From Plicaturopsis crispa FD-325 SS-3 (taxonomy: Eukaryota; Basidiomycota; Agaricomycetes; Amylocorticiales; Amylocorticiaceae), in the NCBI GenBank assembly GCA_000827205.1, contig KN832562.1, forward strand, positions 1-64,000: a stretch of DNA of 64,000 nt, read 5' to 3'. Both the position numbers and the translations under genes were made by a program. Every line of letters begins with the position of its first letter. The stretch's first letter is position 1. The notes beneath the pieces are model-generated. The model did not search any database, was not told the DNA's origin, and was given only the letters and a program-made list of their open reading frames with translations. Below are positions 1 through 64,000 of this stretch, piece by piece.

Positions 1-328
1 CCTGCAGAAGTCCATCGGCCATGCGCAGGCAGTCGTCCTTCTTCGGAAGCAGGATATGCGACATATACGCGGGCGTATAATTGGGTGAGTCGAAGGCATA
101 CCAATCGCGCGGACTCTTCGACTGAACGAGTTGCGGACGGTCGGGAATGGTGGGGCATGCGAGGCGGAGGAAATTTTTGACAGACATATCCTCGGCTGGA
201 GTGAGAGCCTTGTCGAGCTCGTTAGGCGGCGATTGCAGGTGAGGTTGCTCCATGCTTGACGCCGCACCCTCCTGTGGTGTCTGCGGTAAGGGTGGTGAGT
301 CTCCGTTGTCAACTTTTGTGACGTTCAT
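1..328 (-). CDS. Unidentified protein, N-terminal part, cut by the window edge
   Basis: An open minus-strand frame runs from an ATG at 326-328 off the left edge, giving about 109 residues without a stop or splice site. It begins MNVTKVDNGDSPP, continues with a Pro/Gln/Glu-rich stretch, and becomes more structured from about residue 50 (core NFLRLACPTIPDR, later SPRDWYAF and SHILLPKKDDCLRMADG). A second in-frame ATG at 251-253 could be the true start. I do not recognise the family. Codon use and the amphipathic core look like a real gene rather than a chance frame. The rest lies outside the window, so no role can be assigned. Confidence 0.55.
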   Translation of the reverse strand, partial: MNVTKVDNGDSPPLPQTPQEGAASSMEQPHLQSPPNELDKALTPAEDMSVKNFLRLACPTIPDRPQLVQSKSPRDWYAFDSPNYTPAYMSHILLPKKDDCLRMADGLLQ

Positions 329-2604
329 GCTGAATACCAGAGCAGGGGAATGGACAAAGATGCGGGTTGTGCGGCAACAGGGCGTCGGTCGGTGCCCGAC
401 GGGCAGAAAATTTGGTTCCGTTGATCTTGCCCCAGTGCGGAATGGTGCACCAGTCCAACTGCCACATTTGATGTCCGTCCGGTCAAATGCAATATTCATA
501 GAGTATGCTATCAGCAAGCCTGCGACGTTCGAGGGCTGCACGTTGACTGCAAGCGTTGTTCAGCTACGTGCATTAATGAGATAACAATGTTCCTACTTAC
601 CTTTTCACGGCGCGCGCTTCGACGCGCCACGTTCTGAATTCGACCTGAGTGGACGAGATGCGGGGGCCCATTTTCTAACCTCTATCAAGTAGCGGCTATT
701 GCTCTAATATAAGCTTAGGAATGGATTGGAAGAATATTGTATGCTTGCGACGTGTATTTGTTGAATAAATGAAGGATGTGCATTAGGATGATGCTCTTCT
801 GAATCCCGCGTTCACGAGACGTCGAGACATTCAAGTAATATTCAATTCATTGCATTAGGATACCCCTAATGCTCGAACAATACTTAGTGTAATGGTACGA
901 TGCATATGTGTATGCGTGTGGGGGCGAATGCATTAGGCTTGGGTTCAATACCGCGCGAGTGCTATATTTTACCACCGCGCGCGCGTCACCCAATTTTCGG
1001 GCCTGGGGGGCTACATCTTCAATTTGCGAGCTCGTGTTTCGGGCCACGGAGGCCTCGGGGAACCGTCGGCAAGCACATGCATTTTCGGGCCTGCGCCATC
1101 GGGGATCAATGTGCAAAATGGGAATTTTCGGGCCTGCCGGCATCGGGGCTCTGGGTGTATTAGGCAGGGTCCTGCTTCACCGCTAGGCTGACAGCGGTCT
1201 CGGGACTGACGCGCGTAGAATGGTCTTTCTTGGCCTCTATCCGCCGGCGTGTTGCAGCTCCTACGCCTGCATGACACATCGTTCCTTACCACGTCCCGGC
1301 CCACACATTTCCCTGCGCGTACATAGGCAATGGTGCGATTAAGCCTTGTTGTTCGAATGGCCATCGCACACTTTCGGGTGAGTCGGGACGTCATCAAGTG
1401 TGCGCCCTGCACTCACAAACGGAGACTTTACCAAGATAGACCTTCTCTCGGTAGGCTAGAGGCGGGGAACGCGTCCCACTACTCGCTCCGATGGACAACT
1501 AACATTCCAGCGCACACGGGCGGTGATCAAGGGTACCGGGGCACATATGGAGGCATTTGTATCCCGTGATGACTATCATTGCATATCTTCGTGAGCGCTG
1601 TTGCTGTAAAAACCTTCATTTGATATGTCTCGGGCGCTAACCACTCCCTCAGCCGACAGTCTCTGCAGCTTTGTTGTATCAGCAGCGGCATCTAAGATTT
1701 GGGGTATATTTTGGCCTACAGGATTCCATTCCGACGGACTCGAAAGAATTTACGGGCTACAAGTGAGGGTGTATACGCATTCGCAGACTTGTTGCCTTCG
1801 CCCGCATCGGCGCATCTTTGGACAGTCATGAGGCCAATGCCCGTTAAGACCCCTAGCCCCACATAACGCGTAAGTCGTTCTCTTAGCAGTTTGTGGACAC
1901 TTATATAGCTTCACGCCATCGCCTCCACAGTACTTCATTTCCTTGCAAGTGCTTGGAGTCGGCTAGCTGTCTCGTTCCAGCACCCATAGCCCTATGTCGC
2001 TTCTCATTATATGGAATGAGCTCCACATCTCCGGAAGGCTCACGCGCAATGCGGACTATGCTTGTGATCTTTCGGTATTACAACACCTACGTAACATGCG
2101 CCCAGATAGCTCTCTGTATGTCTGTGAATTTGACCGAATTTTACAGGCCTCCCACTTCCGCATCAGACATGAAGTACTCAGCATTCAAGCACTGAAACAC
2201 CGCAAACGGGGAACAAAGTATTGTGTGTCCGTTCTGTCAAGCATGCCTTCTGCAATGTGCCGCTGAAGAGCGTGAGGCGATGCGCCTGAAAGTCACGCCT
2301 GCAACATTCCGACCGCATCCATTATATCGTCGCCTGTTACACGTTTTATGTTATGTAACGCCCGACTCACCCCACAGTATCCACTGCCTAGCTGTGAAGG
2401 TACGATGCTGCTAGCGACTGGTTTGAATTTAGAAAACTGCGCCTCTGCACTTGCCAAAATGTCTGCCGCCCGAAGGGGACGCCCATAACCGCGACCGCGA
2501 CGGCCGGAGGACCGGCTCGATAGGTTTAAAGCAACTTACCCCCCACGCTCAAGTCAACATCCTGTGCATTTTCACCAAGACTACATACTCTACACTACAC
2601 GAGT
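329..2604. other. 2.3 kb spacer without a recognisable gene
   Basis: Open frames on both strands here are short, overlap one another and have compositions typical of chance frames (rich in Arg, Cys, His). I found no chain of exons joined by good splice sites and no transposon ends. Near 2521-2530 there is an AT-rich run (aggtttaaag) about 75 bases before the start of the next gene that could serve as its TATA-like element. A short degenerate repeat at 990-1150 is listed separately. Confidence 0.5.
990..1150. repeat. Short degenerate GC-rich repeat, about four units
   Basis: The word ttttcgggcctg occurs near 994, 1082 and 1125, with a degenerate relative (gtttcgggccacgg) near 1035. Three of the units are followed by a catcgggg or ctcgggg tail. 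Spacing is irregular (about 40-50 bases), so this is not a clean satellite. The flanking stretch also repeats tgcattagg near 781, 852 and 928. Origin is unknown; decayed mobile DNA or a simple local duplication are both possible. Confidence 0.45.
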
Positions 2605-3290
2605 ATGGCTTCGAAACCAAACGAGGAAGAGGTTTCCGACACGGTGCCTTCGAGGTCAGGATCATAATGGATGAGAGAATAACGCCGCTGGGGAAAGCTA
2701 ACAATATTTGTTCCGATTCGCAGCGATAAAAACTACCCTCAATCGAAAAGTGTCCTGCACCCTATCTACAGCCCTAAGGATACAAGGGGGGACGAAGAGA
2801 AGAACCCTTTCGACTCTGATGCTGGGAAACCGTAAATTCCTCGTTTCTGACTACTGCGCGAATAAGCGCTGACGGTGTCAAATCCTCACAGGGGATCGGC
2901 GTCCACAGGGTTTGTTTCTCTACCTCATTCTACATGAAGTCGTTTGATTAAGGGTGTCTACCACACACAGGCAAGCGCTCTCGGACAAACAATCTGAGGC
3001 TCGCGACACCAACGAGAATGCCACAGCAAAGACAGGCGCTCTACCTGAATCGTTAGTACCATTTTCTGTCGACGCGTCTTGTGTTCCTTGCTGATAACTC
3101 GACACGCTCGCGTGCCCAGAGCCCCAGAATTTACTTCTGAAGACGAGGATGATTTAATGGGGTTTGTGCTTCATGCCCTATGCTCCCCTGCCAATGTCCT
3201 GACCGTATTTGCAGTGGTTTCCGGTTTCGCGGCCCCAAGGGTGGCAGCGTCAACCAAGGTGGTGTCAAGCGTCCCATAAAACCGAAATAA
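2605..3290 (+). CDS. Small acidic protein with GFRFRG motif and basic KPK tail, cassette copy 1
   Basis: Six exons join into one frame of 124 codons: 2605-2654, 2724-2831, 2892-2909, 2971-3051, 3120-3161 and 3215-3290. All five introns are 52-69 bases with GT-AG ends, and all interrupt codons in phase 2. The product starts MASKPNEEEVSDTVPS, is rich in Ser, Asp, Glu and Lys, and carries an acidic patch (SEDEDD) just before a last exon that reads GFRFRG and then a Gly/Lys-rich basic tail ending KPK. There is no signal peptide or membrane segment, so it is probably an intrinsically disordered soluble protein. It converges on the WW/membrane gene whose stop lies 149 bases downstream. A paralogue with the same exon phases and the same last-exon start lies at 7756-8500. 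I do not know the family. The exon chain is inferred from splice signals and from the paralogue. Confidence 0.6.
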
Positions 3291-3438
3291 AACCATCTTG
3301 TCTAAGGTATCGCGTGCATTGCTGCTATGGAGGGTATAATGATACACGAAGATCCCGTTCTATTCTTGTTTACAAACAAACGTACAGTAATAATGTCAGC
3401 AGTATATATCCATCCATATCCATCGTCGTAAATGAACG

Positions 3439-6400
3439 TTATGGCCCTCGTATGCTCATCATCGCCGAAAGGGATGGTTCTCGGGGCTGGCGTCCCAAGA
3501 CCACATCCCAAATGTTTCTCCGGGGCTTCAGCGGGAAGTCCGCGTAAAGTTTCGCGCCCTCCGCGGCGATCTCGCATATTTTTTGCCACCATTTTGTGTC
3601 AGACCAGTTGGTCCAGTTCGGAGTTTCCCAAGCCGTGTATATGCACCACGATATGAGGAACACGATGACGAACCCAGAAAGCCCCACCACCAGCCGCGTG
3701 CAGAGGTTGGCACTGATGAAGCACATAGCGCAGAACGCGACAGCAAAGGAGACCATCCTATGAGTAACTGTCAGAATCGTACAAGCGGAAGAAGATGACA
3801 CGGGGAGACGTACCCCCACATGAGCAACGCGTATGGGAGACTGTAGATGATGGCTACAGTCTCGAGGCCCAAGAGGGTCTCCGACATTGCGCCCAAAAAG
3901 GTTGACTATTGCATGTTAGTATACACGTGTTCAATTCGAACGAATGAAAAGATGCACGAACAGCTTCCTCGCATGTGCCACGAGCCTTCGTACGGTTCTG
4001 CCTCACAAGCAGCAAGCCAAGGATGATACTGCCCACTGTGGTAATCATCGATACATAGCTGGCGAGCTGCGTGAAGGATCTTTGGGGCGGCGCATTCCCC
4101 GCGTCATTTGTGATGTCGACGCTCTGTATTGCCAAGAACGACACGTTGACCGTGAGCAGCACTTCAGCCTGTAGGCCAGATGTGAGCATTGTCCAACATC
4201 ACGACGGTGAAAAGACATCTTACGAGAAGGAGGAATTCCTGCCACTCCTTGTTGAGCTTGTCGATGAACACTTTCCACGCACTCTCAATAACAAGGCGAT
4301 CAACATAAATCCTGCGTAGTGCCTGCAGGTGTACGTCCGGCGCAGAGAAGAGGAGAGGAGAGAGAATCTTCAAAATCAAGGATCGGTCCTTCGACTGGAC
4401 ACTAGCGTGTACGGTTTGGTCCCGACGGATGCGGTGATTTTTTTCGCCGTGGTAATTGACGAATCTAACGTGTGCTGCCGAGAACGCGTTGGTTTTAAAG
4501 GAAGAGGATAGTACGAAGGAATAGCTCACCGCATTCGTAGAGGAAACGAGCTGGTGATTTAACAATGGTTAGCCCTTGTCGTGATTGATGAAATATTTTT
4601 TATTTACCCAACGCTGCCTCAATGTGTGGGTTTCGCTCTGGACCAGTTACTGTGCGGATAGGTCAGGAAAAACATACAAGCGTAGAGGCAAGCAGACATA
4701 ATCACAATTTACATGGCTTATAAGCCGTAGCATGGACTCGATCGTATCCGCAGTGTAGGTCGTGGTGGTATCCGTCGATGTCAAAACATCTGAGTATAAC
4801 AACTTGGCACGCGTCTCAAAATCCACGATATATATGTGACAACGCACCCGCTAGAGAAAATAGTAACAAAGCTTTGAGTTCTGCAATCACATCTGGAGTT
4901 AAATCCCAAAGGCCGGGAAAATATTCTCGGTGTTCCCTGATGAGCCTGTGGTGTCAGCGTTTATGGATGAAGTCTCTGCATCCAACGCACCAGTATTGCC
5001 CTTCTATGCAATGCTCTACAGCTCCGATTAGTTTACGGTGCAGTCAAGGCATGAAAGGAGCCGCATACTGAAATGAGAAGGCCCCACAGGACCACGGACG
5101 ACCTGCAGCAGGTATTCCGCGTCGAACTCTTTCAGCCAGAAAAGCGATCGATTATCGTGATCGACGAGGTAGTATCCACATAATATCTCGTCTACGGTGT
5201 CAGCCGGCACAAGTTCAAGCATAATTTGGGCATTATCGGGTATCTGCAAGCCGTCTTCGTGTGCCATGGTATAGACCTTGTTCGTGAAGTATTCAATATC
5301 TTGGAGAGCATCGATGTCGTAGATCCAGGCGTCCGTGACGACTTTCGAGGTCGGATTGAAGAAGTAGGGCGTCCCTTCTGGGTGCACGAACTCGATCCAT
5401 CCCGGCGGTAATAAATGTCTGGAAAAAAAGCTGTAAGCACGTATGCAGCGCATCTTAGGAAAAGTCTTACGTGCGATCGAATTTCGTTTGTAGCGGCGGG
5501 ATGACAAATTCTGCAGGCTTCAAGGGTCTGTGAATGCAAAGTAAGCATTTTGACAGGACGACCCAGTCCGGAGACGTACATATCCCGTTCCCGAAGGTAT
5601 CTCTCACTCCATTCGGGCGTTATCGCATACAGGCAGCGTTCCTCCTCTACAGGTGCCTCAGGCCGAGGGTCGTCGGGATGTGGCGCAACGTCAGGTGCAG
5701 GCAGTGCGACTGCATGTGTTGACGCTGGAGACGGTGGCGCAGAATGCGTCGAAGGTGCACGGCGGGACGACGAACGTTCTGACCGAAGCGACGGTGTCTG
5801 GGGGCGCGACGGCGGGATCAAATCAATCACTACGTCTGCTTCAGATGACAGCATTGAAGCAGGGTGCAAGGAATTGACGGATGAGGCCGCCAACCGAGAA
5901 GGCGGACGTGAAGTCGAATATGCGCGGGATGCTCGAGCTGGCAGGATCTCGACAGAGTGTGGCTGGTTCGAAAACATTCGCTGGCCAGCACTCGACACGC
6001 GGGATCTACGGCTGGATGTATGAGACGCTAACGACGCCATAGAGCGGCGGTTTTGAGGTCCAGCGCCACTATTTCGCGACACAGGGCGGGACATGGTCGA
6101 TCCAAAACCAAAGTCTTGCGTCGACCGCGAGTTGTTCGACGAAGCAAATCCATACGGGTGCAACGACCCTTGCTGGAGCCCATTGTCGGCATGTGGTGCA
6201 TAGGGATGCAAGGACGTCGGGTCGTAAGAATTGACATTTGGGGAGGAGCGGGTCGGACTGGCTCCAGCAATCGAGTAGGGCCGAACTGGCCCAAATGTGC
6301 GCCTTTCTGGCGAGCTCAAGTCCGGGTGGCTCGAGCTTTGCGTCAAATGGCCAGATCCGAGAAGTATAGTATGTGGAGGAGCTTGTGGCAATGCGCTCGC

Positions 6401-6670
6401 AAGAACGGTACCACGGACGCCGTCGTCCTCTGTTGGAGGGTCTATTGGTTTATCTAGAAGCCTTTGCTCACGCACGTCAGGTTTGGCAGACTCTCCCCCG
6501 AGACTGCCACCCGAAGGTCCTCCTCGAGTGTTCCGGCGACTCAGTAAAGCCCATATAGCATACAGAGTTTTCAACGAGCGCCGAGCGAAGGCTTGAGGGA
6601 CCGATAGGACGCGGCGTAATAGTGACAGAAACCAGCGGTAAAGCATAGACATTTTGCTATGAACAGACAT
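3439..6670 (-). CDS. WW-domain protein with C-terminal membrane segments, copy A
   Basis: A long first exon (6670 to about 5540) encodes some 375 residues: a basic, partly hydrophobic start (RWFLSLLRRVL), then a Ser/Pro/Arg-rich disordered region. The next small exon carries the motif PAEFVIPPLQTKFDR, which has matching segments in the two paralogues. Then comes a WW domain (LPPGW, a Tyr/Phe pair, closing Trp in TDAWIYD, without the usual final Pro) followed by a conserved Cys/Tyr/Trp-rich region with CGYYLVDHDNRSLFW. Later exons hold a conserved VDRLVIESAWKVF segment and about four hydrophobic stretches (for example FLAIQSVD, SMITTVGSIILGLLLV, VAIIYSLPYALLMWG, GFVIVFLISWCIY). The end is a charged cytosolic tail. 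I chose the start at 6670 because it aligns with paralogues B and C; a Met 5 codons upstream is possible. The gene looks intact. The family is, to my knowledge, uncharacterised; a membrane adaptor that binds Pro-rich ligands is inference. Confidence 0.75.
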
Positions 6671-7704
6671 AGCGCTATCGTACACAGAGCTTCATGGAAA
6701 AGAGAGATTCTGGAGCGCTCGGCTGTCCAATGTCGAAGTACTTACATGGGCGCCAAAGCTGAAGCTGCTTATGCACACGTGAAGTGCCTCGAGGCAGACG
6801 TCTGCGCTAGGCAGTGTCCGACCGGAAACCTAACGTCGACGCAAGGCCTGTATGTTGCATGGTGTAAATCCGTTCGAGTGATTGTCCTGGGATGTAGTGT
6901 GTTTTGCTGTAGAGCTGGAAAGTAGCGTGCCTGCAGTCAGGACGGTCAAAAAGTTATGAAGAGAAGAACTATATCGCGGAAGCACTTCGTGACTTGGTCT
7001 TTGACGCCCACCACGGTTGAAGACGCCCAAAACAAACTTGCTACCGTGCATCATGCTTGTCTTGCCTCAGCTGGAAACTTCACTCTGCCTGCAACATGAA
7101 CTCGGGAATCATGCGTGTATCCACCTTGTTCTACTTTAACTGATTTCTTTGTCCAAAGCACAGCGCGTACTTACCGGTTTTCCTGTGGAACGTCCTCAAC
7201 CCAGCCACCCGGAAGTCACCTTGTCATGCTCAGTAGACGGCGGCTATGCAAGACTTTCGTACAGAAGATTCTGTGGCCCACAGACCTGCAGAACACCACC
7301 CCTCGGTACCCACAGCCCACGGGAACTTGCCGACGCGTTGTGCCATAGCCATACATAGCTCACAGCACGGTTGGCGGTGCTCATAGCGTCCCAAAGGAAG
7401 AAGGAGAATCAGACATCGTGAGTACGATGGCTCTACTATCTAACTCCGTCGAGTCAAAGTAAGCGCCTTCAGAATGATTTACATTGAGATCTCGCTCACG
7501 CCGCCTTTAAATCGTAGGTGTAACTACCAATGATAGTCCTCGATTTATATGATCGCTCTGAGCAGTCTTCGTCCCTATCCAATGTCTGAGGTAGTAAAAG
7601 CCGCTGGGATGTTAAGGAACGTACCCTCGATGCTGAGCTGGCGAGACGCTGGCGGCGGTGCACCGGGAACATGCGGCTGGTTAGGCGCCCGCGACCTCAG
7701 ATGG
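6671..7704. other. 1.0 kb spacer between the two cassettes
   Basis: It holds the 5' side of WW gene A (minus strand) and the upstream side of the second small gene (plus strand). Open frames here are short and not conserved between the cassettes. I see no exon chain, RNA gene or repeat. Confidence 0.45.
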
Positions 7705-7712
7705 CATATAAG
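7705..7712 (+). promoter_or_regulatory. TATA-like element of small gene 2
   Basis: The sequence catataag lies about 45-50 bases before the ATG at 7756 and is followed by a pyrimidine-rich stretch and a run of cacacaacacacct leading into the start codon, as is common at fungal transcription starts. Confidence 0.4.
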
Positions 7713-7755
7713 CCTCACCCTCTGTTTTTGCTGCTACTCATCACACAACACACCT

Positions 7756-8500
7756 ATGTCCAGTACAGAAGCCGACCAGACCGTAGATCAAGGGTCCAAT
7801 CCCCACGACTTGGAGCTCGAGGCTACTTCGAGGTGTGTATATCGCAGGATATGGTCGGCTGCGTTACCTACCGGGCCCTTATCTGCTCAACGCACAGTGA
7901 TGACGGACAATCGGGGACGCTAAACCCTAGTGAACGTGCCACTGGAGCTGCAGCAAGCGACAGTGAAGTCACTGTGGAAACAGAGCCTGTCCAAGATGTT
8001 CATGCCCCTTCGTCAGTGCCCTGTTGAATTTCATTACCTTATCGTTTACTTATCAGACTCTTTAGCTCGTCAGCTTCAGCTAGCGAAGAGTAAGTACAAT
8101 GTGCGAAATATTGGCAGCTCAAAGTTCTTATGACTTTGACCTCAGCTCTCAAGCGCCAGCCCCTGCCGAGGAGAATGCAGAAAGGCAAGCTCGCTCATTC
8201 GTAGTCGCTGGCGGGAGACTAACTCAGTGTATATTATAGTGTCGACCTTCGTGGTACAATAGGGTATGGCTTCAAAGTCCTATCGCAACGTAGCGTTTTC
8301 TAAATCACAGTAATATCCGCAGGGGCTTTCGTTTCAGAGGCCAGCCGGATGTCCGTGCGGGAAGTAAAAAGCATGCTGCGCCTGTGCCGTCTTCCTCCTC
8401 GGCTAAGCCACATGCCACATCCAAGCCACATGCTACATCCAAGCCACATACCACCACTCAGCCACCACGCAAGCCACAAACTAATGCGAAACCGAAGTGA
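7756..8500 (+). CDS. Small GFRFRG/KPK-tail protein, cassette copy 2
   Basis: Six exons join in one frame of 143 codons: 7756-7832, 7931-8011, 8057-8089, 8146-8184, 8240-8263 and 8323-8500. As in copy 1, every intron is in phase 2, and the first two exons together are 158 bases in both genes. The fourth intron appears to start with GC (AG/gcaagc), the common non-canonical GC-AG type. The product begins MSSTEADQTVDQGSNP, is acidic and Ser/Ala-rich for about 85 residues, and its last exon opens GFRFRGQPDV before a basic tail with three KPHATS-like repeats ending KPK. It has no membrane segment or signal peptide. It converges on WW gene B, 289 bases away. The family is not recognised; likeness to copy 1 in exon phases and last-exon motif is the main evidence that both are real. 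Confidence 0.6.
8405..8449 (+). repeat. 18-base coding tandem repeat in small gene 2
   Basis: Two near-identical 18-base units (aagccacatgccacatcc, one base different) at 8405-8422 and 8423-8440 and a partial third encode KPHATS, KPHATS, KPHT. The repeat lies in the basic tail and is absent from copy 1, so it probably expanded after the cassette was duplicated. Confidence 0.8.
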
Positions 8501-8788
8501 CCGCAGGTTTCCGGGGCTATTCGCGACGAGAGCGAAAAGATGAAATATTCTGCATGAACTTGTCCAACGTTACATATGACATATGCCATTGCCATCGCTG
8601 TATAATGTGTCGAATTGCATACTTTCTTCCCCGGAATGGCTACGCGAGGCCTGAAAGACATGCTTGATTCACGTTGAGTGCCGGTGTGTATCGACGCTAT
8701 GTACGCGCATGTATAGTCATCATGATCAAGAACAACCTTGAGACTGCGCACCTGCTATCTTCTTTCAAGGACTCCGCGGTAATACGAG

Positions 8789-11700
8789 TTAGTCCCCAAG
8801 AGAACTTGCAGCTTCCCTGAAAGGGCCGAATGACGCTTTCCACCGACCCCGCGCAGACTTTTTCAACTTCTCGTACACACTCTCCCATAGTGGACCCCAA
8901 AATCCTTGGCTCTCCCAAGAGGCCCAGATGCACCAGCCTATCAGAAATAATACGATGCTTCCGGGAACACCGACGATCGTTCGCGTGTAAAGGCTCGTGT
9001 TCGTCAGACACATACTGCAAAATGCTGCTGTGAAAGAGACAAATCTGGAAAAGGTGTACTTTAGCTATTCCTCGGATTGAACGCATGTCTCAAGGACGTA
9101 CCCCCACAGAAGCAAGGCATGCGGTAAGCTGAAGATGATAGCGACCGTCTCGAGTCCCAAGAACGTCGCGCTCATTCCTTCGAGATATGCTGCCTGCATT
9201 CAGAATGGACATACCGTAAGTAACATATCCCGATGGGAAAAACACCTAGCAACAGTCACGAACACCATCGGGAGCGGTATTGCGGGTTTTTGTGCGGTTT
9301 TGGCGAACGAGGAGGAGTCCCAGAATGATACTGCCAATTGTAAATACCATGGACACATAACACGCCAACTGTGTCGCCGACCGATCTGGCGGAGCGTTTC
9401 CACCCTCATTCGTTAGATCCACGCTCTGTATAGCCAAAAACGACAGGTTGGCGGTGAGCAACACTTCCCCCTGCGATTCGGTTGTTAAAACTGTCCCTAT
9501 GCGTAAAAGACCGATGCAACTTACAAGTAGAAGAAAGTCTTGCCACTCCTTATTGAGTTTTTGGATAAACACTTTCCAGTCGACGTCGATGACAATACGG
9601 TCCACAAATATCTGCTGAAGCGATTTCATGTGCACGTCCGGAGCAGAAAACAACAGCGGGGAGAGAAAGCGTAGAAAGAGAGAATGACCTTTCACCGTAC
9701 TCTGGTGTAAGGTTTGTACCCTGTCAAGACGGTGGAATTTCTCCCCGTGGAAGTGAAGCCACCTCCACTGTGCTATAACGAGGATTAGTACTGCAGTGAT
9801 TTGGGAGAGTCAACTATGCATACCGTCTTCGTAGGAGGCCCTAGCTGTTCGAGGGATGGTCAGGATAGAAAGAAGGTAGAACGATATTCGCTTGCCTAGC
9901 AAAACTTCGGCATATGGATCACTGTCAGTAGAGTCTACTACAGCCCCGCCATTCGGTCACGACACAAGCAGAATATCGAAAGATGCCACATACAATCAAT
10001 TTGGTCGATTAATTCCACCAACCCTTTAAGCTTCTCCGTGTCCCATGCAACCGTTGACGTCGCCGACGTTAACATATCTTCAAGAATGAAGCATGTCAAG
10101 AACAGCAACCGAGATGCATTCATATACGAGATTCACCTCCGAAAGAGAAACGCAAACGCTTCTTTAAATCACGGACTGAGCTAGCGTCTGAACGGTATAA
10201 AGCAGGAAAATAATCCCGGTGAAGCCTGTCACAGTGATTTTACGCTGTCAGATGCATGGGAGGATGACTAGTACTAATGTGGATAACCATGATCAGCGGT
10301 CGGACCAGAAAGGCGTAAATAATTTTTGGATACACACCATACATCGTTTCTGACACCCACCAGTACTGAGTTTCCATCACATGGTCTGACATAGTATCAC
10401 TGAGCCTACTATGCACCGCGGGAAAACAAAGGACTCACTGAAATGAGACGGCTCGATGGTTGCATGCACATCCGTTAATAAGTATTCGGCGTTGAAAGTT
10501 TCCACCCAGAACAGACATTGATGTTTGTGGTTCACGAAATAGTAGCCGCAAACCATCGAGTCTTCAGATGGGAATATTTCAAGTACGAGTCCTGCACCGA
10601 GAAGATCACTTTGCCCGTTGTTCCGTGCCACGAGGCGAACCATCTCGGTAGAGTACTTGATGCCTTCATATATGTCCTGGTCGTATATCCAGCTATCGGT
10701 GATCACGTTTTCCCCAGCATTGTAGAAATAGGGAGCTCCTTCTGGGTGTACGTATTCGGCCCACCCTGTTGGCAGGTCAACACTAACTCAAGAGACATGA
10801 GCGCAGCAACAACATATACTTAAAGACAAGTGCTTACCCTCGAGGGAATTTCTCGGACATTGCTGGCACGCTGAATGTGGATACTTCGACGGTGGGCCTA
10901 CGAGTGCCTCTGTAACCGAATTCGACGGGAAAAATACATGTGCTCACATATCGCGCACCCGGCTGTATCTCTGAGACCATTTGGGTGTAATGGGAAATAT
11001 AGTGTGTCGTTCGTATTCAAGCGGTATCGCAGTCGACCCTGACGGAGCAGCTAGAGTTGGGGAGGATGTGTCTGGACGACACCCGGAATTGAGCGTTGTG
11101 TGATCTGAGACAGGCATGGTATTCCCGGAGAGCGATGGGGGGACGACGGCTATCGAGGGGGTCGATTTCGAGAGTGTGTGACGAGGCACATCGGCATACA
11201 CTGGGGAGGGACCGGCGGGTAGCGCGTGTCCCTCATTCGAAGAAGAGATCGACTGCCGTGAGGGAGAACTGGGGCTATTTAGGCTAGAGGATAAACGAGA
11301 ACGCGACGCCCTTTTGGAAACGAGCTCATCGGAAAGTGGTTTGTTTGACCAAAGTACGTCGTTCATTGAGGGGAGGCGTGAGCGACGAGTAGATATGTCA
11401 GATTGTGCGAGCGATACTGCAGAACGACGTGCGCTTCTCAGAGTGCTAGTCTGCGATGCAGAACGATGCATTTCCGGAAACAAATGAAAAGGCCCGGAAG
11501 GGGCCCCGGGCGAGATGCTCTCACGTAGCGATCGAGCATCCAAGGCCCGATGGGATGATTCTGAAGCGTCTTGAGGCAATCGAAGGCGTGGGTGGTGGAT
11601 TGCCAGCTCGTAACCCAAACGGTCAGGGGAGTGATTGGAGATCCCTTCAGAGGAGTGTGAGCGGGTGATCTCAACAGCGTGTCGTCCAGTCCCGGACAGA

Positions 11701-12008
11701 TTGGGTTGACTGAGATTATGCGGTGTGAGTCCGGCCGACGTGTTTTGGGGACGCCGCGGCAGCACCGCACTCGCGCAAATGGGAAGGTCATCGGGATTTT
11801 GCCAGCTAGAGTCTTTGCCGACATGCGTGATACGTTCTGGCTGGCCACCGGAGGGTCCTTTCGGCTTTGAACGACGATTCAAAAAGGCAAGGAGAAAGTA
11901 GAGAAGCCTAGATGGATGGCGGAGGAACAGGCGAGATTCGGATAAGACGCGATGCAGGACCGACAAAACCCAGCGTAAGAGCGCAGAAAGCCGACTACGA
12001 GCGGACAT
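8789..12008 (-). CDS. WW-domain protein with C-terminal membrane segments, copy B
   Basis: Same plan as copy A. Exon 1 (12008 to about 10950) encodes about 353 residues with a basic, hydrophobic start (LLRWVLSVLHRVL) and a Ser/Arg/Pro-rich disordered part. A 40-base intron then leads to the exon with STFSVPAMSEKFPR, and the next exon carries the WW domain (LPTGWAEYVHPEG, closing Trp in TDSWIYD) with CGYYFVNHKHQCLFW after it. Downstream exons hold VDRIVIDVDWKVF, FLAIQSVDL, SMVFTIGSIILGLLLV and GSIVLFLIGWCIWASWE. The frame that seems to stop after RVRDM is resolved by the short intron, so the gene looks complete. Its stop faces the stop of small gene 2, and the start is 244 bases from the end of the NDUFAF2-like gene. 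Likely a multi-pass membrane protein with a cytosolic WW module; function unknown. Confidence 0.75.
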
Positions 12009-12252
12009 GATGGTGTGAGTGGTAGGAGCAGAGGAGGGCCTGGCTAGATAGCATCGCCAGTTATACAGATGCTCGAGCGCTTGAATTCTTCACGTGAGGT
12101 ACCGTGAGGCACGCCAGGAAGCCATGGCACAGCAAAATCGCACCGAGTAGGCGCTCAGTAGATATGAAGCGTACCATAGAAAGCACTGCATTCGTTCTAT
12201 GATGCAGATAACAACCAACATACTACATTGGCTAGTGCGACGTCCGTGCACA

Positions 12253-13092
12253 TCATTCCCCTCGCCTCAGTGCTTGCGGCTTCCAAGATTGAGGCTCGTA
12301 TGCAGGCTTCGATGCCATTTCGGGCAATTCGGATTTTGGAGGTTTGGGAGAAGCATCCTGCGGAGGCATAGGGTGAGAAGTCTTGTTCTGTGGTATTGCG
12401 TGAAGGCCTGCTGGTTGCAGGGCGGTTGCGTCGTGGCTCTGGTGATGGGTAGTGATCGCCTGTGACCCTGCAGCAATTGCGGGAGCCTGTTTCTCCCGGG
12501 CTGCAATCAGGGATGCATTCATGAGGACACGCTGTCGCCGTAAGACATCCGCCTGCAGCTCCTGTGATGCAAAACCATATGTATGAGATTCGTCCGGATA
12601 GAAGAAGGTGGGCGCACTTTAATTGTCGGAGGATGGGGTCGCGTATGCGTCAACCAAGAATGCCATTGCGCTGACATCACACGCAGTCAAAGGTCAATGG
12701 TTGAAAAGGTGAGGAATTGACGGGGGCACGCACCTGAGAGTTGTTTTCCGCCGCCAATGTATTTCCACATATCCTCTGGGTCATAATATTCAACGGTCCG
12801 TCTCTTACGTCTGGAATCTGTGCGGATGGTGTAAGTGCTCTGGTCGTAATGCACTCTGCGTACTTACCATTGCTGGAGGCGGGATGTTCGTAGAATTTGT
12901 TCCCTGCTCAAAAAATTGGCTTCAACGCGCCGTAGCAAGAAATAAATATTGCTCACCTTCCAGATCCGTTCCAACGAAATAAGACTATGTGCATAGTGCG
13001 GTGTGTAAATGTCTTGTTCTGCACGAGTATGCTTCGCTTACAGGTCGCCTGATACGCTGAAGAAGTCGTCTCGCAGCTGCAATCAAAGACAT
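12253..13092 (-). CDS. NDUFAF2/NDUFA12-like mitochondrial complex I assembly factor
   Basis: Six small exons join in frame to 186 residues: 13092-13042, 12984-12957, 12903-12868, 12817-12734, a 53-base exon near 12685-12633, and 12561-12253. The N-terminus (MSLIAAARRLLQRIRR) is a basic amphipathic start fitting a mitochondrial targeting peptide. The core holds SYFVGTDLEGNKFYEHP, then RRTVEYYDPEDMW, then AQWHSWLTHTRPHPPT, the order and spacing seen in the NDUFA12/NDUFAF2 family (VG-D--GN-YYE ... R-V-Y ... W--WL-H-R--PP). Members of this family build or stabilise NADH:ubiquinone oxidoreductase in the inner mitochondrial membrane. The weak conservation of the R-R-W-V-Y segment and the extended Pro/Gln/Ala-rich tail favour the assembly factor NDUFAF2 (mimitin) over the structural subunit NDUFA12. 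Confidence 0.75.
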
Positions 13093-13848
13093 TGGAGTAG
13101 TAGCACAGAGCAGAGATACCACGCAGCTTCGAGCAGATAGAACTCGAGAGGAAATAGAGTCTGACTCTCAGGATTTTTGAGTAGTATAGGTTATTATGGT
13201 CCAACGTCGAACGCGCCGCCCTGTACGGTCCATTCTGGTTCCGGTCCACGTGGTCCTCACGACCTAATTTCCGCGCTCAAGGCGAATATTTTTGTGCGCA
13301 TCGCGACGTCCAAGCAGCGTCCACCTCAAAACGAGCTGTAATTGCACTGCAGTATGACGACCCAGTTATGTCCTGGAGAAACTAGACAGTCTGCTCAGGA
13401 AACGTGGTTCTGAGAACTGCTTGTGATCACTGGCAGCTCGGCTTTGGTACGCGGCTACGGCACCGTCGGTGCGTCCTCAGTTTATCAAAATGGGAACAAG
13501 AACTGGAACCTCACAATTGTTCGGTATACTCAAGCCCTACTTACAAAACCTTCGCCTCTCCTTTTCGGCTTTTGGAGCAACTCAGGAAGCGAAAGCACTT
13601 CGCAGAGCTCGATGGGGCTGCAGCAATCAGTCTTATCCGATCGATTTGCTCAACGGTTAACCGGGGCCCATTAATGTCAGTGGCAGGCTGGCAGCTCGGG
13701 GAGCTCGAAGTCCGATGACCTGAGTGCCCTTATGATCCTATATATATGTGAGTACGTATGAAGTCGCGGTCACAATTCCTTTTCTCCTTCTCATAAGTAT
13801 CTGTGCTCTTGTGTGACCACCCTACGCAAACCTAGCTCAACTAGAACG
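13093..13848. promoter_or_regulatory. Divergent promoter region with a TATA element (13737-13748)
   Basis: This spacer separates the start of the NDUFAF2-like gene (minus) from the start of the MetE-like gene (plus). The run cctatatatatg at 13737-13748 lies about 100 bases before the ATG at 13849 and is a good TATA candidate for the MetE-like gene. Open frames at 13404-13718 are not convincing as a gene. Confidence 0.4.
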
Positions 13849-15581
13849 ATGCCCATCCCCACCGAGATAGTAGGATCTCTACCTCGCCCTGCCTGTGCGC
13901 TCGCCCTCATCCTGACCTCTGATATATCACGCTTACCAGTTAGATATTGCATTGGACAGATCTGCAACAGGCTATTGCCGATTATGATGCTGGAAAAATC
14001 ACCGAGCCCGAGTTCCGCAAGGTTCAGGATAAAGCTGCACAGGACTCAGTCCAGCGATTTGAAGCCGCTGGACAACCGATCGTGACTGACGGAGAACAGC
14101 GATCCAGCTCGTGAGTTTACTGCCATTGTACCAAACAAATCCTAGCGTTTACTCACCTTCTAACTCAGGTTTGCGACTTACCCCCTCACAGAGTAAGCGA
14201 TCGAAAAAATATATATGACATGCTTCTCAATAGGGCATATAGTACTCTGGCAGGGACTGGCCTTGCTGACGGGTTAGCCCCCGACGGGCAGTATTTCGTA
14301 CGTCTGTTCTACCAGTGCCCGAAATCCAATTCTTACATCGCATGTGTAGGCTATATTCGACGATGATCACCGTCGCCAATTGCCGCGTCTTACGAAGGGA
14401 CCCTTCCGGTACAAGAACTACGCATACGAGAATTTGGAAAAGTCGAAACCGTATGCCAAAAATCCAATGAAACAAGCCGTTATTGCGCCAAGCATGCTCT
14501 CGTTACTGTACCCTTTGAAGGAGGAAATTCCGGGATATTCCAGGGAGCAGTATTTCGCAGATTTGATCAATGAAGTACCCTGATTTATTCCTCTCGTTTT
14601 CTCTCTATACTCACCTCGTTCAATTTTTCGAGGCTGAGAAAGATATCAGAGGCTGCTTTGCTGCAGGTGCCGTACGAGTTTCTATTGATTTCACCGAGTA
14701 CGTTTTTCGCATTGCATCCATCCCCTCGCAATCCTTCCGCATGATAACAGTCTTTCGAAGGGGACGGCTAGCCACCAAAAAGGATCCCAGAAACCCCTGG
14801 ACGGGCGAAAACCTTCTCCAGAGCTTCGTCGACCTCAACAACAGGCAAGTTCAACGAGAGTTTGCGGGCTCGATTTTTATTTGATGGTGTCATTTAGGCT
14901 GCTCGACAGATTCACACCGGAAGAACGGAAAAATATAGGCGTGCATACTTGCCCCGGAGGCGACTGTGACTCCGTTCATAGCTCTGAGGTCGAATATCAC
15001 GCGCTCCTGCCCTCCCTCTTCCAGTACGTCCAAACGCGTTACATCTCCACGTCTCTGGGTAATCAAGATCACATGTATTGAACGGTGTATAGGATGAATG
15101 CGGGATATTTCCTGATCCAGCTGGCATCGGAGAAAGACAAGGAAAAGGTGTACAAGGAAATCGGCGAGACAATCCGTAGCGATGCAAAGGGTGTCAAACA
15201 GGTGTGCCAGTCTTTCCCCTCAGGCTGTCGTTTCAGACCTCTGAGCATATGTAGGTCGCATTTATTGGCGTCATCAACCCCCTCAGCCCCGTAGTCGAGA
15301 CTCCGGAGCAGGTGTGCGAAGCACTCGTCACCGCAGCAAAGTACATCCCTAAGGACCAGCTCGGCGCCACTGACGACTGTGGTAAACACGTCTTCATGTT
15401 GTTTTCGCAGCTACACCCCGCTGACCTACTATTTCTTCTTCGTGTTTTAGGATTCTCACCGTTCTCCACTGACGAGAAGCCCAAGCATAGTGGCCCTGAC
15501 TTCGCTCGTGATGTCGCGATGCAGAAAGTCGCTAATCGTGTCAAGGGTGCGAAGCTGGCGAGTGAAAAGTTGGGCGTGTAA
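13849..15581 (+). CDS. MetE-like (cobalamin-independent methionine synthase C-terminal fold) methyltransferase
   Basis: Exons joined from the ATG at 13849 give a protein of roughly 375 residues starting MPIPTEIVGSLPRP. GSLPRP is the signature start of the MetE catalytic domain. It continues with QPIVTDGEQR, LTKGPFRYKNYAYENLEK, IDFTEGRLATKKDP and GVHTCPGGDCDS (His and Cys expected to bind zinc), and near the end GATDDCGFSPFS supplies the last zinc Cys. The length matches the C-terminal half of MetE only (full enzymes are about 760 residues), so this is the short UROD/MetE-like form common in Agaricomycetes. The likely reaction is methyl transfer to a thiol, possibly homocysteine; the real donor is not known for the short form. 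At least eight introns. RPN3 follows 214 bases downstream on the same strand. Confidence 0.8.
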
Positions 15582-15795
15582 GAAAAACACTTAAGACCAC
15601 CCATTCTTGTACATGTATACTGTATTTTTGCTGCAACCTTTGTCTCTTCCTTGCATTTTTCGAGTGACAGTGACATCCATAGGGTTTGCGGACTTCGGAA
15701 GATGAGCCGGTGAGACGAACGCGTATACGCGTCAGCTCTTCAGCTTCAGCTTTCGCAAGTCTTTCTCCTCGCTCTCCTCTAAATCTCTTGCAGCA

Positions 15796-17494
15796 ATGGC
15801 CGACGTGGAAATGAAACCCACCAACGATAAAAAGGAGGAGAAGGTCGAAGAAACAACGCCTTCGCCGCCCTCCCCCGTCGCCGAAATCAAGTCCAATGTC
15901 GCCCTCATCGAACGCGCCGTCTCGACGCTCGAGCCCCGTTTCACGCACCGCGTTCTTCGTGCCTTGACGGCGTTGCGGAAGAAAATTGATGACAAGATAC
16001 TGCGAGATGCGATTGAGGAAGTGTATGTCAAAGGTATGTACGGTTACATTGACGCTGTGGGGTTCTATTCCTAAACATACGCGTAGACACGCCCACCAAG
16101 AAACAACTACTCTCATGGCTCCCATCTGCCCAGTCTATGGAGATTGATTCCACAACTGTTCCCTCGACAAAGTCGTCTGCAACCCCCGAGCCTGTCCCCG
16201 AGGCAGATATCTACCTTCGCCTACTGATCATCCACCACCTTCTCACCTCGCCCACGACGTACCCCAAAGCAAAGGAACTCGCGCATGAGACCGTGGAGAA
16301 GATGCAGGCGCTGAACCGACGGAGTATGGACCCGATTGCTGCGAAGGTGTGGTATGCCCTTGAGAGAACGTATGAGCTTGGAGGGGAGCTTTCGGACGCA
16401 CGACCGTAAGTGGTTCATGTTAGTTTCCACGAATAAAATCTGATCTATCAATTAGTTTGTTCCTGGCTGCTCAACGGACAGCGTCCTTACGCCACGACGA
16501 CGAAACGCAGGCCTCGCTTATTAACCGCTTATTGCGGAGCTACGTGCTCTACAGCCTATATGACCAGGCGGATAAACTTGTCTCGAAGACGACTTTCCCG
16601 ACCTCCGCTGGAAACCCGCAGTTCGCCCGCTACCATTATTATCTCGGTCGCATCAAGGCTGTCCAGCTGAATTACACAGAGGCGCACACAAATCTGCAGC
16701 AGGCCATTCGTCGCGCACCGCAGCCGAAGATTGCTCCTGGATTCTACCAGGCCGTGCACAAATTTTTCGTGGTAGTCGAGTTATTGATGGGTGATATCCC
16801 AGAACGCGGTTTGTTTAGACATCCTGTGCTCGAGAAGGCGCTTAGTGCATACTTCGAGATCGTCAAAGGTATGCTGGCATATTTATTACTTCGTTTGGTG
16901 ACTAATGCAATTGCTGGTAGCTGTCCGCACGGGCTCGCTCTCACAGTTCCAGGCTACCCTCTCGGCGCACGCCGCACAATTTGAGGCGGATAAAACCTAC
17001 ACTCTGATCGTGCGGTTGCGGCAAAACGTTATCAAGACGGGCATTCGCCGCCTCTCGCTTTCGTACGCGCGCATTTCGCTGCGCGATATCTGCGTAAAGT
17101 TGCATCTCGACTCCGAGGAAGACGCGGAGTATATCGTGGGCAAGGCGATCCGCGACGGCGTCATCGAAGGACGTGTCGTGCACGAGCGGGGATGGATGGA
17201 GTGCGGGGGTCAGAAGGGTGGGTATGGACCGGAGGTCAGCGAAGTCTTCAACAGGAGGATAGGATATTGCCTCGAGCTCCACAACCAAAGTGTCAAGGTA
17301 TGCCAATGTGGCTTCACTGTTGTAGATCGAGTGCTCACTGCGTCGCGCAGGCCATGCGGTACCCTCTTAATGCACACCGCAAAGAGCTTGCCGCTGCAGA
17401 GGGTGCCCGCGAACGTGAGAAAGAGCTCGCCAAGGAGATTCAGGATGGCGACCTCGACGACGACGATGGCGGCATTGGAGGTAGTGAATTCTGA
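15796..17494 (+). CDS. RPN3: 26S proteasome regulatory subunit RPN3 (PSMD3)
   Basis: Five or six exons from MADVEMKPTNDKKEE to GIGGSEF give about 495 residues, the usual RPN3 length. The order is: acidic disordered start; RFTHRVLRALTALRKK (typical PSMD3 N-domain); helical repeats with ADKLVSKTTFP, ARYHYYLGRIKAVQLNY and EAHTNLQQAIRRAP; the PCI domain with YTLIVRLRQNVIKTGIRRLSLSYARIS and ISLRDICVKLHL; and an acidic end. RPN3 is a lid subunit of the 19S particle, scaffolding the deubiquitinase lid in cytosol and nucleus. No key segment is missing. Confidence 0.93.
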
Positions 17495-18109
17495 TGCGTT
17501 GTACAGTGAACAAGAGAAGAGGTGAACAATGATTCTTAATATGACGCTCTCGCTCGATGTCGTCCCACCAGTGAGCCATTTATCCGTTCTGGCCGGGTGT
17601 ATGGTACTAGGTAAGTGATACCGCGGCCAGGTAGGTCAATCGGTCACAAGACAGTGCAACCTTCTCAGACTCAGTTCCCTGTCCGTATCAGAATCATTCT
17701 GTCGCTGTGCTCTGCGAGTCCGCGGCAACTTGTTCGAATCCCTCTGCCGCTGCTAGCTTCAAGATAAGTAGCAGCGGTAGATCTTTCGCAACCCACGGTC
17801 AGTCCATGTGTCCTTGCAAGAAGCTCGATGCTGAACTCTGCGATCTAGTGTTGTTGGTGTTTTATCTGCAGGGCTCTCTGCGTTGTATATCCTTGCGAAC
17901 GCCGATGGCATAGCAGGAGAGCACTTCACCGCGGCAAGTCGCGTCTGGCAATGTATAAACCCGCTATCAAGTGATGCACACTATCACCGTCAAAAGCCTT
18001 CTGGAATGGGAGCAAGTGTGCCTGTCACATTCGCAGAGCCTGTTAAGGTTCACGCATCTTGGCCTACTTAAGGTGCCTCGGTTTTGCAAGAGATGATCCC
18101 TCCGACACG
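17495..18109. other. 0.6 kb spacer, nothing recognised
   Basis: It contains the 3' side of RPN3 and the upstream region of the DAL5-like transporter. Only chance-like frames are seen; there is no RNA gene or repeat. The promoter of the transporter must lie in its right half, but no clear TATA element is visible. Confidence 0.4.
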
Positions 18110-20490
18110 ATGCCCAGCGAAATAACCAACGAGCCTGTCTCGCCACTATCCCAGGACGACAAAGCATCCCTCGTATCGACTGACGCTGTTGACACTAAAT
18201 CTGGCGTTGATGTTGCTGTAGGACTAATAACAGGGCACTTCGATGACGACAGTCTCAGCCTACAAGAGAGCCAGCGATTGCGCGCCAAACTGGATTGGCA
18301 TTTGTTGCCGCTTCTGTTCGCTATTTATGCACGTATGTGCCTCACCTTATTCTCCGTCAAATTGAGTAATACTGATCGTCCTCCAAGTGCAATTCATAGA
18401 CAAGTGCATGCTTTTTCTACCATCCTCTCCACTGAAACTTACACCGTGTGGGATATTATAGAGGAACATTAGCGTCTGGGTACGTTCTCGGGATCGTGCA
18501 AGACAATAATCTATCTACGGCACAATACAACACCCTTGCAAGCGCGTTCTACATCGGTCAGTATCGCAACGCCTGCCATTTTAATTTACTCAGCATACGA
18601 TTCCAGGATTGCTTGTGTTTCAGTGTCCTCAGAACTGGGCTCTCCAGCGATTCCCAGTCGGTAAATGGATAGCCTTGAACTTGCTATTATGGTGAGTAGC
18701 TCGTGTAACGATGCCCAGCGAGATTGCCCTGAATGGGCGGACAGGTGCCTTTTTCTGGGCCTGCATGTTGTATGCAACGGCTTCTCAGGACTGTGTTAGT
18801 ATAATAACTCGCTAGAGACTATACGTGAACACTTGACCAACTTTAGGAATCTTTTGGTTGAAGTTGCTGTACGATTTTTGTTGGGAGCCACTGAGGGGAG
18901 TGTGATGGCAGGTACGTCTACACTACTGTCCCCTCTTCCGATTCTCAGCGAGATTGAACTCTACCTTAGGGATGATGCTGATCATTTCCATGTTCTACAA
19001 GCGAACGGAAATCGCAGAGCGTATAGGATGGTAAGGAGATCCTACTCAACAATCGCACATAATGAAATTCTGTTACCCAGGACGTTTCAGTGCAACGGAG
19101 TTGGTACCATCATCTCTGGTTTCCTCTCTTTTGCAGTGGCCCATTTTTCACCTACGGCACGTTTGCACCAGTGGCAATGGTTGATGATAATAACCTGCCT
19201 CATGACATTCTTCGTATTCCTCCTGTTTGTCGTTTACTTCCCCGACAACCCCACTACGGCATGGTTCTTAACCACGGAGGAGAAGATTAAAGTAGTGCAG
19301 CGGGTTCAGGCCAATCAAAACGGTATCGAGACCAAAAAATGGAAGAAGCGTCAATTCTTCGAGGCGCTCACTGACATCAAGACGTGGTTGTTTTTCCTGT
19401 TCGCTGTCATCTCGTATGTGAAATAGTCATTCCTTCGTGCCTACTTTCGCGATGGCATCTAATCAATACAACAGGAATTTACAGAACGGGATTGGCCTGG
19501 TATACTCTCGACTGATCGTCTCGTTCGGGTTTTCGACCCTTCAGACTACCCTACTAAATATTCCATCCGGTGTCACGGTGTGTTTGAACTTCGTGGCAAG
19601 TTGATTTAGACGCTAACGGATGCCCTATCTCAGCAAATCATGGGCGTCACGTCGGCATGCTATCTACTCACAAAGTTCCCCGTGAGTCTGTTTCGCACAC
19701 TGCCTACATCTAATATGCCAATGCTGTATCGCAGAACTCTCGCGCGTGGCTCATCATCCTCTATTTTATGCCATCTATCCTGAGTGTGCTCTTGCAAATG
19801 TGTTTGCCCTCCAGTAACAGCGTGCGTCTTGATATTTATTTCTGCATTGGGTGTCGAGTAACCAAAAATGTACGTAGGTAGGGCATTTAGTTGCTATCTA
19901 CGTCTTGAGTGAGCTTCTCTCGCAGCCGCCCGAGAAAACGTTCGCTCACTGTCTATCAGATTTTGGTGGCGCCCCGGGGTTTATTCTCATGGTATCGTGG
20001 GTGGCGTCTACTGTCGCAGGCCACACCAAGGCAAGTTTGTTTGCCATGAGCTAGCATCTCACTTGCAATACTAAACACACATGCTCTCCTTTAGAGGTTG
20101 ACCACGAATGCGATCTTTCTGACAGGCTATGCACTAGGACAGATCCTCTGCACGCAATTTTGGAGGGAGGAATACAGCCCGGCGTTCCTAGTCCCCTGGG
20201 GAATCTGCATGGTCAAGCCATCATAATCTGAGTATGCGCATACCCGCTGATTTGTAAACCAGGCCTCGTACGTTGCAGACATCGTGCTAGTCCTCATAAT
20301 TCGCTATGTGCTCGCAAGAGAGAACAGGCGCAGGGACGGTCTGCAAGTAGATGGCAACGGCCGGGAGATCGAGTCGTTTGGATACATCGACTCGACAGAC
20401 GCCATGGGCCATATCATACGGGTGAAAATCGACAAAGCATTATTGGACCTGACAGACCTCGAAAACTTGACTTTCCGCTACGTGCTTTGA
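18110..20490 (+). CDS. MFS transporter, DAL5/allantoate permease-like (anion:cation symporter family)
   Basis: About twelve short exons encode some 500 residues. After an acidic cytosolic start (MPSEITNEPVSPLSQDD) come LDWHLLPLLFAIYA, QFIDK, DNNLSTAQYNTLASAFYIG, FLLGATEG, then MFYKRTEIAERIGW and GVGTIISGFLSFAVAHF. The second half has VYFPDNPTTAWFLTTEEK, the loop after TM6 seen in the DAL5 family, TKTWLF-like DIKTWLFFLFAVIS, and a final NLTFRYVL, the usual end of these permeases. A stretch near 18.96 kb that at first seems out of frame is explained by an intron ending at 18970. Such proteins import allantoate, ureidosuccinate, vitamins or other organic anions across the plasma membrane; the substrate cannot be told from sequence. 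Confidence 0.85.
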
Positions 20491-20976
20491 CGGTAAGACT
20501 GCGTCACGATATCTCCCTCCCTCTCGCTGACTGACATAGATCAGATAGTGTTGACAGCCTGAAAGGATCATTGAACTGGCGTATGCAGGTGCGCGGGAGG
20601 AAGGGCTTGGCCACGCCCGCTTTTACGGGGATTCCGGTCATGTCGCGTCGTACATCGTACGCAGCGCCTGATCTATGGTTCGGAGATGAGCTCGGGTTTG
20701 CCGACGACGCGAAGGATGCTCGCTGGCGCGTCGTATACGCTACTTACAGAAAGGTGTGCTGGTGCGTTGGGTCGAATTCATCATCGTCTGGCAAATATCG
20801 AGTGTGCATTCTATGTAAACGTTCGCGTATGGTATGAAAAGATATACTACGGTGCACTGTGCAGGAGCATGGATGTACTAGTAGATTACTGGCGGGACGA
20901 TCATAGCGTCAATCTAAGAATTATCAAGTGAAGGGTATGTAGGTTGTCAGGTGCCGGTGACCCTGGATGAGGCACA
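20491..20976. other. Convergent 3' spacer, nothing recognised
   Basis: It separates the 3' ends of the DAL5-like transporter (plus) and the first PHD/chromo gene (minus). A weak open frame at 20571-20837 shows no known motif and lies where 3' untranslated sequence is expected. Confidence 0.4.
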
Positions 20977-23570
20977 TCACTGCCACCCGCCGTCGGTCGC
21001 GTCCTGCAGCAACAGTGTTTGAGTGTCGTCGTCAACGTCGAGTCCCTCCGCAGCGGCAGCTTCATAGAAGTCCTCCTGCAGCTTAGCGAAGTATCCCATG
21101 TGTTCTTCAGGCGTCCATGTTGCTTGAGATATAGGGTATCTAGCGGGTATAGTGATAAGTTTGGTGGGCTCAATATTAGGAACAGTGCAGGGCAGAGCAG
21201 AAACGTACCCCTCCCACTGAATGAGCCACAAAAAGCCTTTCCGGCCTTCCTCTTTGCGCTCCCTACGTCCCACCAGCCTCTCCACCACGAACTCCTCACC
21301 AACTTCGGAGGTCGGATGGAAGCAAGTGGGGCGCATGCACAATTCCGTCTGCGCACCTTTCTTCCCTTTGCGGCCCTTGTTTCCTAATAACACACGTAAA
21401 TGGCATGTCGAGCAGGATCTACATAAGAGACGCGTACCATTAACAACACCGCTGTCGCAAGGTGGGCACACAAACATCTCGGTCGAATCAGCACGGAGGC
21501 GCGGATCGCCCAGCACGATTCCTACGCATCCATAGTGGTACCACGAATCACACCTATTCGCAAAAAAACTTGGTCAGATGCCTCGCCACAGACTCGAGAT
21601 CACTAGGCTCCCCAACGTACTTGTCACACTGTATGAACTGCACAGTACACGTCAGCGATGTCATATGCACACACGCAGCAATGTTATGCTCACCGTTCGC
21701 TGGAATTCCCCAATCTCGCCAGTTCGCGCAGGCCACTCTACGGCCTCGCGTTTGTATGACTTCGACCGCTTCACGCGTTTCGCGGACCCCTCTGGCGCAA
21801 TGGACTTGCGCTTCTTGCTCGTGGATGCCGACGAAGCCGACGCCTTTACCAGGCGTGTGCTTTGACGTCTCGCGCGACGCTGGGTCGGCGTAACTGATCT
21901 CTGATCCGGGTCATCCGAATCCTCGAGAGTGGAAAGCGAGGACAAGGAAGAGGCACGCGAATACGACGTGGGGTCCGGTCCTGCGGCTTCCTGCTTGACG
22001 AGCTGCTCGCCCTTGTCGCCGCCTTCGGACATGTTGGCCAGCGCTTCAGGGAGCTCGGATAGGACAGACAAGCTGTCGATTCCACGGCCTAAGGCTGTAT
22101 CCTCTTGCGGGGCATTAGGATCCTCGTTCGGCAGGTCATCATTGTCTTCCAGCATCATCCCAGTGTCGAGCTCGGGCGACGTCGAAAACGCGCCTTGCGT
22201 CTCGGGCGGCGATGGCAGGCAGGGTACCGGCGCGAGCGCAGTCTGTAAATGAAGCAGTCCGCCGTCCCTACGCAGTGACGCGACGGTCCCATCGGGGGCT
22301 CTACGGGGCATAAGCCTAAAGCTCTCGCCGCCTTCTACACTCGGAATGAAGGGAGGTAATGAATCTACAGTGATGCACTCATGAGACACAGATTAGAGAC
22401 GTCGTATGCATACTCACCGACAGAGCTGTGGCGACTCGGTGTAGAGGAAGGTCCCGGGACGTTAGACCAATCGACAGGGTTGAGTGCGTGCGGCGTAAAT
22501 GAGCTAGGCGAAGGCGGGGAAGAGAAATGTGATTGGATTGAAAACAGTGCGCGCACGTGGATATCCGTGCGCTGCGGAGCTGTGTGGCGGTCAGCAAGAG
22601 CACCCTGCTAAAAGTGAAGGACGCACTTGAGCGGATGCCCTGGGCAGAGTTGCCTGTACATCGTACGTTTGTCATCGTGTAATAAAGCTAACGCGTCGAA
22701 TGCACGCACCTGAAGACTCCCCGGCATGGCCGGGTACCCCTATCGAACGTACTTCGATCTGGAATTGAGCGAGAGACAAAACATATTTCGGCAGCATGCA
22801 TACCTGTACCGGGAGGCGGAGGAGCTGGCAGAGACATGGCGGTCCCTTGTCTCGGAGATGGCGGAGACGATGGAACCCTCTGAGGAGTCATAGGACTCTG
22901 GCAAGCGTCCGCAAATTCTACAGTCGAGTCGATGGGTGCAGGATGTCCAAGATCCAGCGAAATTACGCACGTCTGACAGGAACTTCCATTGCATCAATGC
23001 CCACTTCGTGTCGTATGATCTCCGGGACTAGCTATCGGGTAAGTAGATGAGATAAGGATATACACTGCGATACTTACGGCCAGCATCTGGGTCTTTCGCC
23101 CGTTCCGTCAAGTCGCCGACCGCGAATTCAATGGCATCAAGTCGCTCTGTGAGTGAGTGGCCATCCTCGGCGGCCTTTTCACCGACGAGTTTTTCCAGCC
23201 GTTCCACTCGTCCAGCAATTTTCCTGAGAGCTTGCATCTGCATGCCATGCGCCGCCTTTACATCGTCCGAAACCTTCTTCGACTCCGCCAGAGCTGCTGT
23301 CTTCGACTCTTCGACAGCCTTGGAGAGATCCCGTAAGGATTCCTGTTGTGCTTCAAGGAGCTGTACGATGTTGGTGGGGACTTGCGGGAGGGGTTGAAAT
23401 TGGGTAGCACCAGGAGCCACGAAGTAAGGAGGTTGGTGCACCGCATATGGAGCGTGAGGGGCTCCATGCAAGGCCATCGGATTTACAGGCGCACGCGGGC
23501 GAGTCATGTACGCGGTAATATCGTTCGCGTTGCTCGCTCGCGGTTGCTGCGAGCTCGGACGGTGAGACAT
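20977..23570 (-). CDS. PHD-finger and chromodomain-like nuclear protein, paralogue 1
   Basis: Exon 1 (23570 to about 23077) starts MSHRPSSQQPRASN and encodes a Pro-rich stretch and then a predicted coiled coil (about residues 65-155, heptad-like LRKIAGRVERLEKLVG). The next exons are disordered (LPEIIRHEVGIDAMEVPV; PSSPPSPRQG). A large exon (about 22370-21690) has acidic and Ser-rich parts, a basic nuclear-localisation-like patch (KKRKS, AKRVKRSKSYKR) and WPARTGEIGEFQR. Then comes a PHD-type zinc finger: QCDK, CDSWYHYGCVGI, MFVCPPC. Last is a Cys pair (ELCMRPTCFHP) leading into a chromo-like fold, EFVVERLVGRR, FLWLIQWEGYP and ATWTPEEHMG, where the aromatic cage region is recognisable. This suggests a reader of methylated histone tails. 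The end is DATDGGWQ. A close structural paralogue lies at 29573-31818. Confidence 0.7.
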
Positions 23571-24503
23571 GGCTGACAGCTTCAGCGGGTCAAGCGTGAA
23601 TTCTTGTCTGTCAGCAGTGTATCGGACTCACAAATACGCGTCTTTCAGGTCGACGAGGATTGATGTATAACTAGGAACGTCTGTACTACGCGAGATAGCT
23701 CGAGTCGCGTAATTCCACTGTCTAGGCGCAGGCCTGGCGACGGGTACTCGGTGCGATGTTGCTGCAAGCTTGTCACTGTGGCTCAGTAGCGACGCGTTAT
23801 CGGAATAAAAAGCTGGCGGTTTCGGGCGTTGAGAGAAAAGCGTAGAGGCCGTTTTCAAGGTGAAGAGGAAAAGTCGTCTTTCGAAGCCGTCGTCCGCCAA
23901 ATTGACGCGTCGACGACGGTCTCCGAATAATATCTAAGCCAGAAATGGACCCGACCCCTATGATCCAGCGCACTCGGCGCCCGACGCGGCGACGCCAGGT
24001 CCTTACGCTGAGGGCCGACAGCCTTGTCCTTACCTGGTCTGACTTGCAATCGCTGCAGGTTTCAACACTCGATCTATTGCATGACAGTGTATTTGTCTAC
24101 CCGCCGACCTCGATGCAGATGCACTGCAATGGACTGCACTCATCTTTGCGTCATGTATACTGGTCCCGCGGAGTCCCAGGACTCCGTGGGCGATTATGAA
24201 CGTACCGAGGGCGCTTGCATGAGAGTACGGGCCTCGGCCGTGATGCATGAAGTGTGCCAGCATTGCATTAAGCGGTGTCTTGGATGCTGTTTGCATCATG
24301 GAATGCATGGTGTTGCTTCCGAGGTGTGTCTACATGTTCTATTTCGATCAAGTACCGGCGCCAAATGCCGCAGAGTTCGGTGCGAATCTGCTGTCCAGCT
24401 GCTTCCAGACTCGAATTTGTAGCGCGCTGAGCCTTGAGGCAACTGCATGACTGACTGATGTTTCTTACGCAGGTCCCTTCCTACTCTGCCAGTGCACACC
24501 ATC
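23571..24503. promoter_or_regulatory. Divergent upstream region of PHD/chromo 1 and WW gene C
   Basis: This 0.93 kb spacer lies between two divergent starts. An 88-residue open frame on the minus strand (about 23898-23628) ends at a good splice donor (gtgagt) with an acceptor just before the ATG at 23570, but joining them does not stay in frame with the PHD gene. The simplest reading is a 5' untranslated exon with an upstream open frame. No TATA element is clear. Confidence 0.35.
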
Positions 24504-27500
24504 ATGTCGTCTCCTAGTCGACTTTTTGTGCTTTTGCGCTGTTGCTTTTACAGCCTGCGTCGCGTCCTATCCCGATATCTGACGCTCGCCGGTCATTCGC
24601 TCAGACTACTGTGCTCTCTACTCGCTCGCTTGAATCGACGACCTCGACCAAAAGGATCTTCCGGCGGCGAACCAGGATGTCTCTCACATTTAGGCAGTGA
24701 AATCACTTCGAAAAGCTGCGTTGATAGTGTCTCGATCTCTGCGAGCACGATTCCCCCAGTGCATCCAATACCGATGCTAGACGTGCACCCGACTCGGAGC
24801 ACTAGCAATCCTGATGTCATCACCGACAACGACACACTGTGGAAGTATGGAGAACGCCGTAGTCTCTCTCATAGTGATTTGGGTCTCTCCCGCGATGATT
24901 CAGGACCTCTTCGCGTTGGTGGGAGCTGTCCACCTTCGCTAACCGCACTACATATGTCGGTTAATGCAGCCCTCCCATCTCGCTCCGCCATGAACACTAG
25001 AGGTACTTCAAGACATTCGCATGCCTCGGTAACGTCTCTCAGACTGGAGCCAGATGACATCTCTCGTTGGCCATCAAATCATTCTTACGGCAATGATGCG
25101 CTATTCGACAAAATTCCCTTCCCATCCGAGATGTCGCTTGCGCAAGCGTCTGATTCCCATGAAAATTCCGGTACTCGCATCTGCCGCTCGTCTTTGCCGT
25201 CCCCGCGTTTGTCCATCTCTTCCTTCCGTACAGCATTAACAAAAGCAAGATCCTCGTCTCTTTTTAATGACGAGTCGTCTGGTCTACCTCACTCCCGATC
25301 AGATGTGGCTGAATACAAATCGATGATAATATTTCCGATAACACCTCTGCGGAGGTCCCACAGAGTGCTCAATCTGTGAGAGTAATTGCGCACTTCCAGC
25401 AGCCTTTACTCATAGATGCATCCTCAGGCCAACCGTCGAGCCCGAATTCACTGTTCCAGCAATGTCCGGAAAATTCTCGCGGACGTGAGGTTTTGCTTTG
25501 ATTTTCTGTATTTTTGCTCATATCTAGTTCATTAGTGTTGCTTTACCTCCAGGATGGACCGAGTACATACATCCTGAGGGAAGCCCTTATTTCTTCAATT
25601 CCGAGAAAAAAATCATCACCGATAACTGGATATACGACGTGGGTACTTATGATGACATCAAGTATTCAGCTGAGAAAATCCACGCCGTGGCACGCGAGAA
25701 TGGGTTGACCATTCCCGTGGATGCTAGACTCGTCCTTGAGATATTCCCCTCGGAAGTGTCAACGGTCTGCGGCTACTACTATGTCAACCACAGCCATCGA
25801 TGTTTGTTTTGGGTGGAAGACTTCAAAGTTGACTACTTGTTAAGAGCTGTTCATGCACCCGTGGAGCCCTGTCATTTCAGTGTGTCTCGTACTCTTTCTA
25901 CCCCGGGTTGTCATTGATTTCATTGCAGACCATGTAATGGAAGCTCAGTATTGGTGGGTATGCAATATACGGTATGTTTCCAATCATATCAACTATTTTG
26001 TGTATCAGCTAATGATGATTATCTGTTTTATAGCTTTGGTCTTTTGTGTCACAGTTTACCGTTACGACAGGCGCCACAGAGAACAATTCCCGGCTCTGTA
26101 CTATTCGGACGCCAGATCTATCCGTGACCTGAAGAGCCGTTTGCGGTTCTCTCTGGGAGGTAGATCAGGAGTGTCATGCATGCTAGTTCTGCGATTGACG
26201 TCCGCTCATTTGCAGATTTACTAACATCGACATCGACAACCATTCCATGGGATCCAGCGAAACTTCAGGTCCTGATAGGATTGATAGACCAAATTGATCG
26301 TAGGTCGCTTCGTATTCTCCTTTTTGTCGCAATTTCGTTTCTTATTTATGGTGCGGTGGCCTAGTAAACGACACCAATAGTGACCCGCATTCCGAAGTAT
26401 TGATTGGCAAGTTGAATGTAGTCCTCCTCCTGGATCGTTCTTGATCCTCAATCGTCTGTTGAACAGCTAGAGCCTTCTACGACAACGGTGCGCATGCTGT
26501 AGTCTCCCGTCTACGATGACCCTGATCTTCATTGTAGCACAATGGAGGTGGCTTAATTTCCATGGGGAGAAAAACCATCGCCTCCATCGGGCTCGATCCA
26601 TGCATCAAAGCACTGCGAAAAAACGTCCTCTTTTTATGCGCTTGATTTCCCCACTTTTATTCTATGCTCCAGATTTGCATATCCGCTCACTCCGTCGAGT
26701 ATTTGTGGACCATGTTGTCATAGACGTTGATTGGAAAGTGGTCAACGAAAGACTCGTCAAGGATTTGCAAGAATTTCTTCTGCTCGTAAGTAACTTTTCA
26801 TCGCAATCGGTGTCATTTGCGTCGATGCCTAATAAGCAATCATATGCAGGGCGAAGTGTTGCTTACCGCAAACTTGTCGTTCTTGGCTATACAGAGTGTA
26901 GATTTAACAAACGCGGGTGGCGATGCTCCGCCGGCACGATCACGGACGCAGCTAGCGTGTTATGTCTCCATACTATCCACTCTTGGTAGCATCGTGCTAG
27001 GGCTCGTGCTGGTACGCCGAAGCCGTTCTCTACTCGAAAGCCCTTCAGTAGTATGTGGATAGCTTACGTTCCATCTACCTCACGGCGCTGATGATTTATG
27101 GATATAGGCCCACTGGTTCTTTGAACGCATGGAGAGGACTTTCTTAGGACTCGAATCAGTCGCCATTATCTTCAGCTTGCCGTACGCCTTGCTTATGTGG
27201 GGGTACGTTCTCATTGATGTAATCAGAGCACCCAAGGCACTAACTATCTTTAAGTATGATCTCTTTCACCGTAGCATTCTGCAGTCTATGCTTGACGGGC
27301 ACAAACTTTTCCACCCGGATGATAGTTAGTTCTGCTGGGTGCCTCGTTTTGCTCCTCATATTTTGGAATGTCTGGAGCTTTTGGGAACGTGATGGGCTCT
27401 GGGGTCTCCAATGGTGGAGACTACAATGGTGGAGACTACAGCGGGTGTTGAAGAAGGCCAACCGCAACATGAAGTCACAGGCGGGGGGCGCTTGGAGGGC

Positions 27501-27579
27501 TACTCTGAGGAAATTGCGGGGCGAATCGATCGGCCGAAGGTTTCCTACACATAGGTCCTCTGGAGCTCCCGCAGTATAG
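24504..27579 (+). CDS. WW-domain protein with C-terminal membrane segments, copy C
   Basis: Third member of the family, on the opposite strand to A and B. Exon 1 (24504 to about 25376) encodes about 291 residues with the same basic, hydrophobic start (LFVLLRCCFYSLRRVL) and KGSSGGEPG, then a Ser-rich disordered part. A 40-base intron leads to EFTVPAMSGKFSR. The WW exon reads LPPGWTEYIHPEGSPYFFN with closing Trp in TDNWIYD, followed by CGYYYVNHSHRCLFWVED. Then come VDHVVIDVDWKV, FLAIQSVDLTN, SILSTLGSIVLGLVLV, FSLPYALLMWG and SSAGCLVLLLIFWNVWSFWE. A 15-base duplication near the end doubles a QWWRL unit. The start was set by alignment to A and B (MSSPSRLF rather than the Met four codons upstream). 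No GFRFRG gene was found beside it. Function unknown; a membrane adaptor is inference. Confidence 0.75.
27409..27438 (+). repeat. 15-base coding tandem duplication in WW gene C
   Basis: The unit caatggtggagacta occurs twice without change (27409-27423 and 27424-27438), encoding QWWRL twice just after the last membrane segment. Copies A and B have a single, more diverged Trp-rich stretch here, so the doubling looks recent. Confidence 0.85.
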
Positions 27580-27902
27580 CTTCTTTCACCCCACATGTCG
27601 TCCAACACTTAAAGCAGACAGGTGTGTCTAATTGCCCGCTACAGCGTTACTCCCTTTCGCGTCGAGAACAGGGTGCGGCCGGGGTCTGGTGCTACTTGTT
27701 GCGCGTGCCATGACCCGCAAACGCTATGTACCTGGGCAGAGCGACGTATGACGCCGTCTTCCCAACTCTATCATTTGCTCGGGGTTCATCCTGCTTCACG
27801 CCTGAGCTTACTATTGGGGTTTTTCTTGACCAGGTGTACCATGATCTCGCAGCTTGATGCTATCCGAAGACGATTTACCAACAGGCAATATACTCAGTAG
27901 TC
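27580..27902. other. Convergent 3' spacer between WW gene C and SEC20
   Basis: About 320 bases between two stops. This is where the small GFRFRG partner lies in the other two cassettes. I looked for its last-exon signature on both strands and did not find it. No other feature is seen. Confidence 0.45.
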
Positions 27903-29135
27903 CTATAGTTCGTCATGTACACCCTCCGAAACATCCACGGGTTGTGTTTCGTGCGCCGGATCTGGCGGATATACTGTAGAAAAGACCGCGGACGAAGAGC
28001 TGGGCGGTAAAGAATGTGACGAGGATTCTGACGCAGATAGATGATCGCCACCAGAAGACACAGAGCTCACTGCAACCACCGCCGTGGCTATACTGGACGC
28101 GGCTGCAGGGACGGTCTGCAGTACATCCCCTCGCTCCAATGCCTTGAGGTCGTCCGCGTCCCCGCGGAAATTTGGTATGAATCGCGTCCACCACAGTGCG
28201 ACCCGCAGACCGCGGTCGACAATGCGCTGTTTCAGAATGAAAAGCACGACGAGGATGAAGAATGCAAGGCCGGCGAGTATTAGCAAGCGGTCCATCCAGT
28301 CGGACTTCTCGAGAGCCGTTATGAGCTGCTTAGAGGTGCCCATGACATTCGTGAGCGTGTCATGGGCGCTAGACGTCGAGCGTAGAGTAGCGGTTGACGA
28401 GTCTACGGAACGTCTCTTGAGTAAGGATGAAACACGTCTGCTCTGTGACACGTACCGAGCATTTGAGAAGAGAGGACAGAGCGCTCGAGCTCGCCTTGCA
28501 TAAGGCCTATCGTGCGCCGTAATGCCTCTGTGACATCATCATTGGCTTTCATAAGAGTGTCGTCTCTGAGCCGGCAATCAGACACCGAAGAGTGCGGTAC
28601 CAGATATGATAGACACGTACGTGACCTTCTCGTTAGGGTCGTGTTTTTCCTTCACCGCAGAGGAGCGTAGCAGCTCTTCCCGAGCCGACTGGCTCTGGGA
28701 GTCGATCGTTCGCTTGGATGCTAGCAATGCTGCACGCGCATCCTTCCGTAAACTAGGTCTTGGTCAGCGCATCTGACCGCAGGACATTTGCACCCAGCCA
28801 CTCACTTCACAAGGACGTTTCGGTATTCGTCAACAATCTTCTGCAGCTCCCTCCGATTCCGGGCGCCTCTCTGGTCACCTATCATCACCTCCAAAGACTG
28901 ACGGCACTTGAGAATAAGATAGCGGTCATCTTGTACGGTCACTCACTTCGATTTGACGTGCAAGTGCGTCCACATCCTCGCGCAATTCCGCGGCCAGCGT
29001 TTCGTGCACTGCGAACGGCCCAGGACATTTCCGCAAGCGCGGTATTTGGAAGGAAGAGAGATCTGTTTCTCTTCGTTGGATAGATTCTATGAGCGCGACG
29101 GTTTCTGAGTCGAATGTACTGGGCAGAGGCGGCAT
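27903..29135 (-). CDS. SEC20: SEC20-type SNARE of Golgi-to-ER retrograde transport
   Basis: Exons from MPPLPSTFDSETVALIES to GVHDEL give roughly 340 residues. The middle has coiled-coil segments (TLAAELREDVDALARQIE; KDARAALLASKRTID), then the Sec20 SNARE motif: DVTEALRRTIGLMQGELERS, VLSSQML, and after a 54-base intron SSTATLRSTSSAHDTL and LITALEKSDWMDRLLIL. A single membrane segment follows (LAGLAFFILVVLFIL). These fit the Sec20/BNIP1 family, a Qb-SNARE on the ER that receives COPI vesicles. Unlike typical yeast Sec20, the luminal end is a Ser/Ala-rich tail. It ends in HDEL-like residues, a C-terminal HDEL, the classical ER retrieval signal, as in yeast Sec20. A Met 23 codons upstream is an alternative start. 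Confidence 0.85.
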
Positions 29136-29572
29136 ATCGTAGCAGGATGTGGGTGTACTTGGATGCAGTACGGAGCAAACGAGTTTCGGTGCCAGGAGGG
29201 GCACAGGGGCCGTGTCCGACTTTGGTCAAAATCAATGCACGTGGATGCCGACGCGTAGACGCGCGATGGTTTTTCTCAGAATCTCTGAACTTTGAAGTAC
29301 TAGACGAGATATCTACGTACGGCCGAGCTAGGATGCACATTGATAGACACTTGGTTTTCAGGTTGAGCGTCTCGTGTTTTGAAAGAGTACTTAAACAAAA
29401 ACACTCTACATTATAGTAACATTTCAAAAGGACCAGTCGTATGATACAGTAGTGATAGAACAAGAGAGCAAGAAAACAAGATAACATATTCCGGGATGAA
29501 AGCTTTTGAGAGATGTAGTTTCAAGAAAGGCTACGTGAACACACGATCTGGAAGGCACGCATGACTGAACAA
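29136..29572. other. 0.44 kb AT-richer spacer, nothing recognised
   Basis: It separates the start of SEC20 (minus) from the stop of the second PHD/chromo gene (minus). It therefore holds the SEC20 promoter. Frames here are chance-like. Confidence 0.4.
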
Positions 29573-31818
29573 CTACCTTGGGTCAAAACGGCATCCACCC
29601 TCGATCGCTTCGGCAAGCATAATTTCAGCGTCCATCCTCTCGAGATCATTTCCGTGCCCTTCAGATGCAGCATCCTGGTTAAATCTCTGCACTAACGCTG
29701 CACAGCTGCCCATCTCTTCTTCCATTTTCCACTCTGACGCCCGTACAGAGTACCTGTTTGGTTCAAGTCAAGATCAAAGGTAGAGGCAGGTAAGTGAACC
29801 TGAAGACGCACCCCTCCCATTTGACCAGCCAGTAATAGCGCATCGCTTTATTCGTGTATTTGGACGGAGATCGGGGTTTTCGGCCTACTATCTTTTCGAC
29901 GATATAATCCTCGGCATCCTGGCTGTCCGCGTCAGCATCCTGGTGGAAGCAATCTGGCCGGATGCATTTGGAATAATCGTGCTCCGTTCTCATGCGCCAT
30001 AAGTCTTAACACACGCCGAGGAATTAGCCATGCTTCAGTCTATCTCGCATTCGGAGACACTCACAGTCATCGCTAGGGGAAGAAAGACGCAGCTCAACAG
30101 CTCAGTAAATAGTGACCCTGCGTTTGGGATAAATTTACGCGTACTCACGTGGAAGCAGACTTGCACGGCGGGCAGATGTAGTAAGATACTGCAGCCTCCT
30201 TTTCACTGGTTATACCTCCGCAACCGTAGTGGAGCCAGCATTTGCAGCTGAATGTGATACTGTCGTGTTAGCTTTCCATTGGAAGCCTCAACTTTTGTGA
30301 AACGAACTTATCGCAACGAATGAACTGCGCGGATAACACTGCGAGATCAGATGCCCGTGTGAATATGACATTCGAATACAAGTACCCACCGCGCGCTGGA
30401 ATTTTCGGCATTGCCGTGTTTTCGCCGGCCAAGCAATCCCATCCAAACTTGTATAATGGCTCGATGAGCGCGCACGTTTTTTAGTAGGATGTGCTGGCGT
30501 GGAACTCTCGGAGCTGCGTTTTTGGCCTTTCGGCGCGTGCTTCACCTGTGGCCCAGGAGACGCTAGTTCCAAGCGTTTTTCTTGGGGTGGCATATCCACG
30601 CTATGCCGTCGCGCAGTGTGTCCACTTCCAGAAGCTCGATTGGAAGAGAGGACGAAATCTGCGGGACGAGAGGGGGTCCTTCTTGGTTGGTGTGCGCCGT
30701 CCTTGGCTATAGCCGATACTTGAATGGCATGCTCATTGTACGAAGAGGGGACGGCCGTCGATATTGAGTCCGGATTACGATGCTGAGAGGGAGGTCGAGG
30801 TACTGTGGCGAAAACTGATTTCGGGCGGGGTGGTGCTATGATCGGGGTACTACCAACGGGTCTGATTTGACCATCGACCGTGCTGTTAAAAGGGATCTCG
30901 AGCAAGTCGCGAACAACAAGTTCATCGGCCGTGTTCGGAGAGGCAACTCGAGTATCACTGTGTTCGCCTGGTATATACCGGTATTAGCGCATGAGTATGT
31001 ATGCTAGGCTCAATGATACGCGCCTTCAGTCGTGGGACATTGATCTACTCGCAGGAGGAAAGGCATGCCGAACGGTAAGGCGTCTGAGAAGGCTTGGAGC
31101 TCATTCCCGGGCGTGCTGTTGTTCTCACTTTGCTCGATTTCAGTTCGGCGGTAGGCGGTGGGTGGGATGTTAACTGATAAGGAGCTAGCTTCGTCGTCGA
31201 CACACATCGAAGAACAAGTCGGACCTGGAGGTAGATCTATGAGTAACGCAACAGAGTACTCCCAGTCCCTCTGTATCGCGGAAGAGGAATGGGATGCATT
31301 GGGTGACTTGACATGGTCTCTCGCAGGAGTGAATAATGTGGCCCCACGTACCATCAGGATTGGAATGAAAATTCTCAGCACGACCGGATAGGCTTGTAAA
31401 TGCTAAAAGGGTGTCAAAGACGCGTTAATTTGGACGCGAATTGGGGATTTCACGAGAGGTACATACGGGCAGACGCCGATCGACCGAGCATCCCCGTCAT
31501 AGCAACCTCTATTCCCGCGAGCCTCTGAATGATAGACCCGCTGTCCTCTGTGTAATGTGGGACACCGATAGCCTTTCCTAGCTCGTCTACACGTACTAAG
31601 AGTCTTTGCAAGAGACTCGTCTGGGATACATATGCGTTCTCCAGTTTCTGGATCGCGCTGCTGATGTCTGGGCTAGTGTCGATGCCATTATTTCTCTCTA
31701 GGCTGTTGGGTTTCTCTTGAGTGCCTGTGCTGGCAGATTTGCTACGGCTGCCAACTGTATGCGATGCCATGGCGGGAACTGATGGACGGACGGCTTGCAA
31801 GGACGGCTTGTTCGACAT
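29573..31818 (-). CDS. PHD-finger and chromodomain-like nuclear protein, paralogue 2
   Basis: Same layout as the gene at 20977-23570. Start MSNKPSLQAVRPSVP (aligned with MSHRPSSQQP of paralogue 1; another Met lies 10 codons upstream), then a predicted coiled coil (LLQRLLVRVDELGKAIG). Further exons are disordered (IDLPPGPTCSS; RPKSVFATVPRPPSQHR), with a basic patch (KGQKRSS, KKRARSSS) and GIAWPAKTRQCRKFQR, matching WPARTGEIGEFQR. The PHD-type finger follows: CKCWLHYGCGGIT and YYICPPCKS. Then comes KCIRPDCFHQD and a chromo-like core (YIVEKIVGRK, YYWLVKWEG) and an acidic end with AEAIEGGCRFDPR. Sequence similarity to paralogue 1 is clear in the zinc finger and chromo parts and weak elsewhere, so the duplication is old. 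Probably a chromatin reader. Confidence 0.68.
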
Positions 31819-32090
31819 GCCATGGAATGAGATTGATAAATTGATCACTTACCAGCATGCATTGACATCTTGCACCGAGTACCAGCAGATGCGTCGTTGA
31901 AACAGCGCTGCCGGCGACGGTAGGTGTACCGTATATATACGCAGAGGTACGACCTGCAGCTGGGCACGATTTGGGAGCGAGCCTGGAGTAAGTACGAACA
32001 GACTCCGCGACGGTCTTGCAAACATCCGATGTCCGATTCGCGCCACGTCGTCCAGAATCATTGCAGTTTCGCGTTCTACACCAGCACGAT
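31819..32090. promoter_or_regulatory. Short divergent promoter between PHD/chromo 2 and SWP1
   Basis: The two start codons lie 272 bases apart on opposite strands, so both promoters must fit here. A run accgtatatatacgcag at about 31928-31944 contains a TATA-like core that could serve either direction. Confidence 0.45.
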
Positions 32091-33093
32091 ATGTTATTTC
32101 CCTCTCCCTGGCTGTTGCTCGCCGCAGCGGCGGTGCAGGTCTCAGCACTGAGCCTCAAGTCGCCGCAAGTCACCATAAAATCGTCCAGCTCTGCCGAGCC
32201 AGTTACCGAGTCGTAAGCACCCGTTTGCTGCGCAGCAAGCACGACAACTCATATACACTATTTGCAGGCTTTCCGCGACGCAGAAACTTGCAAAACCACT
32301 CACATTGGGCCCGACTGACACCCTGAAGCTCACGTTTCAGGTGCTGGACAAGGAGGATGGAAAGGGCGTGCAGCCGCATCAGACGTTCCTCCGCTTTTTT
32401 GACGAGGTTACTGGAGAGGAGGGTGTACAGCCCGTGCGCGTCACACCCGGTGGAAAGGCGAAGTTTGAACTTGTGAGTGATGCGTACAATATCCTCTCCA
32501 TTCACCTCTGATTTATCTTGTGCACGCAGAATATGGCCCGGCCACCTCTCTCGTTACCCCCAACTTCGGCCAACTCGCCGCTAAAAGTCTCGCTCCTTCT
32601 CGGTTCATACGTCCACCCTCCTCTCAAAACCGAGCTATTCGACCTTGTGCTCCCTGCCTCCCACTTCCCGCAACCACACCCGGATGAGGCAACCTTCCAC
32701 CCCCAGCCCGAGATCAAGCATACCTTCAACCCGCCCCAGAAACTTCCTCCGAAGGTCATCTCAGCGGTGTTTGCCGGTTTGGTAATCGCTCCATGGGTCC
32801 CTTTGCTAGCGGTGGTGCGTATTATTATTTCATTGGTGGAGATGCCCTGGAACCCTAATCAATGAGCATTGCAGTGGGGCCAAATTGGACCCAAAACGCC
32901 CAACTTATTCTCGCCAAGTATCCTCTCGTTCACAACGCTCCTCGGCGCATTCGAGGCGTTGCTGCTGTGGTACTGGGTCGACCTCAAGCTCGGACAGGTT
33001 CTGCTCTACGGCGCTATCCTCGCAGTGCCGACCGCGCTGGCCGGGAACAAGGCGCTGGGCGCTATCGGAAAGAAGAGAGAAGGACGAGAGTAG
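32091..33093 (+). CDS. SWP1: Oligosaccharyltransferase subunit SWP1 (ribophorin II)
   Basis: Four to five exons from MLFPSPWLLLAAAAVQVSA (signal peptide) to KKREGRE give about 270 residues, close to yeast Swp1 and much shorter than animal ribophorin II. The luminal part has TLKLTFQVLDKEDGKGVQPH and HQTFLRFFDE, the latter typical of the ribophorin II family, plus LPASHFPQ. Three membrane segments follow (VISAVFAGLVIAPWVPLLAV; FTTLLGAFEALLLWYWV; LYGAILAVPTALAG). Swp1 is part of the complex that transfers the core glycan to Asn in the ER. It lies 272 bases from the divergent PHD/chromo 2 gene and converges on the GH47 mannosidase gene. Confidence 0.92.
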
Positions 33094-33328
33094 ATAATGT
33101 GTTCTGTTTTGACTTTGCAATATCAACAGAATCTGTACGCGTTGAACGCCGAACGTTGGACGCTGAACACACATGTCCGAGGGTCAAAGAATGTGTGTCG
33201 ATAGAATAGGCTCGATCATAAGCAATAAATTAAGAACAAGACGAATGTCCGGAGAGCACAGTATGCTGTATGTATGCGGTATTATCTCCTCCACTACCCA
33301 CGACGGTGAACATGCGAGCGAAGACAGC

Positions 33329-35750
33329 CTACAGCAAACTGCCAACTATATCTTTCAGGGGGTTGGGCAGCGCAGGATAAGGGCTGACAGCGGGAAGGGG
33401 GCCCGAAATGACCTTGAACGTGCCAGGGCTGCTAGTCGATTTTGGCGGTCCACTGCCATAGGAGGGCTTTGCAGGCGGCGCCTTGTACGGGTGGCATTCA
33501 GTGTTGAACACGTCTACAGAAACCGCGGTCAATCAGCCACCTCTCGACGAGCAGGAGCCCGTGTACGCACATTCATCAATGCTGATCTTGTTCGGGTCGT
33601 CGAACGTAAGCCAGAGGTATTTGAGCACCTCCGCGAACCAGAACGACTCCTGGTCGTTGATAAGCGTCGACGTAGCGTTATTCACGTCATTCAGTCCCGC
33701 GAAGCCGTGCTTCACCGCGAGGTACTTGTTGAACGACTCGACCGCGCTGACGGCGCGGTTGTAGTACTTGATGTCGCCCGTTGCGCGCCACGCGTAAAAG
33801 TTCGTCTCGAGCACCTCTGGGCGCTGCACGTAGTCCGCCGCACTGATGTAGAATCCGTGTTTCTCGTTAAACGCCAGCTGCTCCGCTGTGGGCGGGCTGT
33901 CTCCGGTGAAGTTTCCGTCCTTCGAGATGTAGTAGAACACCTCGGGCCCGATGCCCGTACTATACGGATGTGAGGGCTAGACGGAAAGGGAGGCAACGGA
34001 GAGGACGTACGCGGTACTGGCGTAGGTGTTCCAGCAGGCTTCGGTGAGGTCGAGCCCAATATCTATGATCGTTTGGTTGTTCAGCATTTTGCCACCGAGG
34101 ATCCAGTTGCCGCCGTGGAAGCACTCGAGGTGCGAGGCAACGTGCAGAAGAGTCTTGTTGGTAAAGTCGCCCAGGTATGTCCAGTTGCCCACAGTCGACG
34201 TCTGTCATGTTTCGCAAGTAAGCCAATGTGCAGGCAAAGTAGCTTGAAGACAGGTACCCTCAGAAGGGTCTTGATGGAGGTGTCAACGGCGAGTGCCCAG
34301 GCGTCGACAAAGGTGTTGTCGTCCGTGTTTGTTAGCCGCGGGTACTTGATCAGGTATTCAAGGTAGCTGTCTGTGCCTCCTCCCCAAGTCTACACGCCTG
34401 TCAGAACGAGCCAAGACTCACGCGTCACATACGAAACTTACGACGTAATCACCAACAAATTTGCCACTATCTGGGCTGATGCCCTGGGCGGGGAGTCCTG
34501 CAGCAAAAGTTGAGCAGCAAATAAATGAATCGCGTTGCAGCACGAAACAAACCAGGAATTGGATCCTCCTGTAGCGCACGCGTCAGACGTATGCAAACAG
34601 AGATCACGGAGTGGAACCCTGACCAGTGCAATTATCGCCCGCACCGCTTTCTCCGCTAATTGAATATAAGTCTGGTTACCGGTATATTTGCTGTCAACAA
34701 TTTGTGTGAATGAAAACGGGCAAAGGATGTAGCAGTTAGCTTAAATACCTGAGTAAGTCGTATTCGAGGGTTAGCTAATATCAATGAGTTGATCACTGCG
34801 TCCGGGTATCTTGTCACACAAGCGAGCAGCACGTACAGTTCCAGCCTGTGCCACATTGGTCTGATATATAGCATGAGCTCTCCAAGCCAGCAAGAGTTCT
34901 TTCAGTAGAGGCCGCGTACCGTTCCAGGAGAAGGTTTATTATCCGTGAAATTGATTTGATTGAAAGGAATGTCGTGGCCCTAAAAGTTGATACATTAGCC
35001 ATCTGCTGAAGCAGTTTCAACGGGGAATGAATTCACCGGTGTGAATCCGTAAAATAGCTTATCCGCAACCTGCTTTGCCTTTTCCACAAGTATCGGGTAT
35101 GCTTGCCCACTCAGCTCGTACGCGGCGAGGTACCCTCCGACATAACGAATGCTCGTCTCGAACACACTGACAAGCTCTCAGAGCTATCCATTAGGAAGTG
35201 AAGCGAGAGAAATACCTGACAGTGTCATCCGTGTTTGCCTTGCTGAAATCAATGGTGCTAGTGAAGTTGACCGCATCGTTGAAACGGTCCTACCGGAAGC
35301 GAATAAATAAGCAAGTACATGTGCGCGCCATCACGGACTTACAGTCAATCCCATGAGCCACTGCGCTTGTATTAGTGACAGGTCAACGCGACATCGCGAC
35401 AGGGCGCACCATAGTGTCCAGAGCATCTGCCAACGACGCGCCCCATCCACCAAGCGGGTCCGAGAAAGTCCCATCAATGGGCGACAGGTCGTCGTGTCCC
35501 AACGCGAATTTTCTGGGGGTTCGAGTGACAAGTTGAGTACGATGCAAGGGCGACTGAACGAGACGGGACACCACACGTACACATAGTTGTCATAGCTCGT
35601 GGTGAATATTTTCTTGACTGCATCTTGTTGGGCACCAGCATCGGGGGGCAATACAAGGCCTTGTTTCTGTACTGGCTCTGCCATAACGGCGGGAAGGACC
35701 CATGTCCCCGAGAGGGCGACAAGGAGCGCGAAAGACCGCCGGAAGGCCAT
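33329..35750 (-). CDS. GH47 alpha-1,2-mannosidase (class I)
   Basis: About ten exons encode some 530 residues. A signal peptide (MAFRRSFALLVALSGTW) precedes the catalytic domain: KFALGHDDLSPI, GGWGASLADALDTM, SVFETSIRYVGG, LECFHGGNWILGG, ATGIGPEVFYY, and near the end LRPE-like VQRPEVLETNFYAWRATGD and SFWFAEVLKYLWLTF, all hallmarks of GH47. The domain closes with VFNTECHP. Conserved acids (Glu in SVFETS, Asp and Glu in QRPEVLE) are present. Such enzymes trim alpha-1,2-linked mannose from N-glycans in the ER/Golgi or, in fungi, are secreted. The signal peptide without a clear membrane anchor favours the secreted or luminal type. The end is a Pro/Ser-rich tail. Confidence 0.9.
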
Positions 35751-35826
35751 CTAGAGAAAAGAGAAAACGAGTGGAAGTGGCTGGAAGACCAGGGTTGAAG
35801 CAGGAGCGGGTATCGCCATCGTCTTC

Positions 35827-35836
35827 GCTTTATATA
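35827..35836 (-). promoter_or_regulatory. TATA element of the GH47 gene
   Basis: On the minus strand the sequence gtatataaag lies about 80 bases before the ATG at 35750, a usual distance for a fungal TATA element. A pyrimidine-rich stretch separates it from the start codon. Confidence 0.55.
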
Positions 35837-37410
35837 CGCGGGCTTCACTAACCTGACCAGTCACCAGTGTAAGTGTGCGAATCAAAATTTAGGGAAGCGT
35901 TAGTTGCATCGTATGCTTCGTTTCGCTTCCCCGCATCAGCTGCATCAAGAATCATCTTGTCGACCCGTCAGCGTGGCAGTGTTCCGCGAATATCTGCACA
36001 CACCGCTTCGTCGGGACTTGAGAGGCAGGTGTCTCCGAGGCTTCGCTGCACCAAATTTTCCCTGCATTCCAGAACACGAACGGCAATGTACTTATAGTAC
36101 AAAGCACATAGCAGGAAGCACCGGAGTGCACGTATGATATATGATCAGGGGGCAGATACCGTGTGATCTGGTGTACAACTGGGACTTAATGAATGGTCTC
36201 GTGATAAGTAATGAGATTTGTTTGCCAACCCTGTCCAAAAGGAGTACAGTGCATGGCTCCAATCGTGCCCCACGTCCTTTCCCGAATGTGATGGACCAGT
36301 ACAGGCGTTTACCGTCGGGATCGACCATGAAGCTCCAAGGGTTCTACCAAGCGCTCATGCAAGGGTCTGCAAGGATTTGGCATGATGATGTTGAAGGCAG
36401 ACAGACAATGGCTCTACACGGGAATAGAAACTGAGCAACAGAGAACAAGAGACGAACAATCGTACCGAAGCATTTGTCCGTACCGTAAAGAGCACCTGCA
36501 TAGCACTCCCGATTGCGACTCGTACCGAGTACGGGAATGGCGGGCCTTGCGGAGATAAAAGGGGGTCGCTTCGTATCTTCGTGTCTTCGAGAACGCTGGT
36601 TTCAGAACAAACGATACCCCGTACGAGTCAGTTGGAGGTACACCCGCTCTTCGAAGCTCCGGGGCACCCAATCGCATCTTTCATTCTGAGTACCACTAGA
36701 CACTTCAATAACACATAAATAGAATACGGCAGAGCCTAGAATGCGACGACTCACTACAATCGAGCGACCTCGCGGAGTGCGCCTTGTGACGGGTGCCGCT
36801 GTTCTTCCGTGTGTTACACATAGCAATGCGCGAGGAATCGGAAGCCTCGGCGTGGACCTGAAGAGCACCTGTGAGCACCGGCCGTAAGACTCAAGCTCAA
36901 GCTCTCCGTCAGCAAGTGAGCAAGTGAGTGGCGCCCTGACACGTCGGCCCCGGCCCAATCCTGGCCGACCATGGTCTGCAGTACACGCATGCTGACCGGG
37001 CACCGTGAGATCGGGATGCATATCGGCGCACGATGTTCGGTCGTGAGAGGCGGCAAGGCCCAATACAATCCCATGTGGGCTGGCTCAGGTTCGGCTTCAT
37101 CGATTTCACGAGAACGCAGAGTGATCCAGTGGCAACGGCGCCAGGTTAGAACAAGAGTCAAGCAAGGTGTTGAAGACGACATTTGAGACGCGAAAGAAAA
37201 GATGTGACCGCGCGTGCAATCGTTCCTTCTACTTCTACATTTGTACATTTCCCCTGTCTCCCTCTCTGCTATGCACTAAAATTATCGAGGTGAAGAAAGT
37301 CCCATATACGCAACATCTACCATGTGCAACCCGGACACCTCCACCCGTAATAACATATAAGTAGCGCGAACGAGAATAGCTCGTAAGAGCCTATCTTCCT
37401 GATGCACTTC
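35837..37410. other. 1.6 kb spacer without a recognised gene
   Basis: This is the region between the GH47 promoter and the stop of the F-box gene. A minus-strand open frame at 36092-36328 (start MVDPDGKRLYWSI) has coding-like composition but no continuation by splicing on either side. No RNA gene or transposon ends were seen. Confidence 0.4.
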
Positions 37411-40400
37411 CTACAGTTTATCAACCGATATTTTCTTCTCCTGCCTCTTCGCCTCGTCTCTGTCGTAGAAGAAGTCCTCGTCACGTATGACCTCGATAGA
37501 ATGGCTGGCAGCGTATCGTGAGTACGTCTATCCGTAGAGGTACGATGAGACACGTACAGGGTTTTCATGTGACTTCGAAGCCCGTTGAAGCTGAAATACT
37601 TCGTGCTCCGAGGTTGGGAAAGTGAAACAGCCGTCGCATTGCCGGCGTCGCCATTCATATCAGCATCTGGAGCGGCAATGGCCTTGCTTTCCGCCGTAGA
37701 GGGGTTTCCTTGGGCGTTGTTACCTCCTACGGCGGCCCTCGGGACCGGCAAGTTCCCACAATGACGGCACGCGAAGACCACATAGTTCTGCATTTTCTTT
37801 GCGCGAGCCGTATACCCCATCATGATCTTCGCGCACAGCCCAGGCTCGACTGGCGGTACGCCCTTAACATCCTCCGGAGACAGAAGTAGGACGTCCATCT
37901 TCTCGTGTCGCTGGCAGTGGCCGATCTAGAGCAAAGCAGAAATTAGATGGGCAGTCCAATCGGATATTAGGTGGTCGTGGATTGTGGTATGCGGTATCAT
38001 GCAAAAACAACCAGGACGTACCACATGCCTCGGACCCATGAGAATGTTTCCGCTGCAGGATCGGCACCTTATCCTCGGGGGAATGTCCGCAAAAGCGACG
38101 TGCGACTGTACATCCTCGGGATTCGCATTGCAAAGCCTGAGAAGGTCGTTGATAACTGCGATAGCCTGTGTACCGTAGCCAGATGAGCATTAATGGCCAG
38201 CTCTGGGCGCTTGGTAGTACCGCACGCACCTTCTCATCCGGCTCGAACTGGTCAATTGTCCACGCTAGCTTCGCCTTCCTCTTATCAGTGGGAGGACACT
38301 CGTGTGCACATACGCCAGCAAAATCGAGGCACTCCTCCTCCTTATAGCGTCGCGCTACGGAATGACATCGCTTGCACCGGAAGCGTGCCGTTAGTCGGTC
38401 AACTGGGTGAAGCTTCTTCGTACTGGGGCTCTTCCACTTGGGCATCCCAAGCATATCTGCGAACGCTTCCCGCATTTGCGCAACCCATGTCCCGAGATGG
38501 TCCTTGATGAGGTCTTTCACGATAGCTGATTCCTTCAGCTCTGCCGCGACGCTTGTCCCTGCACCACTCGTAACGACACCCGTGCCCGTGCCCGTGCCCG
38601 TGCCCGTGCCCGCTGCGCCTGTACTTTCATTAGGCCGGTTTTGCAGGATCTTGATGACCGGAATCTGCCTGAACACCTCGAGCGTGGGCAGAACCTTGTA
38701 CTGGCCTGAGGACCTGAGGACTTCGTAGTACGCTTTGACCTCTTCGCGGCCTTGACGATACGCCGCCTCCGCCTTGCGCCTCAAGCGCCGCTCCGCATTC
38801 TTGACCATGTCGACCTCGATCTGCGCCCGAATCGGAGCAACGTCTACAGAACAGAACGTTTCAGAAAGGCAAATTTCTGTTATATATGCGGAACATACCG
38901 TTCGCCGTAACTTCCTCAAGCGTACGCGTACGTCGGCGGTGTAAGTCGGAGTATGATTCCGCATTCATAAGCTCCCAGTAGTCCCACCCCTCGCTCGTCG
39001 CAAGCGCTCGAGCCCTGCACCCGTTGTTCAATGACGTGTATGTCAGAGGGAGGTCAGAACTTACACGGTCTCGTTGCTATCCTTTATAGTGCGGAACTTC
39101 AATTGACGCGCTGCTGCCCACTCGGACATTTTCACCGCAGCCTGAAAGCGCCCACGTCAGTGTTTTCGACATATACACAGTTTCATTGCCGACATACCGT
39201 CATATACATGCTCAGTCTATCGGTCTTCTTCTGACATTTCTAGAGAGCCATTGTTAGACCAGACGAGTAAGTAGATAGCATAACGAGAACATGCCTCTTG
39301 ATATGCCAGTATTTCGGCCTCGGATTTCAAAGCTTCGATTTCTTGTAGCGCCATTTCCCAGTCAGAGCGCAGGACAGCAGGCTCCATGTCAGGCCCTAAT
39401 GCACACGCTTTCATAACATGGCACAAAGATTACGGAATCTCCGCGCACTCACAATTTCTTATAATAGTGCTAGTACTGATGGGATCTGGAACAACGGATT
39501 AGGCAAGTCATCATTGCTCACTGAAATGATATCGAACTTACTTAGGCACCTTTCGGACTCGACGCGCAGGAACCACTTGAGAAGCATGGTCGTTTGCGGC
39601 GTAACTGTGCGGGGGAAATGCAAGTGTGTGGGCTTCAAGAGCAGGTCCCTGGAAATCAAGCTACGGTAAGGGACTAGATACGAGCAAAAGAAAGATGGAA
39701 AAAAATTACCGGTCCATCCTGGATCTGCATTCGGGCTTTGTCAATGCCAGTCAGTCAGCGGGAGATGGATACCAGTGTCTACATATACGTACCCTTGCGC
39801 ATATACGGATGCGGAGAGCAAACGACGCGTACAGTGCGTTCGTGTGCTTCTTGCACACGCTGCACAGGCCGCCGTCAAAGAGGAAAGCGGCGTAAGAGGA
39901 TTCCGTGAAATTGGGTAGTGGATCGGGGATAGGCAAAGGAACGGACTGCTTTCGCAGACGCCGCCAGATATACACCGCCGTGGGCGAAGTCAGCGTCACG
40001 CAGAAATATTTGCTAGTCCGAGCGAGCGAAAGTGCGTCTTTTGTCGAGGTTGTGTGCCCCAGGATCTCCGCAAGGAGCTCAAAGGGCATGCGCTTTAAGT
40101 GGCACGGTCGCGGGTACCCGACATGATATACGACCCCGCCCGCAGTGCGGACACGCTTGAGAGGTGGTCTTGCATCATCATCAGACAAAGGCTTGTCGAT
40201 AGATGATTGAGGATCCTGGTCGTGTTGCGGCGAGTCGGTGGGGGGTGGTGTCGTTGCTACGGCTTCCTCAATGTCACCGGTACGCGATTTCTTGGAGCTA
40301 TTTTCGGGTGACGGAGATAGAGAACGCTTTGTAGTGTGCTGCGATGTCGTTCCTGAGTCCCCTTCGTTGTCCTCGTTGCGTGATTTCTTCGGGTGGCGGT

Positions 40401-40467
40401 CGCCCGCCGGTACGGACAGCGACCTTTCAGACGCGGAAGGGGCATTCTCATCCGTAGGGGGCTGCAT
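37411..40467 (-). CDS. F-box protein with Cys-rich segments
   Basis: Exons joined from MQPPTDENAPSASE to EKKISVDKL give about 750 residues. A disordered, basic/acidic start with KKSR patches leads to an F-box (about residues 122-165: RMPFELLAEILGHT, ALSLARTSKYFCVTL, YIWRRLR). A Cys-containing motif follows (GLCSVCKKHTNALYASFALRIR), of the type found behind F-boxes in Agaricomycetes. Then come SRDLLLKPTHLHFP, a helical charged region (RRLRRKAEAAYRQGREEVKAYY), a Thr/Gly tandem repeat, and two Cys-rich segments (RFRCKRCHSVARR, IRCRSCSGNILMGPRHVIGH; CRHCGNLP). A His-rich end suggests zinc binding. F-box proteins recruit substrates to SCF ubiquitin ligases; the substrate is unknown. Exon joins in the middle (39.2-39.8 kb) are less certain than the ends. 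Confidence 0.72.
38577..38613. repeat. Hexanucleotide microsatellite within the F-box gene
   Basis: The unit cccgtg repeats about six times without error. On the coding strand it encodes alternating Thr-Gly (TGTGTGTGTG). Length in multiples of six keeps the frame open, so copy-number change would alter only a linker. Confidence 0.85.
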
Positions 40468-40707
40468 ACTAGCGATGTGAGTGTGAGTGTTAACCTAATA
40501 ATGTCGGCGGGAAATGGTCAAGAGCGATCTTGTTTGAAGAAAGGAGGACAAGCGAGAAAACGTGAGCCGCGGATCTGATGTTTGGTCCTTTCCACCCTAA
40601 TAAACAGTTTACTAGTAAACATTAGATATTGGCCCGTATCTAGCCGAGATTGGGTGACAATGAGGCACAAAATGAATTTGATTGAGAAAGAAAACTCAGT
40701 CAAAATG

Positions 40708-40790
40708 AGTCCCAGAGGCGGATCGAACGCCTGACATTGCGATAGAGTGCTAACTGCAATCGCACGCTACTACCACTGAGCTACTGAGAC
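40708..40790 (-). tRNA. tRNA-Cys (anticodon GCA) with a 10-base intron
   Basis: On the minus strand a full cloverleaf can be drawn. The acceptor strands gtctcag and ctgggac pair over seven bases (one G-U). The D-arm is gctcagtggtagtagc, the anticodon stem tgcga/tcgca, the T-arm aggcg/cgcct with loop ttcgatc, and the discriminator base is U73, as expected for tRNA-Cys. The anticodon loop is 17 bases: six bases with GCA at the usual place, ten extra bases at the canonical intron site after position 37, and one more base. A run of four T follows the 3' end, fitting a pol III terminator. Confidence 0.92.
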
Positions 40791-41017
40791 TCGTGTAGCA
40801 AGAGCAAATTTACCTATACAAACAACTGCAGTAATGTACGGCTTGCCACCACTCAAACATCCACCCAAACTACTTACCGAATGGACACTGGGTGAAGCTT
40901 CAGGTCTGCGCGGTGAGCTGGTGAGCTAGGGTAGTGTATGTATTATCCGTTATATCCAGGCAATGCGCAGTCCATGAAGAGACAACCAAAACGGCAAAAC
41001 CGCCCGACGAAGTAGAG

Positions 41018-42142
41018 TCAGAAAAATATAACCGCAAGCAGCAATGCGAGTAACACAATAATTAGAATGACGATACACCATCCTGACTTGGTCTCTGCCA
41101 TATTTACGAGCGCTGTCAGCACCCACTCCACTTTATTGAATACAGGCACGCACCCTCGGTATCCCGGATGAATTTGCGCATTTTGCGCATGGCATCCGAC
41201 AGTTTATTATCTGTGCGGTCGACACCCGCTTCCAGATCATCCAAAAGCCTATAGAAACACTCCATGTAAGCCAGCCAAGGCTTGCAAGTGGCGACGGCAG
41301 GAAACTCAACTCGTTATGCTCTCCGATTTCCTGGCCCATGAGGCCCGCTTGTTGCGCGAGGGTATTTAGCGTGCCCGCAATGGTGTCGATAGTCCGGTCT
41401 TGTTCGCGGACCATCAGCTGTCATTAACACATGTACCATCAGTTTGTGCGTCTGCCTAGTAGCACCTGAAGGACACATACTTGCTGTTCTTCCCGCGCCC
41501 ATTCCGTTTGGTCATCTCCCGGAGGCGGCGACCGCGTTCCTAGCATAGGGGAACGTGCACCGGGTGAATTTGGATAATTAGGTGGCGAATGTGATGAAGA
41601 TGCATGTATTGTAGCAGGGGATGTCGAGGTCACTTCGGCGCGCATGCTCTATCCTTGCAGGGAAGTCGTTTTATGTCACGTCCTGAGAATGGAGAGATGA
41701 TACGCACCTCTATCTCGTGGCGAACGCGCCCTACATATCTCCGGCGTTCGTGGACCTCTGCGTCTGTAAGTCCGAACATGCGCGCGTCTGTAGACTCGAC
41801 AATTCTAATGACGATACGTGTTTAGTATGTATTTAAAGCAGTAAGCCATGTCGAGCGCACTTGACACTTTCTTCTAGGTCTTCTAAATCCGCCTCCAAGG
41901 CTGCTAGCGTTGCTTTGAGCTACAATACACACCACACGCACAGTCAGCGCCTGGACACTCATCCCACACTTTTGACAGCATGATATGACCGCCGTACATA
42001 CCTCATTGCGTGCCCATATAAGCTCCTCGCTTTCTCCGCGCGCCATCCCTCGTATTCGCGCGTACGACGACCTCAGCGACTCCGCAGTTTGCAGTGAGCT
42101 TTGGAGCTCTTTCTGCACGACATGGTATGGGTCCGTCGACAT
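41018..42142 (-). CDS. Syntaxin-6/Tlg1-type SNARE
   Basis: Exons from MSTDPYHVVQKELQSSL to LLLAVIFF give about 265 residues. The N-terminal part is the syntaxin-6 three-helix domain (ELQSSLQTAESLRSSYARI; EADLEDLEESVRIVE; ARMFGLTDAEVHERRRYV). A Ser/Pro-rich linker follows, then the Qc-SNARE motif (VREQDRTIDTIAGTLNTLAQ; GEHNELLDDLEAGVDRTDNK, with Gln at the zero layer near LAQQ/AGLMGQEIG), and a C-terminal membrane anchor (GWCIVILIIVLLALLLAVIFF is 21 residues; its core is VILIIVLLALLLAV). It acts in endosome/Golgi fusion. It lies 228 bases beyond the tRNA and in line with the SEC24 gene on the same strand. Confidence 0.88.
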
Positions 42143-42522
42143 GATGTTCGCAATCCGGTGTCCGCGCGCGGGTGGTAGCTATGATAGTCGCGGTAATGTT
42201 ATGAACAGGGTTGCAGTTCTAGTTCTGGCGGTATAAATTATGTAGATCGGTGTGGTATAAAGTGAAGTAGTAATACCGCTTAGCGCTTCCCTGCCACGAG
42301 TTTAGCAATCGGGATCCGGAACCTTTGTCAATGTTGCGCTCGAGCTCAGACTTCGCGACAGGACGACAGGTTTGGGAGGCACATCAAAGCTTGCAAAGAC
42401 CACGAGGGGCGGGATATCAGGATCGGAAAATAATTTTGTTCCGCCATCCTACTTATATGACAGAAGCGATAAATATTCACGATGGCCCAGACGTTCAAGC
42501 CTCACTGTACGGTTACCCATCC
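42143..42522. other. 0.38 kb spacer, nothing recognised
   Basis: Between the start of the syntaxin gene and the stop of SEC24 copy 1, both minus strand, so it holds the syntaxin promoter and the SEC24 3' untranslated region. No conserved open frame or element was seen. Confidence 0.4.
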
Positions 42523-45500
42523 TTAGTAGCTCCCGACCCCGTTGACCTGGGGGCATAGTGCATGAGCGACAAGAATCCGCTAGCACTCGGGAGCACGTAC
42601 CTTATCTCTGAGTTGCGAAATGAATTGCTGATAGCTCGGGAGGACGTCCGCGCGGTCCTGGATCAGACAGCTCAGCGCCCAGAGCCTCAAAGGCGCTTCT
42701 CCATCCTCCTTGACGATGTACAAGTGAGGCCAGTAGACACCACGGCGCATCTCGCGTGTTTTCTGTATGATCGCGTTGACACGTTGATTGAATGGGTTGT
42801 CCAGCGTCGGCAGTATTGTCTGCAATGCAATGTTATACACCGCCTGGATGTCGGGAGCAAAGTAAAACTACGCACCTTCCCTCCGCGGAGCACTTCGTAG
42901 CTCGGAAGATCGAATACATCCATGACAAGCTGCGGAACAGCATCACGCCCGACCCACAGGAATATATTCTGGCCATCTTCAATCAAAAAGAGGCCATGCC
43001 TCTCTAATCGCTCTGAAGTCAAGGGAAGAGGTGGAGGCATGATCACACCATGTTCGCCGACAGTACCAGCCTACGCAGAATTAATTAGCACTGCAGCCTG
43101 GAGAAAAACAATGTATAAAATACCTCTGGCGGCATGTTGTGTAACGAATAGAAGTTCGGGTGAATATATGGGATTAAGGTTTGGGAAGGTAGGGACGTCA
43201 ATAATGCTTGCGCATATGCACGAAGATCAGGGGGAATTTGCGCGCTTTGCCGGATACCGACCTAAGTACACATCGCGTGTTAGCGGCACCTTCAGGAGGG
43301 AAACCAATTTTACATACATTCTTGAGTAGCCCAAGAACCAAGACGGGCAGCATCTTCAAGTTCTCAGATATCGAAAGCTGGGCGCTAGCCCCTGCGCCAG
43401 CAGCAGTCATACTGCTCTTGTACATCGTGAGAATGTCTGCCATCTTGGATACGAGGGCGGTCCGCGCGTCCTCGAGTTTGTGCGATATCGCCCGCTCAAC
43501 GACCTTGTCTGCAAGAAGCGTAGCAATGGCAATCTGGTCGGCGGAAGCGAAGACCTCGGAAAGACTGCTAGTCGTCGGCAAAGCAGTGGTAACTACACGA
43601 ACACGGCGTTCACCTAGTATAATCGGTGAGTCAATTGACACACACGTCCAAAATTTCGAATCCTACCGAAGCAGGTACTGTGCAGGATGGCAGTCTGGAA
43701 CACGACGAAGGGCGCGGTCAGCGTTTCGTCAATCTGGAGCTCCACTGCATATGATTGGTCTTGAGGCACGGCAGGCATCGAGAGGAGGTCCGTCGCCCTG
43801 ACAAAGAAATTGCCGTGGAAGGCGGACATTTGCAGACCTGAGACGAATGGCAACGTCAGAGCCCAAGGTGGAGGTGCGAACAAAGATGGTCCTGTACCTC
43901 TGGATGCACGGATACGCATGATTCCCTCCAAACCAATAGGCATAGCCATAACCTCTGCGAGTTCGTGAGCCAGTTTGATAGCATCCTCCGACCTTGCGGC
44001 GTTGAATGCCGGGTAGTAATACGTCTGACCACATGTATAGTGAGGGAGGTAGGCTGAGCAAGCGAGTTAGTGTGCGTATGCTACATGGAATTGGCCAACA
44101 TACCGAGAGTGGCCACGTCCTGGTACGTTGAACTGAAAAGGAACATATCTACAGATACTTGGGCGCGCGAGCACTCGATGGCGAAAGTTTTGTAGAAAGG
44201 GTTTGCGGCCTGCAAAAGACTCGATTCCTAAATGGGAGGATGAGGACAGGAGTTTGGTGCAGTCTCTGTGATGGCCCGACCTTTGATGTGCCAAGGATTT
44301 TGGGATCTTCCCTATTTTTGAGTGCACCGACGCCGATACTAGGCAGACTGGCAGATAGTACGATGATTTGACCACCAATGGGAGTCTATGTTCATGAGCA
44401 TGTTAGAAAGAGATAAACGATCAAAGAATGCCATACCATCAGCTTGAAACCGGCTTGCAGAGCCGGCCCTAGCGCACTACCGACAGTATGGTTGTCTTGG
44501 AACATGTCGTGTATTCTTCCGAGCAAATCTTCGACGACCGGGCGGGACTCCGTGAGGTTTACGAGCAGGTCAGTCGGCTTCGGGAGGAACACGTCGTCAA
44601 TGTCTGATACGACGAGCATAGATGGCGTGCCTTCATCGGGCTACGATAAAGCAAATTGAGAAGAGGGAATAGGCAAGAGCAACAACCCAACTGACAGCCA
44701 TTGAGAAGAAGTATAGCGACACATCAAATGCAATAATCGCAATTTTGGTCCTATTATCTTCATTCGGAAGTCTATCCAAGCTTTCCAGAATGGTGCGTGT
44801 GGCAGTTGCGACCATGCCTACGACACAATGAGCGAAGGGTATCCGGGAAAAAGATGGTGTTTTACATACCGGATTGTATCGCCGCATGGCTCACGTCAAT
44901 CAGAAACACATAAACGGTAGGTTGAGGAGCGCGTCCCATGTACTCTGCAGAGGCGATATATTCGACAACACCGTAGTTGAGCTCTGCACGCGACCATCTG
45001 TCAGCGGGCTGATTCCGCGTCTGGTCCCAGTCAAACATCTGGGGCACATCGTTTGCCATAGAGCACATGCAGCACCGCCAGCTACGAGGAGTGTTCAATT
45101 TGCAATACATTGATCAAATGCGCAGACCTACCGGTTGCCACCCTCTATAAATTGGACGTAGGGGTTGATGTAGGATTTGCATCGTCTACAGCGAGCGATG
45201 ACAGTGTCTGTGACGAGCGGAACCTGCTCCTCGCCCTCGTTCAGGGTTCGGCAAGGGGTAACAACCAATCCGAGCGGTATTTTCGTCTTTCCTAGTAAGG
45301 ATGAAGTGGTAGGTATCGCGTTGAGAGTCGAGCGTTGGTATGAGAAGTGCGCGTTAGCGTGCGGAGAAGGCGACAGAGACGCGTTTGGAGGCAGTCTTAT
45401 TTCGGGCGGTGGCCGTTCAAGCTCACGAGGTTCCGGAGGAGACGTTAGTAGATTCGTGGTGTACAATGACACCGGTTTCTGTCCGCCTCCGACAGCCATG

Positions 45501-46086
45501 TTACTGAACTGATTGGCGAGACCATCGACGCCGGGTGCTGCTGGCTGCTGGCCATACGCAGGCTGCTGGCCGTATGCAGGTGCGCCACCATATTCCTGCC
45601 CACCGGAAGGGCGGAAGTAAGAGGGCTGCTGCTGATCCTGCTGCGCCTGAAATTGGCTTTCGCCGACGAGCCCCGGAGTAAACAGTTGAGGTTGCCCGCC
45701 TGCTTGCGGCTGAGGACTTCCGGCACCGTAGCTGGGTTCTGCGGCGCCTTCCGCGCCATAATACACTTGCGTTTGACCGGCTGCGTACTGCCTACGCTTT
45801 CCATGGCCATGGGCGGGTGGAGGAGAGACCGAGGGCGCTTGGTCTATAGGCGCGGCTGGACCTGCTGTCGGAGGTTCCCACTGTGCGCGACCCGTGGAAG
45901 TTTCTGGAAGTACTTGAGCTTGAAGTACAGCGTCTTCAATACAAGCAACTCACCGATGAACAAGTACCGTTGATGTTCGACGTTCCTGCGTCGAACAAAT
46001 TTGAGGCTGATATTCGACAACAAGACAAGGTTCACGCACCACTCGGATGCCCAACCTGGGGGAAGCTGCTGCTCTTGAGACGCCAT
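42523..46086 (-). CDS. SEC24: COPII coat subunit Sec24, copy 1, with N-terminal WW domain
   Basis: About fourteen exons encode roughly 960 residues. The first three exons make a WW domain: [19 protein letters not shown], then [13 protein letters not shown] Gln/Pro/Gly-rich stretch follows ([18 protein letters not shown]). Sec24 proper begins with [20 protein letters not shown] and the zinc finger [15 protein letters not shown] with [13 protein letters not shown]. The trunk domain has [16 protein letters not shown] and [16 protein letters not shown]. Beta-sandwich, helical and gelsolin parts follow: [20 protein letters not shown]-like [36 protein letters not shown], and [20 protein letters not shown]. 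It ends NGVGSY. Sec24 selects cargo at ER exit sites. It lies head to head with copy 2. Copies agree along the whole length, and I see no break in either. Confidence 0.93.
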
Positions 46087-46309
46087 TCGTCGGTAAATTA
46101 CAGCGTTGTTCTAGCAGCGGACGGTCGCTCAGTCGAAAGATATAGTCTCGTAGATTGCTCGTAGACGTGTAATTTCAAGGCCGACGTGGTACAATCAATC
46201 GAGACTTCCGACACCCGCTTCCGATGTCTATGCATTCTGCTTTGATGGAAGTTTGACCTCGACGCGGTGCGAGTCGGCGTGCGACTTGGAATCGCTACAA
46301 GACGCAAGC
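46087..46309. promoter_or_regulatory. Bidirectional promoter region of the SEC24 pair
   Basis: The two SEC24 start codons are 223 bases apart on opposite strands, so both genes must be driven from this segment. No clear TATA element is visible. The segment is not an obvious inverted repeat, which suggests the two halves have diverged. Confidence 0.5.
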
Positions 46310-49300
46310 ATGGACCCCGGTGCGGTACCCCAGCTTCCCCACGGATGGACTAGCGAATGGTAAGGGACTCTCTTTCTACCGCTCAATTTTTGTTTCAACA
46401 TTGTGCCAGGAATGCTGAGCACCAACGGAGGCTCTTCATCGGTAAGTAGTAAGACTTGCAAATAGTTATCGATGCTGACATTAAACTGCCCCCAGAAATG
46501 AGGACCGGTCGTTCTCAGTGGGAATCCCCCGATGCAGGGCCCATAGGCCAAGCATCGCCAGTTGCGCCGTCCCACAATAAACGCCGACAGTACGCGGCAG
46601 AACAAACACAAATGTATTACACCACCGGGGACATCGCGCCTAGCTATGCTGCTACTATATCCCAAATCCAGCAGCAAGGGCAGCTCTTCACGCCGGGGCT
46701 TTCGGGTGAACGACAATTCCAGACGCAACAGACAGCGTATTATAGAGAGCCTGACTATATCAACGCACCACCGTCCCCTAGCGTCGACCACCTTTCAGGC
46801 CGGCTCAATTCGATGGGAATTGGGGCGGCCCAGACGCCGTTGCTATCTTCGACAAACCTACTCATGTCCCCGCCGGACCCGCGGGAGCTGCAAATACCCC
46901 CTCCACCTATAAGGCTTCCACCCAATGTGTGTTTATCGCCTTCCCCCAATGCAAATGCGCATCCATCGTACCAGCGCTCTACCATCAATGCAATACCTAC
47001 CACATCATCGCTCCTGCACAAATCCAAGATACCACTCGCCCTCGTCATCACGCCGTATAGGACGCTTGACGAAGGCGAAGAGCCCGTCGCGGTTTCTGAT
47101 CACATCATTGCACGCTGCAGACGCTGTCGGACCTATATCAATCCATATGTTCAATTTATGGACGGTGGTAACCGGTAAGAATGTGTGCACGGGAGTACTA
47201 GGTGTTTGAGCTGAATGAACGGATAGATGGCGGTGCTGTATGTGCAATCTGGCGAACGAGGTACCTCAGATGTTCGACTGGGACCACGCCAAGAACCAAC
47301 CTGGTGATAGGTGGGCCCGAGCAGAGATGAACAACTCTGTCGTCGAATTCATCGCGCCTACCGAATACCTAGTCCGACATATCCAACCTCCAGTGTATGT
47401 ATACCTTCTCGATGTGAGCAATGCAGCCGTGCAATCAGGTGAGTAATTGTCGTTAACAAGTTCTCCTCGATTGTGTCGTAACTCCATCTCTCAGGCATGC
47501 TGGCCACTGCCGCACAAACTATCCTTGAGAACCTGGATCGCATTCCGAATGAAGGGAACCGCACGAAGATTTCCATCGTTTGTTTTGACGTCTCTTTGTA
47601 TTTCTTTTATATTCCGGTTGGTTCATTCCGCCTTCAAGCTTTCCCTGCCTGATTGAGTGAACGCAGCCTGGGAGTACGGATCCTGAAATGCTTGTCGTCT
47701 CGGACCTGGACGACGTATTTTTACCCAGACCGAAGGACCTGTGCGTAAATCTCACCGAATCCCGTGCAGGTATCGAGGTGCTCCTAGGTAGCCTGGCTAG
47801 CATGTTCCACGATAGTCACACGGTGGGCAGCTGCCTAGGCTCAGCCTTGGATGCTGCCTCTCAATTACTGGTATGATTTGCATGCAACTCTATGAATCGG
47901 ATATTCACTTGTGCTAGGCATCTACTGGAGGGAAAATCATTGTATCAACCTCCAGCCTGCCAACTCTCGGGCCCGGCGCGCTTAAAAATAGGGAGGATCC
48001 GAAGATCCTAGGGACTTCCAAGGTATTTGAGATAGTTAGGGGGTGATCTTTGGCTAATCTGTGGGGCATCAGGAATCGAGTCTACTGCATGCTGCTTCGG
48101 CCTTTTACAAGCAATTTGCCGTCAAGTGTTCCCGCGCCTTGGTGTCTGTGGACATGTTCCTTACGAGCGCCGTGTACCAGGACGTTGCTACTCTTGGTAT
48201 GTTACAGAGCCTTCTCTAATCCTCCGTAGTTTGGCTGAACCCCCACCAGCGTGCATCCCGCACTATACTGCCGGCCAAACATACTACTATCCCGCCTTCA
48301 ATGCTGCGCGGCCGGAAGATGCGATAAAATTCGTGCATGAGTTCGGCGAGGTGCTTGCTATGCCCATCATGCTCGAAGCAATCATGCGCGTCCGTGCATC
48401 TCGAGGTGACACACCAAAGATCAACTAGCTTAGACTCGATACTGACGAACCTTCCTTACAGGGCTACGGATGTCGTCATTCCACGGGAATTTCTTCGTCA
48501 GCTCTTCCGACCTACTATCCATGCCGTCTGTACCTCAAAATCAGTCCTACGCGATCGAGGTGCAGATCGAGGATGACCTTACACAGCCCTTCGTAGTGTT
48601 TCAAACTGCTGTCCTCCATACAACTTGCACAGGTAAATATTGTCTCTGTTGTTGGGCGACTCCTTAATGACTTTTCTGTGTCCTTTCTTGCAGGGGAACG
48701 TCGGATTCGCGTTATCACGCAGGCACTACCGACCACGACCAAGATGTCTGACATATTCGCTTCTGCCGACCAGGTAGCAATTGCGACTGTCCTTGCGAAC
48801 AAAGCTGTCGAGAGATCTCTATCGCACAAGCTAGAGGACGCTCGGGATGCTCTATTTGCGAAGATGGTCGAAATCCTCACGGCTTATAAGAGTGACATGG
48901 CTACCGCTGGTGCAGGGGCAAATGCACAGCTTGCCCTTCCTGAAAATCTGCACATGCTACCCGTTCTGGTGCTCGGTTTGCTGAAAAATGTAAGGTTATG
49001 AGCTGTTTAGTGCACGTAGTAGCTGATACACGTTTATATAGGTTGGCGTACGAAAAAGTGCACAGATCCCGCCGGATATCAGGGCCTATGCGCAGGCTCT
49101 GTTAACGTCGCTTCCATCTCAAACACTGATTCCCTATATTTTCCCGACATTCTACTCTCTGCATGATATGCCCCCCGAGGTGCCCTCTCTGTTACATCTC
49201 TTCAAGAATCGATCTCATTTTCTGCGTTTTAACAGGCGGGCACTGTCGGTGAAAACGGAGTGATACTTCCGACACCATTGCCACTGACCTCAGATCGCCT

Positions 49301-49786
49301 GGAAAGGCACGGATTGTTCCTTATCGAGGATGGCCAGTCTATCTTCCTTTGGGTAGGCCGCGATGCAGTGCCGCAGCTTGTTCTAGACGTGTTCGATGTA
49401 CCCAGCTATGCAGAATTGCGCGGCGGAAAAGTACGTTCATATTTATTGAGGTCATGGTACTTTTTGGCTCATCCTGGGTCGCAGACGACACTACCGGTCC
49501 TCGACAACCCCTTCAGCCAGCGCGTGAATGCCGTGATCCAGAGGACGCGGGAGATGTACCGCGGGGTTTACCACCAACATCTGTATGTGGTGAAAGAGGA
49601 CGGTGACCCACAGCTCCGGCTGTGGGCGCTAAGTTGTTTTATACAAGACCGCGGCGACGTCTTACCAAGTTATCAACAATTTATATCGCAACTTAGGGAC
49701 AAGGTAAGCCATCCTCTACTTTTTTTTGACCGAATCCCACGACTGACCCTTTTGTGCGGCAGGTCAATGGAGGGGGAAGCTACTAA
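46310..49786 (+). CDS. SEC24: COPII coat subunit Sec24, copy 2, with N-terminal WW domain
   Basis: Paralogue of copy 1 with the same domain order. A WW domain is split over three exons ([28 protein letters not shown]). Here the central Tyr of copy 1 is Arg, so one of the aromatic positions is changed. A shorter Gln-rich stretch follows. The zinc finger is [15 protein letters not shown] with [13 protein letters not shown]. The trunk has [16 protein letters not shown] and [15 protein letters not shown]. Later parts read [48 protein letters not shown] and [20 protein letters not shown]. It ends NGGGSY. The reading frame appears intact throughout, with about fourteen exons. The divergence is greatest in the N-terminal linker, and mild in the folded core. 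The two may load different cargo, like Sec24/Lst1 in yeast, but this is inference; both look like true Sec24 rather than Lst1. Confidence 0.93.
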
Positions 49787-50092
49787 AGGCCACACGCTCG
49801 CTAGGGTCATTACCTATACCCCCCTTGTCGAGAATGAACCACAGGACGGATATTTACTCTCTTTGACAAATTCTGATTATACTGTGTGCGCTTGAGTGGC
49901 TAGGTTTGTGCAAGGACACGTCTGATCCTCCCTCAAGGCGACTGCTTTGCAAGCCCTTGGGGGTAAATAACGTTGTAAGGACGAGGAAGGATGTCGAGTT
50001 TTGCGCGGTTCTCCCGTAGTTCACGTCAAACCGAGGATACGAGAACGGACGATTAAGGTGGTGAAGCACAAGAAATAATATGTAGAGCCCCA
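49787..50092. other. Convergent 3' spacer, nothing recognised
   Basis: About 300 bases between the stop of SEC24 copy 2 and the stop of the uS5m gene on the other strand. No feature was recognised. Confidence 0.4.
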
Positions 50093-51325
50093 TTACCATG
50101 TCCTGAGATCGACCAATTTTCTCCCTCTTTCGCGTTCCACGACCTCCTTCCCCTTCATACCAGCTCCCTTGTCCAACTTCCTTCCACGACCTCCGATACC
50201 ATTGCCGAAGCTCAACGGCGCATTTCCAGCATGTATCATTCTGCAAAGCGTCTTGATCACGTTGATTGGATTCCGACTTCCCCATACCTTCGCGCTGACG
50301 TCCTTGATCCCGGCCGCTTTGAGCACTTGGTGGATATTCGGATTACATGCCAGCCCGAAACCGACAGGACGAGGGCGGAGGATGATGCGGGTCCCACCCA
50401 TCTTCGACTCCATATGCGTCCACACCGTGCGCTTCTCGAATCGGTCAACATAGTCCATGTTGCGCACGGCCTCCGAATAGGCCTTTTCCATGGCTCGCTG
50501 GGCCTCCTCGTCCTTGCCCTCGCCATACCCGACGAGCCCGTCACCGTTTCCTACAACGACGAGATAGTACATGCGCTGTATCTTTCCCTTTCCCGTTTGT
50601 TGTGTGACGCGCCGCGAGATTAACGGAAAGCGGAAGAATCGGCGTTGTACGTTTTTGGAGGGGATGAGGTGGAACGCGACGTCCTTCTCCTCGACTTTGT
50701 GATCGGGGTTGAAGCCCAAGGGCTTCAGCTCGTCGAAGATGTACTGACTGGATTCGGCATCCTGCACTGCCCCACCCTCTTCGAGCTTTTGTATCTCTAA
50801 AAGCCGGGCAATGCGTTCCTTCTCAGCCTGAATGATGGACGGCTCGTTGCGAATGACCACGCGTCCATGGTGTGGATTCTTGCGAGTTGGCGGGAAGTCG
50901 AAGGCTTTGTGGGGGTCTAGGATGGGGTCGAAGTTCATGAGGTCGGGGAAGGTGAGGTCTGGGTCAGGAAGTGTGGTCTTGTGCGGGAGGTGCTCGCTGA
51001 TGTCTCGTCCGTCATATTCTGCGAGCTTTGCGAGAACCTGGTCCTCCGGCAGGTCTTGAAGCTCGGAGATCCGCCTGTGCATTTCCGCAGGGTTCGTGCG
51101 GCCGAGTTCTTTGAGAAACGCCAGCCCTTCTGCACCCTCTACATCTTCCAGACCCTCCAACCCTTCCGTTTCATGTACAATTTCCTGTGCGATCGCCTTA
51201 CTTCGAGGTGTAGACCTGCGCCGCGCGTATGAACGCGTTTGGACCTGCGGCAATGTCACCAACGGTATTCTTCGCCGTATTCGTTGCGGTTGGAGGGCAC
51301 GAGGAAGGGCAGCGAGTCTGTTCAT
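50093..51325 (-). CDS. MRPS5: Mitochondrial small-subunit ribosomal protein uS5m (MRPS5)
   Basis: Single-exon gene of about 410 residues, unusual here for its lack of introns. The N-terminus MNRLAALPRALQPQRIRRR is rich in Arg without acids, fitting a mitochondrial targeting peptide. The fungal-type extension is acidic (ETEGLEGLEDVEGAEG). The S5 N-terminal domain is visible as RVTQQTGKGKIQRMYYLVVVG, GNGDGLVGYGEGK and EEAQRAMEKAYSEAVRNM. The C-terminal domain has RPVGFGLACNPNIHQVLKAAG and KDVSAKVWGSRNPINV. It is a core protein of the 37S mitochondrial ribosome. Another Met 12 codons upstream (start 51361) would hide the targeting peptide, so I prefer 51325. The start lies 172 bases from the PITH gene start on the opposite strand. 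Confidence 0.92.
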   Translation of the reverse strand: MNRLAALPRALQPQRIRRRIPLVTLPQVQTRSYARRRSTPRSKAIAQEIVHETEGLEGLEDVEGAEGLAFLKELGRTNPAEMHRRISELQDLPEDQVLAKLAEYDGRDISEHLPHKTTLPDPDLTFPDLMNFDPILDPHKAFDFPPTRKNPHHGRVVIRNEPSIIQAEKERIARLLEIQKLEEGGAVQDAESSQYIFDELKPLGFNPDHKVEEKDVAFHLIPSKNVQRRFFRFPLISRRVTQQTGKGKIQRMYYLVVVGNGDGLVGYGEGKDEEAQRAMEKAYSEAVRNMDYVDRFEKRTVWTHMESKMGGTRIILRPRPVGFGLACNPNIHQVLKAAGIKDVSAKVWGSRNPINVIKTLCRMIHAGNAPLSFGNGIGGRGRKLDKGAGMKGKEVVERERGRKLVDLRTW

Positions 51326-51496
51326 CGTGGACGGTATGGACTGTAGAAAGTCGGTCACCAACGAGGACCAATAATTATTTCAAGTTTGCGTCTGTTTGTT
51401 TCCGTCCGCCACCGACGCGCCACCTAACGCGCGTACGCCGCCGCAGCTAACTACTTGGACCACGACGACCACGACGAAGACCACGGCGGCAAAGAC

Positions 51497-52353
51497 ATGT
51501 CTTCGTCCAACCATTCCGATATAAATTCTATCGCATCTCAGCTAGAGGGGACAGATATCGCCAACCTATATAGCGTTATCGATAAAGACAAGTGAGCCCT
51601 TGCGCTTCGGACCAGGTACCCAGGACCGAAAGCCTACCAGGACTCATGCTTGCCCAAGCGTAGCGTGCACGGCCTGAATCTGGCGGTTCCCGAAGACGCA
51701 AAGGCGATCATAAAGCCATGGAACGAAAGGGACGATACAAGCAAATTTGCGGATTCTGGTGTAGACGACCAGGTATGTTATATCATGCGCGATTCGCAAT
51801 TTCTACTAAGGCTCCCTGTCAGATCATTATACACGTTCCGTTTACCCAGAATGTGCGCATACGGTCTATCCTCATAAAGCTTGGTATGTTTTCCTCATTT
51901 CCCGAAGTTAGCGCTGCTCACCTCAATGTAGGCAGAGGTGAATTCACACCGCGACATCTACGAGTTTACGCAAACCACCCCGACATTGTCGACTTTGCGG
52001 ATGCGGAGCACACCAAACCCCAGTTAAATATCAGTCTTCTGGAAGGTGAAACGGGTGTGATGGAGTATCCACTGCGGGTAGCTGCATTTACCAGCATCAA
52101 TACCCTCAGTTTGTTCTTCGTATGTGTATACCCTGTCACCTGCGAGAGCTCCTGTCTAATCCTTGCTGTATAGAGGGATTCCGTGGGCGAAGAGCTGTCT
52201 CGCATTTATTATCTTGGATTCAAGGGCGACGTACGGTCACCGCAGAAGGATCCGAACACGAAGTTAGACATACCTGCGGCCAATGCAGCCGATGCCCCGC
52301 TCGTTGATCGCGTCAGCGAAAAGAGTGGTGGGCAGCAAACGACTGCCAGATAG
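51497..52353 (+). CDS. PITH-domain protein
   Basis: Exons from MSSSNHSDINSIASQLEG to SGGQQTTAR give about 210 residues. The PITH domain is clear: LNLAVPEDAKAIIKPWNERD, then FADSGVDDQ, IIIHVPFTQNVRIRSILIK, ARG-like GRGEFTPRHLRVYANHPDI, and after the last intron RDSVGEELSRIYYLGFKGDV. PITH domains are known as the proteasome-interacting part of thioredoxin-like 1 and as stand-alone proteins. This one lacks a thioredoxin domain. Upstream of the chosen ATG an Asp/His-rich stretch (DHDDHDEDHGGKD) stays in frame behind a good acceptor site, so an extra 5' coding exon is possible; many stand-alone PITH proteins do start with a His/Asp-rich tract. Confidence 0.85.
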
Positions 52354-52558
52354 ATGTACTTTGGAATGTATTTACGATAAAATATTATCGTTGTTGTAGA
52401 TCAGCACTTTGGAATCTGGATTTCGGAAGCGAGTGGCGCGGCCGCGTCGAACACGTTGTAAACCGTAAACGAAAAGTTGAACGCCGACAACGCGTACGCC
52501 GACGTCGCGTTTCGCACAAAGAAAGTAACATTTTCTGCATCTCTGGTGAACTCCGGTC

Positions 52559-54760
52559 ATGGACGTCGTGAGTGGCTACTTCATTCTCCGTCTATGCTGC
52601 TTAAATCACACGAAATGACCTTCAGGACGACGAGCAAACGTCTGGTTCAACGGATTACCTTTCCCTGTTCGACCTTTCCCCCTCGACATTCCCATTTCGC
52701 AGTCCTCGGCCGTACCAGATTGAAACACGTCGGGCAGACCTATCTGATCTTCTCATATTCGATATACTGCTCGCGAGCGGCGGTGCTCGCCAACCGGACG
52801 CGTTGTATCCGCCCACGGACGCCGACTCACTAGCGCACTTGCTGCAAGTTATCGAAGAATCGACGTACGATGCGCTCAAGAAGGACTGTCTTGTGTACTT
52901 TCTGCTCAAATGGCACGAGGATGGTCGAGAAGAGGCGTTCACTGAGGAGAAATGCTTGCCCCCACAGTTCGTGTCGCTTGTGGAAGCGTACTGGCATTTA
53001 GACTCCGGCGTCGACATTCCGGTGAGTTTCTCGTGTTTCGTATATCTGTATCTACTAATGGCGCATGCTTCACCTAGAAAGCTGTTTCTATTCTCTCGGA
53101 CGCACGTCTGAACTCAGACTATGCCTCCAAGATACTCCAAATAATATCCCTTTCCCCGAACTCAGCGCCACTGGTGATCCGATACGTGCGTACCGCCAAG
53201 CCACCGCTCACAGAACCCGACGACCTTGATATATATACGCTCGCGCTCGCGGAAACCAGCTTGCTCGACGCGTGGCAATTCCAACGCACATTCCCCGAGG
53301 GCGGCGAAACACGCTCTCGCCTCCTACGAAAAACATTGGACTGGTGTTTATCTCGTATGCGCATTTCCCCGTCTTAGTTAGGCTGTCACTAACCTGTTCC
53401 AGCGAAACCGCGCGCACAGCCGCTATCTCATCTTCTCGCGTTCCCTTTTACAACATACGAGCAGTCTCAGGTTCACGCCTACGCTCTCAAACCACCGCAT
53501 ACGTGTCCAGCATCTTCAGTGCACGTGGTCCAAGACCTTGTGTGTGTGCGGCTAATACAAAGCGGACTCTACGCGTCAGCTGTGAAGCTAGATCGCCAAT
53601 TCTCCCTAAACGTGAGGGATGGGAAGGCCACAAAGGCGGCCCAGGATAGGCGACGGATGATGGAAGACATCATGGCGACGATGCCATCTGTGGAGAGGGA
53701 TATGCTGCAGGTAGAGCTCGAGGAAATTGCCCAAGGAAAGCCAAGTGAAAGCGATTTGAGCATGTCATGGGAGGACCTTGGTCGGTCGGTCGGGAATGGC
53801 GCACCAAAGGCACCGCTCTCAGAGCGTGCGGGCGCACCCCGTTTCGGAGGGTCGCTCAATGGGAAAACTCCTGCGCGTGAATCCTTCACGCCTATCCCCG
53901 TCTCTGTTTCCCACCAGCAAGTAAACGGTCTGCCTGCGTCTACCTCCAAACCAGCTACACCTCTCAGCGCCCCGAGCTTTAAACCCGGACGTTTCATTCC
54001 TACGCCCCCTTCTCGGCCTTCGCCTTCAGCAGCAGCGCCCAAAAACACCCAGCCGATGCCAGCCTCAATGTTCGATTCTTCGCGAAGTGCGAATCACACA
54101 CGCAATGCCTTCTACAACCCTCCCCCTGCAAACGGTCGCCCTCCAGTAATGGCCCCTCCGCCGCCCCCAGAAGAGGTGCACACGAATGCCCAGGATGTGA
54201 GCATGGAGTCTGAGGACGAGCTTTTGCTCGCCCCGCGCAACGGAGCAGACCACGCAGACGCGCGTGATCCATCCCCTACGCCAGAGCTCAGCTTCTCTGT
54301 CTTCGGTGCCTCGAGCTCGGCACCAAAAACATACGCGCCTCGGTCGAGGGCACCGTCCAAACCGAAGGTAATTCCTGGAGCGTATGTGGCCGATGCCGAG
54401 GAGGAGGTAGAGGAAGTCCATCACAGGCGCTCCTCGCCGCCCCCTCCGCCACCCCCGAAAACGACGCGCTTGCGGGCCCGCAAGGCGGATCTAGGCCGCA
54501 GCGTCCCCGGGAACTTTGTGAGCGAGGATGAGGATGAGGAGGAAGACGAGGTCGCGCCCTTGCCGCCCTCGCCTCCCGCGAAACGGAAGGGCCGCACACG
54601 CGCTGCGCCCGAAGAGCCGCAGGACAACGTCCGGCCACGGCGGTCGACGCGTCTTAGTGTTGCGCCCTCTCCCGATCCCAGTCCGCCGAAACCAAAGGCA
54701 AAAAGGAGCACACGCAACGGCGCAACTGCTACGAAGACGAGGGCGAAGAAAAGATCATGA
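52559..54760 (+). CDS. ELYS-like nuclear pore protein with AT-hook-like C-terminus
   Basis: A tiny first coding exon (MDV) is joined to DDEQTSGSTDYLSLF. The N-terminal half is the helical ELYS-like domain: DALKKDCLVYFLLKWHEDG, LPPQFVSLVEAYWHLDSG, ASKILQIISLSPNSAPLVIR, LAETSLLDAWQFQRTFPE. The second half (mainly one exon from about 53.5 kb) is disordered and Pro/Ser-rich, with acidic runs (DEDEEEDE) and basic, Pro/Arg-rich segments near the end (RKGRTRAAPEEP, RPRRSTRLS, KPKAKRSTRNG) that resemble AT-hook DNA-binding motifs. ELYS proteins link chromatin with the Nup107 complex at nuclear pores; yeast has no full-length form and fungal members lack the animal beta-propeller. Total length about 680 residues. 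Confidence 0.82.
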
Positions 54761-54925
54761 GCGCCGATGGTAGTACGCTGTTGTTATTTTTCCCTTTATG
54801 CTGTCACTGTCTTCCATCTGAAACGGTTGCTCTGCAAATTCTATGGCTCCATTTGTGTACGGTCCCCACCAGTACTAAACTCGATGTCTACACAAGAAGA
54901 GCTATCCGTTCTAGCAACCCTGAGA

Positions 54926-56945
54926 TTAATCAGGGCGACGTGGGCTGTTTGGAACAAACATCCACAAAAGCAACGCAAACGCCATCATGGAGACGAGGCT
55001 GTCAATGTATATGCTACTTAGTTCCGATTCTTTTGGAGACAAGGACACGGGGACTCACAACGGCTGCAAACTCTTGATCCCGACACTAGAGGCGAGCGCA
55101 CCGGTTATGAACGGTAAGACGGCGCTGCCTGCCTGGCCAAAGCCCGCGATGTACCCTATAGCTCCGGTGAGGAGCCATTGAGGAAGCACCCGCCCGGACT
55201 GATTCATCATGATGGGATAGATTGGCCCAAGGAGTACACCGACGACGGATACTGCGACAGCATCGCCGATGAGGGACGGCACCAGCCACACGACAATCTC
55301 GAGTCTGGGGAAGTGTCAGCACTGTTCGTAGTACATGGACAGCTCGATAACGTACGCGATGGCTAGGATAAAGTAGATGAAGAGGACACGCCGTTCCCCT
55401 ACCTGTTCTACCATGTCAATTTTTATTCACATACCAGCACAGGTCTTGAGTATCCGACCTTCTGGTTCACCCATAGAAGGGCGACGCGTCCAATCATAAG
55501 ACCTGATAAGTGAGACTAGTTGCTTAACAGCGAAGACTACAAAGTTTGGAAAGGACTCACCTCCGAAAAACCCGGCGGATATATACCCGGATGACGCTCC
55601 TCCTCCACGGATGTCGATTATATAAGTGACGATCCATCCTATACAGTATAAAGGGAATTCGTGGATTTCTGTAAAAGCATACGTACTCGGAGAGAAAGAT
55701 GCGAACCTCCAATGGTGACTTCAACGCCGACGTAGACGAGACTGAAGATCGCAAGCAAATGCACCGGTTTGAGGGTCATGATTTGCCGGAATTTACTATG
55801 CTCGCTCGTCCCTGTTGCTCCAGCAGCTTGTCCGATTTCCGCGAGGCATTCTGCACACCTTTCAGTAAAGTCCATCACAGGTGCAGACCAGACTAGAATG
55901 GTCACCGTCTTGAGTCTTGAATCGGAACGCTAGTGTTGTGAATATGGTGGTTAAGGCAGCGACGCCAAGAGAGCACAAGTAGTGGAATGACCACCGTGGC
56001 AGTTGCGCGAATTGGGTCGCCACAATGGGAGATGCTAGTGCACCAGCCCCTACATGTTGATGTTAATCGAAGCAAGAAAAAAATGCAGGACATGGAAATA
56101 CCGTAGGCGGCGTGCAGAAGTCCCATTTTCGACTCGGCGTTTTCTGCGAGCGAGGCAACGTATCCACTTGATTGGGCATCCTGGATACGATTCAGAGAAA
56201 ATATTTATGACATGTGCAATGACCTTACAATCAATGACATGCCTATCCCGTTGATAGTGTAGGACATGACAAATACAGGGAAAGGAGGTGCGGAGGACTG
56301 GATAGCGTAGGCTACGACCTGGAATAGCGAACCTGGAGAGGATCTCAGGCATGCTCATATTGAGTCGCAAGATTGTGCACCTATCACGATCATCTAAGCA
56401 TGAAAGATGAGACGTGTAGACCAAAAACGCGGAAGGAATGTACTTTGCCGAATCCTAACTTGTCCGTCAAAGGTATGTTGATCAAAGCACCGGAAAGAAA
56501 TCCCTAAAAAATGTACATCAGTAGGAAGAATGTGACGCGTCGTTCCATGCGGCCTTCTTACTAGACACGCAAACACGAATATAAGGGATACCACAGCGAA
56601 TCCCACCTGTTGGCTCATTGAGACCGTCAATCTTTCGAAGGAGAACGAGAAGACCGAGCGTACATGGTAGACCTTCTGTATCCTGGGTAGTAAGGGGCCT
56701 GCAGAACCGTCATTCCAACCGGCCATGAACATGCTCCAGCAAAGAGCGGCAAATTGAACATGTGCTTTTCGGGCGCGTCGTTTCTGTTCGGCCACTGTGT
56801 TCAAAGACTCGTCGACGCCTGCGGAGGGCCCTACAACATTGCGATCGCGAAGTGAATTTTGGCTCGCTGAAGGTTTCTCAAGAGATATCCGCGAGGATAT
56901 CTGAGCCGAAAGCTCTTCCAATTCTACAGGTGCATTGAGAGACAT
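54926..56945 (-). CDS. MFS transporter, BSC6/fucose-permease-like
   Basis: About ten short exons encode some 450 residues. After a cytosolic start (MSLNAPVELEELSAQIS) comes FAALCWSMFMAGWNDGSAGP then LLPRIQKVYHVGF, which is characteristic of the basidiomycete BSC6-like MFS group. The last exons read VGVLLGPIYPIMMN, LPQWLLTGAIGYIAGFGQAG, GALASSVGIKSLQP and, after an intron, MMAFALLLWMFVPNSPRRPD. Twelve membrane segments are expected, and the gene looks complete. The substrate is unknown. The gene was extended past an apparent stop at 55055 because the following intron leads into the typical last membrane segment. Confidence 0.8.
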
Positions 56946-57578
56946 CCTGGGGCGAATACTGAATACCTAAACGGGTGTTCAAGGCAGATTTGTTAGTTCG
57001 ATTGAAGACGGTATGGTCACCCTGATGAAGACGGTTCTCAAACGAACTTGCCTAGACGTCAGAGAAAGCCTTTGGTATACGGCAATTTATCGATACCAAC
57101 GATAGCGCTCCTCTGGCGTCTATGCAGTTTGGTAGACAAAGTCACACGGACGACTTGTCAGGAAAACATGTCAAGTCTTGGTGAACTTAGCCAGACTCAA
57201 GAGGAAGTTGCGTGGATATTGAGCTCGGCATCCCGGCCCGGAAACTAGGTTCAAGTTTTCACTTTCTGTCAAGTGCGCGTGCAGCCGGCGACGCAGCGCT
57301 TAGCACTTGCTTTTATCTGTCAATGTTGTAACGCGAATACACTCCTTTTTGTCGAGACCCAAGCGCTAGGGCCTTTTAAACAGCAGAAAACCTTACAGAA
57401 ACGCGTCGATATCGTCAACAACACGCCGGGAGAAAGGCGAGAAATCCTGATAATCAGATCAGCAGTAGTTGGTACGCATATCGTTCTGTATTTGACCTCT
57501 CTTCTACTACTAGCTAATCTTCCGTATAGGTATCAAGCTACGCCATTGCGGACTCCCCTTGCTTGGTCGCGGTAACCA
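56946..57578. promoter_or_regulatory. Divergent promoter region of the BSC6-like and AFG2 genes
   Basis: 0.63 kb between two divergent starts. An open frame at 57273-57575 ends just before the AFG2 start and shows no motif. A TTTTAAA run near 57375 is AT-rich but too far upstream to be convincing as a TATA element. Confidence 0.35.
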
Positions 57579-60558
<2,980 letters not shown>

Positions 60559-60937
60559 TATCGTACAATAGGTTATGATACTTAAATGTGAGCTACGCTT
60601 GGGAGACATCGGGCATTTTTGTGTGGGCAAAAAGCGTGCTTCATGCATAATCGATACAATATACGTGACGGTACGGTACACCTGGTACTAATACATAGAA
60701 CATATCAGTACGGCAGTACAAGGGCTGGCTTGTGCGAAACAGACTGTGAATAAATTAGTATGCATGGTGTTTGGGATGATGTGGTTGTGGATGCTGGAGA
60801 AGAACGAAGATATGTGTGCATGTATGCGTGCGTGGAAATGAATGGGGTGATGTATGCGCGAAAATTTAACGATGAGAACCAAAATGCAAAACAAAAAAAG
60901 ACGACGAAAGAACCAAAAAAAGGGTTAAACTAGACGC
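60559..60937. other. Convergent 3' spacer, low complexity
   Basis: AT-rich spacer between the stops of AFG2 (plus) and the kinase gene (minus), with A-rich runs near 60885-60925 (aaaacaaaaaaag, accaaaaaaaggg). On the minus strand these are T-runs just after the kinase stop and are compatible with 3' untranslated sequence. Confidence 0.4.
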
Positions 60938-63138
60938 TCACGACGCGACACCCGCGCCCGCGAACAATTTTCCGGGGAAAAGCCAATGCCGCTTGGTGCG
61001 CCGCAAGCGAGCTACCTCCCGACAGTTCTCTTTCGAGGGCGGCATCAGCAGCCGGAACGTAGGAGGGTCGGGGATCTGGGGCGTAGCCGGGCGCGGGCAA
61101 ACAACTGTCCGTAAAGTGAAATCGTATAACGATTGCGGCTTGGTGTCCAGCCTCGGTGTCGGGGGCGACGGCGAGGGACTAGGAGGCGAGCGAGGAAAGA
61201 ACTTCATCGGGTGGAAAAGACTTGCTTTGGGCCAACCTTCTGAGCCCTTTTTTGGCGGGATCGGTATGGGTGCGGTGCTAGGCTGAATAGAAAAGACTGT
61301 GGGAGCGGACTGGGACTGGCGACCATGAGATGCGGACGGCACATGCTCCGGAGCGGACCCCTGCAGCGACCAACGATGGTCGTCAGCTAGGCGGTCGCTC
61401 GGGACGAAGCCGGTGTCATAAGCAATCGGCGCAGTCGCGTTGTGCAGCGAAGGCATACGAGGATATGTGTCATCAAGACCATCCATGCCCTCGACCGATA
61501 CCCCAAAGTCCCAGCTGCTCTCCTCATCGGTGTCGACCGCTGAGCGCTTCTCGACGTCCATGGAGTGCGGCGAAGATGCGTCGGAGGGCGCGAAAGAGCT
61601 GGCGAGGAAAAAAGACGACGACCATGCGCGATAGCTATCGGCAGCGGTGTGCATCGTGGAGGAACCGGAGTCATTCTGGGAGACTGCGGTGAGACTCTGA
61701 GTACTCGCGAGATAGCGGAAGCGCCCGCATGCGGTGTCCAGTTTCAGAGGTTTGTCGGTGTACAGCTGCGCTGACTGCTCAAGCGGTGTTTCCTTCGCAC
61801 TGGGCGTCACAGGCATGGACATTGACCCAGTTCCAGACGGGGAGGGCGATGCTGGAGAATAAGTGGAAGGCGGCGTGCGAAGTGATCGGTGCACAGCGAA
61901 AGTATCTCTTTCGTAAGGCGTGAGCGAGGATGACGAGTGCTCCCGACACTGTGAGGCCCAGGTCGCGCCCTCAGGCGAGTATTCGACCCACGAGGATGTA
62001 TCTGCGGCTGTCGAAGGCGACGCGAACACCATCTCGGAGTCCGAGTCATGACTCCAGTAGGATCTGGGCTCCTCGTTCTCTCTGTCGTTGTTCTGTGCCT
62101 TCGCAGAGGGCTCGCTGTCCACCTCGATATTTATGCCGCATTCCCACGGACACCTCGCCATGCTGCCCTCAAAGACCGCTGCCTGTGAATAAAACGTCTC
62201 AACCTTCTCGATCGCCTGCCTGACCTCCGCCAGAGGCATGCGCTGACGCCAGTCGACGTGCAGCATGCGTACGAGTATATCGTTAACCTCCGATGAGATG
62301 GGAAGGACGGTGGGAAGGAATGAGGGGGGATCCTCGAGGTATGCGGTGAAGGTCGGGTCCGAATGGGACGCCTCCTTCCACGGGTTGCGGCCCGTCGCGA
62401 GGTTCAGAAGAATGATAGCGAGCGACCATATGTCGTTTGCTTGAGGTGAATATGTGCCTGCAGGCGCAAACTCGCCGCCAAAGCACTCTATTTTACGTAT
62501 ACTGCGGTCAGAATTGCAATAGACATCGTAAACAGGACGCAAGTCTCACCTGGACTCATGTGATATACACTGCCCGTCCTGAACTCATCGCTGAGCCTGT
62601 CCGTCGTCGCCAAACCGAAGTCTGTGATCGAGATACGGAGACCGGTTTTGTCGCAGAGGACGTTCTCGGGTTTGAGATCACGATGATAGATGCCCAATGA
62701 GTGGCAATACTCAACCGCGTCGAGCAACTGGAGAAAGACGTGCTTGATGAGAAGGTCCTTGCCAAGATACCGGCAGTCGTTCAGGATCTGCGCGAAGAGG
62801 TCCCCGCCCGTGGCATAATCCATCACGAGGTAGGTGTAGTTGTAGTCCTCGATGACACGTTGCAGGGTCACGACATTGGGGTGGGAGGAAGCTAGTTGAT
62901 GCAGCGTAATTTCGCGCATATGGACCTGGCGCTGGCGCGAGCCTTGGTGCAGCCGTGAGTGGACGAGGCACTTGACGGCGTATGATTTCGGGTGCGATGA
63001 GCGTGTGTCGACAGCGCGATACACCACACCGTAGCCGCCTACGCCGAGAACTTCGACGAGTTCGAGGGCGCCATCATCAATGAGCGTACCGAGGGGCGGC
63101 GTGGAGGGGGACTGTTGGGCATAAACCTTGGAAGGCAT
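60938..63138 (-). CDS. Ser/Thr protein kinase, Ran1/Ksp1-like
   Basis: Two main exons split near 62.5 kb encode about 715 residues, starting MPSKVYAQQSPSTPP; a Met 23 codons upstream is less likely. The kinase domain occupies the first 280 or so residues: glycine loop LGVGGYGVVYRAVD, YAVKCLVHSR (catalytic Lys), HREITLH-like MREITLHQLASSHPNV, catalytic loop YHRDLKPENVLCD, DFGLATTDRLSD, and after the intron ECFGGEF, NDIWSLAIILLNLATGRNPW. These features match the Ran1/Pat1, Ksp1, Sks1 and Vhs1 group of fungal kinases involved in nutrient signalling. The long Ser/Pro-rich C-terminal part is disordered and shows no other domain. Promoter TATA lies about 96 bases upstream. Confidence 0.88.
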
Positions 63139-63230
63139 GGTCGGATGAAAGAGGAGGGGATGGGCCCGTATACGGGGGATGCCAGAAGGCAAGAGGTGGA
63201 GAGCCAATTGAACGAGGTAGTGGGGGCAAC

Positions 63231-63240
63231 GGCTATATAA
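63231..63240 (-). promoter_or_regulatory. TATA element of the kinase gene
   Basis: On the minus strand ttatatagcc lies about 95-100 bases before the ATG at 63138. No other AT-rich run is as close, and the distance fits fungal promoters. Confidence 0.45.
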
Positions 63241-64000
63241 TGGTCAATGCGTCTGCCGTTCGGTTTGGGCGTGGTCAGCCACGAGGCAACAATGCCTGCG
63301 GTTGATCGAGCCGGGGTTGATTTGAAAAGGTTGCAAGGCAGGTAAGGGCGTGTCGACGACGCTCCTCAACACAAGGTAAGTAGGCAGAGGCGATACAAGG
63401 ACGCCGGGTTCGAGGGGGGAGGCTATTCGCGTGCGGGAGGACATGGGCAGTCATTTATATGCAAAGTGCCTGTCCCGCAGGCTTATCGAGGACATTGCCG
63501 ACGGCGAGTGGCTCTCGATCTCGGCAGACGGGTGTAGGGCGCTATTAGAAAAGCAAGAAAATAGAACGGAAAGCCAAACAGCTCAAGCAGCGGCGAGGAA
63601 CGGACATCGTCAGTGAGCGTCAGCAATGAGCGCTTCAGCGGCAATATCTGAGATGAATCTCGTTGATTGCATTGTCGGATCTATAAAACCAACCTTTCAT
63701 CATCCGCGGCGTTTCAATTGTACCTGTGTCGCGATTTGGAACAGAAGGAACTCGTTGAGAACTCCAATTCACGAAGACGCGAAATGCACGATGCAGACCT
63801 TCCACGGAAAACATGAGTCTGGATAAGAGGGGGTATGGTTAGCTTTATCTACGGGGTAGAGATGATGACTGAGAGACTTCACCGTAAGCCCAAGCTTTGA
63901 CCGTTGGAGAGTTAGTCTTGGCTAGTAATACTACATTGTGATCCGACGAACGTGTATTGAAAATACTGTGGTAGTCACCCACTGCAAACGGCTTAAACAG
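63241..64000. other. 0.76 kb right-end spacer, nothing recognised
   Basis: Upstream sequence of the kinase gene up to the window edge. Short open frames at 63431-63616 and 63626-63826 have no known motif and no splice continuation that I can see. Confidence 0.4.

Follow-up and report, generated by a model that had tools for sequence, protein, structure and literature searches.

Two convergent gene pairs at the left end of the window

The window analysed here comprises the first 64 kb of a contig 1.4 Mb long; the genome has 33.2 Mb in 49 contigs. At the left end of the window lie two small genes on the plus strand, S1 and S2, and each meets, tail to tail, a WW/membrane gene on the minus strand (WW1 and WW2, respectively). 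The positions of these genes and of the other features discussed below are summarized in Table 1. The gap from stop codon to stop codon is 148 bp in the S1/WW1 pair and 288 bp in the S2/WW2 pair, and the start of S2 lies 5151 bp downstream of that of S1. The spacer between the two pairs gave nothing but low scores in blind gene finding (17.2 and 12.0). An earlier note on this DNA had described a two-gene cassette present twice, tail to tail and in the same orientation; its coordinates hold closely, and a blind gene finder gives the same structure for the small genes.

Table 1. Positions of the genes and other features in the window
Feature	Position	Strand	Remarks
S1, small gene copy 1	2605-3290	+	six exons, five phase-2 introns, 124 aa
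S1 exons	2605-2654, 2724-2831, 2892-2909, 2971-3051, 3120-3161, 3215-3290	+	
Start of S1 last exon	3215-3235	+	GGFRFRG when the split codon is counted
WW1, multi-exon WW/membrane gene	3439-6670	-	runs from 6670 to 3439
Tandem WW exon of WW1	5417-5064	-	
Spacer between the pairs	6671-7755		1,085 bp; WW1 and S2 start on either side of it and diverge
S2, small gene copy 2	7756-8500	+	six exons, five phase-2 introns, 151 aa
S2 exons	7756-7832, 7898-8011, 8066-8089, 8146-8184, 8240-8263, 8323-8500	+	
Start of S2 last exon	8323-8343	+	GGFRFRG when the split codon is counted
WW2, paralogue of WW1	8789-12008	-	runs from 12008 to 8789
Tandem WW exon of WW2	10775-10437	-	
WW3, third paralogue	24504-27579	+	inverted relative to WW1 and WW2; groups with WW2
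Tandem WW exon of WW3	25543-25884	+	
Sec20-family gene, convergent neighbour of WW3	27903-29135	-	Sec20 match at 1.2e-12; occupies the expected place of a small gene

Structure of the small genes

The ten introns of S1 and S2 are 53-69 bp long and all in phase 2, with GT-AG borders in nine cases and GC-AG in the fourth intron of S2. In both hand models the last intron interrupts the Gly codon that precedes GFRFRG. These models were compared with the output of a small dynamic-programming gene finder, which was supplied with the splice consensus and with the codon use of other exons in the window and had no knowledge of the resemblance between S1 and S2. The best blind chain had six exons and five phase-2 introns in both regions; it was identical to the hand model in S1, and differed from it in S2 at two exon starts (8057 for 8066, and 8338 for 8323).

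A six-exon chain with all introns in phase 2 was obtained from none of 300 dinucleotide shuffles (150 per region) and from none of 102 control stretches (51 per strand), among which one had at least five introns in a single phase and three reached a score of 42, that of S1. The codon score in the proposed frame was not reached by any of 2000 shuffles for S1 or for S2, and in S1 one antisense frame also scored above zero (4.2 versus 8.0 for the proposed frame).

Tandem acceptors are present in the region of the last S2 intron (8264-8345), and use of the acceptor before 8338, which is 15 bp downstream of that in the hand model, would drop GFRFR in frame. The S2 tail contains an 18 bp tandem repeat of 2.8 copies (8405-8454) encoding KPHATS repeats; this repeat may account for the greater length of the S2 tail and suggests a weak constraint on it.

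Both small proteins consist of an acidic part, GGFRFRG and a basic tail, so that the description of the product as acidic in the earlier note applies to the part before the motif and not to the tail. They look like disordered proteins. Pfam gave no family for either at E <= 10 (the S2 query carried one extra Ser), the PDB gave no match for S1 and one that was not credible for S2 (E = 0.88), and the one NCBIfam match was far under its cut-off and was disregarded. The order of the parts resembles that of the CHZ histone-chaperone motif (PF09649), in which an acidic run leads into a G-x-R-x-R-G core. However, neither protein matched the PF09649 profile at E <= 10, and the one CHZ place in this genome was found on another contig (C3), which ruled out a CHZ identity for S1 and S2. 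A literature search for GFRFRG returned no match, and we regard S1 and S2 as an orphan small-gene family.

Relatedness of S1 and S2

Taken by itself, the amino acid sequence makes a weak case that S1 and S2 are related. Their local alignment score of 69 (shuffled mean, 44.8) was equalled in 31 of 5000 shuffles, whereas no shuffle out of 5000 gave any common 7-mer such as the spliced GGFRFRG that they have in common. Outside this motif the two proteins scarcely align; the S1 tail, used as a protein query against the genome, matched two pieces of S1 and missed S2 at E <= 10, and tblastn reached S2 through GFRFRG alone (E = 0.44). A bare 6-mer match, counted without splicing in three frames, is not rare, as it occurred in 70 of 3000 random pairs of regions from the window. 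Together with the blind S2 model, which omits most of the motif, these results are what would be expected if S1 and S2 were not homologous, or if one of the exon chains were wrong, and the pairing were a coincidence around two WW paralogues. We nevertheless regard such a coincidence as very improbable, since the same blind six-exon, all-phase-2 structure, absent from every shuffle and control, was found at the same position by two paralogous genes, and since the combination of acceptor and motif was found nowhere else in the genome.

This combination (acceptor, split codon and GG[FY]R[FY]RG) was searched for throughout the 33.2 Mb and was found at two places, S1 and S2. Its rarity is no proof of relatedness, because the reversed control of the pattern has three places; the telling point is that both matches sit at the tails of WW paralogues. 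A looser GFRFRG pattern was found at nine places, versus seven for its reversed control, so that the bare motif is about as frequent as expected by chance. In two of the nine places the letters are GFRFSG and GFSFSG, and only at S1 and S2 is the motif preceded, after one intervening base, by an AG acceptor. The strong support for S1 and S2 comes from the gene structure and the codon use in the proposed frame. The paralogy of the small-gene partners, as proposed earlier, is thus upheld by the blind six-exon, all-phase-2 structure and the unique acceptor-motif pair, despite the weak likeness of the sequences.

The WW/membrane gene family

A genome search with the WW exon found five places, namely WW1, WW2, WW3, a copy on contig C17 (L021) and a distant copy on contig C18 (L022), and a search with the membrane exons found the first four of these; the copy number of the family is valid as far as these exon searches reach. 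WW1 and WW2 are paralogous, as had been stated earlier, with an identity of 59.8% over 323 columns of conserved blocks chosen by hand. In such blocks, the identities are 50-64% among WW1, WW2, WW3 and the C17 copy, and 25-31% between these and the C18 copy. In a tree of five rows from hand-chosen blocks, WW2 and WW3 form a group (support 100/99) and the other inner branch has a support of only 84/81; rooting with the very long outgroup branch (C18) is unsafe. Given these limits of the tree, neither the order in which the duplications took place nor the number of losses is certain.

WW1, WW3 and WW2 passed the PF00397 cut-off of 26.9 bits in the genome search (31.8, 27.8 and 27.2 bits, respectively), and the WW exon of WW1 alone scored 29.4 bits; the C17 and C18 copies were absent from the list of genome matches at E <= 0.001. 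A profile of the five WW exons retrieved WW proteins from the PDB, the best at 6e-7 (NEDD4-like), and the second half of the profile aligned with a YAP1 WW domain (0.0098). An AlphaFold2 model of the WW2 exon, computed from only three input sequences (mean pLDDT 60, below 50 from residue 92 on), has three strands between residues 5 and 26, a helix from 33 to 52 and three more strands between 62 and 91. The top Foldseek matches of this model were WW domains and WW tandems, a likeness that is merely suggestive because none was found at E <= 0.001. Two WW-like units with a helix between them seem to be encoded by the WW exon.

The canonical WW domain is marked by two signature Trp positions, the second of which binds the ligand. 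In the alignment, as read by eye, the first unit of all five members keeps the N-terminal Trp and has Asp or Glu in the place of the second, whereas the second unit of all five keeps Y-Y-x-[VI]-[DN]-H and F-W and has the second Trp without the first. Unlike the canonical PF00397 domain, in which both signature Trp residues are in one unit, neither WW-like unit here has both, and a WW tandem with such a split signature is unusual.

WW1 has a Ser-rich N-terminal exon, the tandem WW exon, and hydrophobic segments towards the C-terminus. A hydropathy scan of its joined tail showed three hydrophobic stretches, the last of which (64 residues) may form two or three helices. WW1 to WW3 all begin with a basic N-terminus of only moderate hydrophobicity. 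The WW/membrane products have the look of multi-pass membrane proteins that carry a tandem WW-type module and, at the N-terminus, a long low-complexity arm. The long arm is present in WW1, WW2, WW3 and the C17 copy, whereas the C18 copy, as far as can be seen by eye, seems to be without it; the C18 copy presumably resembles the commoner form of the WW-domain membrane proteins of mushroom-forming fungi. Searches with the WW-exon profile gave 40 stretches that fit the pattern, with no confirmed relative, in a collection of viral contigs, and one 19-residue match in a bacterium, taken as chance, in a collection of genome contigs. A shallow literature search, whose results lacked the WW term, found no study of this WW/membrane family.

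The small gene at the other copies of the family

We scanned the ends of the family members blindly for the small gene, in nine regions and on both strands. Neither end of WW3, the C17 copy or the C18 copy yielded a six-exon chain with all introns in phase 2. An obligate cassette would place the partner with most family members in this genome; the small gene lies beside two of the five (WW1 and WW2). One six-exon chain that the same scan gave upstream of the C17 copy (phases 2,1,2,2,2; score 15) was taken as noise.

The tail of WW3 converges on the Sec20-family gene at a distance of 323 bp. The C17 copy has a convergent neighbour at about 7320-8500 of L021 (minus strand) with several hydrophobic stretches; three of its open frames gave no Pfam match, and its minus-strand open frames start about 100 bp past the C17 stop codon. 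On the assumption that WW3 is the sister of WW2, and that S2 arrived together with WW2, WW3 has lost the small gene or arose without it; likewise, the C17 copy has lost it or was made without it, unless this copy branched off before the pair was formed.

These results bear on the suggestion of the earlier note that the two genes were kept together and that their products therefore act together. This suggestion is not supported, as the small gene accompanies only two of the five WW/membrane places and is lacking at WW3, the closest relative of WW2. The further proposal, that the small protein binds a WW adaptor, likewise finds no support, since PPxY, LPxY and PPLP occur in neither S1 nor S2; S1 has one P-x-Y, and one PPRY is found in the C17 copy's own arm. 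A joint function of the two products is unsupported, rather than disproved. Binding or regulation of each WW/membrane protein by its cognate small protein, with the pair having been duplicated and kept as a unit, is consistent with the arrangement and the close tails that both pairs retain, and a binding groove could exist in the second WW-like unit, where Y-Y-x-[VI]-[DN]-H and F-W are conserved in all five members. We consider such a partnership unlikely nonetheless, given the absence of PPxY, LPxY and PPLP from both small proteins, of a small gene at the WW3, C17 and C18 copies, and of appreciable alignment between S1 and S2 beyond GGFRFRG. A more elaborate version is highly speculative: the GGFRFRG proteins would form an orphan family that serves tandem-WW membrane proteins exclusively, the pairs would co-diverge as cognate specificities with GGFRFRG as an invariant docking element, and the S2 acceptor 15 bp downstream could switch the motif off.

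The arrangement might also have been kept without protein contact, if overlapping 3' transcripts let each convergent gene damp its partner. The short tail gaps of the two pairs would allow this, and a survey of natural antisense transcripts by strand-specific RNA-seq exists for Ganoderma lucidum (PMC5515960), which is in keeping with such a mechanism. However, WW3 converges about as closely on an unrelated gene, and so does the C17 copy on its neighbour, so that tails lying close together are no peculiarity of the pair; this regulation in cis seems to us a less likely explanation than a partnership of the products.

Duplication of the pair as a unit

The two pairs have paralogous partners in the same order and the same orientation, as expected of a tandemly duplicated gene pair, and the duplication of the pair as a unit, which had been inferred earlier, is well supported. 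At the DNA level, similarity between the two cassettes was found in the WW gene only, which shows that the duplication that gave S1-WW1 and S2-WW2 is old.

We think it probable that the present arrangement reflects an old tandem segmental duplication, that inheritance as linked genes is the main reason why the pairs persist, and that later WW copies were parted from the small gene or arose without it. The ancestral segment would have carried a small gene and, on the opposite strand, a WW/membrane gene, with their tails close together, and would have been duplicated in tandem long ago to give S1-WW1 and S2-WW2. The WW2 lineage may later have produced the inverted copy WW3 without a small gene, and another family member would have ended up on contig C17, again without one. 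The persistence of the pairs would then be due mainly to linkage by descent rather than to joint function. A counterpoint is that WW1 and WW2, at about 60% identity, both still have the small gene, when separation might be expected by then.

The event itself, in which a segment with two convergent genes was duplicated in tandem, is ordinary, and it brings to light an orphan family of small genes together with a WW tandem whose split signature is unusual. If the pairing were conserved across species, it would be the first clue to the role of the WW/membrane family.

Two other genes were noted beyond the second pair. A chain predicted upstream of WW2 (12009-13700, minus strand) is presumably similar to NDUFAF2, an assembly factor of NADH dehydrogenase. 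At about 15793-17400 (plus strand) lies a gene for the 26S proteasome subunit Rpn3/PSMD3, in which the open reading frame at 16424-16984 matches Pfam TPR_PSMD3_N at 3.5e-62.
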